Of a stretch of DNA of 64,000 bases, positions 1 to 64,000 are shown in pieces (positions within the stretch are counted from its first letter, which is position 1; each line of letters begins with the position of its first letter). Below the pieces are notes generated by a model. It was not told the DNA's origin, made no database searches, and was given only the letters and a program-made list of their open reading frames with translations. Position numbers and translations under genes: made by a program. The stretch is from Candidatus Saccharimonadota bacterium (GTDB lineage Bacteria; Patescibacteriota; Saccharimonadia; Saccharimonadales; UBA4665): contig PLTT01000007.1 in assembly GCA_003164595.1 (NCBI GenBank), forward strand, positions 1 through 64,000, given 5' to 3'.

Positions 1-25
1 CCTCCATATCGCTTATGCTTAAATA

Positions 26-60
26 AAACTAAACACCGCATATAATGCGGTGTTTAGTTT
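26..60 (-). terminator. Bidirectional Rho-independent terminator
   Basis: A near-perfect 16-bp stem with a short ATA loop is flanked by T-rich sequence on both strands. On the minus strand it lies 15 bp past the stop of the small membrane protein at 76-261, so it most likely ends that transcript and also one entering from the left. Confidence 0.8.
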
Positions 61-75
61 TTGTAGGTATATTAC

Positions 76-261
76 CTACTTATGGTGTACTAGCCATATA
101 GTTACGCCAGTGGAAATTGCCACTAGTGCGTAAAATAGGCCAAGACCAACTGGAGAACCCCAGCTAAACCAGCTACCCCAAGCTCGCCAGTTTTTCATGT
201 TTTCCTTATGGTGCTGGTCATACCACTCCATGTCTGCCTTATTGTCTAGTTTTTCAGTCAT
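76..261 (-). CDS. Small single-pass membrane protein, unknown function
   Basis: This 61-residue protein has a charged, Trp-rich N-terminal half (residues 1-35, including GSWFSWGSP) followed by one hydrophobic segment at about 37-57 and a His-His-Lys end. It is probably anchored in the cytoplasmic membrane with a soluble N-terminal part. I do not recognise the family. It ends just before a strong terminator. There is no paralogue or partner nearby to suggest a role. Confidence 0.55.
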   Translation of the reverse strand: MTEKLDNKADMEWYDQHHKENMKNWRAWGSWFSWGSPVGLGLFYALVAISTGVTIWLVHHK

Positions 262-414
262 ATATTTAACCCTTTTGTTTAGTTAACCTAAGAACTAACA
301 TTATCGACCAAACGCTAGATGCCCTTAAGGTGAAAACCACATTCCCTTTAATGTCACGAGCTTTGACAGGGTTGTTGCATGGTGGATTTATATCATTAAT
401 ATAATAATATCACT

Positions 415-463
415 AATTACAGGAACTGATAGTAGTTGCAACAGCGTCTACGATGGACCTCCA
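415..463 (-). repeat. Diverged WRG-family intergenic element
   Basis: Read on the minus strand, this intergenic stretch encodes WRSIVDAVATTI in the same frame in which the 41-44.5 kb repeats encode WRGYVEAIATKL. Nucleotide identity is modest but the peptide pattern (W-R-x-x-V-acid-A-hydrophobic-A-T) is kept. It lies in the 237-bp gap between two small membrane protein genes, where I see no other gene. Confidence 0.4.
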
Positions 464-498
464 AAGCATAAGTGTTTTAGCGGTGTTATACTTATAAA

Positions 499-690
499 AT
501 GAAATTAAAATCCAATTTCGTAAACTCTCTATTCAGAACGGTACTTATAACATTACTTTATTGGTTGGTATCTTATCCTTTCGTAAAATATTCCAATACT
601 CAATCTACAATCTTTTCTTTAGGAATTATTGCGATTACTTCTTATGCAGCACTAGTTTTATACGATTTGGTTTTTCATAAAATAAGTTAA
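499..690 (+). CDS. Small two-helix membrane protein, unknown function
   Basis: The 63-residue product has a basic N-terminus and two hydrophobic segments (about residues 11-29 and 37-58), so it is a small integral membrane protein of unknown function. A TATACT box at 487-492 ends 6 nt before the ATG and no Shine-Dalgarno is present, which predicts a leaderless message. It lies between a WRG-like element (415-463) and a short inverted repeat near 702-725 that also contains TGGAGGG on the minus strand, then the heliorhodopsin gene. Confidence 0.55.
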   Translation: MKLKSNFVNSLFRTVLITLLYWLVSYPFVKYSNTQSTIFSLGIIAITSYAALVLYDLVFHKIS

Positions 691-772
691 TATAGACAGT
701 CCGGTGGCCCTCCAATACCGGTTATGCTTAAAAGATGTCTGATTTTATAGATTTTCTTGTTATGATAAAAAT

Positions 773-1537
773 ATGCCTAAACAAATAATGCCTGCAAAAC
801 TCCGAAGGCTAAACCTAGTCGCTGGTTTTGTTCATTTACTATCTGGGATTGCAATAGTTGTGATAAGTAGAAATTTTGCAATTCCAATTTCAGGAAATTA
901 TCTTGCATATGATACAGCGACTAAAACTCTTAATCCTGCTTCAGTAACTTTATTTAATATTCAGCTACCTTGGTTAATAGCAATTTTCTTTTTCTTATCT
1001 GCTTTTTTTCATTTTATAATTGCGACTGTTTATAACAAACAGTATAACGCTAATCTGAAACTTGGCATTAATAAAGCAAGGTGGATTGAATACTCTATAT
1101 CAGCAAGTGTAATGATGGTGGCAATCGCTATATTGGTAGGAGTATACGACCTCACAAGTCTTTTGATGATTTTTGCTTTGACAGGAATAATGAATTTAAT
1201 GGGTCTAGTAATGGAGGTGCACAACCAAACTACAGAAAAGACTAACTGGCTTAGTTATTATATTGGTTGTATCTCTGGAATCATTCCCTGGATAGTAATA
1301 GCTTTTTATTTTTGGCTCAGTGCTCACAAAGGAAGTGCCGCTCCAACATTTGTTTATTGGGTTTTCGCTTCAATCTTTGTATTTTTCAGCTGTTTTGCTG
1401 TCAATATGGTTTTGCAGTATAAAAAAATTGGTCCTTGGAAAAATTACTTATATGGTGAAAGAGTTTATATTATTCTCAGCCTAGTAGCGAAATCACTTTT
1501 AGCATGGCAGGTTTTCTTTGGCACATTAAGACCCTAA
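773..1537 (+). CDS. Heliorhodopsin
   Basis: The 254-residue, seven-helix membrane protein matches the heliorhodopsin family. Helix 7 contains SLVAKSLLAW with the retinal Schiff-base lysine at K240, and helix 3 contains RWIEYSISAS with the counterion glutamate at E106. H80 and an early histidine (H21) correspond to conserved histidines of the family. Known heliorhodopsins are retinal-binding photoreceptors with an inverted topology (N-terminus inside) and long photocycles; most are not ion pumps. A TATGAT box at 761-766 sits 6 nt before the ATG, so the message is probably leaderless. No carotenoid or retinal biosynthesis gene is in the window, so retinal would come from elsewhere in the genome or from outside. 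The assignment is firm; the signalling partner is unknown. Confidence 0.95.
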   Translation: MPKQIMPAKLRRLNLVAGFVHLLSGIAIVVISRNFAIPISGNYLAYDTATKTLNPASVTLFNIQLPWLIAIFFFLSAFFHFIIATVYNKQYNANLKLGINKARWIEYSISASVMMVAIAILVGVYDLTSLLMIFALTGIMNLMGLVMEVHNQTTEKTNWLSYYIGCISGIIPWIVIAFYFWLSAHKGSAAPTFVYWVFASIFVFFSCFAVNMVLQYKKIGPWKNYLYGERVYIILSLVAKSLLAWQVFFGTLRP

Positions 1538-1539
1538 AT

Positions 1540-1660
1540 CTATAAAACGATATAAACCATATCTACGAATAGGATACCGTTTAAATGATCTACCTCATGC
1601 TGGATTGCTTGCGCTAGTAAACCTTCAAAATCTTTTTCGTGACGACGTGCGAAATATAAT
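1540..1660 (-). pseudogene. Peptide deformylase C-terminal remnant
   Basis: Downstream of the histidine kinase stop, the minus strand encodes about 40 residues containing QHEVDHLNGILFVD, the HExxH metal-binding helix and following strand of peptide deformylase. The first two deformylase motifs (GxGLAAPQ and EGCLS) are missing. The same frame continues upstream only as antisense-like noise inside the kinase 3' end, to a Met codon at 1743. I infer a decayed or truncated def gene, perhaps cut off when the kinase region was rearranged. A function is unlikely because only one of three catalytic motifs remains. Confidence 0.7.
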
Positions 1661-3676
1661 CTAGATGCATGGTATCTGAATGGTAAAAGTAGACCCTTGA
1701 TTGGGCTTACTAACGGCACTGATCCGGCCACCGTGTTCCTCAATGATCAATTTACTAAGGTACAACCCAATGCCCTTACCCTCATAATTTCCATTTAGAG
1801 CACTGGCAGCCCGGTGGAATTTGGTAAATAGTTTTGGTAGCTCAGTAATATCTAGACCAATACCCGTATCTGTAATATTGATTATTAGTTCATTCTCAGA
1901 TCGACTGGTATTCAGTTCTATTGTTCCGTTCTCTGTAAATTTAAATGCATTATCCAAAACATTTCGAAGTGCTCCCTGTAATCGCTCAATATTAGCTTTA
2001 ATCCTCACATCACCGGCGTGTTGGTTGACTACGAATTTGTCAGTACGGGTGCGGCTTAGATCTTCGGATTCCTTAATTAGCGGGTCAATGACAAGCCCAA
2101 ATGGGACTTCTTCTAACGCTAGCTGGGCACCGGATTCAATTGAGCTTATAGTAAGAAGATCTTCTACGATCTTCGAGAGTCTGTCTAAGCCAACTCTTAG
2201 GCCATCGAAAAGAGGTTTATCCTCCTCTGATAACTGAGCTTTGGAAGCAATTATTTCAGTGTAACCTTTGGCTATAGCCAGTGGCGTGCGAAGATTGTGT
2301 GAAGTAAGCATAACGAATTCTGTTTTTAGTTGATCGGCAGCTTTTAGCCTCTCTTGGGCATCAAACAACGCTTTTGTCCTGACTAAAACTATTTTTTCGA
2401 CATTTGCTTTTTCTTCACGAAGTTGTGCTTCTAATTTAGTTAAGTCATTGTTTTGGTTAAATATTTTCTCAGCACTACCACGTAGCTCTTGGTAGGACCT
2501 CGTTATTTCGGTAATGTCGGAGGCGACAATAATGTTGGCGATTCTTTCACCGCCAGCTTCCATAGATGACACGCTAATACGAATTGGTGTTAATTTGCCA
2601 TCTGCGCTTTTAACATATTGACTATCACTTGACGATAGAGTCTCCTCGTCGGTCTGGTTATTAATTTTTAATAAGATGTATTGCCAGGATTCAACTGAGA
2701 AAAAACTTTCTAATTTTTCGCTATTTGCCGACTCGGGCTTAATTCCCAATAATCGTGCGGCTTCGTTGTTTACAGAGTCAATTGTTAGATCTGGTTTAGT
2801 GATAATTACTGCCTCACTCATCGTTGCTAGGATGTTCTGCGCTAAGGCCTGTGCGTCGATCTCGAACAAATGGAACCGGAATATGCTGTAATATATGACC
2901 AACCCGGAAAATGCGCCGATCAAAGTAGCAAGCGGTGGAATTACTCCAGGTAATACGGAGGGTAGAATTTGGCTAGTAATAATTGCAACCGCAAAAGGTA
3001 TAAAGAAGGCCAACAGTACGGTCATGATTTGTTTTCTTAGGAGCATATTTTTTGTATTTTTCCAATATTGTAGCAATAATGCGTAACCGAAAATGTATAT
3101 CAGACTGAACCATGCTGCTGAAATTTCTTCATCGATAGTCCCTAGGCTGTAGTAGCCCCACGGAGCTTTATGGATATGAGGAAGAGCATGGGTGAAAAAT
3201 AGCCCTTCACCAGAGAAAAAGGCAACCACGCCCCATGCAATTATCAACAGAGCAGTCAAAAATATAAATTGTTTTTTGTAATGCCCGGTGAATGACACTA
3301 TGAATAAATAGAAGGACAGCGGTAAACCCGATAAGCCAACATAATATAGGTCTTGCCAGAATAGGGCAGCGCTTGGATGAATGCTTAGGCGCTGTAAACC
3401 TTCTGCCAGAGCCATTAAAGCTGCTGCTCCTAAGAATAATAATAACCAGGCAGTAGTAAACGAGAAGCGTTTTTTTAATATAACAATTAGAATAGTGACC
3501 AGATCAATGAATGCTGAAAAGAAAGAGACTAAAGCATAAACATTAAACTGAACCGCAAAATTTATATGCGAAGTTGTTATGTTATTTAAAGCGATGGCAA
3601 AAACAGCAATGATACCAGAGATAACTATTAGATATATTACTGATCTGTTGGCCCAACCTTTATTTTCCTGAAACAC
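1661..3676 (-). CDS. Orphan 7TM sensor histidine kinase
   Basis: The 671-residue protein starts at a GTG preceded by GAGGTGG. Residues about 5-265 form seven or more hydrophobic segments of the HisKA_7TM type, followed by a PAS domain (about 275-390), a coiled coil (about 390-440) and a complete transmitter: H-box SHNLRTPL with phosphoacceptor H460, N-box NVLDNAFKF, G1 DTGIGL and G2 GKGIGLYLSK. It should autophosphorylate in response to a membrane or PAS-sensed signal. No response regulator is adjacent, so its target is unknown. Its 3' end runs into a peptide deformylase remnant. The heliorhodopsin gene converges on it about 120 bp away; a functional link is only a speculation. Confidence 0.9.
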   Translation of the reverse strand: MFQENKGWANRSVIYLIVISGIIAVFAIALNNITTSHINFAVQFNVYALVSFFSAFIDLVTILIVILKKRFSFTTAWLLLFLGAAALMALAEGLQRLSIHPSAALFWQDLYYVGLSGLPLSFYLFIVSFTGHYKKQFIFLTALLIIAWGVVAFFSGEGLFFTHALPHIHKAPWGYYSLGTIDEEISAAWFSLIYIFGYALLLQYWKNTKNMLLRKQIMTVLLAFFIPFAVAIITSQILPSVLPGVIPPLATLIGAFSGLVIYYSIFRFHLFEIDAQALAQNILATMSEAVIITKPDLTIDSVNNEAARLLGIKPESANSEKLESFFSVESWQYILLKINNQTDEETLSSSDSQYVKSADGKLTPIRISVSSMEAGGERIANIIVASDITEITRSYQELRGSAEKIFNQNNDLTKLEAQLREEKANVEKIVLVRTKALFDAQERLKAADQLKTEFVMLTSHNLRTPLAIAKGYTEIIASKAQLSEEDKPLFDGLRVGLDRLSKIVEDLLTISSIESGAQLALEEVPFGLVIDPLIKESEDLSRTRTDKFVVNQHAGDVRIKANIERLQGALRNVLDNAFKFTENGTIELNTSRSENELIINITDTGIGLDITELPKLFTKFHRAASALNGNYEGKGIGLYLSKLIIEEHGGRISAVSKPNQGSTFTIQIPCI

Positions 3677-3757
3677 GGAACCACCTCATGCTTTAAGCTT
3701 ATACTTAATTATATAGCATAAGGATTAATATAACTGATAACTATTTACGAATGTTAC

Positions 3758-3898
3758 CTAGTGACTATGCTTTGGGCTACGATACCAGATTCGCTTGAGA
3801 CGCATCTTAACCTCATAATGTTTTAGAAATCTATTACGCCGACGTATCTTTTCAAGTCTAAGATCATTAAATTGGTTTTGAAAATGCTGTTTTGACAT
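3758..3898 (-). CDS. 46-aa strongly basic small protein
   Basis: This short ORF has an excellent ribosome site, GGAGGG five nt before the ATG. The product is rich in Arg, Lys and His (for example LEKIRRRNRFLKHY), with no membrane segment. Such a composition fits a nucleic-acid- or ribosome-associated peptide, but no family is recognised. It sits alone in the 316-bp gap between the histidine kinase and the ABC exporter operon. Confidence 0.55.
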   Translation of the reverse strand: MSKQHFQNQFNDLRLEKIRRRNRFLKHYEVKMRLKRIWYRSPKHSH

Positions 3899-3992
3899 AA
3901 TTACCCTCCATAATTAAACGGTAAGTACGATTAACACTATAACGTTTATGCCTGAAGATTACCCATAAGCTAGAGGAAATGGTGGTGTGCTT

Positions 3993-4508
3993 TTATGTGC
4001 CCTGAGTAGTCTGGGTGGTCTGGGATCCGGTGGATGGGTTATTCCCGCCATAGCTAGGATTAACGTTTATTCTTGAGGCCGTTGTGGGCGCAGAGCTACT
4101 GGCCATAACAATAACGCCATCGCTATTTTGGATATCACTATAAGTAACCGTTGAGCCATTATCGGTTATAACAGTCGAAGACGTTATAGAATAGGTTTTG
4201 ACAGTACCTGATCTCTCATCCTGTACGGAAATGCTACTTGAACTAATTGCTGTTACCGATCCAAGGCTAGTGTAGGCTGATCGACTAGCATACCCCGATC
4301 CACCTATTCCTCCACCAAATCCTCCGGTGGAAGATGTGGCGCTAACAGCTTTGCTGCTGCTTACGTGAGATTTTTCATAGCGTGTGCCGCCGTAAAAACT
4401 ACCCCCTACGATAATCAGAAGAACTATCGCGCCAAGAAATATCTTACTGATCGAATTTTTAGAAGAACTATTAGACGCGTCGTGTCTTGGATTGGGGAAT
4501 TCATCCAT
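3993..4508 (-). CDS. Exported DUF5666-like accessory protein of ABC exporter
   Basis: The 171-residue protein has a short cytoplasmic N-terminus, one membrane helix (about residues 22-44) and an extracellular Ser/Gly/Thr-rich region. Within it, residues about 85-150 (GSVTAISSSSISVQD ... NVNP) resemble the small beta-barrel repeat of DUF5666-type proteins. It is the last gene of a three-gene operon, 3 nt after the ATPase gene, so it may be a surface-exposed adaptor or cargo-binding subunit of that exporter. The role is inferred from position. Confidence 0.75.
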   Translation of the reverse strand: MDEFPNPRHDASNSSSKNSISKIFLGAIVLLIIVGGSFYGGTRYEKSHVSSSKAVSATSSTGGFGGGIGGSGYASRSAYTSLGSVTAISSSSISVQDERSGTVKTYSITSSTVITDNGSTVTYSDIQNSDGVIVMASSSAPTTASRINVNPSYGGNNPSTGSQTTQTTQGT

Positions 4509-4511
4509 AAT

Positions 4512-5183
4512 TTAGACTTCTTTTAAAACGCCATCATCAATTTTGAACGTCTTATCAGTTGATTCTGAAATAGATAAGTCGTGAGTAACAGCAATAATTG
4601 TCGTGTCCTCGCTTTTGGCTAACCCATGCAGAAGTTTAACTATCATATCACCAGTTTGACTGTCTAAGTTGCCGGTCGGTTCATCGGCAAGAATAAGTTT
4701 TGGTTTATTCGATAACGCCCGAGCTATGGCAACGCGTTGTTGCTGGCCACCACTCAGTTTGCCTGGCTTACGCTGCATTTGATCAGCCGTTAAGCCAACC
4801 TGATCTAATAATTCTTTAGCCCGCTTTTCGCGTTGTTGTTTTGGCTGTCCAGCAAATTCCATAGGCAGCATAACGTTTTCGATGGCTGTTAAATTGGGTA
4901 TTAAATTATAGCCCTGAAAAATAAAGCCTATTTTCTGGCAGCGATATTTGATTTGCGCATGATCGCTAAGTTTGGATATGTCTTGGCCATCAACTTCTAT
5001 ACTGCCTTCATCGGGCTTCTCTAAAGATCCAAGCAAGCTAAGTAGTGTTGTTTTACCGCTGCCGCTCCGGCCGATAATCGACGCAAAACAGCCATCTGGC
5101 ACTTTAAAACCAACTTTCTTAACAGCTACGACTTTTGTGGCGCCTGATGAGAATTGCTTTGTGAGATTTGTAACTTTCAACAT
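4512..5183 (-). CDS. ABC transporter ATPase, MacB/LolD type
   Basis: A 223-residue ATP-binding subunit with Walker [12 protein letters not shown]-loop in FIFQGYN, signature [14 protein letters not shown], Walker [13 protein letters not shown] and the switch histidine in AVTHD. The GNLD ending of Walker B is typical of the MacB/LolD/FtsE family, which powers mechanotransmission-type permeases rather than pore-forming importers. It lies between its permease and the DUF5666-like protein in one operon. Confidence 0.93.
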
Positions 5184-5192
5184 ATGAACTCC

Positions 5193-6611
5193 TTATTCCG
5201 TCCTCATTACTTCTGCTGGCCTAATTTTTGCGATTAAACCAGCTGCCAAAGTGCTACCAAGTACCGCTATGACTATGGCTGCTCCAAATCCATATAGTAA
5301 TATGCTCCAGCCAGCAGCGGCCTTAATATCCTTTACGCCGCTAACAATATTGCTTCCACCAAGTCTTGTAGCGAAGAAACTACCGCCACCTCCACCACCG
5401 CCGCTCGTACGTACTGCACCCGAGCCACCAAACTGGCTTGTTGTAGTGGTTGAGGAAGTACTGTTATTAACCAATAATTTGGTAACTGGAGTCCCGCCAA
5501 TTACACCTATAATCAAACCGATTATCGCTCCCAGTATGGTAAGGGTGATGGCTTCGGTAATGAACTGGAGAATTATCTTAAGATTGGACCCACCAATAGC
5601 TTTCAAAACACCAATCTCCCGACGTCGTTCGCGAACTATCATAACCATAACAAGCAGGATAATTATAGCCCCGGCAATGACGGCGCCAATAAGACTGAAT
5701 AGTGAAATGTTCTTGACACTATTAAGCGGTGCTATTGTGTTATTAGCCTGGGTTAGTGAGCTGGTCACGTCTGCCGTAGACGAACCGAGTGTGTTCTTAA
5801 TTGCTGTGGTTACCGAACTGAGATTGCTCAATGAGTCGACGGTGGCAACGGCACTTGTAACATCCCCAGTCTGGCCACTAAGACCTTGTTCGGTTGGTAG
5901 TGATACTACGACGGTACCGGCATCAGCTTCGTTACTCACGGTAAATATCCCGCTTACTGTCAAAGTAGTCCCATATGCCGTGAATGTAGAACCAACACTC
6001 AAGTTATTTTTACTAGCCATGCTTTTACTGATCATGGCTTCGTTGCTATCGCTCGTACCATCCAATGCCTTACCGCTGGTTATAGTAAGCGCTGTAGTGT
6101 CCAGAGTAGCAGTATCAGTGGTGCCAGTAATTGATACAGGAGGAGTGAAATTAGTAGGTAGAGTTCCTCCGCCGGCTACAAAGAAGTGACCCCCGCCAGA
6201 TGAACCTCTATTGCTAGTATTTAAAGTTACGGGCGAGGTTAGACTTGTCTGTCCGGTACTAGATGTTGATTGTCCCGGGAAAGAGAAAGTTGAAGTTGTA
6301 GAGCCAATGGTTGTTAGTCGATCAGTCAAGCTTTCCACTAAGTTAGTGACGTGGGGTAGAGAGCTAACTTTGGACAGTTCGCTAGTGGTTAGTGAATTAT
6401 TGACTGAGCTGAAGCCACTGAAACCGGCTGGGGAGATGCTTATCGTATTGCCTACTGAGCTTTGAATATCAGAAATTTTTTGCTGGACTGCCTGCCGAGC
6501 AAGTAGCATCGTTAGGCTTAGGCCTATACTAATCCCAAGAATAACAACTATTGAGGTAGTTCTAATTGTATTACGGAATGCGTTACGAATTCCTCTGCTA
6601 AAAACATTCAT
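5193..6611 (-). CDS. ABC transporter permease, MacB/FtsX family
   Basis: The 472-residue permease has the MacB layout: an N-terminal helix (about residues 17-40), a large extracellular domain (about 45-310), then three helices near the C-terminus (about 315-340, 365-390 and 440-460) with the conserved RRREIGVLKAIGG coupling segment. The extracellular part is Ser/Thr/Gly-rich with low-complexity patches, and a Gly-rich run lies between the last helices. It probably exports a peptide or works on the envelope with the next-door ATPase. First gene of its operon. Confidence 0.9.
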   Translation of the reverse strand: MNVFSRGIRNAFRNTIRTTSIVVILGISIGLSLTMLLARQAVQQKISDIQSSVGNTISISPAGFSGFSSVNNSLTTSELSKVSSLPHVTNLVESLTDRLTTIGSTTSTFSFPGQSTSSTGQTSLTSPVTLNTSNRGSSGGGHFFVAGGGTLPTNFTPPVSITGTTDTATLDTTALTITSGKALDGTSDSNEAMISKSMASKNNLSVGSTFTAYGTTLTVSGIFTVSNEADAGTVVVSLPTEQGLSGQTGDVTSAVATVDSLSNLSSVTTAIKNTLGSSTADVTSSLTQANNTIAPLNSVKNISLFSLIGAVIAGAIIILLVMVMIVRERRREIGVLKAIGGSNLKIILQFITEAITLTILGAIIGLIIGVIGGTPVTKLLVNNSTSSTTTTSQFGGSGAVRTSGGGGGGGSFFATRLGGSNIVSGVKDIKAAAGWSILLYGFGAAIVIAVLGSTLAAGLIAKIRPAEVMRTE

Positions 6612-6754
6612 GTCAACATCCTTTTTTATAACTTCTAGTTTCTTAATCTACAGTGCTTTGCTGAAGAAGCCCTTAAGGAAAGAACTTTGCAGTAGATTGT
6701 GTTGCGACTTTAATAATATTGGTCATAATAGTTGATACTGTTTACTTTGCACAT

Positions 6755-7972
6755 ATGAATCGTAACAAAAACTCTCTACCCCAACTGACGCATCAACCTC
6801 AATCTAGGCGGTCTATGGATATTAAAGCCAGGAATGACTTTCCGGCAATCGGCACTACTCTTTCTTCATATAAGCCAAATCCGTCATCAGGGCATAACCG
6901 GCATAAGAGCCATAATAAACGAACTAAGAGTGTCAGAAAAACTCTGAAGCATATTTTTGTTTTAGTGATAATTCTAGCGGTACTTACAGGTGGATATCTT
7001 GGTTTTAAGTTATACAAAAATGTTGCCGAGACGTTCGGGGGCAATATTTTCGATATTTTTCATAGTACTAAATTAATAGGTGAAAGTAGCGGCCGTGTTA
7101 ACATCCTTGTTGCCGGTAATTCTGCTGATGACCCCGGGCATAGTGGAGCTCTATTAACTGATTCGATAATGCTAATAAGTCTTGATACCAGAGATAACAC
7201 TGCTTTCATGCTCAGCGTTCCTCGAGATCTATACGTTAATATTCCTGGGTTTGGCTATAACAAAATTAATGCTGCTTATGAGTTCGGGGAAAGTGAAAAT
7301 TTTAGTCAAAATGGTTATGCCAATGGCGGAATGGGCTTGCTTGAAGAAATTATTAGCCAAAAATTTAATATTCCCATTGATTATTATGCGCTGGTTAATT
7401 ATGAAGCCTTCCGTGATAGTGTTAATGCCGTAGGGGGCATAACCGTTAATATTCAGAGTTCGTATCCAAGAGGTCTTTACGACCCGAGTATTGATTACGC
7501 CACAGGTGGCTCTCTGGTTGATCTTAGTAACGGCTTGCATACCCTAGATGGGGAGCAGGCTCTTGATTTAGCTCGAGCTAGGGGTGACGCTCCGGGCTCT
7601 TATGGATTTGCGAACTCAGACTTTGAGAGAACTTCAAATCAACGCATGATGCTGGTCGCCCTTAAAGATAAGGCGCTCACTGTTGGCGTGTTGTCCAACC
7701 CAATAAAACTCGGTCAGCTATTCGACAGCCTAGGAAAAAACGTTAAAACTGACTTAAACTTGAGTGATGCCCGGCGGCTATATCAAATTAGCACTAAGAT
7801 TCCAAGTAATGAGATTGCTTCAGATAGTCTGGATAACGCTAATGGCGTCGATTTATTACAAAGTTATACGGCTAATGATGGAGAATCTGCCCTAGCGCCA
7901 GTTAACGGACTAAACGATTATAGCGCCATTGACTCATATGTATCTCAAATAACTGCTGTCTCGGCAAAATAG
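6755..7972 (+). CDS. LytR-CpsA-Psr (LCP) family cell-wall ligase
   Basis: The protein has a cytoplasmic basic N-terminus, a membrane helix (about residues 70-92) and an extracellular LCP domain beginning at VNILVAG, with LTDSIMLISLD, the RDLYVNIPG motif, NAAYEFG, and LARARGD plus ERTSNQRMM near the end of the domain. LCP enzymes move polyprenyl-phosphate-linked glycopolymers onto peptidoglycan. A longer reading from a TTG at 6719 is possible, but the ATG at 6755 (405 residues) is the better start, with a CATAAT box upstream. Transcribed away from the ABC exporter operon. Confidence 0.9.
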   Translation: MNRNKNSLPQLTHQPQSRRSMDIKARNDFPAIGTTLSSYKPNPSSGHNRHKSHNKRTKSVRKTLKHIFVLVIILAVLTGGYLGFKLYKNVAETFGGNIFDIFHSTKLIGESSGRVNILVAGNSADDPGHSGALLTDSIMLISLDTRDNTAFMLSVPRDLYVNIPGFGYNKINAAYEFGESENFSQNGYANGGMGLLEEIISQKFNIPIDYYALVNYEAFRDSVNAVGGITVNIQSSYPRGLYDPSIDYATGGSLVDLSNGLHTLDGEQALDLARARGDAPGSYGFANSDFERTSNQRMMLVALKDKALTVGVLSNPIKLGQLFDSLGKNVKTDLNLSDARRLYQISTKIPSNEIASDSLDNANGVDLLQSYTANDGESALAPVNGLNDYSAIDSYVSQITAVSAK

Positions 7973-8049
7973 TATGGCCTTGCGACAGGCTGTCCTTTTT
8001 ATGGTAATATAACAGATAGTGTTTCATTAATTTTCCAAAGGGGAAACCA

Positions 8050-8778
8050 ATGTCAGGACATTCAAAGTGGTCAACAATCAAACGACAAAAAGAATCCAAA
8101 GACTCTGCGCGTGGTGCTGAATTCACTAAACTTGGGAATGCTATAGCCATAGCAGCGCGAAGCGGTCCTGATCCAGATCTGAACTTTAACTTGCGACTTG
8201 CGATAGACAGAGCCAAAGCTGCCAATATGCCGAACGCCAATATTCAGCGAAGTATTGATAGGGGTAGCGGTAATCTCGGCAGCGAACAGATTCAGGAAGT
8301 GCTATATGAAGGTTATGGGCCAGGCGGAGTAGCGATTCTAGTTGAAGCTGCTACTGATAACATCAACCGAACTTTTCCGGAGATTCGCCTTGCCTTTTCC
8401 AAAAACGGTGGCCATCTCGCTGAAAAAGGAGCAGTAGCTTATCAATTTGAGCATCTAGGCGTAATTAGAATAGACGCGGTTGGCGACGATGTAATGTTAA
8501 AGGCATTGGATGCTGGGGCGAACGATGTAATTGAAGAAGATAATGAGTCTATTATCTATACCAGCCTTAACGATCTTGCCAAAGTAAGAGATAAACTACG
8601 CGATGGTGGTTTCAATATAACTGAATCGAGGCTAGAATACGTCGCTAACAACACCGCAGAAATTACTGATAAGGAACTTGCGGTTAAAGTTATGCGGTTA
8701 ATTGATGTTTTAGAAGATATTGACGGCGTGACCAACACATTTATTGACTTTGATATACCAGATGAATTTGTCACATGA
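8050..8778 (+). CDS. yebC: YebC/PmpR-TACO1 family protein
   Basis: The 242-residue protein starts with the family signature SGHSKWSTIKRQK and contains AIDRAKAANMPNANIQR and the YEGYGPGGVAILVEA block. YebC-type proteins were annotated as transcription regulators and recently linked to translation of difficult (for example polyproline) sequences. An SD-like AAAGGGGAA precedes the ATG. The last codons overlap the ruvC start by four bases (ATGA), the usual yebC-ruvC-ruvA-ruvB order. Confidence 0.95.
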   Translation: MSGHSKWSTIKRQKESKDSARGAEFTKLGNAIAIAARSGPDPDLNFNLRLAIDRAKAANMPNANIQRSIDRGSGNLGSEQIQEVLYEGYGPGGVAILVEAATDNINRTFPEIRLAFSKNGGHLAEKGAVAYQFEHLGVIRIDAVGDDVMLKALDAGANDVIEEDNESIIYTSLNDLAKVRDKLRDGGFNITESRLEYVANNTAEITDKELAVKVMRLIDVLEDIDGVTNTFIDFDIPDEFVT

Positions 8779-9251
8779 GAATTCTCGGGATTGATCCTGG
8801 GACAGGTATTCTTGGCTTTGGAGTTATTGAAGCCAGTAAAGGTAGGGTTCAGTTAGTTGATGCAGGCGTAATAAGAACCCTCTCCACGGAAGATGACGCT
8901 GATCGCCTACAAACGATTTTTGATGAGCTAACAGACATAATTACGGCTACACACCCCGAACATATGGCAGTGGAGAAATTATTTTTTGCAAAAAATGTTA
9001 CAACCGCAATGACTGTCGCGCAAGCCAGGGGCGTAGTGCTTTTGTGTGGAAGGCAAGCCGGATTAAAGATTTATGAATATACGCCACTTCAAATTAAACA
9101 GGCTATCACTGGTTATGGTCGTGCCGATAAACACCAAATGCAAGAAATGGTAAGGGTTATCTTAAAACTAAACGAAATTCCGAAGCCTGATGATTGTGCT
9201 GATGCGCTCGCGACGGCACTCTACCACAGCAACTCAATGCATTTGAGCTAA
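8775..9251 (+). CDS. ruvC: Holliday junction resolvase RuvC
   Basis: The 158-residue endonuclease keeps the acidic catalytic set in GIDPGTGILGFG, the Glu of MAVEKLFFAKN, and the Asp pair of DDCADALATALYH, plus the GYGRADKHQM loop. It cuts Holliday junctions symmetrically, working on junctions moved by RuvAB. Translationally coupled to yebC. A small Pro/Ala-rich ORF separates it from ruvA. Confidence 0.95.
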   Translation: MRILGIDPGTGILGFGVIEASKGRVQLVDAGVIRTLSTEDDADRLQTIFDELTDIITATHPEHMAVEKLFFAKNVTTAMTVAQARGVVLLCGRQAGLKIYEYTPLQIKQAITGYGRADKHQMQEMVRVILKLNEIPKPDDCADALATALYHSNSMHLS

Positions 9252-9298
9252 GCTAGTGCTTATGTTAGAGTAGGTTTATAACTAAAAAGGATACGATT

Positions 9299-9508
9299 AT
9301 GCCTCCTCAGGACAATCCACAAGACCAAAATACAAATCTTAACCCCCAAACACCCTATGTGTCTGATCAGCCAGCTGCTCCAGCACCGGATTTCAGTGCG
9401 CCAGTGGCACCAGCTCCTGACTTCTCTGCTCCCGTGACACCAGTGGCACCAGCTGAACCGGTCGCTCCTAGTGACTACATAGCCCCCAGTGGCCCAGTTG
9501 TTGGTTAG
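9299..9508 (+). CDS. Small Pro/Ala-rich protein between ruvC and ruvA
   Basis: A 69-residue ORF with an AAAAAGGA ribosome site about 7 nt before the ATG. After a polar N-terminus (residues 1-25, Asn/Gln/Asp-rich), it carries imperfect repeats of APAPDFSAPV and PVAPAEP. There is no membrane segment or signal peptide, so it is probably an unstructured soluble peptide. It has no recognisable homologue. The third-position variation between the repeats suggests real coding sequence. Confidence 0.55.
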   Translation: MPPQDNPQDQNTNLNPQTPYVSDQPAAPAPDFSAPVAPAPDFSAPVTPVAPAEPVAPSDYIAPSGPVVG

Positions 9509-9585
9509 GTATTTATATCTAATCAAGAGTTTCCTCTTTTTTCGAAGGTTCGAATAGTTTGTTAATTGTGCCATAATAGACAGTA

Positions 9586-10167
9586 ATGATTGCGACTTTA
9601 TCTGGAACTATTACTGAGAAGATCGGTGATTTAGTAATAATTGATGTTAGTGGTGTAGGGTATGGATTAATTGTCACACACGAAGAATTCAGCGATCTTG
9701 AAACTGATAAAATAACAAAGCTATATGTTTATGAGCATATCAGGGAACAATCTCACGATCTTTTTGGATTTTCCAAGCTTGAAACAAAAATATTGTTTGA
9801 GAAATTATTGGGAGTTAATGGAGTAGGACCACGGATGGCAATCAACGTCCTGAGTATTGGCAACCTAGCGGCAGTTCGCGCAGCAATTGCCCAAGGCAAC
9901 GTTAAATTCATACAAGCCGCACAGGGTGTTGGTAAAAGAGTTGCTGAGCGGATTATAGTCGACTTGAAAGATAAAGTTGGTCTCGTTGGTAGTGACCTAT
10001 CTGGCACAGGATTATTAATGTCCGAGGCAGAGGCCAATAAGGATGAGGCAGTTGTTGCGCTGTTAGCACTAGGATACGATCTATCCGATGCCAATTCAAT
10101 GCTCGGAAATATCGACCGCAATCTATCGACAGAAGAGAGACTTAAGTTAGCTCTCAAGCGTAACTAG
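9586..10167 (+). CDS. ruvA: Holliday junction branch migration protein RuvA
   Basis: The 193-residue protein begins MIATLSGTI, the OB-fold start of RuvA. It has two helix-hairpin-helix segments (LLGVNGVGPRMAINVL and AQGVGKRVAERIIVDLKDK) and a C-terminal domain III (about residues 145-193) that contacts RuvB. A CATAAT box at 9572-9577 ends 8 nt before the ATG with no SD, so translation is probably leaderless. Confidence 0.96.
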   Translation: MIATLSGTITEKIGDLVIIDVSGVGYGLIVTHEEFSDLETDKITKLYVYEHIREQSHDLFGFSKLETKILFEKLLGVNGVGPRMAINVLSIGNLAAVRAAIAQGNVKFIQAAQGVGKRVAERIIVDLKDKVGLVGSDLSGTGLLMSEAEANKDEAVVALLALGYDLSDANSMLGNIDRNLSTEERLKLALKRN

Positions 10168-10203
10168 CCACGCTTTTTATCTGTTTGCGTTATAATAACT
10201 AGA

Positions 10204-11232
10204 GTGATTGACAGAATTATTGACACCAACGTAGAGCCCGACGAAGAGAAAGAACTTGAAGTTACCCTACGTCCCCACGACTTTAGTAACTACATTGGAC
10301 AAGAACGTCTCAAACAAAATATAAAACTTGCTATTGATGCGGCAAAAAAACGCGGTGAACCCATAGATCACATTCTTCTCTACGGACCCCCAGGACTCGG
10401 TAAGACAACTATGGCAAGCGTTATAGCCAACGAGATGGGAGCCCAAATTCGGATAACCAGCGGACCGGCAATAGAAAGAGCCGGTGACCTAGCCAGTTTG
10501 TTAACTAATCTGACTGACAACGACATACTATTTATAGACGAAATACACCGCCTTAATCGCTCCGTTGAAGAGGTTTTATATTCTGCAATGGAAGATTTTA
10601 AACTTGATATCATGCTAGGCAAAGGCCCGAGTGCAAGAAGTTTAAGATTAGACTTACCAAAATTTACACTCATCGGCGCCACTACGCGGACGGGAGCTTT
10701 GGCGGCACCGTTGCGTGATCGCTTTGGCATGATACACCGCTTAGAATTCTATTCGCCTGATGAGATTGAAAAGATTATTATGCGAGCTGCTGGTATTCTT
10801 GGCGTAAAAATCGATAACGAGGCTGCAGCTATATTGGCAACGCGTGCAAGGTTAACCCCAAGAATAGCTAACCGATTACTAAAACGGACTAGGGATTATG
10901 CTGACGTCAACGGCGATGGAATAATTGATACTACTATAAGTACACAAGCCTTAGATCTTTTGGAGATTGATACTCTCGGTCTAGATCCAGCCGACCGTTT
11001 GGTTCTGACGGCTATTATCGACAACTTTAATGGTGGCCCAGTTGGAGTGGAAACACTAGCTGCGCTAACTTCAGAAGAGCGTTCCACTATTGAAGATTTT
11101 ATCGAGCCCTATCTTTTACAAATTGGATTACTGGAACGAACCCCAAGAGGCCGTAAGGTTACAGCAAAGGCTTATAAGCATCTTGGTAAGGCCCGCACCA
11201 AAACTGTTCCCGATCAACCTAGCCTGCTGTAG
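10204..11232 (+). CDS. ruvB: Holliday junction helicase RuvB
   Basis: The 342-residue AAA+ motor has Walker [12 protein letters not shown], Walker B LFIDEIHR, sensor 1 IGATTRTG, the arginine-finger region PLRDRFGM and the C-terminal winged helix with GPVGVETLA. It starts at a GTG; a perfect TATAAT at 10191-10196 ends 7 nt upstream, suggesting its own leaderless transcript. The 3' end overlaps the converging pseudo-ATPase gene by 14 bp. Confidence 0.96.
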
Positions 11233-12487
11233 CACAAATAGCTATAACCGTTTTAAAATCTATAATGCCGCGTAGTGCTTTAATCAGCGCATCTAGTTTC
11301 AAGCTAATCATTCCCTCGCCTACGGCGATATTTTGCAGTTCAATTACAGAATTGTTATGACCTATAACCGTCCTGAGCGTGTCGGTTGGCTCTGCTACTT
11401 CAAAGATACCTATATCCTCCCCATAGCCACTAAAATTACAATGTCGACACCCCTCTGTACTCCTACGAAATAGTCTTAAGACTTTCTTTGTATCAGAACC
11501 CGGTTCATTAGAATCTCCAAGACTAGCTTTGATAGCCAATTTCTCCAGTGCATGCACATGATTCATTGTGGTAGGATTGTCGGTATTGAAGTTAGTGACT
11601 AGCTGCAGTCGTTCAAATACCGTTGGCTCATATGACACTTTACAATATTGACAGAGGCTAGTGACTTGATGTTCGCTAATTACGAATGGTAAATCCGAAG
11701 AATCACCAACTAATCGTTGCCAAGAGATTAGGGCCCCAATTGCTGTGCTAGACGGGAAAACTGCCATTATTAGTTGTCTTTTAACGACCAATTCACTAAT
11801 CCGACATGCTAGGTTGCTAGTATTTACCATCCCCACTCCAATAACACTATATTTACCAATGTCTAATGTTGGAATACTTTTAACAAAGTTGTCTTCTGCT
11901 CGAATGTAAGTAGAGTTGGGGATTTTCGCATCGGTTGGGCCGATATAGGCTATAGAATGTGAATTAGTATCAACCGTGTTCAGCAAAATCCGTAATATAT
12001 CTTGAGACGGTTTTATTTGTGGAGAAGTAATAAGAATTAGGCCGTGGTTTGTTGCCAATTTTTGCTGGACTCTATTCAAGGACTCGCCCCATAACCCGAG
12101 CTTCTCTAAGCTTTGCCTCTTATCGACGGAATCAATGATGTCTATGGTTATCTTTTCTCCGTCCAAAACGGGTACACTTACTATCTGAAGTTCATGTGAC
12201 TTACTATTAATCTCTATTTTTGCCTTGCCGTATTGGGGTATGGAAGATTTGCGAATATCTAAGTTAGCTAATTTTTTTAGTTGTTTAGAAAATTCTAGGA
12301 TATTGCTACGAGGTAGCTTATTAACAACTTCAAGCTTACTACCCCTTCTAAAGCGTACCAATATATAATTCCTACCCGGCTCGATATGAATCGTTCTAAC
12401 ACCAGTGCTCAACGCATTATCTATGATCTGGTTAATACTGGACTTGATTAATGATGCAGTGCCAGACGATGAAGATTCCCTACCCAT
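11219..12487 (-). CDS. Degenerate PilB/GspE-like protein, ATPase motifs lost
   Basis: The 422-residue protein follows the GspE/PilB fold: an N-terminal part with [14 protein letters not shown], a core, then two CxxC pairs (CQYC, CRHC) of the zinc-binding arm and the final region [19 protein letters not shown]. The catalytic motifs are gone. The Walker A position reads [10 protein letters not shown] (residues about 153-162) instead of GPTGSGKT, the Walker B region reads VIGVGMVNT instead of ILVGEIRD, and the His box is absent. I start it at the ATG at 12487, which has TATAAT 10 nt upstream; a start at 12547 would run through that promoter. It probably has a structural or regulatory role beside active type IV pilus ATPases elsewhere. 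Confidence 0.8.
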
Positions 12488-12572
12488 AATACTAGCTATT
12501 ATACAGCCAGTGTTAGCTTTGTTATAATGGGAGTAAACGTGGGACAAAAAACTAAACTAGGAGGGCATTGAA

Positions 12573-13592
12573 ATGGCTGATGATAAGAATAAGGCTAAAG
12601 AAAAAGAAGGAAAAACCAAGGCACTAGGCTTGGCGCTTGAGAGTATCGAAAAGCAATTCGGTGTTGGATCAATAATGAAGTTGGGCGAAACACATATCGC
12701 TAATGTTGAAACATTTTCGACTGGTAGCCTTTCTCTAGATATAGCCCTAGGGGGCGGTTTGCCTAAGGGGCGAGTTATAGAAATTTACGGACCGGAGAGT
12801 TCTGGTAAGACCACACTAACATTACACGCCATTGCTGCTGTGCAGCGAGCTGGTGGTACGGCAGCTTTTATAGACGCTGAACACGCTCTTGACCCGGGGT
12901 ACGCTAAACGAATTGGCGTGGATATTGATAACTTGTTACTTAGCCAGCCAGATAACGGCGAACAGGCACTAGAAATTACCGAAACTCTAGTGCGATCAAA
13001 TGCTGTAGATTTAATTGTCGTCGATTCCGTGGCAGCTTTGGTACCAAGAGCTGAAATTGAGGGAGACATGGGAGACTCACTGCCTGGCTTGCAAGCTCGT
13101 CTAATGAGCCAAGCACTGCGCAAACTAACTGGTGTTATTAGTCGATCCAAAGGCAGCGTAATATTCATCAATCAAATTCGTATGAAGATTGGTGTTATGT
13201 TCGGCAACCCCGAGACTACAACCGGCGGCAATGCCTTGAAGTTCTATTCATCAGTGCGTATGGATATTCGCCGAATCGGTCAAATTAAACAGGGTGACAT
13301 CGTTGTCGGAAACCGAACTAGAGTCAAGGTCGTCAAGAACAAGGTTGCACCCCCTTTTAGAGAAGCAGAATTTGACATCATGTATGACGAAGGAATTAGC
13401 GTACCGGGTGACGTAATTGATTTGGCGGCAGTCAACAATATAGTCGAAAAAGCAGGAGCATGGTACAGCTATAAAGGCGAGAAAATTGGTCAAGGCCGAG
13501 AAGCCGCTAAACAACATCTTAAAGATAATCCTAAGGTAATGGAAGAGATGTCAAAAGCAGTACTGGCGGCAGTGGCGGCCAAGGATAAATAG
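12573..13592 (+). CDS. recA: Recombinase RecA
   Basis: The 339-residue protein has the Walker [11 protein letters not shown], the MAW-type region [10 protein letters not shown], Walker [14 protein letters not shown]1/L2 loops and the [20 protein letters not shown] signature. It forms nucleoprotein filaments for homologous recombination and the SOS response. Transcription probably starts from TATAAT at 12523-12528; the ORF has a strong AGGAGGG ribosome site, so unlike many neighbours it has a real leader. No LexA-box-like palindrome was obvious upstream. Confidence 0.97.
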
Positions 13593-13638
13593 AACATCAA
13601 TATTTTCAATTAATAAGGCCCTGCCCTTAGGCTAAGCA

Positions 13639-14238
13639 ATGAAAATCACCTCTATTCGTCCCCAGCAAAAAATAAAAAATCGTTATTCTATATATTGTGA
13701 TGGGCAGTATTCGTTTTCGGTAAGCGAGTCATTGCTACTGGAGCAAGGGTTTGCGCTCGGTCAAATAGTAGACGGTGATAACTTAAAAAAGTTTAAGCAA
13801 ATGTCCGAGGATGACAAAGCCTATAACAATGCTCTTAGGTATGCGGTGATTAGAAATCACAGTGTTTGGGAAATGGAACACTATTTAAAAAGGAAGAACG
13901 TTGGCGAAAATAAGTCTGACATTATAATTTCAAGACTTACCAAACTCGGCCTGTTGGATGATAGAAATTTCGCTCGTAATTGGGTTGAAAACCGGAGGTT
14001 GTTAAAAACAATCAGCAAACGACGGCTCGAACAGGAACTTAGACAAAAACACCTGAGTAATGAGATCATCAAAGAAGCGTTGGGTGAGGATGAGGCTAAG
14101 GAAATCGATGTCCTAAAACTTTTGATCGAGAAGAAAAGGCAACAAAGTTCTTACCAAGATAAAACTAAACTGATGGGCTATCTTGCCCGACAGGGCTTTA
14201 GCTACGACGATATTAAACGCGCATTAAGCGAAGTTTAG
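13639..14238 (+). CDS. recX: Regulatory protein RecX
   Basis: A 199-residue helical protein with three-helix repeats typical of RecX: ALRYAVIRNHSVWEMEHYLKR, SRLTKLGLLDDRNFARNWVENR and the C-terminal LMGYLARQGFSYDDIKRAL. RecX binds and inhibits RecA filaments. It follows recA by 46 bp in the same direction and ends overlapping the last bases of the converging PRC-barrel gene. Confidence 0.9.
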   Translation: MKITSIRPQQKIKNRYSIYCDGQYSFSVSESLLLEQGFALGQIVDGDNLKKFKQMSEDDKAYNNALRYAVIRNHSVWEMEHYLKRKNVGENKSDIIISRLTKLGLLDDRNFARNWVENRRLLKTISKRRLEQELRQKHLSNEIIKEALGEDEAKEIDVLKLLIEKKRQQSSYQDKTKLMGYLARQGFSYDDIKRALSEV

Positions 14239-14753
14239 GCGACTGCTGCTGCCCCGATAGTGCTGGTTTGTTCCAGATCATTAATGATTATTTTTCGATC
14301 GGTGATTTCGACAATTTGTGTTCTATCAACAGACAAGGCACTGACGGTCAGACTTTTTCTAAGCGCCTGAGCGACATATAGCTTCTGAATAAACATACTT
14401 TCAAGCTCTACTGCAAAATCATTAACCTTGCCGATTCTGGTCTTACTTTCAGTTACCACTGGTTTCCCGAGCAAGCTGAAATGTAGATCAATTAGATCCC
14501 GCAATCTGATAATATCGTCCTTATTGGCGAGTACCTCGTGGTCATTGACTACAATACCTTGCGGTATGACCTCACGAATATCTTGATAAAGGAGTATTAG
14601 GGACGTCTTCTTATCGAAACGGTCTTCGCAATAGAAGCCTTCTATTTTAAGATTATTTGGATTGATAATCGGCTCTGTAGCCGTAGCTATCACTGCGCCG
14701 GTTCGCAAACTTAATATTGGGCAGTTAAATAATCGAGAGCTAAGTTGCAGCAT
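14235..14753 (-). CDS. PRC-barrel-like protein
   Basis: The 172-residue protein begins with LSSRLFNCPILSLRTGAVIA, a PRC-barrel-like strand pattern, and has a second similar half (LLGKPVVTESKTRIGKVNDFAVE). PRC barrels are found in RimM-type ribosome maturation factors and photosynthetic reaction centre H subunits; the standalone form has no fixed role. A TATACT box ends 6 nt before the ATG, so it is probably leaderless. It converges on recX with a 4-bp overlap. Confidence 0.7.
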   Translation of the reverse strand: MLQLSSRLFNCPILSLRTGAVIATATEPIINPNNLKIEGFYCEDRFDKKTSLILLYQDIREVIPQGIVVNDHEVLANKDDIIRLRDLIDLHFSLLGKPVVTESKTRIGKVNDFAVELESMFIQKLYVAQALRKSLTVSALSVDRTQIVEITDRKIIINDLEQTSTIGAAAVA

Positions 14754-14829
14754 ATTTGTAGTATAACGCTAAAGCCCAGACCAATGCTAACTTGCAGTAG
14801 TGGCTATAGCCGGGCTACTATATCTAATA

Positions 14830-15297
14830 ATGACAAGCGTTCGCAACCTAAACATTATCAGCCAGTCTGCCGGGCAAACTGAAGATATTGCCCAAAAAAT
14901 TGGCGACAAATTACTTGGGGCTGAAGTTATTGAATTGGTCGCTGATTTGGGCGGCGGTAAAACGACTTTTGTCAGGGGTCTAGCCCAAGGTATTGGATCA
15001 ACCAATAACGTCTCTAGTCCATCATTCACAATTAGTAATGAGTATAGTGGCACTAAGCTCGAGCTAATTCATTTTGATTTCTATCGCCTAGAGAAAGCCG
15101 GCTTAATCGAGAATAGTCTTGTGGAATTTGTTGGCAAACCAAATAATGTTGTTGTTATAGAATGGGCTGATATTGTTAAGCATGTATTACCCGAGAAGAG
15201 GTTGACGATTAATTTTAGTTTTATAGACGAAAATAGTAGACGGCTGGCTCTAAGCTATCCCGAGTCTTTAGAATATCTCGTGGAAGGTTTATCCTGA
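14830..15297 (+). CDS. tsaE: tRNA threonylcarbamoyladenosine protein TsaE
   Basis: The 155-residue P-loop protein has Walker A ADLGGGKTTFVRGLAQ, SSPSFTISNEY and the HFDFYRL and VVIEWAD segments characteristic of TsaE, the ATPase that drives the TsaBD complex in t6A37 tRNA modification. I prefer the ATG at 14830 because MTSVRN begins the conserved domain; a start at 14800 would add 10 poorly conserved residues. It is followed 2 bp later by tsaB. Confidence 0.93.
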   Translation: MTSVRNLNIISQSAGQTEDIAQKIGDKLLGAEVIELVADLGGGKTTFVRGLAQGIGSTNNVSSPSFTISNEYSGTKLELIHFDFYRLEKAGLIENSLVEFVGKPNNVVVIEWADIVKHVLPEKRLTINFSFIDENSRRLALSYPESLEYLVEGLS

Positions 15298-15298
15298 A

Positions 15299-15691
15299 AT
15301 GTTAATAATGACTATAAAAACTGATAATCCTCAGGCCAAGCTCAGTTTATTTAACGATATCCTGTTGGTTGGGCAGGAAGAATGGCTAGCTGATCGAACG
15401 CTGGCCGACACTATCCATACAAAAATGGAGAGTCTACTGACGTCACATAATAAAAACTGGGAAAATATTAATGGTATTGTCTTCTACCAAGGACCGGGCA
15501 GTTTCACGGGGCTGCGTATTGGCCTCAGCGTAGCTAACGCACTGGCATATGGTCTGGGGATACCGATTGTTGCCACAAGAGGTGATGCCTGGATTGACAA
15601 GGGCATAACAAAGTTAATGGATGGGATTAATGATGAAGTCGCTCTGCCATTTTATGGTTCACCACCTCACATTACCCCGGCGAAAAAATAG
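15299..15691 (+). CDS. tsaB: TsaB, short form
   Basis: The 130-residue protein carries the TsaB/YeaZ core QGPGSFTGLRIGLSVANALAYGLGIPIVAT. Typical TsaB has over 200 residues; here only the N-terminal ASKHA half is present. Short TsaB forms fit reduced genomes, and the tandem arrangement with tsaE supports a functional gene. TsaB is the scaffold that pairs with TsaD in t6A synthesis. Confidence 0.88.
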   Translation: MLIMTIKTDNPQAKLSLFNDILLVGQEEWLADRTLADTIHTKMESLLTSHNKNWENINGIVFYQGPGSFTGLRIGLSVANALAYGLGIPIVATRGDAWIDKGITKLMDGINDEVALPFYGSPPHITPAKK

Positions 15692-15696
15692 TTTGT

Positions 15697-15726
15697 TTGC
15701 CAAAGCTTTTGAAAACATCGTATAAT
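15697..15726 (+). promoter_or_regulatory. Sigma-70-type promoter for rny
   Basis: TTGCCA at 15697-15702 and TATAAT at 15721-15726 are separated by 18 bp. The start codon of rny lies about 140 nt downstream, so this gene has a long leader, unlike the leaderless genes nearby. Confidence 0.65.
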
Positions 15727-15808
15727 TAATAACGAATTGCTGGAAAATGGGAGCGATTCAACCGTAGATTTATTCATTTAATTTAAACTCGACAATCAGA
15801 TTTTTCAG

Positions 15809-15839
15809 AGTGACTAGAGATGTGATAGCGATTGTCACT
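15809..15839 (+). promoter_or_regulatory. Hairpin in the rny leader
   Basis: AGTGAC at 15809-15814 pairs with GTCACT at 15834-15839, and ACTAGAGAT occurs twice (15813-15821 and 15837-15845). The structure lies in the RNase Y 5' leader about 30 nt before the start codon. RNase genes are often autoregulated by cleavage of such leaders; that role is an inference here. Confidence 0.4.
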
Positions 15840-15869
15840 AGAGATTTCTGCTAGATAGAAAGGACAGAC

Positions 15870-17384
15870 ATGATTATTATTGCCATTGTATTGGCTGTAG
15901 TTGGCTTGGGCGCAGGTTTCGGGACTAATGAGGTTATCAATAGAAAACGGAGTGGTGCTGCAGCCGACCAAGCGAAAAAGGAGCTAGAAAAAGCAAAAAA
16001 AGAGGCTACTAAGCTTACTGACGAAGCCCGAGAAGAGGCCAACAAGATTGTTGACGAAGCTCGTAAAGATGAACAGAGCCGTCGAAAAGAATTCAAAGAT
16101 CTTGAGCAACGATTAGTCCAGCGCGAGGAAAGCATAGATAAAAAATTGGATGACCTGGATAAAAGGTCTGAGAGATTGCGTAACTCTGAATCAGAAGTTG
16201 AATCTTTGAAAGATGAGATCCGCGACATTCGTAAGAAGCAGCAAGATAAACTTGAAAAGATCGCCAAGTTAACAAAGGAAGATGCAGCTGAAAAGCTTAT
16301 GCAAATGACTGAACGAGATATCCGTGGAGATTTGACTGGCTTGGTCGCAAAATTACAGAATGAGGCAAAGGAAGAAGCTGAAGGTCAAGCTGCTCTAATT
16401 ATTACCACTGCAATGGAGCGAATGGCTAGCGAAGTTACGGCTGAGCGAACGATATCTTCCGTGAAGCTCGAAGACGAAGAGATGAAAGGCAGAATTATTG
16501 GTAAAGAGGGCAGGAATATTCAAGCGCTACAACGCGCTACTGGCGTTGATATTATGGTTGATGACACACCCGGTTACATCGTTCTGTCTAGTTTTGATCC
16601 TGTTCGCCGAGAGGTTGCCAGACAAGCTTTAGAAATGCTAATGAAGGATGGTCGTATCCACCCTGGACGAATTGAAGAGATCGTCGACAAGGCTCAGAAA
16701 AATGTTGAAAAAGACGTTATTCACGCTGGTGAAGACGCAGCCCGAGAAGTTGGCATCATTGGCATCCCTAAGGAAGTACTGCATTTACTTGGTGAGTTAA
16801 GATATAGAACAAGTTATGGACAAAATGTCTTAAAGCACAGTACTGAAATGGCCCATCTCGCCGGCATGATTGCCGAGGAGCTTGGGGCTGATGTTAAAAC
16901 TGCAAAATATGCAGCACTAGTTCATGATCTAGGTAAAGCTTTGACTCATAAGATTGAAGGTAAGCACCACCATATTAGTGGTGAGATGTTACGTAAATAT
17001 GGTGCGCCCGAAGAAGTCGCACTGGCCGCCGAACAGCATCATGATGATGTTGAGGCAACAAGTGTTGAAGCCTTAATTATACGTGTCGTAGATGCCATAA
17101 GTGCCTCTAGGCCAGGAGCGCGTAATATAAGTGCCGAGAACTTCGTGGAGCGAATGAGAGATCTAGAGAACGTTGCTCTAGGCTTTGGCGGAATCGAGAA
17201 AGCCTATGCCATTAGTGCTGGACGTGAAGTCAGAGTATTCGTGAAGCCACAACAAGTAGATGATTTAACAGCCATTAAATTGGCTCGTGATATAGCCACT
17301 AAAATCGAATCAAGTATGCAGTACCCGGGCACTATCAAAGTGAACGTCATTCGAGAAACCCGTGCTATTGAATTCGCTAAATAA
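15870..17384 (+). CDS. rny: Ribonuclease Y
   Basis: The 504-residue protein has the RNase Y order: an N-terminal membrane helix (residues 1-18), a long Lys/Glu/Arg-rich coiled coil (about 30-175), a KH domain (GRIIGKEGRNIQALQRATG) and an HD domain with HSTEMAHLAG and VHDLGKALTH metal ligands. It is the membrane-anchored endoribonuclease that begins mRNA decay. It is followed by the ymdB-like gene, the common rny-ymdB pairing. Confidence 0.96.
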   Translation: MIIIAIVLAVVGLGAGFGTNEVINRKRSGAAADQAKKELEKAKKEATKLTDEAREEANKIVDEARKDEQSRRKEFKDLEQRLVQREESIDKKLDDLDKRSERLRNSESEVESLKDEIRDIRKKQQDKLEKIAKLTKEDAAEKLMQMTERDIRGDLTGLVAKLQNEAKEEAEGQAALIITTAMERMASEVTAERTISSVKLEDEEMKGRIIGKEGRNIQALQRATGVDIMVDDTPGYIVLSSFDPVRREVARQALEMLMKDGRIHPGRIEEIVDKAQKNVEKDVIHAGEDAAREVGIIGIPKEVLHLLGELRYRTSYGQNVLKHSTEMAHLAGMIAEELGADVKTAKYAALVHDLGKALTHKIEGKHHHISGEMLRKYGAPEEVALAAEQHHDDVEATSVEALIIRVVDAISASRPGARNISAENFVERMRDLENVALGFGGIEKAYAISAGREVRVFVKPQQVDDLTAIKLARDIATKIESSMQYPGTIKVNVIRETRAIEFAK

Positions 17385-17413
17385 TATTAAGAGCTGCCTT
17401 AGCAAGAAACACT

Positions 17414-18220
17414 ATGAAAATACTCTACATTGGTGACGTAATGGGTGATTCAGGGTTAGAGGTTATTGAGCAAATCCTGCCCGGTTTAAAGAAAGAACTT
17501 GGCGTTGATTTAACTATTGCTCAGGCTGAGAATACCACCAGCGGCAAAGGAATTTCCTTAAATGATTTTGATAGGATTCGTGCCGCTGGCGTAGATTTCT
17601 GTACTGCCGGTAATCATTCCTTGAGTCTAGAAGAGATTCATCAAGCAATGAGTGATCCAGAGGCCCCAATCATTCGACCGGCAAACTACCCCGCAGGCAC
17701 GCCAGGGAGAGGTTTTAAGTATATCGAAACAACAGATGGGCCAGTACTAATAGTTAGTCTTCTTGGCCAAATCGTCGGACGCGATGCTGATAAGCCAACT
17801 ATTAACCCCCTAAAAACCATTGATAATATCCTAGACGCTGAACAATCGAAGCCTAAGATAGCCACGATAGTCAATTTCCATGGTGATTACTCCAGTGAAA
17901 AATTTATAATTGGTCATTATCTGGATGGTCGGGTTAGTGCTGTAATTGGTGATCACTGGCATATACCAACAGCTGACGCTGATGTATTACCTGGCGGGAC
18001 GGCTCATATTACCGATGTTGGAATGTGCGGTAGTCTTGATTCTAGTTTGGGGGTTAAATTTAGCAGTATCATCCCTCGCTGGCGAGATGGCAAACAAACA
18101 CGTAATCAACTGGAGGAAAGTGGACGCATGCAGTTTAATGCGCTGCTGGTAAACATTGATCCTAAGACTGCCAAGGCAACGTCAGCCAGGCACATACGCA
18201 AAATTATCGAAAACCTCTAG
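17414..18220 (+). CDS. ymdB: YmdB-type metallophosphoesterase
   Basis: The 268-residue protein has the calcineurin-like motifs LYIGDVMGDSGLE, AENTTSG, TAGNHSL, VNFHGDYSSEK and GDHWHIPTAD, matching the YmdB family of cyclic-nucleotide phosphodiesterases. In Bacillus YmdB influences biofilm and development and lies directly after rny, as here (29 bp gap). The substrate in this organism is unknown. Confidence 0.92.
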   Translation: MKILYIGDVMGDSGLEVIEQILPGLKKELGVDLTIAQAENTTSGKGISLNDFDRIRAAGVDFCTAGNHSLSLEEIHQAMSDPEAPIIRPANYPAGTPGRGFKYIETTDGPVLIVSLLGQIVGRDADKPTINPLKTIDNILDAEQSKPKIATIVNFHGDYSSEKFIIGHYLDGRVSAVIGDHWHIPTADADVLPGGTAHITDVGMCGSLDSSLGVKFSSIIPRWRDGKQTRNQLEESGRMQFNALLVNIDPKTAKATSARHIRKIIENL

Positions 18221-18253
18221 CTACTACCGTAATTTTGGCTAATGAGTGTTTTC

Positions 18254-18442
18254 TTACGCTTGGTTTTTACCAGTAAAGCCAAAACCGGCAATAATGACAC
18301 TGACAACCATATTAATTGCAACTATACGGATACTTGGTAATCCTTTATTGATGGCCATTAAGATAGCGCTACCCAACCAGATGATAGCAATCACTCCTGC
18401 TGTGTATGGGTATTTAATGAATAGCATTATTTCTTTTAGCAT
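18254..18442 (-). CDS. Small two-helix membrane protein
   Basis: A 62-residue hydrophobic protein with helices at about 10-29 and 38-56, preceded by a strong GAAGGAG ribosome site. It lies 11 bp after the ABC1 kinase gene on the same strand, so it is probably the last gene of that operon. A plus-strand reading of the same region lacks an SD and is less likely. No family is recognised. Confidence 0.65.
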   Translation of the reverse strand: MLKEIMLFIKYPYTAGVIAIIWLGSAILMAINKGLPSIRIVAINMVVSVIIAGFGFTGKNQA

Positions 18443-18453
18443 ATTATCTCCTT

Positions 18454-20052
18454 CTATAACTTAATCTTCGCGCGTTGATTACGGTTCTGTGTAGTCATTG
18501 TATCAAATTGATTATTACCGACTCTAATCTTCTTAACTAATTGTCTGAAAAGAGCTGGATCTCTGGTTGCCACACGCTCTAACCATTTACTGATAATATC
18601 AACAGCTTGGGCGACCGATAACTCATCGTCGTCCTCTCTGACAAGTTCAGGATGCTCACGGCTGACGCGTTCAACGACATTGCCAAAAACCTTTGGCAAA
18701 ACTTGATTACGCCGACCAAGCGACTCTACTAGAGTGATATAGGTTTGTGTAGCTCGGAGGATTTCTGAAGCTTCTAGTTTTAAAACAAGTCCAAAGCGAT
18801 TATTTTTATTTATCATCTGATTCATGATCTGTAAAACACGACCGTCTTCAAGAATCGGCCTAATATCTTTGGCGCCAACTTGTTTGGCTAGAGTATCGTG
18901 AGCCATCTTCCCTAGCATTCGAGTGTAGTTAGAGTCTTCGGTAGGAGAAGCGTCGGGATTATTGCGTCGGTTGAATGAACCCATTCTCTTCAAGGCCTTA
19001 TAAAGGTCACTTACGAAGAATCGCATGAATTGTTCAAAGAGTGTAGTTAAATCAAAATCATCACTATAGAGCTTGTGCCATGCTGAAATAATACCAAAGA
19101 ACGCCGCTTGGTTATCTGGTACTGGGGCGGCTATGCCAAAATCAATTATGCCAACTCTATTACCTGTGAGTAATCTAACATTCCCTGGATGCGGGTCACC
19201 CTGTATGTGCGTAAGATTGAAAATTCCGTCCAGTAATTCTGTACCTAGTATTTCTAGTTGGATATCTAAATCTGATCCGAGAGTTTCCATGACATATTTG
19301 CTAGGATTGACTCCCTGTTCTTGAAATCTCATGAGCTGTGCTACTGAAAGACCATCAATATACTCCTGGACAATAATATTATCTGTACATAAATCTAGGA
19401 AAGTTTCTGGTATAACGAAAGATTTATTATCCCTGTAGGCATCGTATAGCTCGTGAGCGAAATGGGCTTCTGCCTTGTAGTCGGTTTCACGGAGGGTTGC
19501 TACTCTGAAGTCTTTAATTGCCTGGTTTAGATCAATGTCCATATTAGCTGACATTTTACCAACCATCCCGCGGCTAAAAATTCCCAGTAAACGAAGATCG
19601 TATTTCAAAAGGTCATGTACCATCGGCCTTAGTACTTTAATAATTATAGGCTTACCGCTGGCGTGTTGACCAAAATATACCTGGCCAAAACTACCTGCAG
19701 CGAAAGGTTCGGGTTGAATAGAAGTAATTTTTGCCAATTTGGCCGGAGTTAACTCTTTTCTTAGAACTGCGACAATATCAATTGGTTCGTGATCAAGATT
19801 TTCAAAAATCTTTAGCCTGTCATTACTCCGCCATTTACGCATAGCCTGACTTTGTAGAAGTACGCCTTGAAGGAACTTAACATAAATCCCACCAAGTTCG
19901 ACCATAGTGTCACATATAAGCGAGTACATCTCAGCTTCCTTGCCTCTGCGGTTGAGATAGTAAGCCTTGGTACCAAGAGATGCTAATAGCGCTGTTCTGT
20001 GTCGCTTAATAGCAGCAATCGACGAGTTGTCTTTTTTCTTAGCCTCAACCAT
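18454..20052 (-). CDS. ABC1/UbiB-family atypical kinase
   Basis: The 532-residue protein contains the UbiB/ABC1 hallmarks: the KxGQ-like segment (GGIYVKFLQGVLLQSQ), the Ala-rich loop PFAAGSFGQVYFGQ, the VAIK-type lysine in PIIIKVLRP, ETDYKAEAHF, the catalytic QGDPHPGNVRLL and the metal-binding IIDFGIAAPV. These atypical kinases bind ATP and act in isoprenoid-lipid (quinone) metabolism; a role with prenyl lipids would suit an organism with LCP and polyprenol enzymes. Strong ACGGAGG site before the ATG. The C-terminal 100 residues are not assigned. Confidence 0.9.
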   Translation of the reverse strand: MVEAKKKDNSSIAAIKRHRTALLASLGTKAYYLNRRGKEAEMYSLICDTMVELGGIYVKFLQGVLLQSQAMRKWRSNDRLKIFENLDHEPIDIVAVLRKELTPAKLAKITSIQPEPFAAGSFGQVYFGQHASGKPIIIKVLRPMVHDLLKYDLRLLGIFSRGMVGKMSANMDIDLNQAIKDFRVATLRETDYKAEAHFAHELYDAYRDNKSFVIPETFLDLCTDNIIVQEYIDGLSVAQLMRFQEQGVNPSKYVMETLGSDLDIQLEILGTELLDGIFNLTHIQGDPHPGNVRLLTGNRVGIIDFGIAAPVPDNQAAFFGIISAWHKLYSDDFDLTTLFEQFMRFFVSDLYKALKRMGSFNRRNNPDASPTEDSNYTRMLGKMAHDTLAKQVGAKDIRPILEDGRVLQIMNQMINKNNRFGLVLKLEASEILRATQTYITLVESLGRRNQVLPKVFGNVVERVSREHPELVREDDDELSVAQAVDIISKWLERVATRDPALFRQLVKKIRVGNNQFDTMTTQNRNQRAKIKL

Positions 20053-20055
20053 TAA

Positions 20056-20214
20056 CTACCTCCGTGAAAAGCCAATCAGGAAGAGCGCTAGTGTTGAGAC
20101 TATGACTGCCAAGTATAATTGAAAGATTTGATTCGAATTTGATCGCGTAAAGGCCATCAGGATTACAGCAAACCAGATCAGCAATATAGTGAAGAATATT
20201 GATGCATACTTCAT
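20056..20214 (-). CDS. 52-aa two-helix membrane protein upstream of ABC1 kinase
   Basis: Translating from the ATG at 20214 gives a clean small membrane protein with helices at about 4-22 and 31-48 and a short Arg-Arg tail. A TATAAT box lies 11 nt upstream of the ATG. A longer overlapping ORF in another frame (20045-20263) has no such membrane pattern and I reject it. The stop is 3 nt before the next gene's start codon, so the pair is probably co-translated. Confidence 0.7.
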   Translation of the reverse strand: MKYASIFFTILLIWFAVILMAFTRSNSNQIFQLYLAVIVSTLALFLIGFSRR

Positions 20215-20322
20215 ATCTTGTGATAATTATAGCATAAGTTCCAAATAAAGCTAGTAATATCATATATTGGGATTTTTAAAAGGTTTGGGTTATAATGCCC
20301 AGTGTTGTATCATCTTTTAGAT

Positions 20323-20399
20323 CGGGGTGTGGCGCAGTTGGCTAGCGCGCCGCGTTTGGGACGCGGAGGCCGGAGGTTCGAGTCCTCTCACCCCGACCA
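20323..20399 (+). tRNA. tRNA-Pro (TGG)
   Basis: The cloverleaf is complete: acceptor CGGGGTG/CACCCCG, anticodon stem CCGCG/CGCGG around loop TTTGGGA (anticodon TGG), T-arm GGTTCGAGTCC, discriminator A and encoded CCA. Confidence 0.96.
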
Positions 20400-20493
20400 A
20401 GATACTCTTACGAATATTCTTATGAAGATGTACTCCGACTAATGGTTATGCCTGACTAAATAAATTTGTCTTTTACTGATAAAATATAGAAAA

Positions 20494-21045
20494 ATGAAAC
20501 AAAAACAACGCAAACTTCTTCTATACACAAATTTCCTGCACATATTCGGACTGTCTATGCTTGCTACGGTATACGCTTTATACAGCCTTAAATTGGGCGC
20601 TTCTCCTTGGCAAATTGGTGCTTCTTGGGGCCTCTATAACTTGGTGGCTGGTGTTGGAGTTATTATTGTAGGCAGATGGATTGACGGCGAGGGTCGTAAC
20701 CGATTGTTCATTGTATCTGGATACTTCTTAACTATAGTAGGTGTAGCGCTTTTCTTGCGGGCTACGCGTCCGTCGCAGCTATACTTCATCCAATGTGTTA
20801 ACGCACTTGGTGTTGCTCTGTATATGCCAGCATGGAAGGCTCTGTACACTCGATCAGAGGACAGAAAGCGATTGGCCAGCCAGTGGGGATTATTTGACGG
20901 AAGTAACATGATCGCCATGGCAGGAGCGGCCGTACTAGCAGGATATTTGGTCAATATAAACAAATATACTTTGATGTTTACGGTAATAATCGTTCTATAT
21001 GGCCTATCAACCATCTATTCACTCCAATTAAAGGGTAAATCGTAA
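20494..21045 (+). CDS. Half-size MFS-like membrane protein
   Basis: The 183-residue protein has six predicted helices and looks like the N-terminal half of a major facilitator transporter, with ALYSLKLGASPWQIGASWGLYNLV and the loop 2-3 signature-like GRWIDGEGRNR. A normal MFS protein has 12 helices and about 400 residues. The end is a natural stop with a charged tail, and no second half follows in any frame, so it may work as a homodimer. A TAAAAT box 8 nt upstream suggests a leaderless start. Confidence 0.75.
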   Translation: MKQKQRKLLLYTNFLHIFGLSMLATVYALYSLKLGASPWQIGASWGLYNLVAGVGVIIVGRWIDGEGRNRLFIVSGYFLTIVGVALFLRATRPSQLYFIQCVNALGVALYMPAWKALYTRSEDRKRLASQWGLFDGSNMIAMAGAAVLAGYLVNINKYTLMFTVIIVLYGLSTIYSLQLKGKS

Positions 21046-21103
21046 TCCTTAACCTGATTTACTACTCATACCGTCTAAACGTATTTACGGTACAATACTA
21101 CTC

Positions 21104-21733
21104 ATGATTGCAATCTTATTGATCGTCTTTCTGTCTCTACTATTCTTATTTGGCACCGAATATATCTCTAGAAAACAAAAGTTTCCGCCAGAACTTACTC
21201 GAAAATTCATACATATAAGTGGCGGTACTGTTGCAGCTTTTTGCCCATGGTTTTTAAGCTGGCACCAGATTGAAGGCATAGTAGCAATTCTTTTTGTGAT
21301 CATGCTGCTGGCAAGAATATTTCATATCTTTGAGTCAATTTATTCAGTAAAGCGCAGCACGCTGGGGGATTTATTCTTTGCACTCAGTATTGGTCTGGTT
21401 GCGATTATTACTCACGACAGACTTATCTTTGCAGCAGCGGTGCTGCACATGAGTCTTGCCGATGGCCTTGCTGCGGTGTTTGGGACAACGTTCGGTAAAG
21501 GAAATGGCTATAAGGTTTTAGGTCAACAAAAAAGTATTGTTGGCTCGAGCGTGTTTTGGCTGTGTTCTGAATTAATCTTACTGGGTTACATATTGCTAAG
21601 TCATACGACCAATAATTGGTCATTACTTATATGGATACCCCTCCTAGCCACAGGCTTAGAAGCTATAGGTGTCCAAGGCACCGATAATCTACTCGTTCCG
21701 GCTGCGGTAGCATTGATCCTTAGCCGATTATAG
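21104..21733 (+). CDS. Polyprenol/phytol kinase-like membrane enzyme
   Basis: The 209-residue multi-span protein contains ELTRKFIHISGGTVAAF near the N-terminus and ADGLAAVFGTTFGKG followed by KSIVGSSVFW. These are the conserved motifs of CTP-dependent dolichol/phytol/farnesol kinases (SEC59, VTE5/6), related to CDP-diglyceride synthases. It may phosphorylate a polyprenol used as a cell-wall glycan carrier. TACAAT at 21091-21096 ends 7 nt before the ATG. The 3' end overlaps the converging P-type ATPase gene by 14 bp. Confidence 0.85.
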   Translation: MIAILLIVFLSLLFLFGTEYISRKQKFPPELTRKFIHISGGTVAAFCPWFLSWHQIEGIVAILFVIMLLARIFHIFESIYSVKRSTLGDLFFALSIGLVAIITHDRLIFAAAVLHMSLADGLAAVFGTTFGKGNGYKVLGQQKSIVGSSVFWLCSELILLGYILLSHTTNNWSLLIWIPLLATGLEAIGVQGTDNLLVPAAVALILSRL

Positions 21734-23570
21734 CTTTTTCTAGCCTGCCCCTAGTGTGTGCCCTCAGAGCGTTGAATATTACGACTACATCTACTAACTC
21801 TTGTAAGATAGCGCCGAGAAGTGGTGAGAAGTGACCAGTTGAGAAAATAAACATCAAGACGATACTCATTGCGATACCGATCAAGATACTTTGCTTGGCT
21901 ACCGAAAATGTTCTGCGAGCAATACTGAAGGCCTTAGCCACGCGGTTAACATCGTCCAACATAATTACAATGTCTGCAGATTCACTGGCAGCCGTTTCAC
22001 CACGAGCCCCAAGAGCGATACCTACGTCTGAAGCCGTTAATACCGGCGCATCATTAACCCCGTCACCGACGAAAACAACGGGTCTGTTAACTAGCTGGCT
22101 AATTGCGAGTAACTTATCTGCCGGTAGAGCCTCGGCCTGAACTTCAGTAATGCCGAGTGTTTTAGCTATGGCATTAGCTGTGGCGGTGTTATCCCCCGTG
22201 ACCATAAGAATATGCTTTATGCCTAGTCTTCTTAGGTTGGCTAACATGGTTTTACTCTCGGGGCGGATTTCATCTGTAAAACTAATGGCTCCAGCCAGCT
22301 TGGAGTCTATGGCTACGAAGGTAGCTGTGGATTTTAAATTCATAGCAGCCTTGGTCATCGCTACTCCCTGTTCCTCGAGAAATGATTGCCGACCAACAAG
22401 AATCTGTTTTCCCTGAACCATAGAGGATAGCCCCTTGCCCGATTCCTCACGAATATTTTTAGCTTTAGGGATTTTTAAATTCCGGCTTTGTGCTGCTTCA
22501 ATGATTGCTTGAGCTAGTACATGGTTCGAGCTTTTTTCTAATGCAGAAGCCAGACCTAATATCTCTTGCTCGCTGTAGCCATTAAAGCTGGTTACTTTAT
22601 CTACGACCAGATCTCCTTTAGTGAGGGTGCCGGTTTTATCAAAAGCTATAGTCTGGGCCTCGGCCAGTCTCTCTAGCGACCCACCATTTTTAATGATAAT
22701 GCCGTGTTTGGCTGCCCGACTCATACCTGAAATGACAGCTATCGGTGCCGCTAGGATCAACGGACAAGGTGTGGCAACCACCAGCACTTCAAGAAAACGA
22801 ATTGATTGGCCACTAACTGCCCATGACGCGATAGCTATACCAAAAGCTAATACTGTGAATGGCACACTATAGCGATCAGCCAGTCGAACAAAAGGTGCTT
22901 GGCTATTAGTTGCTGACTGAACGAGCTTTATGATCTGCTCGTATTGGCTATCGGCAGCAATGTGCAGGGTCTTTACCTTCAAGGCACCATCAAGATTAAC
23001 TGAGCCGCTCAGGACGTTGTCACCAACAGTTTTTGACTGTGGCATACTCTCGCCTGTTAGATTGGCTTCATCAAAGTTGGCCGTTCCTTCTATGATTACC
23101 ACATCGACAGGAACGATCTCACCGGGTTTAATGATCAATATATCTGAGACCTTTATCTCGGATATAGGGATATCGACTACTTCACTTTTACGAACAAGGT
23201 GGGCCATTTTTGGAGCGTTCCTAAGTAGGGCGTCTAATTCTTTTTTGGCTCTATTTTCAGCATAATCTTCAAGGGCTTCGCCACCGGTTAACATGATGAC
23301 AATAACGATTGCCGCCCAGTATTGGTGCATTATTACAGAAGTTATGATCGCTGCCGCTGCGAGTATATCAATACCATAGTGACCGGTTTGAAAATCCTCC
23401 CACATCCCCCAAAGTAGCGGAAGTACTTCGACAATTGCCACAGTACCTAAAATCCAGTGAGAGGCTAAGTGATAGCCGGTGAAATAAAGTACCAAACCTG
23501 CTATCAAGGCCACAGAGGCAATAACAAATAGGTAATAGTGTCTGACGAAACTCAAGCCTTTTTTAAACAC
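21720..23570 (-). CDS. P1B-type metal-transporting ATPase with TPC motif
   Basis: The protein has the P-ATPase landmarks: actuator NLTGESMPQSK, phosphorylation site DKTGTLTKGD, MVTGDNTATANAIA and VGDGVNDAPVLTASDVGIALG. The membrane metal site reads ATPCPLILAAP, a TPC motif rather than the CPC of copper/zinc pumps, and there is no N-terminal HMA domain; this is closest to the poorly defined P1B-5-like group. I start it at the GTG at 23570 (616 residues), which has a GGGAG ribosome site. A longer reading would run through the tRNA-His gene, and its first residues are only the translated tRNA T-arm. Confidence 0.9.
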   Translation of the reverse strand: MFKKGLSFVRHYYLFVIASVALIAGLVLYFTGYHLASHWILGTVAIVEVLPLLWGMWEDFQTGHYGIDILAAAAIITSVIMHQYWAAIVIVIMLTGGEALEDYAENRAKKELDALLRNAPKMAHLVRKSEVVDIPISEIKVSDILIIKPGEIVPVDVVIIEGTANFDEANLTGESMPQSKTVGDNVLSGSVNLDGALKVKTLHIAADSQYEQIIKLVQSATNSQAPFVRLADRYSVPFTVLAFGIAIASWAVSGQSIRFLEVLVVATPCPLILAAPIAVISGMSRAAKHGIIIKNGGSLERLAEAQTIAFDKTGTLTKGDLVVDKVTSFNGYSEQEILGLASALEKSSNHVLAQAIIEAAQSRNLKIPKAKNIREESGKGLSSMVQGKQILVGRQSFLEEQGVAMTKAAMNLKSTATFVAIDSKLAGAISFTDEIRPESKTMLANLRRLGIKHILMVTGDNTATANAIAKTLGITEVQAEALPADKLLAISQLVNRPVVFVGDGVNDAPVLTASDVGIALGARGETAASESADIVIMLDDVNRVAKAFSIARRTFSVAKQSILIGIAMSIVLMFIFSTGHFSPLLGAILQELVDVVVIFNALRAHTRGRLEKAIIG

Positions 23571-23597
23571 AGGTATCTCCCTCGATTCATTAATAAA

Positions 23598-23674
23598 TGG
23601 GGCGAACGATGGGGATTGAACCCACGACATTCGGGACCACAACCCGACGCTCTACCGACTGAGCTACGTCCGCC
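23598..23674 (-). tRNA. tRNA-His (GTG)
   Basis: The anticodon arm is TCGGG/CCCGA around loop TTGTGGT (anticodon GTG). A G at -1 is encoded and pairs with C73, the identity feature of tRNA-His. The acceptor GCGGACG/CGTTCGC has one G-U pair, and CCA is encoded. It lies just upstream of the P-type ATPase gene on the same strand. Confidence 0.95.
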
Positions 23675-23788
23675 ATGTGACAGCATGCATTTTACTCTAC
23701 CAAAATGACTTGATGCACTGCCTTAAACAGAGGTGATTATACCGTAAATTGTCACTCAGTACAATTTTTTTAAACTTTAACTTTAGGC

Positions 23789-24577
23789 TTAGATACGTTT
23801 TCTATAGGTTCTTACCGACAGAGGGATAAATATTATTAAAATACCAAGCGTCCAAAGCAGTACTTTCCATATTGCACCATTATCGGGAAGACCCACTGCT
23901 AGATAGCGCGAGGCGTTGGTAGCGAAGGTAATTGGTTGATTGTTGGCAAAGTGCTGTAACCAGCCAGCCATGCTAGCCACGGGCACAAAAGCTGCACTTG
24001 CAAATGTAAGTGGGAATATAACTATAAACCCGGCTAGTTGAGCGGTCTCTGGATCCTTTGTTAATAGACCAAAGTAGGCTGCTACCCATGAAAATGCAAA
24101 GCCAAATAATAATACTATGCCAACCATGGCGATAGCATGACCAGCACCGTTGTAGAAGCGGAAACCAAGTATGTATCCATAAACCAACATAATACCTATA
24201 ACAATAATGTTGCGTAGCATATCGGCAATAGTACGACCCATTAGAACTGCCGATCTACTCATAGGCAAACTCTTAAACCTGCTAATGATGCCGCTGTTTA
24301 GGTCGGTGGCTAAGCCTATACCTGTTTGAAGACCGCCAAACAAAGTGACCTGCACCATAATGCCGGGCAGAAGATAGTTAATGTATTTACCATGTATGGC
24401 AGCCCCGCTATGGCCAAGTGCACCGCCAAAAACAAAATTAAAAAGAGTCAAAAATATTATTGGCTGAACTGCCGAGAAGAATATGAGCTGAGGTAGCCGA
24501 ACGTAGCGTAACAAGTTACGTTTCGTAAGGGCCCAGGTATCCACGAGCTGGAAATATATTTTTTTGGTAATACTCAT
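23789..24577 (-). CDS. ABC-2 type exporter permease
   Basis: The 262-residue protein has six hydrophobic segments and the ABC2_membrane layout: an N-terminal ALTKRNLLRYVRLPQ segment, a re-entrant region with GIGLATDLNSGIISRFKSLPMSR and a final anchor with FIPLSVRTYRKR. It pairs with the upstream ATPase, overlapping its stop by four bases. Such DrrB-like permeases export drugs, lipids or polysaccharide. Confidence 0.92.
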   Translation of the reverse strand: MSITKKIYFQLVDTWALTKRNLLRYVRLPQLIFFSAVQPIIFLTLFNFVFGGALGHSGAAIHGKYINYLLPGIMVQVTLFGGLQTGIGLATDLNSGIISRFKSLPMSRSAVLMGRTIADMLRNIIVIGIMLVYGYILGFRFYNGAGHAIAMVGIVLLFGFAFSWVAAYFGLLTKDPETAQLAGFIVIFPLTFASAAFVPVASMAGWLQHFANNQPITFATNASRYLAVGLPDNGAIWKVLLWTLGILIIFIPLSVRTYRKRI

Positions 24578-25569
24578 CTTCTAGCCCTCTTGCCCAATTT
24601 TGCAGCTGTTGTTGCGACATCTGAAGCCTTAGCGCCAATTAAGTTTAGGAATACATCATCAAGAGTAGGTTGATGAAGTGACAAACTATTTGGTACTATT
24701 TTCGCCTTATCCAGAGCGCGAACAATTTCGGTTAATTTGGTTGAACCATGGCTACCGACGGGGACAGATATGACCCGGTTATCCTCGTTATATGTTACTT
24801 TTTTGGTGGCCACTCCACTAACTGCCGCAACCGCAACATCTTTTTGCAGCTCATTAGTAATTTCAAATTCAACGACATCGCCACCAAGCCTAGCTTTAAG
24901 CTGACTAGAAGTACCTTCAGCTATTAATTTACCTCTATCAATTACAGCTATGTGATCAGCTAACTCATCAGCCTCTTCTAGATACTGGGTAGTAAGCAGA
25001 ATACTCGTGCCATTCTTAACTAGTTCGCGCATAATTTCCCAAAGCTCGAGACGAGTCCTAGGATCTAAACCAGTAGTAGGTTCGTCCAGAAAGAGTATTC
25101 GTGGACGCCCGACCAGACTAGCTCCTAAATCTAGCCGACGACGCATGCCGCCCGAGTAAGTCTTTACTTGACGCCTGGCCGCATCAGTCAGCCTCAGGTC
25201 TTCTAACAGTTCCGATACTCGCTTTTTAGTTTCCTTGTGGTTCAGATGATAAAGCCGCCCGATCATGTAGAGATTTTCTTCTCCGGTTAAGTACTCGTCA
25301 ACTGCAGCAAATTGTCCCGCCAGACCTATAAGGTTTCTCACTGTATCGGGGTGTTCTACAACATCAACCCCAAGTACTTTAAGGCTACCTTTGGTTGGGG
25401 ATGCCAGAGTTGTAAGCATGTTTACTAGCGTTGTTTTACCTGCGCCATTTGGGCCAAGTAAGCCAAAAATAGTACCCTGCTTAGAGCTTAGGCTAACGTC
25501 ATCAAGGGCTTTCAAATCACCAAAATACTTCGCTGCCCTGTTAACTTCAAAAGCTAAGACTTCACTCAT
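24574..25569 (-). CDS. ABC exporter ATPase, DrrA-like
   Basis: The 331-residue ATPase has Walker A GPNGAGKTTLVNML, signature YSGGMRRRLDLGASL, Walker B ILFLDEPTTGLDPR and a C-terminal extension (about 240-331) ending with TLDDVFLNL, typical of the daunorubicin-resistance DrrA group. It and the downstream permease should form one exporter. The substrate cannot be read from sequence; DrrA-like annotation does not prove drug export. Confidence 0.93.
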   Translation of the reverse strand: MSEVLAFEVNRAAKYFGDLKALDDVSLSSKQGTIFGLLGPNGAGKTTLVNMLTTLASPTKGSLKVLGVDVVEHPDTVRNLIGLAGQFAAVDEYLTGEENLYMIGRLYHLNHKETKKRVSELLEDLRLTDAARRQVKTYSGGMRRRLDLGASLVGRPRILFLDEPTTGLDPRTRLELWEIMRELVKNGTSILLTTQYLEEADELADHIAVIDRGKLIAEGTSSQLKARLGGDVVEFEITNELQKDVAVAAVSGVATKKVTYNEDNRVISVPVGSHGSTKLTEIVRALDKAKIVPNSLSLHQPTLDDVFLNLIGAKASDVATTAAKLGKRARR

Positions 25570-25632
25570 TTGCTATTACTATAGCCTAGCTGAATCATTT
25601 ACGGCAACATATTGATAAAGCAAGAGATCGAT

Positions 25633-25956
25633 CTAGATGTCTGTTAATAGCTGATATATGTCTATGACGGGCTCTTCGTAGGGATGTACTGATTTAATAG
25701 TTGTAATAACTTTGTCTAAAATTTCTTTAGAACAAGTTACTTCTATCCTCTCCTCTGCAACTTCTTCAGACTTACCTACCTGACCTATAGTAGGATTGGC
25801 TCCGTCGGTTGGAATGAACCTGCCAATACCTTTTGAGCTAAAACTACAGTAACTGTAATTACCTATAGCCCCAGCTCCAAGTTTGCCGATAACTTCCCGG
25901 AGCATATCAGCATCGGCTTCCGGTACCGTAACTACTACCTTTAGTAAATCATTCAT
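25633..25956 (-). CDS. Standalone NIF3/YqfO C-terminal (PII/CutA-like) domain
   Basis: The 107-residue protein matches the middle domain of YqfO/NIF3 proteins: LGAGAIGNYSYCSFSSKGIGRFIP, GANPTIGQVG and HPYEEPVIDIYQL. This ferredoxin-like CutA/PII-type domain is here independent of the NIF3 metal-binding halves. Its role is unknown; ligand or metal binding is possible. It overlaps the upstream hydrolase gene by four bases. Confidence 0.82.
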   Translation of the reverse strand: MNDLLKVVVTVPEADADMLREVIGKLGAGAIGNYSYCSFSSKGIGRFIPTDGANPTIGQVGKSEEVAEERIEVTCSKEILDKVITTIKSVHPYEEPVIDIYQLLTDI

Positions 25957-26522
25957 AATAATTCTTCCAGTAGCTCGGGGAACTCGTTAGTCTTCATGTC
26001 ACTAGAGCAGAAATGGCCATAGTTATGAAACTCTCTGAATTTGGCTTCAGGTATCTTGTCCCTTAGAAAATTGCTAGAATCGGTCACTACCTGCATGTCA
26101 TTGTCTGATGCGAAGATGACGAATTTTTTAGCTCGCGCTACGATACCTGGGTCAATCTCAAAATCAAAGAAACTAATATCCTCTTCATGTCCAAGATTTA
26201 ACCAAGGAGCAACAAGTACAACTGTGCCTACGTAAATCTCAGGGTGTTCGCTTAAATAACGTACCCAAAAACCACCGCCACAACTATGACCGACTAACAA
26301 GGTCTCAGGGGTAATCTCAAATCTTTCGACTTCCCTTACCCATAAATCCCATTGGGGCTTAAAGGCAAAAGGAACTTCGGGTGTATCGGCTTTAATATCG
26401 TGAACGGTAAGTTGTTTCTGTAGCCAGGGTAGCCACTGGGCGTTACTGGCGCTGGGCTCCTTCGGATTATAGTATTCCTTGTCTTTATCTGGCATCCCGT
26501 GGAGAATGATTGCGTTCTTCAT
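25953..26522 (-). CDS. RBBP9/YdeN-type serine hydrolase
   Basis: The 189-residue alpha/beta hydrolase has the oxyanion HGMPD segment near the N-terminus, the nucleophile elbow GHSCGGGF (Ser at about 99), SDNDMQV carrying the acid, and NYGHF with the catalytic His. Small RBBP9-like hydrolases have few known substrates. It is translationally coupled to the PII-like gene after it. Confidence 0.85.
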   Translation of the reverse strand: MKNAIILHGMPDKDKEYYNPKEPSASNAQWLPWLQKQLTVHDIKADTPEVPFAFKPQWDLWVREVERFEITPETLLVGHSCGGGFWVRYLSEHPEIYVGTVVLVAPWLNLGHEEDISFFDFEIDPGIVARAKKFVIFASDNDMQVVTDSSNFLRDKIPEAKFREFHNYGHFCSSDMKTNEFPELLEELL

Positions 26523-26552
26523 AATACTAATAATAGCAAAAAGCTCAAGGGT

Positions 26553-27674
26553 TTACCCTATATAGCCACCAGCAAACTGCATGGCTAAATAAGTCCAGCC
26601 GATCGCGAAGACGGCTAGGGCCAGGGTATAACCCAAGGATTTTTTTCGCATTACGTCAAAAATCATAAACTGCAGGGGGAAGACCATTAAGGTATATCTT
26701 GTAAAGCCGCCAAAAGTTCCGCCAATTATGGGAATTAATAAGTAAAGTAGCGAGTATATAGCAAAGCTTTTTCGCTTAGGCCACCAATAGAAAAATGTCA
26801 CAATAATCAGGGCTACGAAGATATATTCAATCGGGTTAATGTGTGTAAGTTCCGGCAAAATGGTGTGACTGAACCAACCATGCACGGCCTTTTGTTCGCT
26901 GATAAAGGCTATAGGATTGTTAAATTTATGTTTTAGATACAGCCCATAGCCAGCTATGCCAATAATCCCCAAGATAAATGTTTTGCATATATTTATAATC
27001 TTGACATGTTCTTCGTACAGAATTAGTAATACTAGAAGTAGAGTTAGTAAACCATTAAGATGCGTTGCTGTCACAAGCAAAGCAAATAATCCAGCCAGCA
27101 AATACCGTTTATTTAGCGCAAAGTAAATTGCTGCCAAAGACAGAAAAGCAAACAAACCTTCAGTATAACTAGCAATTAAAAATATCCCTGTCGGGTATAG
27201 CAAAAATAACAAAACTCCTTTTAGGGCTTCAATGTTATCAGATAATTTAAAATATTTTTTAATTATTTTGATGTAAAAATAAGTTGCACCTACTAGGCTT
27301 GTCCATGAGACTATTAAGCTGGAGTAGAGTGGTGAGGCTATCACTTGATTAACTAAATGGATCAGTATTGGATAAAGCGGGAAGTACTCTGCCGTACCAA
27401 TACTATAACCGTGTTGTGAAATAGATATGTAACCGATGCCGTCTAAGTTGGCGAGGAAACTTAGGTGGTTCCCCGGTTCAGCTAGATAATGCGACGGCGC
27501 CCAAGCATTAACCGGTACTACTTTATTTTTCTGCAATCCTAAACAGACACCCAAAGAAATAATTATTACTACTGATATTATTGCCAGTAATAATTCATGC
27601 TTGGCAATATATCCCAGCACCTTATTGACCCAACCGACTAATTTATTTGTGTGTTTAAGATCATTCATTCTCAT
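26553..27674 (-). CDS. PIG-V/GT-C-like polyprenyl-dependent glycosyltransferase
   Basis: A polytopic membrane protein of about 373 residues with 9-10 helices. The first extracellular loop has SFLANLDGIGYISISQHGYS, placing an Asp in the position used by GT-C mannosyltransferases, and the AEYFPLYPILIHLV segment matches PIG-V-like enzymes. It probably moves a sugar from a polyprenyl-phosphate donor on the outer face of the membrane. I start it at the ATG at 27674 (or 27668); the longer ORF to 27728 has no support. Confidence 0.78.
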   Translation of the reverse strand: MRMNDLKHTNKLVGWVNKVLGYIAKHELLLAIISVVIIISLGVCLGLQKNKVVPVNAWAPSHYLAEPGNHLSFLANLDGIGYISISQHGYSIGTAEYFPLYPILIHLVNQVIASPLYSSLIVSWTSLVGATYFYIKIIKKYFKLSDNIEALKGVLLFLLYPTGIFLIASYTEGLFAFLSLAAIYFALNKRYLLAGLFALLVTATHLNGLLTLLLVLLILYEEHVKIINICKTFILGIIGIAGYGLYLKHKFNNPIAFISEQKAVHGWFSHTILPELTHINPIEYIFVALIIVTFFYWWPKRKSFAIYSLLYLLIPIIGGTFGGFTRYTLMVFPLQFMIFDVMRKKSLGYTLALAVFAIGWTYLAMQFAGGYIG

Positions 27675-27742
27675 CAATAATAACATTCTAAGCTGAAGTT
27701 CTGATGCCCACAGCCAATATATTTTCAACAGAAATTTTCATA

Positions 27743-27772
27743 TGGCACACCACGCTGTCCGAGGTTCGAACG
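27743..27772 (+). repeat. WY element A
   Basis: The plus strand reads WHTTLSEVRT in frame, matching the WY consensus W-Y-x-T-L-x-E-V-R-T. It ends 4 bp from the stop codon of the converging 2H phosphoesterase gene. Element B lies at the other side of that gene in the same orientation. Confidence 0.6.
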
Positions 27773-27775
27773 AGA

Positions 27776-28378
27776 TTAACCTAAAGGTATCTCAAAGATC
27801 TTTCTTACACAAGTACCATTATTACCCATCTCAAACAAGCCAACTGATACGAACTCTCCGTCGAACAAAGATAAATCAGCGCTGACAGTTTTTTTAGTGT
27901 GCTCATCTTTGAACCGAGTTAATGTAAGGTGTGGCGCAAATTCACTACCAACACTTCGATATCCATAATTTTGAAGATTTATTAACTCAACACCTGTAGC
28001 TGTCTTTATTCTTTCCTGATCATTTTTGCGTAACCCGTCCCTTATTGGATTAATTTCTTCAAGAACTTTATTCTGAATACTATCAATGATCTCATTTCTT
28101 TTATATTCAACATCAAAATACCCTAATTCTTGATGAAATTCTTTCGGAGTAAGCTTTAAACGTGGAGTGGATTGTGCGATTCTTTCAAGGGCAATCCTTA
28201 CAGCTTCTATCGAGTCCAGGCTAAGCTGTACCATATAAAGTGAAACGTGAGGGTAATATTCACCTTCTTTTAGGGTAAATAAAGTTTCTTGAGATTTTAA
28301 TCCTTCACTCGTAGCATAAGCTAACATAGCAATAGATGGTGAAGGAAGTAGAACAACATCACAAGGTATTGAATCCAT
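27776..28378 (-). CDS. 2H phosphoesterase (LigT/CPDase-like)
   Basis: The 200-residue protein has the two H-x-T/S motifs of the 2H phosphoesterase superfamily, HVSLYM at about residue 44 and HLTLTRF at about 149. These enzymes open 2',3'-cyclic phosphates or act on 2'-5' linkages. ATTATA (minus-strand TATAAT) ends 6 nt before the ATG and there is no SD, so it is probably leaderless. The gene, with its own promoter and an upstream terminator, is bracketed by WY elements A and B like a single-gene cassette. Confidence 0.8.
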   Translation of the reverse strand: MDSIPCDVVLLPSPSIAMLAYATSEGLKSQETLFTLKEGEYYPHVSLYMVQLSLDSIEAVRIALERIAQSTPRLKLTPKEFHQELGYFDVEYKRNEIIDSIQNKVLEEINPIRDGLRKNDQERIKTATGVELINLQNYGYRSVGSEFAPHLTLTRFKDEHTKKTVSADLSLFDGEFVSVGLFEMGNNGTCVRKIFEIPLG

Positions 28379-28398
28379 ATATCAATTATAACAATAGA

Positions 28399-28422
28399 AA
28401 AAGACTTCGTATGAAGTCTTTT
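28399..28422 (-). terminator. Rho-independent terminator
   Basis: A perfect 10-bp stem (AAAAGACTTC/GAAGTCTTTT) with a GTAT loop and a T run on the minus strand. It ends the transcript of the 28483-29058 gene and isolates the promoter of the 2H phosphoesterase gene. Confidence 0.8.
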
Positions 28423-28435
28423 AACACTAGCGTTA

Positions 28436-28465
28436 TGGTACACTACACTAGATGAGGTTCGAACC
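28436..28465 (+). repeat. WY element B
   Basis: The plus strand reads WYTTLDEVRT and the frame stops 6 codons later. Compared with element A, several differences are third-position changes. It lies between the stop of the 191-aa membrane protein gene (28483) and the terminator. Confidence 0.6.
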
Positions 28466-28482
28466 GCTTTACTAGTCTTCGA

Positions 28483-29058
28483 CTAACTGTGCGCAATAAT
28501 AGAAATTGTTGCTAGAAAAATTAAGCAATAGGTCGTCTCAAATAGAAAAGTATATTTACGTAGTTTCCGAATTGCGAAAAGACAACTTAAGATAATTGCT
28601 AGAATTATAAAAATCAAGATACTGACTTTATCTATAATATTTAAATATTTACTGTAAACCAGAATAATTATTGGTAAAACAAGCATAGCACCCCCGACTG
28701 TAGTAGCCATTGCTTCATGTACCTTACGACTTTTGCCTATAGTTGCAGGCACCCAGACAAATATCATTTCGCATATTGCAGAGATCGCTAAGAGATAGTA
28801 AAAACCAACGGGCATATATATTTTAGGTCCAACCCACAGCCACATGAACATGTAATAAAGTGGGAAGAATATTGTCATTGCGATTGAGAATATAAAGCTT
28901 GACCGTTTTGAGTAGGCTACTGTCTGGCTAATTGTTTTGAGTACTGCGCCATTCTTATTATGATGAGATTTAACTACTGAACCGATAACTACAAATAAAG
29001 CGCCAATTGTATAAAAATCAAAAAACCTCCAGAACTCAACTGGGACAGCAGGAATCAT
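28483..29058 (-). CDS. Six-helix membrane protein, unknown function
   Basis: The 191-residue protein has about six hydrophobic segments (near residues 15-30, 52-75, 82-105, 117-135, 143-160 and 168-188) with few charged loop residues. I do not recognise the family. A minus-strand TACAAT ends 6 nt before the ATG, so it carries its own leaderless promoter. It lies between tRNA-Arg and WY element B and may be another cassette gene. Confidence 0.7.
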
Positions 29059-29102
29059 AGATTAATTGTAACAAATAGAAAGCTTTCTAAAATGCTTATG
29101 TT

Positions 29103-29179
29103 TGGTACCCCCGGCAAGACTCGAACTTGCGACCTTAGGCTTAGAAGTCCTCTGCTCTATCCATCTGAGCTACGGGGGC
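29103..29179 (-). tRNA. tRNA-Arg (TCT)
   Basis: Loop CTTCTAA gives anticodon TCT; the acceptor GCCCCCG/CGGGGGT and encoded CCA are intact. The anticodon stem is weak: only the middle three pairs form, with G27-A43 and A31-G39 mismatches. The rest of the molecule is normal, so I keep it as a gene. Confidence 0.85.
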
Positions 29180-29184
29180 GCTCA

Positions 29185-29259
29185 TGGTGCGGGATACCGG
29201 AGTCGAACCGGTGTCCTCAGTTTGGAAAACTGATATATTAACCGCTATACGAATCCCGC
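29185..29259 (-). tRNA. tRNA-Gly (TCC)
   Basis: Acceptor GCGGGAT/ATCCCGC, anticodon stem TCAGT/ACTGA around loop TTTCCAA (anticodon TCC), T-arm CCGGTTCGACTCCGG, discriminator A and encoded CCA. It is 5 bp from tRNA-Arg on the same strand. Confidence 0.95.
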
Positions 29260-29286
29260 AATAATCTAGATTATAACAGATTAGGA

Positions 29287-30807
29287 TCACATTTCATGTA
29301 AGACAGTGATATGAGCTCCGATTGAGTTAAGCCTTTCGGCCAAGTCCTCATATCCGCGATTAATCGTATAGACGTTACGAAGCGTGGATGTGCCACCTGC
29401 AGCCATCATCCCAATCAGTAGCATAACGGCTGGTCGAATACCGCTTGGGCAAACAACATCAGCTGAACGCCAGCGAGTTGGACCCTCTATGAAAGCGCGG
29501 TGCGGATCAGCCAGTTCGATCTTAACACCAATTTTCTTCATCTCGGTGTACATTAGCGCACGATCCTCATATACCCAGTCATGTATTAAAGTTCTGCCCC
29601 GTGCCACGGCTACAATCGGTACAAAATAAGGAAGATTGTCGATATTTAGTCCCGGGAATGGACGGCCATAAAGTTTTTCAACTGGGGCCGTAAGACGACC
29701 GTTGTGCTCGTAAATCGTAATATCCACTAACTCGGTATAGCCATTATCGGCTTTGTACGATTCGCTGACATCAAACTTCAACCCCATCTTTTCAAGTTTT
29801 AGAAGTTCAAGCTCAAGAAACTCTAGTGGCGCCCTCTTCACAGTAATAGAAGAATCGGTTGTGACGGCAGCAGAAATAAAGGTCATGGCCTCTACCGGAT
29901 CTTCACTTGGAGAATATGTAACATTCTTCTTTATCTCTGCGAGTCCTTGTACGCGCAAAGTAGTGGTGCCAATGCCATCGATTTTTACACCAAGTTTTCG
30001 TAAGAATAAACACATGTCCTGGACAGCATAATTTGCACTAGCCATTTTAATGACTGTCTCGCCAGGCGTTCTAGCAGCAGCCATAAGAATGTTTTCGGTC
30101 GTCGTATCGCCTGACTCATACAGAACAACCGTACGTTTGGGTAAATGTTTATGAACCGTTATGTTGTAGTTGCCCGTTCGGGTAACAACTTCAACACCAA
30201 ATTCTTCCAAACCATAAAGATGTGGCAGTACTGTTCGTCTACCAAGCTCACAGCCTCCAGCATAGGGTATTTGGAACTCTTTGAGATGATGCATCAGTGG
30301 ACCGATAAACATGATAACGCTGCGAGTCTTCCGGGCAGCTTCTTTGTGCATCTTGTCCATATTCAGCTTGAGGGGAGGCTTAATTTCAAGATCATTGCCA
30401 ACCCAGCGAATCTTTACGCCTATGCTCTCAAGAACCTCGATCAGACGATTTACTTCCTCAATACGGGGTACGTTCTTAAGTCTTGTCGTACCTTGATTTA
30501 ATAAGCTAGCAGCCAATAAGCCAACTGTCGCATTTTTGGACGATTTAACACTGATCGAGCCGTGAAGTTTGTGTCCGCCTTCTATTCGTAAATTAATTGA
30601 GGCATCGCTTAAGCTAATAAGAGATTTATTGAGGACATCGCTGATTCGGCCTAGGGTTTCTAGGCTTAGGTTCTGATGACCATGCTCAATACGGTTAACC
30701 GCGGACTGTGAGGTGTGAAGTCGGCCGGCAAACTCGGCTTGCGTTAAACCGCGTTCTTTTCTTATCTGAGATATTAAATCGCCAATTTTGGCATTTGTAC
30801 TAGGCAT
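29287..30807 (-). CDS. murA: MurA with N-terminal XRE helix-turn-helix
   Basis: The 506-residue fusion has an XRE/Cro-type HTH at residues about 8-62 (ERGLTQAEFAGRLHTSQSAVNRIEHG) followed by a full UDP-N-acetylglucosamine 1-carboxyvinyltransferase. Catalytic residues are present: K91-N92 in SSKNAT and the PEP-binding cysteine C186 in AGGCELGRR. MurA makes the first committed step of peptidoglycan synthesis. The HTH half suggests DNA binding, perhaps of its own promoter. The active-site loop (ELGRRTVLPHL) differs from the usual AIGARPVDLHL. Confidence 0.93.
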   Translation of the reverse strand: MPSTNAKIGDLISQIRKERGLTQAEFAGRLHTSQSAVNRIEHGHQNLSLETLGRISDVLNKSLISLSDASINLRIEGGHKLHGSISVKSSKNATVGLLAASLLNQGTTRLKNVPRIEEVNRLIEVLESIGVKIRWVGNDLEIKPPLKLNMDKMHKEAARKTRSVIMFIGPLMHHLKEFQIPYAGGCELGRRTVLPHLYGLEEFGVEVVTRTGNYNITVHKHLPKRTVVLYESGDTTTENILMAAARTPGETVIKMASANYAVQDMCLFLRKLGVKIDGIGTTTLRVQGLAEIKKNVTYSPSEDPVEAMTFISAAVTTDSSITVKRAPLEFLELELLKLEKMGLKFDVSESYKADNGYTELVDITIYEHNGRLTAPVEKLYGRPFPGLNIDNLPYFVPIVAVARGRTLIHDWVYEDRALMYTEMKKIGVKIELADPHRAFIEGPTRWRSADVVCPSGIRPAVMLLIGMMAAGGTSTLRNVYTINRGYEDLAERLNSIGAHITVLHEM

Positions 30808-30963
30808 TTGTTCATCTAATATACCATATGTGATACATTTTGTCCATCAGTTTAATAGTTTTTGTTTTTATTTAAGAGGTGATAAATATTATAGGCCTGA
30901 AGTCAATATATTGCTACAATTAAATGTATAACTCATCTGAGGCTAAATGAAGAGGAGTGCTCT

Positions 30964-32250
30964 ATGAAAAAATTACAAGATGGGCAACTACAGAAGTTAA
31001 TAGAAGCTGAAGAGCAAAGACAGCGTGATGAACTTGAGCTAATCCCAAGCGAAAACTATGTTAGTCGTGATGTATTAACGGCTTTGGGCAGTGTATTTAC
31101 CAACAAATACTCGGAAGGATATCCTGGCCGACGTTACTATGGCGGTCAAGAAAACACTGATAAGATTGAAAATATTGCCATAGACCGTGCTAAAAAATTA
31201 TTTAATGCGGACCATGCCAACGTTCAGCCACATTCCGGTGCACCGGCAAATATAGCCGTCTATCAGGCCTGGCTTAACCCAGGTGACACGATTATGGCAA
31301 TGAGACTTGATCATGGCGGTCACCTCACCCACGGTGCCCCAGTGACTGCAAGTGCTAAACTTTATAATTTTGTACGTTATGGGGTTAAAGACGTTGAAAC
31401 TGGCGAAATTGACTACGAAGAAATGCGACGCGTTGCCCTCAAAGAAAAACCAAAGATTATTTTGGCTGGCTTTAGCGGATATACCAGAAGCCTGGATTAT
31501 GCCAAAATTGCCGCTATCGGCCAAGAGGTCGGAGCGGTGCTAATGGCAGACATGGCCCATATAGCTGGTTTGATCGCTGCCGGAGTACTACCTAACCCTT
31601 TTGACTATGGCTTTAACATTATTACAACCACTACCCACAAGACTCTACGGGGTCCGCGTGGTGGCCTAATACTAACTAAAGGGACTGTTAGCAATCCTCT
31701 TAGGGCTCCTGAAAAAACCATAGATAATTTACCTACCCTTATAGACCGAGAAGTCTTCCCGGGATCTCAGGGCGGACCACACATGAACACCATATTTGCT
31801 AAAGCTGTGGCCTTTGGAGAGGCCCTAGATCCATCATTTAAGGTTTATGCCAACAATATACTTATAAATGCCAAGCGCTTGGCAGACGAGTTACTCAAAC
31901 GAGACTTCAAGTTAGTGGGCGGTGGTACGGATAATCACATGATCATGATCGATATGTTTGGTAGTTATGGATTAACCGGGCGAGAAGCCCAGGACGATCT
32001 TGATAAAGTCGGACTACCAGCTAATTGCAACGCCATACCGGATGATAAGCTTCCACCATACCGTCCAAGTGGCCTTAGACTAGGTACGCCAGCCATCACT
32101 ACAAGGGGCTTAAAGGAAAATGACATGGTTACAATTGCAGACTGGATTTTACAGACCGTCAAAGCCCATGGTAATGATAAAAAGTTAGCGACCATAAAAG
32201 CCGAGGTCGTAGATTTTGCCAGAAGATTCCCACTACCTAGTGATATCTAA
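30964..32250 (+). CDS. glyA: Serine hydroxymethyltransferase
   Basis: The 428-residue PLP enzyme has ELIPSENYVSRDVL near the N-terminus, GYPGRRYYGG, the HGGHLTHG region, DMAHIAGLIA and the PLP lysine in TTTTHKTLRGPRGG. It converts serine and tetrahydrofolate to glycine and methylene-tetrahydrofolate. An AAGAGGAGTG ribosome site precedes the ATG, and a TACAAT box lies about 45 nt upstream. Confidence 0.97.
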   Translation: MKKLQDGQLQKLIEAEEQRQRDELELIPSENYVSRDVLTALGSVFTNKYSEGYPGRRYYGGQENTDKIENIAIDRAKKLFNADHANVQPHSGAPANIAVYQAWLNPGDTIMAMRLDHGGHLTHGAPVTASAKLYNFVRYGVKDVETGEIDYEEMRRVALKEKPKIILAGFSGYTRSLDYAKIAAIGQEVGAVLMADMAHIAGLIAAGVLPNPFDYGFNIITTTTHKTLRGPRGGLILTKGTVSNPLRAPEKTIDNLPTLIDREVFPGSQGGPHMNTIFAKAVAFGEALDPSFKVYANNILINAKRLADELLKRDFKLVGGGTDNHMIMIDMFGSYGLTGREAQDDLDKVGLPANCNAIPDDKLPPYRPSGLRLGTPAITTRGLKENDMVTIADWILQTVKAHGNDKKLATIKAEVVDFARRFPLPSDI

Positions 32251-32253
32251 AAA

Positions 32254-33282
32254 TTAGGGTAATAGTTCCGGTTCTTGCGAGAGAGTGACATTAAATATCT
32301 CTTGAACGATATCGACAATTTTTTTCTTGAATATCATAAGATCGTTGGTAGTCTTGGCGCTCTCATTAACGAGTATTAATGGTTGGCTGAACCAAGTTGC
32401 CATGCCGGTCTCATGATCATGCATGTCTTTGAACCCAGCTTTTTCTATAAGCCATGCAGCGGATAGCTTATACTTGCCATCATTAGTCGGCCAATGCTTA
32501 ATATCTGGATAACGTGCAGCTAGCTCATTAAAGGCGTCTTGGTCAATAACTGGGTTGGCAAAGAATGACCCGTTATTAGCAATTTTAGCGGGGTCAGGCA
32601 ACTTAGAGGTTCGGATTTCATAAACTGCCTTGCGTATGTTTTGCGGGGAATAATTGGTGATGTTTCGCTGGCTTAGATAGTCTTGGAGTGATGAATAAAA
32701 AGGTGGTTGCATATGCGTTCTGTACAAGTGAAAATTCAGATAAGTAATGAAATATCTGCCCTTGGCAGTGGTATTGAATATGCTGGAACGGTAATTAAAC
32801 CCACACTCCTTATTACTCAGGATTATGAAGTTTCTGGTTTCTCTGTCATAAGCTTCCACGCTGTCTAGGGTCTGGGAAATTTCTTGCCCATAGGCACCAA
32901 CATTCTGCACCGGAGTTGCACCGGCTGTTCCGGGAATTAAGCTAAGCGCTTCGATTCCGCTAGCGTTGTCCGCAACACTCCGCGCCACTACACCGTCCCA
33001 ATTCTCGCCAGCACCGACTCTTATGAAATAGTCTTTATCGTCTTCATTCGTGACTTCATATCCAGGAAATTCATTGACAACAACTAGGCCATTAAAACCC
33101 TCGTCTCGCCAAATAATATTGCTGCCTGAACCAATCATCAAAACTGACAGCTCTCTTCTATCTGCCCAATCCAATGCGTCCAACAGCTCTTCCTTGCCCC
33201 GGACGTGAACCAAATAATTGGCCTTTCCCCCGAGTCGCATGGTTGAGTACAGCGCTAGGGGGACTTCATGCATTATTTTCAT
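32254..33282 (-). CDS. murB: UDP-N-acetylenolpyruvoylglucosamine reductase MurB
   Basis: The 342-residue FAD enzyme has STMRLGGKANYLV, the FAD-binding VLMIGSGSNIIW, GIEALSLIPGTAGATPVQNVGAYG, the catalytic Ser region NNGSFFANPV and the type I MurB insertion length. It reduces the MurA product to UDP-MurNAc, so the two enzymes lie within 4 kb although on separate transcripts. Confidence 0.95.
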   Translation of the reverse strand: MKIMHEVPLALYSTMRLGGKANYLVHVRGKEELLDALDWADRRELSVLMIGSGSNIIWRDEGFNGLVVVNEFPGYEVTNEDDKDYFIRVGAGENWDGVVARSVADNASGIEALSLIPGTAGATPVQNVGAYGQEISQTLDSVEAYDRETRNFIILSNKECGFNYRSSIFNTTAKGRYFITYLNFHLYRTHMQPPFYSSLQDYLSQRNITNYSPQNIRKAVYEIRTSKLPDPAKIANNGSFFANPVIDQDAFNELAARYPDIKHWPTNDGKYKLSAAWLIEKAGFKDMHDHETGMATWFSQPLILVNESAKTTNDLMIFKKKIVDIVQEIFNVTLSQEPELLP

Positions 33283-33353
33283 TAACTTTCATTATACCTC
33301 AGTGTTTAGCTTAGGCTTGCTTAGTACCCAAGAAGCGCGTTAATATATAGGTT

Positions 33354-33917
33354 ATGCAGAAACCTTTCCTGGAGTTAGGCAATGAACTAAAAGCTATTCG
33401 CAACAAACAGCACGAGAGCCTTGCGGAAGTTTCTGGGGCAGTAGAAATTGATATCGACTTTTTAGAGCGTATTGAAATTGGTCAAGAACGCCCCAGTGAA
33501 GACCTGCTGATGTTACTTATTAGCCATTTTGATATTACCGAAGACGATGCCGTAGTGCTTTGGCAAATGGCCGGGTATTATGATCAGACAAATGTTGATA
33601 GAAACCCACTATTGAATGACCCGAATCATCCTGTAGTTGTCATGATGGCATTAGATAGCAGAATAATTTACAGCGATGATGCTCAAGTCAGTGTTGATAA
33701 AAAGGGCGTAGTGCTGAACTTTCTCCAGCACGGAGGAATAGCAAACCAACAGATACCAATTGCTAGAGTTGGTATGAGTCACGAGCAAGCTAAGAATTTA
33801 TTAATAACCTTACATCAATCGTTGGTGACTGGGACTGAAGCCACGAAACAGAAAAGGCTTACTATCTCCAAGCAAAAAAATATCTCGAAACGTAAGAAAT
33901 CCAATAGCCAAAAATAG
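33354..33917 (+). CDS. XRE-family regulator
   Basis: The 187-residue protein has an N-terminal helix-turn-helix (about residues 8-65; LGNELKAIRNKQHESLAEVSG ... IEIGQERPSEDLL), a middle domain of unknown fold and a Lys-rich tail. It probably binds DNA as a dimer. It starts next to the divergent murB gene and may regulate it. The AT-rich box just upstream suggests a leaderless start. Confidence 0.78.
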   Translation: MQKPFLELGNELKAIRNKQHESLAEVSGAVEIDIDFLERIEIGQERPSEDLLMLLISHFDITEDDAVVLWQMAGYYDQTNVDRNPLLNDPNHPVVVMMALDSRIIYSDDAQVSVDKKGVVLNFLQHGGIANQQIPIARVGMSHEQAKNLLITLHQSLVTGTEATKQKRLTISKQKNISKRKKSNSQK

Positions 33918-33995
33918 AAAATACGACTTGGTCCTTTTTGTAAATGCTATTTACAGATAAGAACTTGGGGTGATATCTGGTATAATTGGCTTTAT

Positions 33996-34072
33996 GCGCC
34001 CGTAGCTCAGCGGATTAGAGCACTTGTCTTCGGAACAAGGGGTCGGCGGTTCGAATCCGTCCGGGCGTACCA
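33996..34072 (+). tRNA. tRNA-Arg (TCG)
   Basis: Acceptor GCGCCCG/CGGGCGT (G1-U72), anticodon stem CTTGT/ACAAG around CTTCGGA (anticodon TCG), T-arm GGCGGTTCGAATCCGTC and encoded CCA. A TATAAT at 33981-33986 lies just upstream. Confidence 0.95.
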
Positions 34073-34164
34073 TTATATTTTTTAATGTTATAATCTCTGT
34101 TTATCTTGTTCTGATATTGCATTTTTTGGCTCGAATCCTACTTGCTCGGCCAGATACAATCACA

Positions 34165-34596
34165 CTAGCGATCAGGGTGTTTAGCGCTTTCGTGGAGATG
34201 ATTGATAGCTCTATATGCAAGAAACAAAGTTAAAACAGCTATTGGTAACTCAACTAATATGGCAAGCAAAAGTGCAACCCACTGTTGTTTCCCCGATTTT
34301 GAAGTTAATATGTCAAACCAGGCATCAATGAATAGGATGGTTGATAATGAAATCGCCGATAATGTAAACCAAATAGTTTTTCTAATAGCAAGGAATGCTG
34401 TTAAGGCAAATAAGCATAACATTAAAACATCAAAACCCGCCCAAGCAAGATCCCAGTGATGAGCAAGCTGGCGTTCTGGTAGATCTTCTGCAAGAATATA
34501 TATCCATGGTGCAAGTACAATAACCGCAACGGCATAAAGTCCTATAACCCAATTAGGTATCACCCATTTAGGAAAATGAAATATTTGTTTTTCCAT
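34165..34596 (-). CDS. Four-helix membrane protein, unknown function
   Basis: The 143-residue protein has helices near 17-35, 50-70, 76-95 and 106-130. It resembles small multi-span proteins of no assigned role; I do not recognise a family. A TATTAT box upstream of the ATG suggests its own promoter. It is the first gene of the accessory region, just left of WY element C. Confidence 0.65.
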   Translation of the reverse strand: MEKQIFHFPKWVIPNWVIGLYAVAVIVLAPWIYILAEDLPERQLAHHWDLAWAGFDVLMLCLFALTAFLAIRKTIWFTLSAISLSTILFIDAWFDILTSKSGKQQWVALLLAILVELPIAVLTLFLAYRAINHLHESAKHPDR

Positions 34597-34677
34597 GCGT
34601 GTCTATAATAACAAATATAATTAGTGGTTGTCTTTTATAATCTCAAATAGACCAGACCGTGAAGCTCAGCTAAGCAC

Positions 34678-34743
34678 CATACTGTCTGATTAATACATAT
34701 TGTTCACTAGTATAGTTCGAACCTCAGACAGTATGCCGTACCA
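34678..34743 (-). repeat. WY element C with long inverted repeat
   Basis: On the minus strand 34711-34743 reads WYGILSEVRTI. A perfect 12-bp inverted repeat (CATACTGTCTGA at 34678-34689, TCAGACAGTATG at 34724-34735) folds the element around a 34-nt loop. No T run follows, so it is not a standard terminator. It lies 12 bp after the VapC stop. Confidence 0.65.
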
Positions 34744-34755
34744 TTTTATTTACGC

Positions 34756-35145
34756 TTATACGTTTGGTGCTTGCGCTCTTTTATTACTCTGGTTTATTAA
34801 TTTCTTATCAAATGTCCAAACAGGTAGTACGTTCTGCAATTCTGCGTAATTAAGAAGACAGCAATCCAAGAATGACCATAAAGGATGTTCAGAATATTCT
34901 GTGAGTGCTCGTTGGAAGAGTGTACGGCTACAGTTAAAAATTGGCTCATCTATAACTTTGTGAAGATTATCAGATACTAGGCTTCGTGGTATCTCATAAA
35001 ACTTCTCAAGAGCAAAGGCTAACTCAACTAGTATTACATCTGGCACATGGAGTTCTTTGGTAGCTGCAAAAAGTTTATCTATAGACTTAGTGCGATTAAT
35101 ATCACGATCTAACAGCCAGTCCAGCAATATATTAGTGTCAACCAT
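34756..35145 (-). CDS. VapC-like PIN-domain toxin
   Basis: The 129-residue protein starts MVDTNILLDWLLDRD with the first PIN-domain Asp, has VILVELAFALEKFY with the conserved Glu, and WSFLDCCLLNYA plus TFDKKL with the remaining acidic residues. VapC toxins are Mg-dependent RNases. It overlaps the AbrB-type antitoxin gene by one base, the standard antitoxin-first order. Confidence 0.87.
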   Translation of the reverse strand: MVDTNILLDWLLDRDINRTKSIDKLFAATKELHVPDVILVELAFALEKFYEIPRSLVSDNLHKVIDEPIFNCSRTLFQRALTEYSEHPLWSFLDCCLLNYAELQNVLPVWTFDKKLINQSNKRAQAPNV

Positions 35146-35411
35146 TATTTTCCACTAAATTCCTGAGCAACGTGCATGTCATAACCAACTCCGCTCACAT
35201 AATTTTTATGTGATGTCTTGGCTTTTTCTAGGGCAAGCTTATTTGCTTGACGTATTTCTTTAATTGTTTGGGCCCGCTTGAGCGTGTACTCACCTGTCGA
35301 TGGATTCTTAGTAAAAGATATAAGCATCCCAGGCTTAACTCCTAGATGATCACGTATTTCCTTAGGAATTGTTGTTGTACCTTTGCTAGTAAGTATGGTT
35401 TTGTATATCAT
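35145..35411 (-). CDS. AbrB/SpoVT-type antitoxin
   Basis: The 88-residue protein has a swapped-hairpin AbrB DNA-binding domain (TSKGTTTIPKEIRDHLGVKPGM) and a C-terminal helix rich in Lys/Ala that would hold the toxin. I choose the ATG at 35411 because a TATCAT box lies just upstream; the longer ORF adds 12 unrelated residues. It would repress its own operon. Confidence 0.87.
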   Translation of the reverse strand: MIYKTILTSKGTTTIPKEIRDHLGVKPGMLISFTKNPSTGEYTLKRAQTIKEIRQANKLALEKAKTSHKNYVSGVGYDMHVAQEFSGK

Positions 35412-35468
35412 GTATGAATGATAACATATAGTATTACCACAAATCAAAAGTATTACGACCTAATTACA

Positions 35469-35500
35469 GTGGTTCGAACCCCGGGCATTATGGTGTACCA
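35469..35500 (-). repeat. WY element D
   Basis: The minus strand reads WYTIMPGVRTTV. With element C it brackets the AbrB-VapC pair in the same orientation. The left end contains the palindrome TATGG-TGTA-CCATA on the plus strand. Confidence 0.6.
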
Positions 35501-35514
35501 TATTTGCAACAAAC

Positions 35515-35540
35515 AAAGACATCAGATCCGACGTCTTTTT
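35515..35540 (+). terminator. Rho-independent terminator-like hairpin
   Basis: AAAGAC-A-TC pairs with GA-C-GTCTTT, with one mismatch in the stem, and is followed by a T run on the plus strand. It lies directly before the TACTAT box of the Nudix gene and insulates it. Confidence 0.6.
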
Positions 35541-35555
35541 TGATACTATTAATCT

Positions 35556-36077
35556 ATGGACGATGAACTTTTAGACTTGGTAAATAAAAACGACATAGTT
35601 ATAGGTACTATAAACCGCAAAGATTATAAACAACTTTTGGCTAAAGATATGGGTTATATACGTGCATCCGATCTGTTTATCATGAATAGCAAAGGTAGAC
35701 TATATGTACCTGTACGCACCGCACATAAAACAATCGCACCAAATGGTCACGATTACAGTGTCGGTGGACACGTTGGATCGGGGGATGATTATCTTTCTAC
35801 AATTATTCGTGAAGCTAAAGAAGAATTAAACATCGATATTCAAAAGGAAGATACAGCATTTATCACAAAAACAGTTTCTGAAACTATAAAGTACATACGC
35901 TGCGTTTATCTAATGTATTGCGATGAGACACCCGCGTTTAACCCTGATGACTTTGTTAGTGCTGAATGGCTTTATCCAGACGAGCTAATTAATAAAATTG
36001 ATGAGGGGCATCCCGCAAAGAGCAGTCTCAAAGATACTGTGATCTTGTTACAAGGATACCTTGATAGCCACAAGTAA
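35556..36077 (+). CDS. Nudix hydrolase, IDI-like
   Basis: The 173-residue protein has a Nudix box of the form GGHVGSGDDYLSTIIREAKEELNI (positions about 70-93), with Asp in place of the first Glu of the box, and the IDI/Nudix N-terminal lead DLVNKNDIVIGTINR. It hydrolyses a nucleoside-diphosphate-linked substrate of unknown identity. TACTAT ends about 7 nt before the ATG. Its stop codon touches WY element E. Confidence 0.82.
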   Translation: MDDELLDLVNKNDIVIGTINRKDYKQLLAKDMGYIRASDLFIMNSKGRLYVPVRTAHKTIAPNGHDYSVGGHVGSGDDYLSTIIREAKEELNIDIQKEDTAFITKTVSETIKYIRCVYLMYCDETPAFNPDDFVSAEWLYPDELINKIDEGHPAKSSLKDTVILLQGYLDSHK

Positions 36078-36107
36078 GATTCGAACCTCAGACGCTATGA
36101 CATACTT
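36076..36107 (-). repeat. WY element E
   Basis: The minus strand reads KYVIASEVRI, a diverged version of the WY consensus with the first Trp lost. It overlaps the stop of the Nudix gene and lies upstream of the GH16-like gene. Confidence 0.5.
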
Positions 36108-36188
36108 GTCTTTGCGCTACCTTTGACAAACAATCAGTTTTGCAGTTAAATAAAGCTTGTAATAAACCTGAAATTAGTTAAAACAAAA

Positions 36189-37907
36189 ATGTTTTTATTT
36201 AAAAAGAAATTAAACTCTAGCGGCTTTGGCCATATAGAACTAACATTGTTGGTTATTGTTGTGGTTGGCATATCTGGTGTTGGATACTCCGTCTATAAAC
36301 ATCTTGAAAAGAATACCGTAAACACCTATACAGCTCTAACCTCTTTTGTGTCTAACGGTATTCCATTTACTGAAAAAGCCTGTATTGCTTCTCAAACTGG
36401 TACCGCACCTAACTATATAGATACAGTAACTGCGTTAATATCCGTAAACGAACAAGCCGGTCCACGTACAGAGGTTATTAAAAACGGTAATGTCGTTACG
36501 GGTACTGGGTATAATCCTCTAGCATTTTATAGTATCGATGGCATTGCTCCTGTAACGGAAGATAATTGGGTTACTAGCTCGACCTCTACTATTAAATTTA
36601 ATCTGGTGCCAAGTATATCAAGCGCTAGTTTTAACTTAGGCGTAGAAGCAACTCCGGGTTTGGCCATCCCAACTCCTGGATCATCTCAAACTATTGGTTC
36701 ATTGACCTTATGTAACGCACCAATAAAAGTCTCGGTTGCAACGCCAAAGACTAAAACCATAATCCCAGTAATAAAGACCGTGACATCAGGGGCGACAACG
36801 ACAACAACTACCACCATAGTAAACCCAGCCACAAAAAAGACTACAACTACGACTGCAACTACCAATACAGTAACAAAAAAGACCACTACGACAACCACCA
36901 CTACGCCTACTACTCCAACCTCACCAACCACGCCGACCACGCCGACCACTCCACCAGCCACGCCCGCACCGACTATCTCACTAAGTGCTGCACCGACTAG
37001 CCTAACTTCCGGTAGTGCTTCTGTGTTGACTTGGAGTAGCACTAATGCCACTAGTTGCACCGCTTCGGGTGCATGGAGTGGCAGTAAAGCTACTTCCGGG
37101 TCTATTACTACATCAGGACTAACCATCACTTCAAGCTATAGCTTGAGTTGTAGTGGCGCTGGTGGAACTACTCTAGCAATTATTGTCGTGACGGTTACTG
37201 CTCCAACAACTTGCGCCAGCTCACCGCCAACAACTTCAAACAATCCCCTTTACCCTCTGTCTCAAGTTGAAAATTTCTCTGGTACAACCCTTCCTAGTGT
37301 TTGGCGTGACTATGGTAATGAAGTTCAGCAACCATCTGGTTATGTTGCCGCTGATCATGCCGTCTTTGTGCCTGGTACTGGCTTTGAACTTCAAGGCTAC
37401 CCTGATTCAATTAGTGGCAATATTGGTGGAGTTACTGGAGGAAGTGGAGCAGTTTTGACTTATGTACCAAGCTCCGGTGGGTATGATGTTTGTTTCTCAA
37501 TGAGCTCCGGCAACTGGCAGGATGTTCACTTAGTTTTAATCTCTTGGCCTACAGATAACAACTGGAATGAAGGAGAGAATGATTTCTTTGAAGGTAACCC
37601 TCAGGATATGGAGATAAATGTTCATGAAATCGGATCTAGTCCGCAAACCAATGTCTGGCAAGGAACTTGGCCATCCACTCTCGGTAATGGCAGTCCTCAC
37701 CTTATCTCTACTCGTTGGGATCCAATTAACGGTTATAGGTTCTATCTAGATGGAACTTTAGTTGCTACCGCACCAATTAGCTCAACTGTTACTACCCCAA
37801 CTACTAGTCATTTCTTATCGATGCAAATGCAGGATATGGATGAGGCTAGTACAAGTACTGAAACCGCTACTATCCATTGGACTGCTTCTTATGGGTATAG
37901 TAATTGA
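36189..37907 (+). CDS. Pilin-anchored secreted GH16-like glycosidase
   Basis: The 572-residue protein starts with a type IV pilin-like signal (SSGFGHIELTLLVIVVVGISGVGYSVYK). It continues with a small domain (about 45-180), a Thr/Pro-rich linker (about 195-262), an Ig-like domain (about 263-340; SLSAAPTSLTSGSASVLTWS) and a C-terminal concanavalin-like domain. The last carries EGENDFFEG, matching the ExDxxE catalytic motif of glycoside hydrolase family 16 (E463, D465, E468). It is probably displayed on the cell surface or a pilus and cuts beta-1,3/1,4-glucan, perhaps of host or environmental polysaccharide. Activity on a given glucan is not established. Confidence 0.82.
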   Translation: MFLFKKKLNSSGFGHIELTLLVIVVVGISGVGYSVYKHLEKNTVNTYTALTSFVSNGIPFTEKACIASQTGTAPNYIDTVTALISVNEQAGPRTEVIKNGNVVTGTGYNPLAFYSIDGIAPVTEDNWVTSSTSTIKFNLVPSISSASFNLGVEATPGLAIPTPGSSQTIGSLTLCNAPIKVSVATPKTKTIIPVIKTVTSGATTTTTTTIVNPATKKTTTTTATTNTVTKKTTTTTTTTPTTPTSPTTPTTPTTPPATPAPTISLSAAPTSLTSGSASVLTWSSTNATSCTASGAWSGSKATSGSITTSGLTITSSYSLSCSGAGGTTLAIIVVTVTAPTTCASSPPTTSNNPLYPLSQVENFSGTTLPSVWRDYGNEVQQPSGYVAADHAVFVPGTGFELQGYPDSISGNIGGVTGGSGAVLTYVPSSGGYDVCFSMSSGNWQDVHLVLISWPTDNNWNEGENDFFEGNPQDMEINVHEIGSSPQTNVWQGTWPSTLGNGSPHLISTRWDPINGYRFYLDGTLVATAPISSTVTTPTTSHFLSMQMQDMDEASTSTETATIHWTASYGYSN

Positions 37908-37924
37908 TTCACTGATTGTTGAAA

Positions 37925-37955
37925 CCGTTCGAACCTCAGGCAGTGTGGCGTACCA
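37925..37955 (-). repeat. WY element F
   Basis: The minus strand reads WYATLPEVRTV. It begins 18 bp after the GH16-like stop codon, antisense to that gene. With element E it brackets the GH16-like cassette. Confidence 0.62.
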
Positions 37956-38020
37956 AGCAATATTACAGATTCATTTATCTCTAACCTTTACTGGTGCCAT
38001 TTAGCATATCCGTTGTTAAG

Positions 38021-38053
38021 GTTCTGACTTCCGGACTATGACGTGCCGCACCA
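38021..38053 (-). repeat. Degenerate WY element G
   Basis: The minus strand begins TGGTGCGGCAC, as in element F (TGGTACGCCAC), but a 4-bp insertion and a stop break the frame. It lies 6 bp past the MutT gene stop and pairs with element H across that gene. Confidence 0.45.
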
Positions 38054-38059
38054 CAATCC

Positions 38060-38509
38060 TTATATTGAGTATTCTAATAGATTATCATTATCGTCAAAAT
38101 GAAAGTCACCCTTAATATATTCACCCTTAATAACTTTGGGTAACCAATACTTATCATCAGACCACATCTTATCGTAGGGTATTTTGTTTATAGAAAACCA
38201 TCGAGGCGCCATTTCTTCAGTTTCTTTGGGTTCTCCTTCCCAGTTTTTACATACAAAAACTATTACCTGTTGATCCCATTCTTGCCTTTTAGGCGGAAAA
38301 TAAAAATTGAGAGTTGCTACTTCTTTTATGTCTTTAGGGATAACCAGTATTTCTTCCTGGCATTCTCGTATTGTTGTTTCCTCAATAGTTTCACCTTTAT
38401 CGGGTTTCCCCCCGACGCCGTTCCATTTTCCCTCCCCGAACCCTCGCTTTTTCATAGCTAATAGTATCTTATCGTTGTCTATTAAAAATAGAAGTGTGGC
38501 CTGCTTCAT
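38060..38509 (-). CDS. MutT/MTH1-like Nudix hydrolase
   Basis: The 149-residue protein has the Nudix box GGKPDKGETIEETTIRECQEEI and the MTH1-like flanks KKRGFGEGKWNGVGG and PRWFSINKIPYDKMWSDDKYWLP. MTH1/NUDT1-type enzymes clean oxidised purine nucleotides such as 8-oxo-dGTP. It is a single-gene unit flanked by WY elements G and H in the same orientation. Confidence 0.88.
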   Translation of the reverse strand: MKQATLLFLIDNDKILLAMKKRGFGEGKWNGVGGKPDKGETIEETTIRECQEEILVIPKDIKEVATLNFYFPPKRQEWDQQVIVFVCKNWEGEPKETEEMAPRWFSINKIPYDKMWSDDKYWLPKVIKGEYIKGDFHFDDNDNLLEYSI

Positions 38510-38560
38510 GCCTGCAATTATAGACCAATAGAAGGTGATACATTTAAATTTTTAAATTGT

Positions 38561-38590
38561 GTTTCTTGCTTCGTAGGCTATGATGTACCA
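38561..38590 (-). repeat. WY element H
   Basis: The minus strand reads WYIIAYEARNTI then stops. The pattern W-Y-x-I-x-x-E-A-R is a diverged WY consensus. It lies upstream of the MutT gene. Confidence 0.45.
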
Positions 38591-38657
38591 AATTTTAACA
38601 CTTAGGATTCTGTGCTCAGAGATCTGCTATTGTAAGCACTATCTTTTGGGCGATAGC

Positions 38658-39203
38658 TTAAGCAGTAGCGCCTTGCCCTAGATCACTAAGTAATGTAACA
38701 AGTTGTTCTTTCTCGATACCGGAGCAATTAATGTTTTCATTATGGGCTATCAGACTGCCTTGTATGAGCCTCTGGAACTTCAACACATCGCTTCTTCGTA
38801 AGTAATTAATAGTCTGAATGCTATTAATGAAATACTTAGACGATAGGACGAGAGACCCAAATAATGGACCAACCTTACCTTGAACGCTTAGTATGTCCCT
38901 AATCTGGACACTCATTATGTCTGCAGTCCTGAAAGAAGATCGGTGGACAATAGTGAGTTTTTCCCTGTCAATATGGATAGTATCTCGAAAAAAAGTAAAT
39001 GGAGCTATCGTATCTGCCGTAAGTAATGTTTCCTGAGATTCAGTTGTTGTGAACAATAACTTTTCCTCAGGCGTACTTTCTATAGTCGGGGCTAGATTTT
39101 CGGTTCTCTTACGACGTAATCCTCTGCGCCTTACTACTTTATTAATTGCCATAACGGCATCTAGTGAATTGTTCGAGTCCCAAAATCTATAGGTATGTTT
39201 CAT
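38658..39203 (-). CDS. PH-like domain protein, unknown function
   Basis: The 181-residue product starts at the ATG at 39203, which has GGAAAGG upstream (the longer ORF to 39224 lacks support). It has a basic N-terminus (VVRRRGLRRKR) and a beta-rich region (about 70-160; FFRDTIHIDREKLTIVHRS ... LVLSSKYFINSIQTINYL) resembling a bacterial PH domain. No membrane segment is seen. It is the second gene of a two-gene unit with the 85-aa ORF. Confidence 0.68.
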   Translation of the reverse strand: MKHTYRFWDSNNSLDAVMAINKVVRRRGLRRKRTENLAPTIESTPEEKLLFTTTESQETLLTADTIAPFTFFRDTIHIDREKLTIVHRSSFRTADIMSVQIRDILSVQGKVGPLFGSLVLSSKYFINSIQTINYLRRSDVLKFQRLIQGSLIAHNENINCSGIEKEQLVTLLSDLGQGATA

Positions 39204-39288
39204 GATATAACCTTTCCACGCCACGTTTATGCGTGTGTTGCTCTTGTATGTTAAAGAAAATGTAGACCATGCACTACAAACAGCAGGT

Positions 39289-39546
39289 CTATAAATTGGC
39301 CTGAAATTTGGTGGGAATATGCCAAAGTTTGTGATTATATGAATGCTGGCTTCTAGGCCTTTGGGCTAGTTGTCTAAAATTTATTCTCATTCGAGAACTA
39401 TTTTCTACTCTCTCAAAAACTAGTTCCGTGGATTCACCTGTGAAGATAACATCTCGAGACTCATTATTATCGTGCAAATACTGTCCGGAATTAACTGTTG
39501 GGTGTTTTTGCTGAATGTTCGTTCTTGCATTTGTTGAATGAGACAT
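39289..39546 (-). CDS. Small polar protein, unknown function
   Basis: The 85-residue product is rich in Asn, Gln, Ser and Arg, with no membrane segment or known motif. A strong GAGGAGAT ribosome site lies four nt before the ATG, which argues for a real gene. It precedes the PH-like gene on the same strand with an 85-bp gap. From 39547 to 39740 I see no gene. Confidence 0.55.
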   Translation of the reverse strand: MSHSTNARTNIQQKHPTVNSGQYLHDNNESRDVIFTGESTELVFERVENSSRMRINFRQLAQRPRSQHSYNHKLWHIPTKFQANL

Positions 39547-39740
39547 AATAATCTCCTCTCATTATTTGCTTGATGGAACAATGTCTAGCAGTTTTAGTAA
39601 CACCCTCCTTGCAATTGATGCTCATGCTAATGTTAGCTTGCATTAATCATTATTACCTTATTAGTTAACTAAGTATGTGCTGTATGTCACTCCTCTGAAG
39701 AGTTGGTGTGTTCTCTTGCAACAGACCTTCAGTAACGTCG

Positions 39741-40841
39741 CTAGGGGGTAAGTTTCTCGCTGTCTTTATGTATTATTTCAGCTTCTTTGATCGACCTGCC
39801 GAGATGCCTAGCGATGATTGCCATGCGAATAGGAGTCATATTTGCCATCTGTTCAACGTCTTTCATTCTTGGATCGATGTCAACGCTGGGGTGGAGTTCG
39901 TCTCTTCTTGGTCTAGGGTGTAATACGATGCTGTCACGGGGCATTTTTTGGATTCTTTGGTAGTCAACAACCCATCCCTTATAGTCCTTAGCCAACTTTT
40001 TGCTACGAGCAGCCTCCGCTTTTTTGACTCCTGTGTACTCGTCGGGGTTACGGCCTAAATACAAAACGTTAGCATATCGCATGGCGCCATCCAAGTCCTT
40101 CGTCCGCGTCAGTCTGTCGCCAAGCAACTCTACTAAATCCTCCGGTACGACTGCTGCCTTGGATTCGACTGCGATTATGTTCATGCCAAGTATAGCGGCA
40201 CCGATCATAAATGAATGGTGAGCGCGATATCGCTCATGATCGCCTACCATTGCAACTTCTACGCCGGCAAATTGTCCAAATTGCTTGTATATAGTGAATT
40301 CGTCGCCAAGAGCTTGGGTAGGGTGTTCATTTTTACCATCTCCTAGGTTAATAACTGGTACGGACTGCCAAAGCTGATCTTGTTCAAAGGCTTGCGCGAT
40401 GACGCGTGCAGCGAGCGCAGGACCCCTGTCCTCTTCCGTGCGAATTCCCAAAATATCTGCTTGAGCAGCAAAGGCTACCCATGAGTCTTCAATTGATTCG
40501 CCCTTTGCCTCCGATGAACTGCCCATGCCGCTAATTAATACTGCTGATCCACCTAACTTATGCATTGCCGCCGTAAGGCTGCCGCCGGTTCGGGTGGAAG
40601 GCTGCCGCATAACTACTCTCATTTCTACATTAGACAGCAAAGCTACGCCGCGTTGTTTAGGGTCCTGGACGAATCTCTCTGCGGCGTACGCTTCCTCGAT
40701 GTAGAGGTGTATATCTTCCGCGCTGAGTTGCCTCATTGAGAGTAAGTTTTTGCCTGTCGGATCGCCATTTATCGGCTCCATAACTACTGAATAATCGATT
40801 GGCTCTGGCGGTCCTAAAGTATTAATCTCTGGTGTTTTCAT
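39741..40841 (-). CDS. pyrB: Aspartate/ornithine carbamoyltransferase family protein
   Basis: The 366-residue protein has the carbamoyl-phosphate site MRQPSTRTGGSL, the GSSSEAKGES loop, the HPTQALGDEFTIY motif and the C-terminal HPRPRRDELHPSVD ... MTPIRMAIIARHL, which favours aspartate carbamoyltransferase. The usual STRTRxSFE reads STRTGGSLTAA, so the segment after the phosphate loop is altered; activity is not certain. ATG at 40841 has AGGAGGGG eight nt upstream. A terminator hairpin just before the SD suggests attenuation. Confidence 0.8.
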   Translation of the reverse strand: MKTPEINTLGPPEPIDYSVVMEPINGDPTGKNLLSMRQLSAEDIHLYIEEAYAAERFVQDPKQRGVALLSNVEMRVVMRQPSTRTGGSLTAAMHKLGGSAVLISGMGSSSEAKGESIEDSWVAFAAQADILGIRTEEDRGPALAARVIAQAFEQDQLWQSVPVINLGDGKNEHPTQALGDEFTIYKQFGQFAGVEVAMVGDHERYRAHHSFMIGAAILGMNIIAVESKAAVVPEDLVELLGDRLTRTKDLDGAMRYANVLYLGRNPDEYTGVKKAEAARSKKLAKDYKGWVVDYQRIQKMPRDSIVLHPRPRRDELHPSVDIDPRMKDVEQMANMTPIRMAIIARHLGRSIKEAEIIHKDSEKLTP

Positions 40842-40863
40842 CACTACCCCTCCTTATAAAAAA

Positions 40864-40885
40864 ACCAGCAGGTTGCCCCACCGGT
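40864..40885 (-). promoter_or_regulatory. Attenuator-like terminator in the pyrB leader
   Basis: On the minus strand, ACCGGTGG pairs with CCTGCTGGT and is followed by seven T residues ending 4-5 nt before AGGAGG. The hairpin lies between a TATACT promoter (about 40932-40937) and the pyrB ribosome site, a position typical of transcription attenuation in pyrimidine genes. Confidence 0.6.
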
Positions 40886-40992
40886 TATTGTTATTGTTCT
40901 TATCCCTATGAAAATTTATAAAACTCCGTTGCTTAGTATAACATGCGTGTTTTAGCTAGGCTCAAAACAGAGGAGTTTAAACATAAACGGTA

Positions 40993-41075
40993 TGGAGGGG
41001 CTATGTGGAAGCTATTGCAACCAAATTACAAGAGAAACCATATGTATTTATTGTGACTTTCAATAAAACTGTTGC
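40993..41075 (+). repeat. WRG element c1
   Basis: The plus strand encodes WRGYVEAIATKLQEKPYVFI and continues VTFNKTVAWST before a stop. It is the left boundary of the toxin-antitoxin pair at 41107-41747. Remaining sequence between 40886 and 41106 holds only the two divergent promoters. Confidence 0.7.
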
Positions 41076-41106
41076 GTGGAGCACGTGACTTTGCTATAAT
41101 GACTAT

Positions 41107-41340
41107 ATGAAGCAAAATGTAACAGTTCAGTTAGATCAAGCTATAATCCGTGATGCTAAAGTTTTGGCGGCAAGAAGGTCGTCGTCTCTAAGTAAGCTTT
41201 TATCAGATCAAATACGGCTGATTGCCGCCCAAGAAGCTGACTATGAACATACCAAGAAGCTGGCTTTAGCCAGGCTTGACAAGGGTTATGCTTTAGGTGG
41301 GACTAAGATGCCCACTCGAGAAGAAATATATAGCAGATGA
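41107..41340 (+). CDS. Ribbon-helix-helix-like antitoxin
   Basis: The 77-residue protein starts with VTVQLDQAIIRDAKVLAARRSSSLSKLLSDQI, a beta-strand plus helix-turn-helix of the RHH/DUF6364 type, followed by an acidic/basic toxin-binding tail. TTGCGT (41072-41077) and TATAAT (41095-41100), spaced 17 bp, end 6 nt before the ATG: a full promoter giving a leaderless mRNA. It overlaps the PIN toxin gene by 4 bp. Confidence 0.85.
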   Translation: MKQNVTVQLDQAIIRDAKVLAARRSSSLSKLLSDQIRLIAAQEADYEHTKKLALARLDKGYALGGTKMPTREEIYSR

Positions 41341-41747
41341 TATTTTTGGATACCAATATTCTAGTTTATGCTTACGACTTAGATGAAAAACTAAAACATC
41401 AAATAGCCAAAGATATTTTGGCTGATTGCTGGAATAATCGTTCTGGTGCCCTTAGTACCCAAGTACTCCAAGAGTTTTATGTAACTCTAACGCGTAAATT
41501 GCCGAAAAAACTGCCTGTTCACGAGAGCAGAGAGATAATTAGAGAACTCATGTCATGGTCTATTTATCAAATTACGCCCGTAGATATAGTTAAGGCGTCA
41601 GAGCTAGAAGAAAAATACGGATACACATTTTGGGACTCTCTGATTATTGCGGCTGCTCAAAATACTAATGCAGAAATATTGTATAGCGAGGATATGCAAG
41701 ATGGGCAGCAGTTGGACAATCTAAGAATTATCAACCCCTTTAAGTAG
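41337..41747 (+). CDS. VapC-like PIN-domain toxin
   Basis: The 136-residue protein has MIFLDTNILVYAYD, the Glu in STQVLQEFYVTL, and FWDSLIIAAA plus ILYSEDMQDG, the acidic set of a PIN RNase. It follows the antitoxin with a 4-bp overlap. Element c2 begins 21 bp after its stop. Confidence 0.87.
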   Translation: MIFLDTNILVYAYDLDEKLKHQIAKDILADCWNNRSGALSTQVLQEFYVTLTRKLPKKLPVHESREIIRELMSWSIYQITPVDIVKASELEEKYGYTFWDSLIIAAAQNTNAEILYSEDMQDGQQLDNLRIINPFK

Positions 41748-41768
41748 AGGTTGTGTTACTTGTGGTTG

Positions 41769-41868
41769 GGGAGGTGCTATGTGGAAGCTATTGCAACCAA
41801 GTTGCAAGAAAACCCGACTGTGTTTATAGCTACTTCTTAGGACACGGTGCTTGGTATATCTACCGAAA
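41769..41868 (+). repeat. WRG element c2
   Basis: The plus strand encodes CYVEAIATKLQENPTVFIAT; a shift of frame continues FLGHGAWYIYRN. It is almost identical in sequence to element c3 over the first 50 bp, with third-position differences (AAG/AAA, TTG/CTA, CAA/CAG). Confidence 0.7.
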
Positions 41869-41935
41869 CTAAGCTACTTATTGTTGGAGATTTGTCAGTA
41901 TCAAATAAGCAATTCGTTGGCAATAGTAAATTAAA

Positions 41936-42241
41936 CTAATGCTTTAGACTTCTGCTGGCATTAATTGTTTGTCTAATAGAATTTGTAAAGTGTCCAATAA
42001 GGGGCACCTGCCCAAATCGAGTAAGTACCCATAGAAGTAGAGCAACTATAATAGTTCCGCCGATTATGGCTCCGAAACCTGACGCTAACCCTTTATAAAA
42101 CGTGAATAATACAGCCTGCTTTTTATTAATATAGCCGAGATTATAAAATTGTTGGAGTTTTTTACCCAGTTCCAGCTGTTGCTTTTCCTCAGGTATTAAA
42201 CGTGAAGCCATACTTGAAATTATATCGTTAGAACTTAGCAT
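41936..42241 (-). CDS. DUF5665-like membrane protein
   Basis: The 101-residue protein has an amphipathic N-terminal part, then KKQAVLFTFYKGLASGFGAIIGGTIIVALLLWVL with one or two membrane segments, characteristic of DUF5665. Such proteins are common in Patescibacteria and Firmicutes with no known function. A TATTAT box lies upstream. Confidence 0.75.
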   Translation of the reverse strand: MLSSNDIISSMASRLIPEEKQQLELGKKLQQFYNLGYINKKQAVLFTFYKGLASGFGAIIGGTIIVALLLWVLTRFGQVPLIGHFTNSIRQTINASRSLKH

Positions 42242-42301
42242 TGCAAACTACAATAATAATCACAGTCTTTAACGCAAGCACAATAAATGATTTACAGTTC
42301 G

Positions 42302-42400
42302 TGGAGGACGACTCAAGCTATGGGTTACCACAATTAATGGCAGAGATAACACGTTGGCGTACTGTCATAGCTGCTGAGTACTCCCACCACGCTTTGACTA
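42302..42400 (+). repeat. Possible third-family intergenic element
   Basis: TGGAGG at 42303 is followed about 50 bp later by CGTTGGCG, and the plus strand encodes AEITRWRTVIAAEYS. A matching arrangement at 47059-47140 encodes EEMVRWRGIIGQDYS. Both are intergenic. Similarity is short and the call is tentative. The rest of 42242-42457 holds no gene. Confidence 0.3.
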
Positions 42401-42457
42401 CATATAAAGTCTGATTTGTTCGGGGCTTTTAAGGGACTGCTCGGTTGCAATACTCAA

Positions 42458-43057
42458 CTATTGGATTAGTTGTACTGTAGATAATGAGCCTTGAAATGCT
42501 TGTTGTTCACTACTTAATAGATTAACTAGGGAGCTACTTGCGCCGTTCGGAAGACAGGTGTCTTGAGGTTCAGTATAAGAGATGTAATATGTACTGTACT
42601 GTTTAACTATCGTAACGTCTGGTTCTTTTTGCCCTGTTCCCTGACCCTTAGTCAACACGCCCAGTGCGTCAAAGTTTGCTGAGTCTGTACTACTATTGGC
42701 GGTGCAGCTACTTGCTTCTGAAGCCAGTAAACTAGTGGACATATCAGCAGCCGAGGATTGCGTTGAATAGTTATAAGTGAGCGTAGATAAAGACGATGGA
42801 ACGGTTATCTGGATTCCTAGCTCAGGTATTTTAAATACCGACGTTGTTGGGGTGGTGCTTGTTGTAGTTGTGGTAGAGGTATTCTTTGTTGAGGTTGTTG
42901 GTTTAGTGGTTGATGTAGTAACTACGGGGGTCGTAGCAGTCTTGTGGTGATTCTTGTAGACCATATAGCCTACTACGCCAATCAAGGCAACTATAACTAT
43001 CACTAATATTAACTCGACTGCGCTAAAGCCTGATTCGTTTTTATTTAGTTTATTCAT
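42458..43057 (-). CDS. Type IV pilin-like surface protein
   Basis: The 199-residue protein begins with a prepilin signal (NESGFSAVELILVIVIVALIGVVGYMVY), has a Thr-rich linker (about 40-75) and a C-terminal domain (about 76-199) of unknown fold with three Cys. It would be processed by a prepilin peptidase and join a pilus or pseudopilus. The same architecture, with a different C-terminal domain, is seen in the GH16-like protein. Confidence 0.8.
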   Translation of the reverse strand: MNKLNKNESGFSAVELILVIVIVALIGVVGYMVYKNHHKTATTPVVTTSTTKPTTSTKNTSTTTTTSTTPTTSVFKIPELGIQITVPSSLSTLTYNYSTQSSAADMSTSLLASEASSCTANSSTDSANFDALGVLTKGQGTGQKEPDVTIVKQYSTYYISYTEPQDTCLPNGASSSLVNLLSSEQQAFQGSLSTVQLIQ

Positions 43058-43211
43058 AATGAAAGTTTAGCATAAGCTTTAAGTGTTGGGGGTAACCAAT
43101 CGCAATTTTACTAGTTTAATTTATGTGTCTGAAATCAAAAGTGTTTACGCCCCAAGGATAACAGATATAAAAGTGGCGGGTTTCTATCGAAAACTGATGA
43201 TTCTGTATTCG

Positions 43212-43310
43212 TGGAGGGGCTATGTGGAAGCTATTGCAACCAAACTACAGGAAAACCCGACTGTGTTTATTGCATCTTTTTAGGCCACTGTGCTTTTAAT
43301 ATCTACCAGC
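43212..43310 (+). repeat. WRG element c3
   Basis: The plus strand encodes ITDIKVAGFYRKLMILYS just upstream (43158-43211), then WRGYVEAIATKLQENPTVFI and, after a frame shift, FLGHCAFNIYQL. It is the most complete copy. It abuts the stop of the converging PIN toxin gene (43312). Confidence 0.7.
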
Positions 43311-43311
43311 T

Positions 43312-43701
43312 TCAGAGTAGTTTTAAGCATTCAGTGACTTTTATTATTTTTATTCGCTTATATTCTCTCAAGTCTAGAAGTTGCTTGTCTCCAGTTACCA
43401 AATAATTAACATCTCCCTTAACCGCAGTCTCTAGTATCCGATTATCTGGTTTATCGGGTAGTATGTCTAGAAAAGGTTCAAAGTATAAAATCTCACTTTC
43501 TCCTAAGAGATTAGTCAGATTTGTTAAATTCTTGGGGCTAACTTTAAACTTTTCTTCTAGAATACGATTAGTTTCAGAAATTATATAGGGTGATAGAACC
43601 AATTGATGTGCCCCGCCCATAGTGCTAAGCAACAGCTTCTCTGGCTGTCCATCAAACAGCAAAGCAGAAATAATGACGTTAGTATCTAGAACTAAACGCA
43701 T
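43312..43701 (-). CDS. PIN-domain toxin (COG1569-like)
   Basis: The 129-residue protein begins MRLVLDTNVIISALLFDG and ends with DNRILETAVKGDVNYLVTGDKQLLDL, the acidic motifs of PIN nucleases of the COG1569 type. It follows a CopG-like antitoxin by 3 bp. Confidence 0.87.
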   Translation of the reverse strand: MRLVLDTNVIISALLFDGQPEKLLLSTMGGAHQLVLSPYIISETNRILEEKFKVSPKNLTNLTNLLGESEILYFEPFLDILPDKPDNRILETAVKGDVNYLVTGDKQLLDLREYKRIKIIKVTECLKLL

Positions 43702-43704
43702 TAT

Positions 43705-43938
43705 CTATGACCTTTGACTACTGACTATTTTTGCAACCTCAGTCTCGCTCAGGTCGTTGCCCTTATATTCGCCTCTAACGGAGTCAGTTAGATTTTCCCA
43801 TTGCTCCAACGTAGCTAGTTGCTTTCGTACAGCTTGACGAACAAAATCGCTACGACTGTAACCTTGTTTCTTGGTTTGAGAGTCAATCCTCTGAACAAGT
43901 TTGGCCGGCATTGATATATTAAATGTTTGTGACTTCAT
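43705..43938 (-). CDS. CopG/RHH antitoxin
   Basis: The 77-residue protein contains QTFNISMPAKLVQRIDSQTKKQGYSRSDFVRQAVRKQL, a ribbon-helix-helix DNA-binding domain, and a short acidic tail for the toxin. The ATG at 43938 is chosen because a TACAAT box ends 6 nt upstream. The promoter and start codon lie inside a perfect palindrome, a likely autoregulatory operator. Confidence 0.88.
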   Translation of the reverse strand: MKSQTFNISMPAKLVQRIDSQTKKQGYSRSDFVRQAVRKQLATLEQWENLTDSVRGEYKGNDLSETEVAKIVSSQRS

Positions 43939-43952
43939 ACAATCATTGTATG
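43936..43952 (-). promoter_or_regulatory. Palindromic operator over RHH antitoxin start
   Basis: CATACAAT-C-ATTGTATG is a perfect 8-1-8 palindrome containing both the -10 box and the start codon of the antitoxin gene. RHH antitoxins repress their own operons by binding such sites; binding at this one would block RNA polymerase and ribosome start on a leaderless message. Confidence 0.65.
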
Positions 43953-44025
43953 TGATTATTGGGTTGCTGTCAAGTAGTGAGGCCACAGTGCTAGTGCGTA
44001 TCTAACACCTAGTGGGATTAGAACT

Positions 44026-44095
44026 ATTTAACAGATATAAAAATGCCTCTCAAGTTGGAGAGGCATAGGTACGAACTAAATTACATCTGTTGAAT
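44026..44095 (+). repeat. Nested hairpin with attC-like ends
   Basis: An outer stem AACAGAT (44030-44036)/ATCTGTT (44085-44091) encloses a perfect 8-bp inner stem TGCCTCTC/GAGAGGCA. The outer ends read ATTTAAC and GTTGAAT, which fit the integron attC core forms RYYYAAC and GTTRRRY. It ends 5 bp before WRG element c4. No T run follows it. Confidence 0.45.
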
Positions 44096-44100
44096 ATACT

Positions 44101-44165
44101 TGGAGGGGCTACGTGGAAGCTATTGCAACTGAAATACAATTAAATCCTAAAGTATTTGTAACAAT
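44101..44165 (+). repeat. WRG element c4
   Basis: The plus strand encodes WRGYVEAIATEIQLNPKVFV. The DNA differs from c3 at many third positions while the peptide is kept. It lies next to the stop of the PLDc_N-like gene. Confidence 0.65.
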
Positions 44166-44170
44166 ACTGA

Positions 44171-44386
44171 CTAACGCTTACGATGGTCAGTAAAGAAATA
44201 AACAATTGCGACGAATGGATGGATTATAAACATACCAACTATCCACCAAGTCTTTGCTTTATCGCTAAGCTTTTTATTAAGGGCTGCGTCAACAATCATC
44301 CATATTTCGAAAGCAAGAATCAATAACGCGACTAAAATAATGATCGGAAGCCATACTCCGAGGTGCCAAGTATGATGACTGTACAT
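44171..44386 (-). CDS. PLDc_N-like small membrane protein
   Basis: The 71-residue protein has two helices (about 11-33 and 46-66) and the pattern LAFEIWMIVDAALNKKLSDKAKTWWIVGMFI ... IVYFF, matching the phospholipase-D nuclease N-terminal (PLDc_N) membrane module. It stands alone here. Minus-strand TATAAT ends 7 nt before the ATG. Confidence 0.78.
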   Translation of the reverse strand: MYSHHTWHLGVWLPIIILVALLILAFEIWMIVDAALNKKLSDKAKTWWIVGMFIIHPFVAIVYFFTDHRKR

Positions 44387-44433
44387 AGCAAGTATTATAG
44401 CATTCTTTAGGAGTGTAAAAACGCTTATGGTAG

Positions 44434-44495
44434 TGGAGGGGCTACGTGGAAGCTATTGCAACCAAATTGCAGGAAAATCCATTGCTGTTTATTAC
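44434..44495 (+). repeat. WRG element c5
   Basis: The plus strand encodes WRGYVEAIATKLQENPLLFI. It lies in the 113-bp gap between the PLDc_N-like gene and the ABC permease stop. Confidence 0.68.
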
Positions 44496-44499
44496 TAGC

Positions 44500-45582
44500 T
44501 TAAGCGTCGCGCCTTAACACTAACCAATAAGTGGCTCCTATAGGTATTACCGCCAATATTAAATACAGGGCTGTTTCAATTCTTTGAAAGTCCCAATATC
44601 TATACGACGGCTGATATTGAGTTTCTTGTTGATATCCAAGTGAGCTCAGGCAATTAAGACTTACGGCTGGTCCACCATTCTGACTATCAATTGCTTCTGG
44701 TGTCCCGTTCCCAGTAGGAGCGGCTACGGCTTTACTATGTCCACTTGGTATTCCACCAAATCCTGGAGGAGAAGTAACAATACATTGTTTAGGCGGATTA
44801 GCCCAATCAAGAGGCTGATTCTGACTACTTACTGTCGTTTGACTGACTATCAGTGTAGCGCCGTTAGTGGTAGGGTCGTTTGAATTAGTAGGCGCTCCGT
44901 TAATCTTTGAGTTGTTAAGTAAAGACATTTTGTAGCTAACTGGTGTTTCATAGTGCGGCCTTATAAAATTAGGCACGACAACCAGTACGATAGCAATCAA
45001 TAAGACTAAAGTAATACCAAGAGCTACCATTGTTCGTCTAAACCAAGCACCAAGCGCAATGCCCAGACTAACAGCAAAGACACTATAAGCAACAGGAGCT
45101 ATACCCTGAGTGTTGAAGAAGATTTCATGAAATCGGTTTAGGTTTATGGCATTGTTTGTTTTAGACCACCAAGTCATTAGAGCTGCAAACGCACCAGCAA
45201 TAATTACCGTACCGAGAATTACCCAAATCAGTTTAACGGTCAACCACCTTTTACGAGAAACGCTTTGTGTCCATACTAACTTGTTTGTGCCATCAGTATA
45301 TTCCCTTGCTAGAAGCGGCACACCCCAGAATAAGCCTAATACAATTGGGATAAACAAAAACGATACAGGTACAAGGTGAAGTATGAGACCATCTCCGTTA
45401 CCTTGGAATAACTCACCACTTACCTGACTGCATGTATTTGTATTACCACAAGTAGCAAGAGCGTGTTGATAGGTGTGCCAGTAATGTAAACCGGTTGGTA
45501 TCATTAGTGCTGCAAATAAAGCTAGAAATATACCGGCAACCATAAATTGTTTGCGGTGTTGTCGCCAAGCTAACCAATTCAT
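44500..45582 (-). CDS. ABC transporter permease of GntR-linked operon
   Basis: The 360-residue protein has six helices in two groups separated by an extracellular stretch (about 215-325). The N-terminal MNWLAWRQHRKQFMVAGIF and LLAREYTDGTNKLVWTQSVSRKRW segments match ABC-2 permeases found in YtrA-type operons. It overlaps the ATPase gene by 4 bp. Confidence 0.85.
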   Translation of the reverse strand: MNWLAWRQHRKQFMVAGIFLALFAALMIPTGLHYWHTYQHALATCGNTNTCSQVSGELFQGNGDGLILHLVPVSFLFIPIVLGLFWGVPLLAREYTDGTNKLVWTQSVSRKRWLTVKLIWVILGTVIIAGAFAALMTWWSKTNNAINLNRFHEIFFNTQGIAPVAYSVFAVSLGIALGAWFRRTMVALGITLVLLIAIVLVVVPNFIRPHYETPVSYKMSLLNNSKINGAPTNSNDPTTNGATLIVSQTTVSSQNQPLDWANPPKQCIVTSPPGFGGIPSGHSKAVAAPTGNGTPEAIDSQNGGPAVSLNCLSSLGYQQETQYQPSYRYWDFQRIETALYLILAVIPIGATYWLVLRRDA

Positions 45583-46496
45583 CGGACACCTCCTTTCGCT
45601 GCTATTGTGTCTGCCTGTTCTCTACTTTGCCCCATATAAGCAAGTACAATTTCTTCAATATCTACATCCCTCATATGCCAGTGTGAGTCGTGATACTTAG
45701 TATCGTTTAGGCGGACTAATAGAGTAGTTTCTCTTGCGGTATGTGATTGCTGGATAATTGTATATTTATCGCTGTCAACTGCTTCTTTTCGTACTCCAAC
45801 CAGCAATTTGTGAGATTTAAGAGCAGTTTCAATATCTTCACAAAGTTGTGTTTCTCCAGAGGCTAGGATAACAATGTGGTCACAAACTCGCTCTAAGTCA
45901 GCTAAAAGGTGTGAGGACATAACTACTGTGAGTTCACCATCAGCGTCAGTTACGGCTTGAGCTAAAGATTTTAAGAAGTCTATACGAGCAAGGGGGTCTA
46001 GAGCAGCAACAGGCTCATCAAGCAGGAGTAGCTTTGGTTTCTTTGCTAATGCCAAGCCTAAAGCTACCTGCGCTCTTTGACCGCCAGATAATTTACCGAC
46101 TGGGCGGTCAAGCGGTATGGCTAGTTCATTGAGACGTTTTGTAGCTAATTCAGAGTCCCAGTTGTCATTAAGGTGTAGACCCATAGCAATATGTTCTTTT
46201 GCATTAAGCCGAGCATACATAGGTATTTCTTGGGCTAAATAACCAATCTCAGATAAATATTCAGGGCTTTGAGAGGGGGATTTATTTAGCACATTTGCAC
46301 TACCCGCACTTGCTCTACTGAGACTAACTAGCAGCTTTAGCAGAGTAGTTTTACCTGCGCCGTTTGGGCCAACAAGTGCCGATACACTTCCTTTAGGAAC
46401 ATTGATACTACAATCTTTTAATGCCCAAAACGACCTATACCTTTTCCCAAGACCTTTAGTCTCGATGGCGTTTTTACTTATTGTTTGTTGATTCAT
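45579..46496 (-). CDS. ABC transporter ATPase of GntR-linked operon
   Basis: The 305-residue ATPase has Walker A GPNGAGKTTLLKLL, signature LSGGQRAQVALGLAL, Walker B LLLLDEPVAALDP and the switch MSSHLLADLERV. The signature GQRAQ and the C-terminal extension are typical of antibiotic/bacteriocin-resistance-type exporters. It overlaps the regulator gene by 23 bp. Confidence 0.92.
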   Translation of the reverse strand: MNQQTISKNAIETKGLGKRYRSFWALKDCSINVPKGSVSALVGPNGAGKTTLLKLLVSLSRASAGSANVLNKSPSQSPEYLSEIGYLAQEIPMYARLNAKEHIAMGLHLNDNWDSELATKRLNELAIPLDRPVGKLSGGQRAQVALGLALAKKPKLLLLDEPVAALDPLARIDFLKSLAQAVTDADGELTVVMSSHLLADLERVCDHIVILASGETQLCEDIETALKSHKLLVGVRKEAVDSDKYTIIQQSHTARETTLLVRLNDTKYHDSHWHMRDVDIEEIVLAYMGQSREQADTIAAKGGVR

Positions 46497-46881
46497 TATT
46501 ACCCCTCTTAATGTTATGCAACGTTGAATTTATTAGCGCTTCGATTGATTCTTCATCAAGCCCAGCTTTCTTTGCTTCGTTAATCCAGTTGATTAAACTA
46601 TTCACTACTGCGTTTTGTATTTCTGGCGGAGGTCCTGCTGGTCTACCCAATACGAATGTACCACTACCAGTTCTTCCTTCGACAAGTCCTAACATTTCCA
46701 GCTCCCTATAAGCTTTGAAAACGGTGTTAGGGTTAATAGCTACCATGCCTACTACTTCTTTTACAGTGGGCAATTGGTCTCCCTTCAGAAGTATCCCTAG
46801 ACGAATAGCTTGCTTAACTTGCTGTACGATTTGAAGGTACGGTGGAACTCCAGAATGGGTACTAAGTCTGAATGTAATCAT
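46474..46881 (-). CDS. GntR-family regulator, YtrA type
   Basis: The 135-residue protein has the GntR winged helix (PPYLQIVQQVKQAIRLGILLKGDQLPTVKEVVGMVAINPNTVFKAYRELEMLGLVEGRTGSGTFV broken over residues 12-76) and a short helical tail without a ligand domain, as in YtrA. It is first in the operon and probably represses it until a cell-envelope signal or antibiotic is present. Confidence 0.9.
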   Translation of the reverse strand: MITFRLSTHSGVPPYLQIVQQVKQAIRLGILLKGDQLPTVKEVVGMVAINPNTVFKAYRELEMLGLVEGRTGSGTFVLGRPAGPPPEIQNAVVNSLINWINEAKKAGLDEESIEALINSTLHNIKRGNNESTNNK

Positions 46882-46988
46882 AATAGTACCATTATACTAG
46901 GTTCATAGTGAAATTATAAGCCTGATTTTTAGTGTGTCAAATATAAATAGAAATAGTATCCACACACCATCACGGACTCGAACTTTTT

Positions 46989-47050
46989 AACAGATACGAA
47001 TGAAGCTCTAAAAACAACACTTCCAACTTAGAGACAAATTCTTATCTGTT
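46989..47050 (+). repeat. Second AACAGATA hairpin in a 373-bp gap
   Basis: AACAGATA (46989-46996) pairs with TATCTGTT (47043-47050) around an imperfect inner stem (GCTCTAA/TTAGAG). It matches the layout and first bases of the 44.03 kb hairpin. The rest of 46882-47254 holds no gene; it has a WRG-like stretch near 47113 (RWRGIIGQD). Confidence 0.4.
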
Positions 47051-47254
47051 AGCAACTAATGGAGGTGCACCCCAGTAATAATTTACACTTCTTGATAGAA
47101 GAAATGGTGCGTTGGAGGGGTATTATTGGTCAAGATTACAGTAGAAGTAAGCAGAATAAGCCTAGTCATTATCCTTAGTATTCCCTGTGTGATTAACACT
47201 TTATTATTAGACTAAATTTAGTAAAGAAGGTTAAACGACCCTTTTTACTTACTT

Positions 47255-47449
47255 TTATTGGTGGTGTTTACTACCCTGATTGTATGAAAGTAATGACTGA
47301 AGTGAAATAATGATGACTGGGATACTTAATAGTCCAGTCAACCATTGGCCTACACTTGTAGTCTCGCCTGGTTTGAAAACATCATGAAAGAAAATCATGT
47401 CTACAAACAGGAAGCCTAAAATCAGAACTATATAAATTAACTTTTTCAT
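47255..47449 (-). CDS. Small two-helix membrane protein
   Basis: From the ATG at 47449 the 64-residue product has helices at about 3-20 and 36-54. TATAAT on the minus strand ends 6 nt before this ATG, which fixes the start; the longer ORF begins upstream of the promoter. Its promoter lies within the end of the preceding 112-aa gene. Function unknown. Confidence 0.65.
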   Translation of the reverse strand: MKKLIYIVLILGFLFVDMIFFHDVFKPGETTSVGQWLTGLLSIPVIIISLQSLLSYNQGSKHHQ

Positions 47450-47466
47450 ATTCTTATTATACAACA

Positions 47467-47805
47467 CTAATCTTCCCAGCTGTGGCCAAGCTCACTAAGA
47501 ACAAGCCAGACTCTGACATCTTTAAGTTCTGGAACATTTTTCATTATATGAGACCTTACAGCCAAACAAATATCATCCTGCTTTTCTACCCTCTCGCTAA
47601 AAGCATGAGCAAATATCTCAAACTCCATGTCGGCTATCATTCCTTCTGATGGAGTATGTAGTAGTCTGACGGTTATGTCGTTTGTTTTAAGGCTTATTTC
47701 ATTACAGGTTAATTGTTTGGCAATTAATTCCTTTAGGTCATCAACATGACTTAGAACCATATCTTTTTGCTTTTCGCTTGAATAATATGTGTTTACTATA
47801 GGCAT
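47467..47805 (-). CDS. Small soluble protein, tautomerase-like length, unknown function
   Basis: The 112-residue protein has alternating strands and helices (MPIVNTYYSSEKQKDMVLSH; ITVRLLHTPSEG; EFEIFAHAFSERV) and begins with Met-Pro, as tautomerase-superfamily proteins do. The resemblance is weak. Minus-strand TATAGT ends 6 nt before the ATG, so it is probably leaderless. Confidence 0.6.
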   Translation of the reverse strand: MPIVNTYYSSEKQKDMVLSHVDDLKELIAKQLTCNEISLKTNDITVRLLHTPSEGMIADMEFEIFAHAFSERVEKQDDICLAVRSHIMKNVPELKDVRVWLVLSELGHSWED

Positions 47806-47886
47806 GGCTTAACTATACCAAATACTTAAGAGTTGGGTTCAAACAAAACTAGACTGGTCTATCAAAAATACAGATACAAAAGTTAG

Positions 47887-47963
47887 TGGAGGGCCCAGTG
47901 GGACTTGAACCCACGACACCCTGCTTAAAAGGCAGGTGCTCTAACCAGCTGAGCTATGGGCCC
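47887..47963 (-). tRNA. tRNA-Lys (TTT)
   Basis: Acceptor GGGCCCA/TGGGCCC, anticodon stem CCTGC/GCAGG around CTTTTAA (anticodon TTT), T-arm GTGGGTTCAAGTCCCAC, encoded CCA. The discriminator base reads T, which is unusual for tRNA-Lys. Confidence 0.93.
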
Positions 47964-47996
47964 ATTACATTCAGTTTGACCTGAACTTATCAAAAA

Positions 47997-48025
47997 CCAT
48001 ACGAATCATTTAACCCTCCGTATGG
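47997..48025 (-). terminator. Terminator between tRNA-Lys and the upstream gene
   Basis: CCATACG pairs with CGTATGG, with T runs on both strands. On the minus strand it follows the 48088-48588 gene and separates it from tRNA-Lys. Confidence 0.7.
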
Positions 48026-48087
48026 TTGCTTTTTTCCTTAATATAAAGGAAATAACTCCTTACATTATCTTGCTTTTTACTGATAAG

Positions 48088-48588
48088 TCAATGCTTCTTA
48101 AGAAGACCGCTCTTAGAATGCTTGCCGTTTTGACGACCAAGTAACATAAAGACGATACAACTAAGCGCCCCAAAAACTACTATTACTGTTTGATATTGGT
48201 AATAATGATGCCAAATACTGGCGTTTTGTATATTCATGCTTAGGCCAGCCGGCAAGATTGGCACGAGAAGCAATGCCAGTAGTAACCCTGTCGCAATACC
48301 TGGTACCAAATCAACTATTAACTTAGATTTTCCGTGGACGGTATGGAACATCAGAAGAAGAGTTAAAATTGGGGGTAGCAATAAAAGTGCCAGACGCATT
48401 GATGAAAAACTTATGTGACCTGATGGTGAAAGCGGGCTTAAATATGAAGTAGCGTTATTGGAAACGAAAATAACTAATACTTCACCTACGCACAGGCTCA
48501 TGAATAATATTGCAGCATTAACTCTAAGGATAAAAGCCAATATGGCTGGAGCGAGTATACAAAGACCAAGTATTATTGCTGGAGTCAT
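48088..48588 (-). CDS. Multi-span membrane protein, unknown function
   Basis: The 166-residue protein has about five helices (residues 3-20, 27-43, 64-82, 92-112 and 130-150) and a basic tail. The N-terminal arrangement is reminiscent of CvpA/colicin-V-production-like proteins, but no motif supports that name. It ends just before a terminator. Confidence 0.65.
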   Translation of the reverse strand: MTPAIILGLCILAPAILAFILRVNAAILFMSLCVGEVLVIFVSNNATSYLSPLSPSGHISFSSMRLALLLLPPILTLLLMFHTVHGKSKLIVDLVPGIATGLLLALLLVPILPAGLSMNIQNASIWHHYYQYQTVIVVFGALSCIVFMLLGRQNGKHSKSGLLKKH

Positions 48589-48630
48589 GCTTTTAATAAT
48601 AGCATGAGCGTTTTAAAACCATTAAGCCCT

Positions 48631-49533
48631 TTAGGCTCCAATTTTATCTTTGCGACGTTTGCCTTTGAAATTCTGTTCGACATAATCAAGGATATGGCTG
48701 GCAACATTATGCCCAGTAACTTTTTCTATACCAAAACCTGGACTAGAGTTAACCTCCAGTACTAGTGGGCCTCGTTTGGATCTCATCATATCAACTCCGC
48801 AGACAGCTAAGCCCATAGCCTTGGCGGCTTTTTGAGCAGTCTTGCGCTCTTCATCAGTCAGCTTTATAGACTTACCTTCACCGCCCTGGTGGAGGTTGGA
48901 GCGGAAGTCATCATCAAGGCTTTGTCGCTTCATACTGGCAACAACTACGCCATTAACAACAAACGCACGAATATCTTGCCCGGCACTCTCTTCGATGAAT
49001 TCTTGGACAATAAAGTTTACACTCTCAACATAAAAAGCTTGCATCACAGCCTTAGCGGCATTCTTAGTTTCAGCTAATACCACACCGTTTCCGTGAGTAC
49101 CCCTAGCAACTTTAATAATTACTGGTGCGCCACCGACTTGTTCAAGAACGTCGTCTACGTCAACAGTTTCTCGAGCAAAGACTGTTTTTGGTATCCCAAC
49201 TCCGGCCTTAGCCAGTAATTGCATGCTTCGAAGTTTATCTCGTGAACGAACAAGTGCTATAGAAGTCGTTGTAGTGAAAACGTTTTGCATCTCAAACTGC
49301 CTTACAATTGCCGAGCCATACTTTGTTAGACTCGAAGAAATTCTTGGTATAATAACATCGACGTCTGATAAATCCTCGCCGTTATAGCGGACTACAGTAA
49401 TCCCTCTTTCAACAGTTACGTAACACCTAGCATAGTTAATAACCCGAACACTGTGGCCGCGTTTCAAGGCTTCTTCCTTGAGACGTTTAGTGGAATAGTT
49501 TCCGGGGCCCTTAGATAGGATAATTATGTTCAT
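48631..49533 (-). CDS. rimK: RimK-type ATP-grasp ligase
   Basis: The 300-residue ATP-grasp protein has an N-terminal RimK domain, VIIKVARGTHGNGVVLAE, IVQEFIEESAGQDIRAFVVNG and VCGVDMMRSKRGPLVLEVNSSPGFGIEKVTG with Mg-binding E and N. RimK adds glutamate residues to ribosomal protein S6 or to other C-termini. It follows the aspartic-protease-like gene by 9 bp, the known RimK-RimB pairing. Confidence 0.92.
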   Translation of the reverse strand: MNIIILSKGPGNYSTKRLKEEALKRGHSVRVINYARCYVTVERGITVVRYNGEDLSDVDVIIPRISSSLTKYGSAIVRQFEMQNVFTTTTSIALVRSRDKLRSMQLLAKAGVGIPKTVFARETVDVDDVLEQVGGAPVIIKVARGTHGNGVVLAETKNAAKAVMQAFYVESVNFIVQEFIEESAGQDIRAFVVNGVVVASMKRQSLDDDFRSNLHQGGEGKSIKLTDEERKTAQKAAKAMGLAVCGVDMMRSKRGPLVLEVNSSPGFGIEKVTGHNVASHILDYVEQNFKGKRRKDKIGA

Positions 49534-49542
49534 GGTTGCTCC

Positions 49543-50007
49543 TTATATAACAAAATCCTTAGTGGCTTGCTCAGAATGTTTCTCTATTACAATTAATTCG
49601 TTGTGGCCACGTTCTACGTCTACCAGAAATTTTCCGCGTAGTATATTACGACCAACTAGCACAGGATACTTTTGTGAGGAACGATTAGCAAGGGTAAAAT
49701 GTGCACGAATTCTACGCCCAGATACTAAGATTAATAATCTTACGGCGTATCGCTCTTCCTTTACGCCTATGGAACTAATAATTACACGAGTGTTGAATGC
49801 CCGAGTACGCAAAACTTGACCGGTGTAATATTCACTAGCAGCATCAAAAAGTGTATATTGTAACATTCCATTGACCACTTCAATGTTTGACGCCCAGATG
49901 GCAGATGTTGTTGCCCCCGTGTCAACGCGCGCTACAACATTCTCCAGGCGTAACTCTGGAAAGCCGATAAGTTCGGTCTGGCCAATTAATTTTTTATCTG
50001 GTGTCAT
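49543..50007 (-). CDS. RimB/retropepsin-like protease
   Basis: The 154-residue protein has IGQTELIGFPELRLENVVARVDTGATTSAI with the DTGA aspartic motif and PVLVGRNILRGKFLVDV, the signature of the COG4067 family (often called ATP-dependent zinc protease, really retropepsin-like). With RimK it likely trims or regulates poly-glutamate tails. Confidence 0.9.
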   Translation of the reverse strand: MTPDKKLIGQTELIGFPELRLENVVARVDTGATTSAIWASNIEVVNGMLQYTLFDAASEYYTGQVLRTRAFNTRVIISSIGVKEERYAVRLLILVSGRRIRAHFTLANRSSQKYPVLVGRNILRGKFLVDVERGHNELIVIEKHSEQATKDFVI

Positions 50008-50042
50008 TACGTACTAAATTATAACATATTTAGTTATATATT

Positions 50043-50174
50043 TCAATACTTAACTTGGACGCTGTGGGCATGGTTAACTCGAACATAAACAAATACTATG
50101 GTTACCACAATTAGTAGAAGTAGGGTAATTAACATGGGGATGAAACCCTTTTGGTCGTTCTTAAGCTTTTTCAT
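50043..50174 (-). CDS. 43-aa single-helix membrane peptide
   Basis: From the ATG at 50174 the product has a KGFIPMLIT start resembling a pilin-type junction, a hydrophobic helix (about 11-31) and a short basic/polar tail. Minus-strand TATAAT lies about 10 nt upstream of the ATG. It sits between dnaJ and the RimB-like gene. Function unknown; a pseudopilin-like role is speculative. Confidence 0.6.
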   Translation of the reverse strand: MKKLKNDQKGFIPMLITLLLLIVVTIVFVYVRVNHAHSVQVKY

Positions 50175-50198
50175 ATATAGGGTTATTATAGAACGTTT

Positions 50199-51299
50199 TT
50201 AGCTAAATATAGATTTTTGTGAGTTTTCGTTAAAATTCTCGAGTAAGCTACGCTGCCTTTTGCTGATTTTTGTCGGGGTATCAACTATTAGAGTAACTAT
50301 GTGTGTGCCCCTACTACTACCGCGAAGGTGCGGCACGCCGTGGTTAGAAAGTTTGAAGTCTGATCCAGATTGAGTGCCAGCTGGCACTTTCATCGTTACT
50401 GGGCCATCGATAGTTAACACGTCTATCTCTGCTCCAAGCGTGGCATCAACCATGTTAACATGTTCTTCGCTGAGAATAAGGTCACCTTCTCTGGTGAATT
50501 TCTTGTCGGCTTTTACCCTTACGTTAACATACAGATCACCCTTGGGGCCATTAGCCACTGCTTCGCCATGTTCGCGCAGGCGTATAGTCGCTCCATCATC
50601 TATACCGGCTGGTACTTTAAGCTTAATGTTCTGGGCTTTTTTGGCCGTACCTTTACCATGACAAACACTACAGACCTTTTCAGGAATCTTGCCCGTACCG
50701 TGACAAACAGAACAAGTTGCTGCTTGCTGAATATTACCAAACACTGTCCGCATAACATTAGTAACCTGACCCTGGCCATGGCAATTATCGCAGGTCTTTA
50801 AACTATATCCCGGTTCAACCGTCGTGCCCTTACAATGCTCACAATTATCTTCAATATTTAAGTTAAGTTCGACTTCTGTACCAAATACGGCTTGCTCAAA
50901 GCTAATCTCCACTCTGGTTTCTACATCACGGCCCTGAACCTGCCGCTGTCTTGTGCTATGGCCTCCACCGCCGAAAAAGTTCTCAAATATATCACCTAAG
51001 CCTAAATCACCGAAATCAAAGTTTACGCTCTGCGCTCCACCGCCGAAACCGGCGTATGGGTTACCGCCATCACTAGCAGCGCTACTGCCAACTCCGGCAT
51101 GACCAAATTGGTCATAGCGTTTACGTTTTGCTTCATCCTTTAAAACCTCATAGGCCTCATTGAGCTCTTTAAATTTCTCTTCATCGCCACCCCTATCAGG
51201 ATGATGCTCGACTGCAGCCCGACGAAATGCTTTTTTTATTTCATCAGGACTGGCAGTCTTGCTCACACCTAAGACTTCGTAGTAATCTCGCTTAGCCAT
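50199..51299 (-). CDS. dnaJ: Chaperone DnaJ
   Basis: The 366-residue co-chaperone has a J domain with HPDRGGDE, a Gly/Phe linker, four CxxCxGxG-type zinc repeats and the C-terminal substrate-binding domains. It stimulates DnaK ATPase. It is the last gene of the hrcA operon, and its start overlaps the stop of a 48-aa ORF by 8 bp. Confidence 0.96.
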   Translation of the reverse strand: MAKRDYYEVLGVSKTASPDEIKKAFRRAAVEHHPDRGGDEEKFKELNEAYEVLKDEAKRKRYDQFGHAGVGSSAASDGGNPYAGFGGGAQSVNFDFGDLGLGDIFENFFGGGGHSTRQRQVQGRDVETRVEISFEQAVFGTEVELNLNIEDNCEHCKGTTVEPGYSLKTCDNCHGQGQVTNVMRTVFGNIQQAATCSVCHGTGKIPEKVCSVCHGKGTAKKAQNIKLKVPAGIDDGATIRLREHGEAVANGPKGDLYVNVRVKADKKFTREGDLILSEEHVNMVDATLGAEIDVLTIDGPVTMKVPAGTQSGSDFKLSNHGVPHLRGSSRGTHIVTLIVDTPTKISKRQRSLLENFNENSQKSIFS

Positions 51300-51438
51300 G
51301 CAGAGACTCCTGGAACAATAGCTCCAATGTCATGGCCGAGTTCACTACCGGCTCAGCACCTGTGGTTAATGTGTTGTTGCGAATCGTTTTACTCACTTCT
51401 GGGTAAATTGTAGCAAAGTCATAGACAGAACTAAGCAT
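51292..51438 (-). CDS. 48-aa ORF between dnaK and dnaJ
   Basis: The ORF begins 9 bp after the dnaK stop (AGGA upstream) and overlaps the dnaJ start by 8 bp (CATGGCTAA). It fills the gap exactly, suggesting translational coupling. The product has an amphipathic pattern (VSKTIRNNTLTTGAEPVV), no membrane segment and no known homologue in my recollection. Real but low-certainty gene. Confidence 0.5.
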   Translation of the reverse strand: MLSSVYDFATIYPEVSKTIRNNTLTTGAEPVVNSAMTLELLFQESLHG

Positions 51439-51446
51439 AGTTAGTC

Positions 51447-53372
51447 CTATTTCTTCTCTTCTTTCTTCTCTTCGTCGACTACTTCACCTTCAACTGGTTC
51501 GTCTTTATCGGTCTTTTCGTCTGGCTTAGACTCAGCATCAGTTGCCGCCTGCTCTTCTTTAGAGGCATTCTCGTACATCTTTGCGCCTATAGGCATCAGT
51601 TTGTCGTTAAGTTCCTTGGCAGCGGTCTCATAGGCTTCCTTATCGGTCTTTTCGTCAGCAGTAACCTTTTTAGCTGCCTCAACAGCTTCATCTAAGGTTT
51701 TCTTATCCTCATCACTCAACTTATCGCCATTATCTTTTTTCAGCTTCTCGGCTGCGTACACAGCATTTTCAAGTACGTTTTTTGCTTCAACTGTCTCGCG
51801 CTTGGTCTTATCTTCTTCGGCATGAGCTTCAGCTTCTTTGGCCATCTTCTCAACTTCATCCTTACTTAGACTGCCCGAGCCCTGGATTGTTATATTCTGT
51901 TCCTTACCCGTGCCTTTATCCTTGGCGGTAACGTTTAGGATCCCATTAGCATCAATATTGAAGGTAACTTCAATCTGCGGAACACCACGAGGGGCTGGTG
52001 GAATACCATCAAGCACAAAGCGCCCTAATGATTTATTGCCTTCTACCATGCCTCGTTCACCTTGAAGTACATGTACCTCAACTTGAGATTGATTGTCGGC
52101 GGCGGTTGAAAATACCTCTGATTTACTAGATGGAATAGTGGTATTTCGCTCAATTAGCTTGGTCATTACGCCACCCATTGTTTCGATACCAAGGCTCAGA
52201 GGTGTTACGTCCAGAAGAAGAACGTCCTTAACATCACCCTGCAAGACACCGCCTTGAATAGCTGCTCCAATGGCTACTACTTCATCGGGGTTTACTCCCT
52301 TCATAGGCGCTTTACCGAAAATATCTTTAACCTTTTTTTGTACTGCTGGCATACGTGTCATGCCGCCAACTAGTACGATGGCATCTATGTCACTGGCTTT
52401 CAGCCCAGCATCTTTTAGGGCTTTTTCACAAGGATCGGCAGTTTTATCTATCAAATCAGCCACTAGGCTTTCTAGCTTCGAACGAGTCAGTTTGTGCTCA
52501 AAGTGCTTTGGGCCATCAGCGTCAGCTGTTAGGAATGGGATATTTACATCGACTTCTTGAGCGGTACTGAGTTCTATCTTTGCCTTCTCAGCTTCATCTC
52601 GAAGTCTTTGCATAGCAGCTTTATCATCACCTACGTTAATACCAGAGTCTTTTTTGAATTCATCAACAAAGTAATTGACTAGTACTCGGTCAAAATCTGC
52701 TCCACCTAAGTGAGTATCACCGTTGGTTGATTTGACTTCAAAGACTCCATCACCTAGCTCAAGAATAGACACGTCGAAAGTTCCTCCACCGAGGTCGTAG
52801 ACAGCAATTTTCTCATCAGTTTTGCCTTTATCTAAGCCATAAGCCAAAGCGGCGGCGGTTGGTTCGTTAATGATACGCTTGACTTCAAGTCCGGCAATTT
52901 TACCGGCGTCTTTTGTAGCTTGGCGCTGTGAGTCATCGAAATAAGCCGGTACGGTGATTACGGCTTCGGTAACGGTATCGCCAAGAAAGGCCTCGGCATC
53001 GGCTTTGAGCTTGGACAGGATCATAGCACTGACTTCTTCTGGGCTGTATTCTTTGCCGGCCATTTTGACCTTAACGGACTGTCCGCTTTTGACAATGTCA
53101 TAACCCATGAGCTTGATATCTCTTTGGACTTCCTTATCCTCAAAACGTCGACCAATTAGTCGTTTAACTTCGTAAATGGTGTTGGCTGAGTTAGTAACTT
53201 GTTGTCGGCGGGCTACCTGACCAACCAAACGCTCACCGTTTTTGTTGACGGCTACGACACTTGGCGTGGTTCGAGCACCTTCAGAATTAGCTATAATCTC
53301 TGGTTTACCAGATTGCATTACGGCCATTGCCGAGTTTGTTGTTCCTAGATCGATTCCAATTATTTTTGCCAT
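51447..53372 (-). CDS. dnaK: Chaperone DnaK
   Basis: The 641-residue Hsp70 has [62 protein letters not shown] and [13 protein letters not shown], plus the substrate-binding domain and an acidic/basic tail ending KKEEKK. It is an ATP-dependent chaperone. Strong AGAAGGAGA site upstream. Confidence 0.97.
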
Positions 53373-53373
53373 A

Positions 53374-53514
53374 TTATTGTTCTCCTTCTTGCTTAATTAC
53401 TTCTGGGTCTTGTACTTCTTGAACCTCTTTGGTGATATCTTCCGGTCGATTGGTTATGGGAGCTGGGATGTTTTGCCTTGGAAATCCATCTTTCAATACA
53501 TCAAAATTGGGCAT
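53374..53514 (-). CDS. 46-aa ORF between grpE and dnaK
   Basis: This short ORF starts 1 bp after the grpE stop with GGAGGATAG upstream and ends just before the dnaK start. The product begins [15 protein letters not shown] and is rich in Pro, Glu and Gln, with no helix long enough for a membrane. It is acidic and likely disordered at the end. Not known to me from other heat-shock operons. Confidence 0.6.
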
Positions 53515-53515
53515 T

Positions 53516-54004
53516 TTATCTATCCTCCATTTTCACCTTAACCATAGCGTGGCGTAAAACTTCATCACCGAGTTTATAGCCAGCCTGCAACTCTTCACTA
53601 ATTACTTCATGAGTGCCTTGGCCATCGTCCATACTAACAGCTTCGTGATAACGAGGGTCAAATATTTGGTGATCGGTTGGGATGCGTTCTATGCCAAGGT
53701 CGCCAAAAATCTTGGCGAATTGTTTAGCAACACCCTGAACCCCTTTGACATAATCACTGTCCTCCAGATCTTTAGGGGTGTGCTTGAGGGCACGATCTAA
53801 GGTATCTAGTGCTGGTAGTAACTCTCGGATAACCATCGCCTTATAAAAGCCGGCCATTTTGTTTCGTTCTTCCTCAGATCGACGACGAAGATTGATGGCA
53901 TCTGCCCTTTCTTGTTGGAGGGCGGCAGTAAGTTCCATAACCTGTTGTTGGAGGGCGGCAGGGTCAAGTTTTTGCTTCTTTGGAGCCTGGCTATTTTTAG
54001 TCAT
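53516..54004 (-). CDS. grpE: Nucleotide exchange factor GrpE
   Basis: From the ATG at 54004 (GAGGGGG upstream) the 162-residue protein has a long N-terminal coiled coil and the GrpE core NMAGFYKAMVIRELLPALDTLDRAL, followed by the beta domain with FDPRYHEAVS and LGDEVLRHAMVKV. It releases ADP from DnaK. It overlaps the hrcA end by 8 bp. Confidence 0.95.
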   Translation of the reverse strand: MTKNSQAPKKQKLDPAALQQQVMELTAALQQERADAINLRRRSEEERNKMAGFYKAMVIRELLPALDTLDRALKHTPKDLEDSDYVKGVQGVAKQFAKIFGDLGIERIPTDHQIFDPRYHEAVSMDDGQGTHEVISEELQAGYKLGDEVLRHAMVKVKMEDR

Positions 54005-54701
54005 AAAGTGCCCCCTCAAGAGCCTCGCCTGTATGGCGAACCAATTGCATAACATCGCGGTAGCTTTGCCTAGTAGGCCCTAGTACGCCAATATAGCTTT
54101 GGTCGGAGTATGGACTGCGAAAACGACTAATAATCAAGCTACAACCAGCACTACGACCAATTGGATTTTCTTGACCGATATAGACGTTTAGCGGCTCATT
54201 AGGGGCAGCTTCGTATAGCCAAGGCTCAAGATTGTCCAACAACCTCGCAACTTGTTGGACTTGATCGCCACTCATGAACTCCGGTTGGCCAAAAAGATTG
54301 GATAGACCGCTCATATATAATTGGGGCCCGATAGTGGCCAGTCCAAGATTATGCGTTAGCTCAACTAACGTCTCGACGGCGTTCCTAATAGTCCGCTCCG
54401 GCAAACCGCCACCTGTAACACGAGCTGAAATTGCCCGTTCGCCTCTGTTTTCGATCAATGGTAATTTTTCATTTGCTAAATTGTTAACGTAGTAACGATA
54501 GCCTTTATCGGTGGGTATGCGGCCGGCACTGGTATGTGGTTGCGTGATAAAACCGTCACGCTCTAAGTCGGCCATTTCAGACCTAATCGTCGCACTACTT
54601 ACTTTAAAAACTTTTGCCATAAGACTACTGCCCACTGGGCTAGCAACTTCGGCATATTGTTCAATTATGGCACTAAGAATTTGTTCTTGTCGTTTTGTCA
54701 T
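53997..54701 (-). CDS. hrcA: Heat-shock repressor HrcA (short)
   Basis: The product has the HrcA winged helix (TKRQEQILSAIIEQYAEVASPVGSSLMAK ... TIRSEMADLERDGFI) at residues about 1-75 and a shortened effector domain with TSAGRIPTDKGYRYYV; it is about 234 residues, well below the usual 340. I use the ATG at 54701 because AAGGA is 9 nt upstream. HrcA binds CIRCE and represses the operon until stress. Confidence 0.93.
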   Translation of the reverse strand: MTKRQEQILSAIIEQYAEVASPVGSSLMAKVFKVSSATIRSEMADLERDGFITQPHTSAGRIPTDKGYRYYVNNLANEKLPLIENRGERAISARVTGGGLPERTIRNAVETLVELTHNLGLATIGPQLYMSGLSNLFGQPEFMSGDQVQQVARLLDNLEPWLYEAAPNEPLNVYIGQENPIGRSAGCSLIISRFRSPYSDQSYIGVLGPTRQSYRDVMQLVRHTGEALEGALYD

Positions 54702-54718
54702 AGCACTCATTCCTTACA

Positions 54719-54762
54719 AGTGCTAGTGTAGCCAACTAGCACTCACATGTCAAGAGTGCTAG
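54719..54762 (-). promoter_or_regulatory. Tandem CIRCE operator over hrcA promoter
   Basis: The perfect CIRCE element CTAGCACTC-N9-GAGTGCTAG lies at 54736-54762. A further inverted half-site AGTGCTAG (54719-54726) lies 9 bp from its left arm, giving three half-sites at equal spacing. On the minus strand TTGACA (54748-54753) and TACACT (54725-54730), 17 bp apart, form the promoter inside these operators, so HrcA binding would cover the whole promoter. Confidence 0.9.
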
Positions 54763-54766
54763 TTAT

Positions 54767-55498
54767 TTATTTTGCTAGTGCTTCCTGGGTTTTTTTGAGT
54801 AGCGTTTTAATGAGCTCACGTGCCTCTTTTTGAGCCTTCAAGTCAATCATGCCCTTTACGATATCATCAACCTGTTTGGTGGCATGTTCAAGTGAGTCAT
54901 TCACGACAATCAGCAGATTTTTCATGGCAATTGCCTCTTGAAATATTTTGTTGGCAGTTTGCATGCGTCGGTAATATTCATTATCGTGAAGATGGCCTCT
55001 AGTGCTAAGTCGTCGTTGCCATTCTTTGAAACTGGGTGGTAGGACTAATATAGCCGTTACGTCTGGTTTGGCTTTTAGAATTTGCTGAATGCCACCAATA
55101 TCGACATCGGTAACAGAGATCTTATGATTAAGAGAGGCTTTTTCAAGTTCACGAATACTAATACCCGACACTTGTTGGTTATGAATAACTTCTGCTTCTA
55201 AAAATTCACCCTTTTTGAGATCACCTAGAACGTCCTCTTCGCTCCTGAACCAATATTCTCGGCCATTTTGTTCTAGGATGTCGTTATTGATACGAGGTTT
55301 ACGAGTAGTGTCTGAAACTATAAAGTTGTAGTGGTTTGTCGCTAGAAGCTTGTTGATCAGGGTATTTCGGCCGCTGGCCGAGGGGGCCACGAGCAGTACC
55401 AATTTTATGGACTTTAGGCTTTGTTGAGCTCTTTTAGAAACCCGATAAGTACTAAGTATATCTGTAAATTCTTGCAGATGGTCGAGGTGGTTCTCCAT
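54767..55498 (-). CDS. gmk: Guanylate kinase-like protein with altered P-loop
   Basis: The 243-residue protein has the GMK order: P-loop APSASGRNTL, SDTTRKPR, NGREYWF and FLEAEVIHNQQVSG. The P-loop lysine of GPSGxGKxTL is replaced by Arg (R44). The C-terminus has an added helix region. Guanylate kinase makes GDP from GMP; the Lys-to-Arg change may lower activity or the protein may be regulatory. It ends 5 bp from the CIRCE region. Confidence 0.82.
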   Translation of the reverse strand: MENHLDHLQEFTDILSTYRVSKRAQQSLKSIKLVLLVAPSASGRNTLINKLLATNHYNFIVSDTTRKPRINNDILEQNGREYWFRSEEDVLGDLKKGEFLEAEVIHNQQVSGISIRELEKASLNHKISVTDVDIGGIQQILKAKPDVTAILVLPPSFKEWQRRLSTRGHLHDNEYYRRMQTANKIFQEAIAMKNLLIVVNDSLEHATKQVDDIVKGMIDLKAQKEARELIKTLLKKTQEALAK

Positions 55499-55537
55499 AT
55501 ATAATTTATAGCATAGTGAGCCGGTTACGACTAATGA

Positions 55538-58048
55538 TTAGCGTAGTCTAATAGTGTGGCCTTCATCAATATTTGAGCTTCCTGGGGTAGCCACGTTATC
55601 GGCATTAGGTCGACGTTTGCGGGTTCGTTTTCGCTTGGGCTTGTCGATAATACTATTTGTACCTATGCTACCGCTAAGAGCCGTATGGGCTACAGAAATT
55701 GGTGCTGGTTGCTTTGGTTTTGGACTAGGTGAAGGGGGTTGAGAGAGCGCAGGTTGTTTCTGCTGAGGTACTTCTTCAGGATTTAGGTATCGTTCGCTAA
55801 CAAATCGTTCGATATATTGCCTGCTCACGGCATAGGTGGCACGGCTGTGATCAATAATTTGCTGACTGTAGTCGGTTGGCTGTTGGGGTAGGTTAAGGGT
55901 AATTGACGAAAAGGCTTGAACTTTTTCGCCTTCGATAGTCATGCTAACAACAAAATGGCGATTGTGCATATGGACTAGGTCATGTTCCTCGAATTTTGGC
56001 TCAAAGTAGCGTAGCATCGTGCGAGCATCATCAGCACTGGTTCGAAAGCTAATTATTGAACCAACGTTACCGAATATGGCATCACGGACTTCTGGTAGCA
56101 TCTGGGCAATATACTGGTTGGCCACCGTAAGATTAAGCCCATACTTCCTGGCTTCACTTAAAATTGTAGCGAAGCTATCTGTAGCAAAGTTCTGGAATTC
56201 ATCTACGTAAAGATAGAATGGGCTGCGATCATCCCGGGCAACATCGGCTCGGCTCATGGCTGCCATCTGTATTTTGGTAACTAGTAGAGCGCCAAGTAAG
56301 GCTGCATTATCTTCACCAACTAGCCCTCTGGATAAATTAACTATTAGTATCTTTCTCTCGTCCATGATTTGGCGGATATTAAAACTACTCTTGGGCTGCC
56401 CGATAATGTTTCGAACCAAAGGATTAGCCGTAAATGCTCCGACTTTGTTGAGTACTGGGGCTACGGCTTCGGCGGCAAATTTATCATTCCAACTGGCAAA
56501 TTCAATCGTCCAGAAGTTTCTGACTACTGGGTCGACAACGTGTTTTAAAACAGTATTCCTAAACTTTTTATCAGTTAGGATTCGAGTAATATCTAGCATC
56601 GTAGCTTCTGGATAATCTAGTAGTGCCAGAATGCTATATCGCAAGATGTATTCCAGTCGTGGCCCCCAGCTCTCGAACATTCTCTTCAAAACTCCAATAA
56701 GTTCGGAACAGGTGTGGGTTTTTAGTTTGGGGTCATAGACTTCCAAAGGATTGAAACCCATCGGAAAGTCGGTATCGGCGGGATTAAAGTAAATCACATC
56801 ATTAATTCGCTCGGCTGGTATGCGGCTCAAAACACCCTGGGCATAATCACCGTGAGGGTCAATTACTGCGAAACCATATGGACTAAAAATATCTGATATG
56901 GTCAGTAGCTCCAGTAGGCCAGATTTTCCCGTACCGGTTTGACCAATAATATATAAGTGGCGTCCTCTATCGATTCGGGGTAGCCCATAGATTGTGTTGT
57001 GACCTCTGAAATTAGTCGTAGCTATCGGACTAACATTACCGTCAGTTGGGCCTTCAATGATTGGTAAATTTGCTGGCGGTTCAGCAGTTTGTGCTATAGA
57101 CCAGAGGATATATGGTGTTTCGACATTGGTATGAGGTAGGTGATAGAGCGTGGCGACTTCTTCGATATTACACATGAAGCTGTGCTTGGCGATAGCGCGA
57201 ACTCTATAGTAGGCCTCGACCTGACGGTCGACGACCTTGGTTTGCTCAAAACCATTCAGGTAGGTTGTGTTGAACTGCTTGTAACTGGCAATAATCGACT
57301 GGAGGCGTAATCTTGCCTCAGGTCCGGTTATGTTCCCTTTGTAAACAATTCTAAGAACTGTCTCAAAAGCCAACTTTTGACTTTTTTCCTCCGCGGCACT
57401 GACCCTTGTTTGTTCATAGTCAGTCAGTTTGGCGGCCTCAGGCTTCTGACTTGGCTGCCCCCATAATGTGGCCATGAAAGTTCCAGGCCCCATTGGTTTG
57501 GTTTTCTGGTTAGAAATATATTGTTCGCTCCGCTTGTGCCAATTAGAAGCTGCCGGACGAATTACCATCTGGATCCAAGCCTCTTCGTCATCGCCAAACT
57601 TTGCCAAGGTTGCAGTTATGGCAGCTAAAGGATCTACTTCAAAGCTTTGAAAGGTTTTTATGGGCAAAGCATCGTTATTGGTGAACTTGAGCTCAGTGGT
57701 TAGGATGCTTGCGTAATCATGCTCGTGGGCAGAGGCATAGTCTTCAATCTCAGAAATATGTACCGTGGGATACTGGGCATAGATCTGTTCTTCTACGAAA
57801 CTTGTTAGATATCGGGGTACCCATACATAAAAACCAATTCTTTTTTTAAGTACCGCTATTTCAAAACTTATTCGTTCCCGGTCAGGCTTAGCAAACCGGC
57901 TTTTGGCTGGCATAGTTAATAGACCATTTAGGCTGGCAAACATCTGTTCGGCTGCGAGCTCTTTCTTATCGTTGGTACGAGGAACCTGAAGGAGTAATAG
58001 GATTCCCTCACTGTTAGCCTGATCTGGTGTCTGTTCTGATGGTTTCAT
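55538..58048 (-). CDS. TraG/VirD4-like DNA translocase ATPase
   Basis: The 836-residue protein has Walker A IIGQTGTGKSGLLEL, DPHGDYAQGVL, Walker B FYLYVDEFQNF and ILSEARKYGLNLTVANQYIAQM, the pattern of FtsK/HerA-related conjugation coupling ATPases common in Patescibacteria. The N-terminal 350 residues form a domain seen with these proteins; the C-terminal end (about 770-836) is Pro/Lys-rich. It may move DNA or protein through a membrane complex; other type IV secretion genes are not in this window. Confidence 0.87.
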   Translation of the reverse strand: MKPSEQTPDQANSEGILLLLQVPRTNDKKELAAEQMFASLNGLLTMPAKSRFAKPDRERISFEIAVLKKRIGFYVWVPRYLTSFVEEQIYAQYPTVHISEIEDYASAHEHDYASILTTELKFTNNDALPIKTFQSFEVDPLAAITATLAKFGDDEEAWIQMVIRPAASNWHKRSEQYISNQKTKPMGPGTFMATLWGQPSQKPEAAKLTDYEQTRVSAAEEKSQKLAFETVLRIVYKGNITGPEARLRLQSIIASYKQFNTTYLNGFEQTKVVDRQVEAYYRVRAIAKHSFMCNIEEVATLYHLPHTNVETPYILWSIAQTAEPPANLPIIEGPTDGNVSPIATTNFRGHNTIYGLPRIDRGRHLYIIGQTGTGKSGLLELLTISDIFSPYGFAVIDPHGDYAQGVLSRIPAERINDVIYFNPADTDFPMGFNPLEVYDPKLKTHTCSELIGVLKRMFESWGPRLEYILRYSILALLDYPEATMLDITRILTDKKFRNTVLKHVVDPVVRNFWTIEFASWNDKFAAEAVAPVLNKVGAFTANPLVRNIIGQPKSSFNIRQIMDERKILIVNLSRGLVGEDNAALLGALLVTKIQMAAMSRADVARDDRSPFYLYVDEFQNFATDSFATILSEARKYGLNLTVANQYIAQMLPEVRDAIFGNVGSIISFRTSADDARTMLRYFEPKFEEHDLVHMHNRHFVVSMTIEGEKVQAFSSITLNLPQQPTDYSQQIIDHSRATYAVSRQYIERFVSERYLNPEEVPQQKQPALSQPPSPSPKPKQPAPISVAHTALSGSIGTNSIIDKPKRKRTRKRRPNADNVATPGSSNIDEGHTIRLR

Positions 58049-58119
58049 TATGTCGTATTAAATACATTTACCAATAGAGTATATTGTCGCATTTTTTACG
58101 GCTAAAATACAGATAAGCG

Positions 58120-59988
58120 TTAGTAGAGACTGGCGGTTTTAGGCATTACACAGCCTTTTAACAGAGTCTTTACTTCGTCGGCATCTATGGTTTCTTTTTC
58201 TAGGAGAGTAGCTTCTAGAGCGTCCAGGTTCTTGAGATTAGCCTTTATAACAAACCTGGCACGAGTGGCAGCTTCAGTAATTAGGCTTTCAACTTCATCA
58301 TCGATCACTTTGGCAGTTTCGTCGGAGTATTCACGGTCATGAATTAAGCGATCCATCATCATGCCCTCATCGCTATGGAAAACTTGGTCACGAAGTTTCG
58401 TGCCCATACCCTGATTAACAACCATGTCTCGGGCTAGTTCGGCGGCCTTTTGTAGATCACTACCTGCACCTGTCGTTACTCGGTCTTTGCCGTAGACTAT
58501 TTCTTCGGCTATGCGGCCACCTAGCATACGCGCTAGGATATCTTTGTACTCAATAATAGAGTGATAACTTTTATCCTCGGGTGGGATGAACCAAGTTACA
58601 CCACCGGTACCGCCACGGGGAATAATAGTAACTTTATGAACGAAATCACTGTCAGGTAGAACATGGCCAACAATGGCATGACCAGCTTCGTGATAGGCCG
58701 AAATCTCTTTTTCTTTCTTACTCATTACCTTGGTCTTGCGTTCTGGCCCAATGGCAACTTTTTCAAAAGCTTCGGTAACATCATCTTGATCTATCTGCGA
58801 GTGATTGTTACGAGCGGCAACAATAGCAGATTCGTTAGCAATATTGGCAAGATCGGCGCCGGAAGAACCAGCAGTCTTGGCCGCCAGAGCATCTAGGTCG
58901 ACGCCTTTAGCTAAAGGCTTGTTGGCATAGTGGATCTTAAGGATGGCCTCTCGGTCTTTACGATCGGGTAAGATAATATCGACTCGTCGATCGAACCGTC
59001 CGGGTCGAAGTAATGCTGGGTCAAGAACGTCGGCTCGGTTAGTGGCTGCAATGACTATGACTGTTTGACCCTGTTCGAAACCATCCATTTCGACCAAAAT
59101 TTGGTTTAGGGTTTGCTCTCGTTCGTCATGGCCGCCACCCATTCCACTACCGCGTCGGCGACCTACGGCATCTATCTCATCTATAAAAATTATGCATGGG
59201 GAGTTTTTCTTAGCCTTAGCAAACAAATCACGAACTCGGCTAGCGCCAACACCTACGAACATTTCCACGAATTCAGAACCAGAGATACTAAAGAAAGGCA
59301 CGTTAGCTTCTCCGGCCACGGCTCGGGCTAGCATTGTCTTACCGGTACCTGGAGGGCCGATTAACAGTACGCCTTTTGGTATCTTGGCACCGACTGAAGC
59401 AAATTTTTTCGGGAATTTCAAAAACTCAACAACTTCTTGGAGATCCTGTTTGGACTCACCGCTGCCAGCTATATCTTTAAATGTAATTTTCTCTTTCTCG
59501 TTGCCATATAGACGAGCCCTGCTCTTACCAAAGCTCAGAGCTTGATTTCCCTGACCCTGGGCACTTCGGAGCATAAAGATGAACAAGCCACCAATAATAA
59601 CAACCGGCAAAATATATTCAAGGCCGATTGTTAGTAAACTAGTGCCATTCGATACTGCTTTATACGAAATCGTTACTTTGGATAAGTTAAATCCTTGATC
59701 CTTCAATGATGCATTAGGATCATCATAACTTTTGAGAGTAGCTGTTGTGGCACCTTTTTTTGTGATCGTCAGTTGATTGCCGTTAATAGCTATTTCTTTG
59801 TAGTCTCCGGCATTAGACTGAGAGACAGCCTGAGTTAAAGGGACTGTAGTCAGGGTTGTTGCTTTATTGTTGGCCGCAAACAAGACAGCTGCGAATAGAA
59901 TGATCAGAGCAATAAAGCCAGTATTTTTAATACCGCGCTTGGTTGGGTTGGGTCGTGCTTGAGGCTTCTTAAAAGGTTTTTTATCCAT
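58120..59988 (-). CDS. ftsH: ATP-dependent zinc metalloprotease FtsH
   Basis: The 622-residue protein has two membrane helices (about 22-42 and 128-148), AAA+ motifs [10 protein letters not shown] and [12 protein letters not shown] with the second region of homology, and the zinc site HEAGH with a later Asp ligand. It is the membrane quality-control protease. Gene order tilS-ftsH is common in bacteria. Confidence 0.97.
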
Positions 59989-60024
59989 ATGTGTTGATAT
60001 TATACAGACTAGCCTTAATTTTGG

Positions 60025-60906
60025 CTAGCGCTCAACTGACAAGAGTGCCAAATAGTCTCCTTTTACTCTTAGGATATGTCCTTTGTTAATATCACAACTC
60101 TTACCCAATCCCAGTGTCTTAGCGGCAATGACCAGCTTTTCTATAGCCACTCTATCAACTGTTATATCTTGTTGTCTAAGCCAGGTAACCATGACCTCCC
60201 TTGCGATACTGTGCGGGAGACTAATAAACCATTGCCTATTGATCTGATTATTCTTTGAGTTATCAGTCATTAAACTGCTTAATAAATCATCAATTTGCTC
60301 GTTAGATCCTTGGCTGCTTTCGATAATACGGAGTAAGCTATCGCGCCCCTCGATCGTAAATTTTGGTACAATTTCGCCACGAATGTAATTACGCAAATAC
60401 TTGGTATCTTGGTTAGTACTATCTTCTCGCCAAGCAAGATTGTGCTCCAATGCATATGCTACTAGATCTTTTTTCGGGAAAGATAGTAGCGGCCGCTTAA
60501 TGTCTTTTGAATACATCGAACTTAGACCGTGGCGATTGGTTCCTCTAAGGAGGTTGATTATTGCCGTTTCCATAAGATCGTCCTGATGGTGTGCTGTGAT
60601 TATCGCCGACGCTTCAACCTCATTTCTAACCCTATTCAAGAACTCATAACGTTTGGTGCGGGCTGTTGCCTCAGATGTTTCTGACCCGAGCTTACCCTCA
60701 TCATAATGAAACTCAAAACCATGTTGTTTTGCCAATTTCTCAACGAAAATTCGGTCGTCGTTAGAATCTGCACGAATACCATGATCATAATGCGCCACAA
60801 CCAAGCCTAGGTCTGATTTTTGACTTAGTAAATCTAAAAGTACTATTGAGTCTACTCCGCCACTAACAGCAACAACATACCTACCTGGTTCAATAATAAT
60901 TTCCAT
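60025..60906 (-). CDS. tilS: tRNA(Ile)-lysidine synthase TilS, short
   Basis: The 293-residue protein has the PP-loop AVSGGVDSIVLLDLL, AHYDHGIRADSNDD and TAHHQDDLMETAIINLLRGTNRHGLSSM. It lacks much of the C-terminal domain of larger TilS. TilS converts C34 of the CAU anticodon tRNA-Ile2 to lysidine; a CAT tRNA that fits Ile2 lies about 1.3 kb away. Confidence 0.93.
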   Translation of the reverse strand: MEIIIEPGRYVVAVSGGVDSIVLLDLLSQKSDLGLVVAHYDHGIRADSNDDRIFVEKLAKQHGFEFHYDEGKLGSETSEATARTKRYEFLNRVRNEVEASAIITAHHQDDLMETAIINLLRGTNRHGLSSMYSKDIKRPLLSFPKKDLVAYALEHNLAWREDSTNQDTKYLRNYIRGEIVPKFTIEGRDSLLRIIESSQGSNEQIDDLLSSLMTDNSKNNQINRQWFISLPHSIAREVMVTWLRQQDITVDRVAIEKLVIAAKTLGLGKSCDINKGHILRVKGDYLALLSVER

Positions 60907-61011
60907 CTATTTATATTTTAACAGTCATTGGCTGGGGTCAATATCTGGACTATTTAGTCTAAGCCTAGTCAACAGAGATGAAACGTGCTATATTTGGCCA
61001 TGAATCATCAT

Positions 61012-61087
61012 GGCGGCGTAGCTCAGTGGTTAGAGCACAGGACTCATAAGCCTGGGGTCAGTGGTTCAAATCCACTCGCCGCTACCA
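61012..61087 (+). tRNA. tRNA-Met (CAT), probable elongator
   Basis: Loop CTCATAA (anticodon CAT), acceptor GGCGGCG/CGCCGCT with G1-U72, encoded CCA. The acceptor and T-arm resemble Bacillus elongator tRNA-Met. The anticodon stem has an A31-G39 mismatch, as in tRNA-Arg(TCT). An Ile2 identity cannot be excluded. Confidence 0.85.
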
Positions 61088-61135
61088 TCACGTTGTTTGT
61101 TAAAGCCTTTTGGACAATAGACCCTTCATAAAGAC

Positions 61136-61161
61136 AAACACCCTCATAATAGAGGGCGTTT
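61136..61161 (-). terminator. Bidirectional terminator
   Basis: AAAC-A-CCCTC pairs with GAGGG-C-GTTT around a short loop. It lies about 50 bp past tRNA-Met on the plus strand and about 25 bp past the stop of the 30-aa peptide gene on the minus strand. Confidence 0.7.
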
Positions 61162-61183
61162 AATAAAAATTACTTAATAATTT

Positions 61184-61276
61184 TTAGATTTTGCTAAGAA
61201 TCTGATCTATCTTAGTCATGGCCTGATTGGGTAATAGCTCGAAAGACAAGCCACCCTGAGCGCTAACTGTTGTCAT
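61184..61276 (-). CDS. 30-aa peptide with strong expression signals
   Basis: The peptide starts MTTVSAQGGLSFELLPNQ and ends in an amphipathic KIDQILSKI. It has its own consensus promoter, an AAAAAAGGAGC ribosome site and a terminator, so it is a monocistronic unit. It has no membrane segment. The GG pair at residues 8-9 is the kind of site cleaved in double-glycine leader peptides, but that is speculative. Function unknown. Confidence 0.6.
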   Translation of the reverse strand: MTTVSAQGGLSFELLPNQAMTKIDQILSKI

Positions 61277-61334
61277 TTATTATTGCTCCTTTTTTATTTT
61301 TTGTAATTTTTATTTATTAGCCACAACAGTGCTT

Positions 61335-61363
61335 ATTATAATATTTTATTTATAGTAAGTCAA
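61335..61363 (-). promoter_or_regulatory. Consensus sigma-70 promoter of the 30-aa peptide gene
   Basis: On the minus strand TTGACT (61358-61363) and TATAAT (61335-61340) are exactly 17 bp apart, one of the best promoter matches in the window. It drives a leader of about 50 nt before the peptide ATG. From 61364 to 61512 I see nothing else. Confidence 0.75.
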
Positions 61364-61512
61364 TATCCGTTGTGACTTGTTTTTTGTTTTAGCTTTCGCT
61401 GTTATTAATTGTAGATTAATCCCTGCTTATATTGCAAGAAAATTATTAATGATATAACTCCGGCTGTACCTCCAGTCCCAAATGTACCTTAAGGCATAGG
61501 ATCTATTAAAAA

Positions 61513-61537
61513 AACCTCTGCAAAATTTGCAGAGGTT
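61513..61537 (-). terminator. Terminator of tRNA-fMet
   Basis: AACCTCTGCAAA pairs with TTTGCAGAGGTT (perfect 12-bp stem, one-base loop), followed by a T run on the minus strand, 10 bp past the tRNA-fMet 3' end. Confidence 0.85.
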
Positions 61538-61547
61538 ATAAAATACT

Positions 61548-61622
61548 TGGTTGCGGGGGCAGGACTCGAACCTGCGACCTTGTGGTTATGAGCCACACGA
61601 GCTGCCGCTGCTCCACCCCGCG
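61548..61622 (-). tRNA. Initiator tRNA-fMet (CAT)
   Basis: Loop CTCATAA gives anticodon CAT. The acceptor has the C1-A72 mismatch that marks initiator tRNAs (CGCGGGG/CCCCGCA), with GGAGCAGCGGCAGCTC in the D-arm and encoded CCA. Confidence 0.95.
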
Positions 61623-61705
61623 ATATCTTTGGTTAGCTAATAATATTTACTATTGATTAGCTGTGTATTTTCTATCATTTATAGTACCAAACAGAGGTAG
61701 AAATG

Positions 61706-62158
61706 TCAATTTGAATTTTGTTTATGGAGTATGAAGTCCATCCAAGCCTGTAGGTTTTTTTCATAGGATGGTTGGTTATTGCTTACAGTGGAGGCATCCG
61801 TCGCTGGACTAACTATTAGCGATAAGTGAGCCAAGGCTACATTCTTTGGCACTATCAGTTCAGTTTCCCCGAGTTGCCCAAGACCAAACTCTTGTCGAGC
61901 AGTAACATCCAGATACTGGTTAGTTCCATAATATTGATTTTGCAGCTGTTGATTAATGTTCTGTAGTTGCTGGACATTATTTTGTTGACTGAGCACTGAA
62001 ATCTGTTTTTGTAGATTATAGTTGGTCTGCAAAGCCTTAACGCCGCTCCAGCTAATAAGAAGTACGATGACCAGAAATACCAATAGCCCAATATTCTTTG
62101 GGTCACGAAGTGATTTCCAGGGTATTTGGTGATAATAAGTGTTTATTTTATTGAACAT
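61706..62158 (-). CDS. DivIC/FtsB-like septum protein
   Basis: The 150-residue protein has one helix (about 23-42), a coiled coil (about 45-80) and YLDVTARQEFGLGQLGETELIVP, the conserved end of DivIC/FtsB-family septum proteins. It would sit in the divisome. It is a monocistronic gene between two tRNAs. Confidence 0.85.
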   Translation of the reverse strand: MFNKINTYYHQIPWKSLRDPKNIGLLVFLVIVLLISWSGVKALQTNYNLQKQISVLSQQNNVQQLQNINQQLQNQYYGTNQYLDVTARQEFGLGQLGETELIVPKNVALAHLSLIVSPATDASTVSNNQPSYEKNLQAWMDFILHKQNSN

Positions 62159-62224
62159 GGGATACTCATATTATAATCTATTTGCAAATCTGATATACTC
62201 TCATCTGTTAACTATATAGACCGA

Positions 62225-62300
62225 GGGGGTGTAGCTCATCGGTTAGAGCAGGCGGCTCATAACCGCTTGGTAGTCGGTTCGATTCCAACCACCCCCACCA
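62225..62300 (+). tRNA. tRNA with CAT anticodon, probable Ile2
   Basis: Loop CTCATAA gives CAT; acceptor GGGGGTG/CACCCCC, encoded CCA. The anticodon arm GAGCAGGCGGCTCATAACC is close to E. coli tRNA-Ile2. With an fMet and a likely elongator Met already present, this is probably the lysidine-modified tRNA-Ile2 substrate of TilS, though the assignment between this and 61012-61087 is inferred. Confidence 0.8.
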
Positions 62301-62396
62301 TAAAGCTTATGTTAATTTGTAAATATTCTGCCTCGGGCATATGCTTTTGCTTAATTTACTATTGACTTTTGCTTTACTTTTTGATAAAGTAAAGCA

Positions 62397-62621
62397 ATGA
62401 AGACTATAACCCTATCAAGCAAAAATCAGGTGGTAATTCCTAGCTCGGTAAGACTAAAGCTTGGTCTTAAAAGTGGCAACAAACTCATCGTGGAAAGTGT
62501 TACCGACACACAAGTAGTTCTTAAGAAAGAGCCAAGTTACAAGGATTTGATCGGCACTATACCTACCCAGAAAAATGATCCCGTGGTACGTATACAAACG
62601 ATTAGAGACAATTGGGAGTAG
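62397..62621 (+). CDS. AbrB-type antitoxin
   Basis: The 74-residue protein has TLSSKNQVVIPSSVRLKLGLKSGNKLIVE, the AbrB/MazE-type swapped hairpin, and a C-terminal toxin-binding tail. It is first in a toxin-antitoxin pair and probably autorepresses. Confidence 0.88.
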   Translation: MKTITLSSKNQVVIPSSVRLKLGLKSGNKLIVESVTDTQVVLKKEPSYKDLIGTIPTQKNDPVVRIQTIRDNWE

Positions 62622-62631
62622 AGTGCCCCGC

Positions 62632-63012
62632 ATGCTTTACATAGACACAAATATTTTTATCTACTTGTTTGAAAATCATGTCTCCTATAGTGAGCGAGTG
62701 GCCAATAAGTTGGAAGAGTATGTAGGCCAAGGTGGACGGTTAATAACATCCTCTATTACCGTTACTGAGTTTTTAGCTGGCACAGATACGTCAAGCCTAG
62801 AGACACTGCATCAAGTACCAAATCTAACTATAATATCGTTGGATGAAAAATTAGCAGAACAAGCAGCTCTTTTACAAAGAAAGGCCAAAATTAAGATTGG
62901 GGATTCTATACATCTAGCTACCGCATTACACTTACGAGCTGAGGCTTTCTTTACTAACGATAAGCAACTATCAAAAATCGTAGAGCAATATATACCAGTT
63001 TTTAATGCTTAG
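62632..63012 (+). CDS. VapC-like PIN-domain toxin
   Basis: The product begins LYIDTNIFIYLFENH, has SSITVTEFLAG with the Glu and KIGDSIHLATALH with the Asp pair, and FFTNDKQL; it is a PIN-type RNase toxin of about 126 residues. A GTG at 62623 (better SD spacing, GGGAG) is an alternative start adding three residues. Confidence 0.87.
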   Translation: MLYIDTNIFIYLFENHVSYSERVANKLEEYVGQGGRLITSSITVTEFLAGTDTSSLETLHQVPNLTIISLDEKLAEQAALLQRKAKIKIGDSIHLATALHLRAEAFFTNDKQLSKIVEQYIPVFNA

Positions 63013-63055
63013 CCATTGCTAGCTGTATTTACCCGAGGAATATATTGATAAAATC

Positions 63056-63087
63056 GTTCTAACTTGGTGTAATGTGCCCCACCATAA
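63056..63087 (-). repeat. WY-family element I
   Basis: The minus strand reads WWGTLHQVRTIL. The DNA matches element J at 30 of 32 positions. Both are in the same orientation and bracket the 119-aa membrane protein gene. Confidence 0.75.
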
Positions 63088-63156
63088 GCATTTTATCTCT
63101 ATCATGGATTAACCTGTATTTGCCTTCAATCGCGCGTAAGTCTATGCTTAAAGAAT

Positions 63157-63516
63157 ATGAGCAAGGTTGCTAAAAGAATTTTACTTTCCTTCATTCTTGC
63201 AGTGCTAATAACCGCTGGGACCTATTTCATAAGTCATAGCTCTCAAGTGTCTTTTACGCAACCATTCGGAGGATGCGCTTTGACTACTTCCAACACATCT
63301 CTGCCATCACAATCACAAAATAAAACAAGCCACGGATTCCCAGCAGAATATAAACAAGATACGCTTCACCAGCTGGCTGGCGGTATATGCGGAGCAAGTT
63401 TAGAATATACACACCAGTACAATTATGGCTATGTAGTGCTTGATGTATTCATTTGGTGGGCGGTTGTCTATGCAATTTTTCAGGTATCTAGACCTAACAA
63501 GAAACAAGCAAAATAG
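63157..63516 (+). CDS. Membrane protein in a repeat-flanked unit
   Basis: The 119-residue protein has a signal-like helix (about 8-26), an extracellular part with two Cys (about 30-88) and a second helix (about 90-110). No family is recognised. It lies between the near-identical repeats I and J, the second of which overlaps its stop codon. Confidence 0.7.
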   Translation: MSKVAKRILLSFILAVLITAGTYFISHSSQVSFTQPFGGCALTTSNTSLPSQSQNKTSHGFPAEYKQDTLHQLAGGICGASLEYTHQYNYGYVVLDVFIWWAVVYAIFQVSRPNKKQAK

Positions 63517-63547
63517 TTCTAACTTGGTGCAATGTGCTCCACCATAA
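63516..63547 (-). repeat. WY-family element J
   Basis: The minus strand reads WWSTLHQVRTIL and the frame stops shortly after. It shares 30 of 32 bases with element I in direct orientation and overlaps the last base of the upstream gene. Confidence 0.75.
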
Positions 63548-63675
63548 TCTTCGCTATAATTTGTCTAAAATAAGATTATATTAATTAGACGTCTTCGGTA
63601 ACTCTATTAATGATTTATTATTAATTGCTTGATGAATCAGCCAATGCCAGTGATAATAACTTGGGTAGTAATAAA

Positions 63676-64000
63676 ATGAAACGAAAAACAATATCAAAAT
63701 GGATTCTATGCATTGTACTTGGTATAGCTGTTGCGACTATGGCCCTATGGGGCAGAGTATCCGATTACATGACACTATCCTCGGCAAACCCTGCGCTGGT
63801 TCAGCTGGCTAAGGATTCTGGCATGAGCAAGCGAGGAGAGATATTATTCTTAAGAACAGATCCCCGAATTGAGTCTGGAACAAAATTCAGCCAAGATTGC
63901 TCGGCCTCGACAAGTAATAATATTGGTTTTTCAGTACTGGGTTGTTATATACCTGGCACTAACCGGATATATCTTTTATCGATGCCTGCGGATCTATATG
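63676..64000 (+). CDS. Partial secreted/membrane protein, cut by window end
   Basis: The first 108 residues include a basic N-terminus with one helix (about 9-25), then an extracellular part containing GEILFLRTDPRIE and SVLGCYIPGTNRIYLLSMP. The LGCY ... RIYL pattern recalls Patescibacterial proteins that continue into a zinc HExxH domain, but that part is outside the window, so the identity is open. Confidence 0.6.
   Translation, partial: MKRKTISKWILCIVLGIAVATMALWGRVSDYMTLSSANPALVQLAKDSGMSKRGEILFLRTDPRIESGTKFSQDCSASTSNNIGFSVLGCYIPGTNRIYLLSMPADLY

Follow-up and report, generated by a model that had tools for sequence, protein, structure and literature searches.

The heliorhodopsin (HeR) encoded near the start of the window, the 64,000-nucleotide stretch of DNA analysed here, is most plausibly a photoactive, non-transporting, retinal-dependent light switch or regulator that uses imported retinal and acts on a genetically unlinked partner, a reading to which we give a probability of about 0.6. 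The part of it that can be read from sequence comprises a predicted HeR fold, a Schiff-base lysine with its counterion, and the absence of retinal-making genes, of a transport hallmark and of a conserved operon partner. Taken by itself, the window gene carries modest weight, as one more canonical HeR that must rely on imported retinal. The comparison of HeRs at one syntenic slot in related genomes weighs more: natural lysine-less HeRs, all at a single genomic position close to the gene of a methionine sulfoxide reductase, would separate a scaffold role from a light role.

Features of the window (coordinates, strand, description and basis):
758-766, plus strand: promoter-like element of the extended -10 type, TGTTATGAT, with its end 6 bases upstream of the HeR ATG (sequence)
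773-1537, plus strand: complete heliorhodopsin gene, 254 aa, ATG start (PF18761 at 320 bits, PDB relatives, model and fold match)
1088-1090, plus strand: codon of E106, the Schiff-base counterion (column invariant in a 39-sequence alignment)
1490-1492, plus strand: codon of K240, the predicted retinal-binding lysine, in an SLVAK motif (column invariant in the same alignment)
1558-1647, minus strand: C-terminal part of a peptide deformylase, a remnant that includes the HEVDH motif (between HeR and kinase)
1661-3676, minus strand: 7TM histidine kinase, a converging and probably chance neighbour of the HeR (Pfam domains)

The window gene encodes a canonical heliorhodopsin

The Pfam heliorhodopsin profile (PF18761) covers the full length of the protein with 320.1 bits (E 1.1e-95; cut-off, 26.7 bits). 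In the PDB, the protein matches TaHeR (6is6, E 7.8e-82) and 48C12 (6su3, E 6e-56), with 53-54% identity to the TaHeR structures. The AlphaFold model, built from the 39-sequence alignment with a mean pLDDT of 92, contains seven long helices and an extracellular strand pair, and its best PDB match is again TaHeR (TM 0.93, rmsd 1.5). An earlier note on this DNA had described a seven-helix HeR in a reduced-genome bacterium; the open reading frame lies exactly at 773-1537, the seven helices are borne out by the model, and the host genome is indeed small (0.87 Mb) and, judged by the relatives of its HeR, of the Saccharibacteria type. The invariant columns of the alignment are N14, H21, H80, N100, R103, E106, Y107, Q215, E229, S236 and K240; the earlier note had numbered K240, E106 and H80 correctly, and H21, R103, Y107, S236 and E229 are present besides. 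Specifically, K240 lies in SLVAK and E106 in RWIEY, S236 and K240 form the SxxxK motif of TM7, and the cytoplasmic hydrogen-bond residues Q215 and E229 are conserved. The TM7 motif is SxxxK, not DxxxK, and the genome has no PF01036 match, which sets the protein apart from type-1 rhodopsins. By sequence and predicted fold, the 773-1537 product is a genuine, intact, canonical heliorhodopsin.

TaHeR, from a Thermoplasmatales archaeon (PDB 6is6, 7u55), resembles the window HeR in fold, lysine, counterion and the Ile and Phe of TM6, but differs in its archaeal owner. The basic N-terminal tail (K3, K9, R11, R12) and the homology to HeRs are compatible with an N-terminus that would lie inside the cell. 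Position 24 is an oddity: it is Ser in the window HeR and in ten related HeRs, and Gln in 54 of 67.

The gene may be read as a single leaderless unit

No ribosome-binding motif is seen ahead of the HeR ATG. Of 65 HeR genes in the order, 32 carry the same extended -10 element equally far ahead of the start codon, as against 115 of 804 other ORFs at the same loci, in a comparison that ignores relatedness and takes mechanically chosen start codons. In a separate test, a consensus promoter scan of the region, -35/-10 pairs were no more frequent than in shuffled sequence. Across the 44 most similar loci, the HeR has no conserved neighbour. This arrangement suggests that the window HeR has a putative leaderless single-gene transcript from its own promoter, and that HeRs of the order may often be read in this way, whatever their location.

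Slot homologues in relatives have often lost the retinal lysine

A search for conserved neighbours divided the HeRs of the order into set A, which includes the window HeR, and set B. The surroundings of set A HeRs differ nearly everywhere. In set A together with HeRs of other phyla, K240 is kept in 67/67 and E106 in 66/66 readable sequences, which indicates selection for the Schiff base. Set B HeRs share one slot, ProS-GreA-LysS-MsrA-[HeR]-HAD-TrmA-RsmE-PDDEXK-SerS-HPF-SecA, with not all genes present in each genome; of 99 related genomes, about one third, from many families, hold a HeR there. The link between slot HeRs and MsrA is one of proximity only.

Some set B proteins are canonical, with SLVAK. 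Among the 30 set B copies in which the position can be read, 12 have lost the retinal-binding lysine, which is replaced by Arg (four copies), Ala (two), Glu (two), and Val, Trp, Leu and Gln (one each). The lysine-less loci are L077, L078, L080, L082, L084, L087-L092 and L095; L094 joins them by a second alignment. These proteins mostly score well above the Pfam HeR cut-off, and on the best tree, whose long branches are poorly resolved, the lysine must have been lost or gained at least seven times. All 12 copies are open frames, and the extended -10 element is retained by lysine-less copies such as L078, L082, L089 and L095, which together argue against simple decay. Among these homologues an apparent covariation of counterion and lysine (raw Fisher P 0.0015) was dropped and is not claimed, because only two phylogenetically independent pairs lie on supported branches.

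We lean towards the view that in Saccharimonadales an inherited slot HeR has lost its lysine several times and persists intact, often with its own promoter, in a scaffold job that would not depend on light, and that the window copy would be a light-dependent second version outside the slot. In the window's own genome the slot (L192) reads LysS-HAD-PDDEXK-SerS-HPF-SecA without a HeR, and a second HeR hidden there was looked for and found absent.

No description of lysine-less HeR slot homologues was found in the literature searched. One rhodopsin survey retained only sequences with a TM7 lysine (PMC9601134) and another checked every candidate for the lysine motif (PMC9166423), so that under both procedures lysine-less HeRs would be filtered out. 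Type-1 rhodopsins without the lysine (Rh-noK; freshwater FArhodopsins, PMC10308929) retain the rhodopsin fold after lysine loss, as the slot homologues presumably do; they belong to another family, and, unlike them, the window HeR retains its lysine.

Retinal would have to be imported

The earlier note had seen no gene for retinal synthesis, and this holds genome-wide: profile searches of the window's own genome (95% complete) found no Blh/Brp (PF15461), no phytoene/squalene synthase (PF00494; CrtB) and no carotenoid oxygenase (PF03055; RPE65). The type-1 rhodopsin profile (PF01036) likewise found nothing in that genome, and there is no second HeR, so the host would have light sensing without light-driven pumping. 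Blh exceeds its cut-off in 0/393 genomes of the order, in a search that also gave no positive in 14 named controls and whose sensitivity is thus undemonstrated.

For Saccharibacteria with type-1 rhodopsins, a lack of blh and the uptake of retinal from neighbours have been proposed, and heliorhodopsin has been cited as a quick binder of added retinal (PMC9296517). These type-1 rhodopsins (SacRs, PMC9296517) are likewise retinal proteins in hosts without blh, but they belong to another family, have the opposite orientation and pump protons outward, and the window's genome has none. In the order, type-1 rhodopsins exceed the cut-off in nine of 393 genomes, all nine of them HeR-positive (P about 1e-5, relatedness ignored): G013, G024, G036, G045, G047, G054, G058, G075 and G116. 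Eight of them are represented in the tree, and in seven of these a HeR falls into one and the same clade, close to an Acidimicrobiia HeR.

The missing retinal genes, together with the survival of lysine-less homologues in relatives, could also mean that the window HeR has no chromophore in the cell and serves as a light-independent membrane protein. We consider this unlikely, as the non-slot HeRs keep both K240 and E106 in every readable sequence.

The converging histidine kinase is probably a chance neighbour

The earlier note had also pointed to an orphan 7TM histidine kinase whose gene runs towards that of the HeR. The kinase itself is there, with HisKA_7TM, HisKA and HATPase_c domains over their cut-offs and a weak PAS-like stretch below it, but a tie to the HeR is not supported. 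Being convergent and on opposite strands, the two genes share no operon. An orthologue of the kinase stands beside the HeR in none of 66 loci from the order and in none of the 44 most similar HeR loci; nor is there a HeR-histidine kinase fusion or a conserved pair of the two genes in either set. Kinase-like genes are rare near those 44 loci, the only one (L113) being unrelated to the window kinase. An intact peptide deformylase gene is found on contig C14, and the remnant at 1558-1647 is part of a second one, from which the HeR-kinase junction looks rearranged.

A dedicated signalling partner, in which a light-induced change of the HeR would alter kinase activity, is suggested by the adjacency of the genes and by surveys in which two-component genes turned up close to HeRs in several phyla, Patescibacteria included (PMC8612252). 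We regard it as quite improbable in view of the opposite strands and the broken deformylase between the genes, the lack of an orthologue beside any other HeR examined, the single full-length relative of the kinase in 59 other genomes (34%) and the several further kinases encoded in the same genome. As a conserved HeR partner the kinase is rejected on synteny, and it is probably a chance neighbour. The general idea of a link between HeRs and two-component systems stands in the literature (PMC8612252); for this pair it is not supported, given the convergent orientation of the two genes and the lack of conserved pairing at other loci.

The transport hallmark is absent

In the viral HeR V2HeR3, E191 of TM6 is required for proton transport and W195 is thought to form a gate with it; the equivalents in TaHeR are I199 and F203 (PMC9448325). 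In the TaHeR alignment the window HeR has I201 and F205 at these positions, so the V2HeR3-type hallmark, a TM6 Glu with a nearby Trp, is absent and the protein is predicted to be of the non-transporting type. Although the window HeR shares family and counterion with V2HeR3 (PMC9448325), it is highly improbable that it transports protons in the light as V2HeR3 does, given this replacement by Ile and Phe, as in TaHeR.

Proposed function

As a light switch or regulator, the window HeR would start as an apo-protein that takes up all-trans-retinal from the host or from neighbouring cells. Light would then isomerise the bound retinal, and a slow photocycle may alter how the HeR contacts a partner whose gene lies at another place in the genome. 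Regulatory HeRs that act on partner proteins have been published (PMC9529153, PMC9769723, PMC11109279). On the other hand, some relatives come from habitats that, going by record titles, are possibly dark (aquifer, cave, groundwater), which counts against a light switch, and light need not be the point of HeRs, as homologues in relatives persist without the lysine.

Relatives and spread in the order

The window is the beginning of a contig of 189,880 bp (C8), in a genome of 868 kb in 18 contigs. The HeR starts 772 bases from the contig end, and its upstream context is consequently missing. Its nearest named HeRs, with at most 72% identity, belong to MAGs of Candidatus Saccharibacteria and to lake MAGs without a finer name, and the tree places it in a 23-row clade made up mostly of such HeRs (support 98/87). 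Of 393 genomes of the order, 114 have a HeR, so the window HeR is not unusual for its order. Saccharimonadia HeRs with SLVAK, SLIAK and SFVAK motifs were published by Chiriac et al. in 2022 (PMC9166423); they share the host class, and no difference was found that sets the window gene apart from them. Papers of 2021-2022 had already described HeRs in Saccharimonadia, the missing blh and kinases in the vicinity of HeRs, so the window HeR is of a known kind.

Two other HeRs of the order, at L052 (G075) and L053 (G024), are near-identical in two different families and in different surroundings, which makes a recent HeR transfer likely. Upstream of the window HeR, the 63-aa ORF 499-690 has no homologue among the compared HeR loci. 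The ORF at 76-261 (minus strand) encodes a 61-aa single-helix protein (WGSWFSWGSPVGLGLF), and among the compared loci it has one homologue near a HeR, two genes away in L038 (55% over 45 aa), on the same contig as L109. Towards the far end of the window, three tRNA genes with the anticodon CAT (Met type) lie within 1.3 kb, at 61012-62300.
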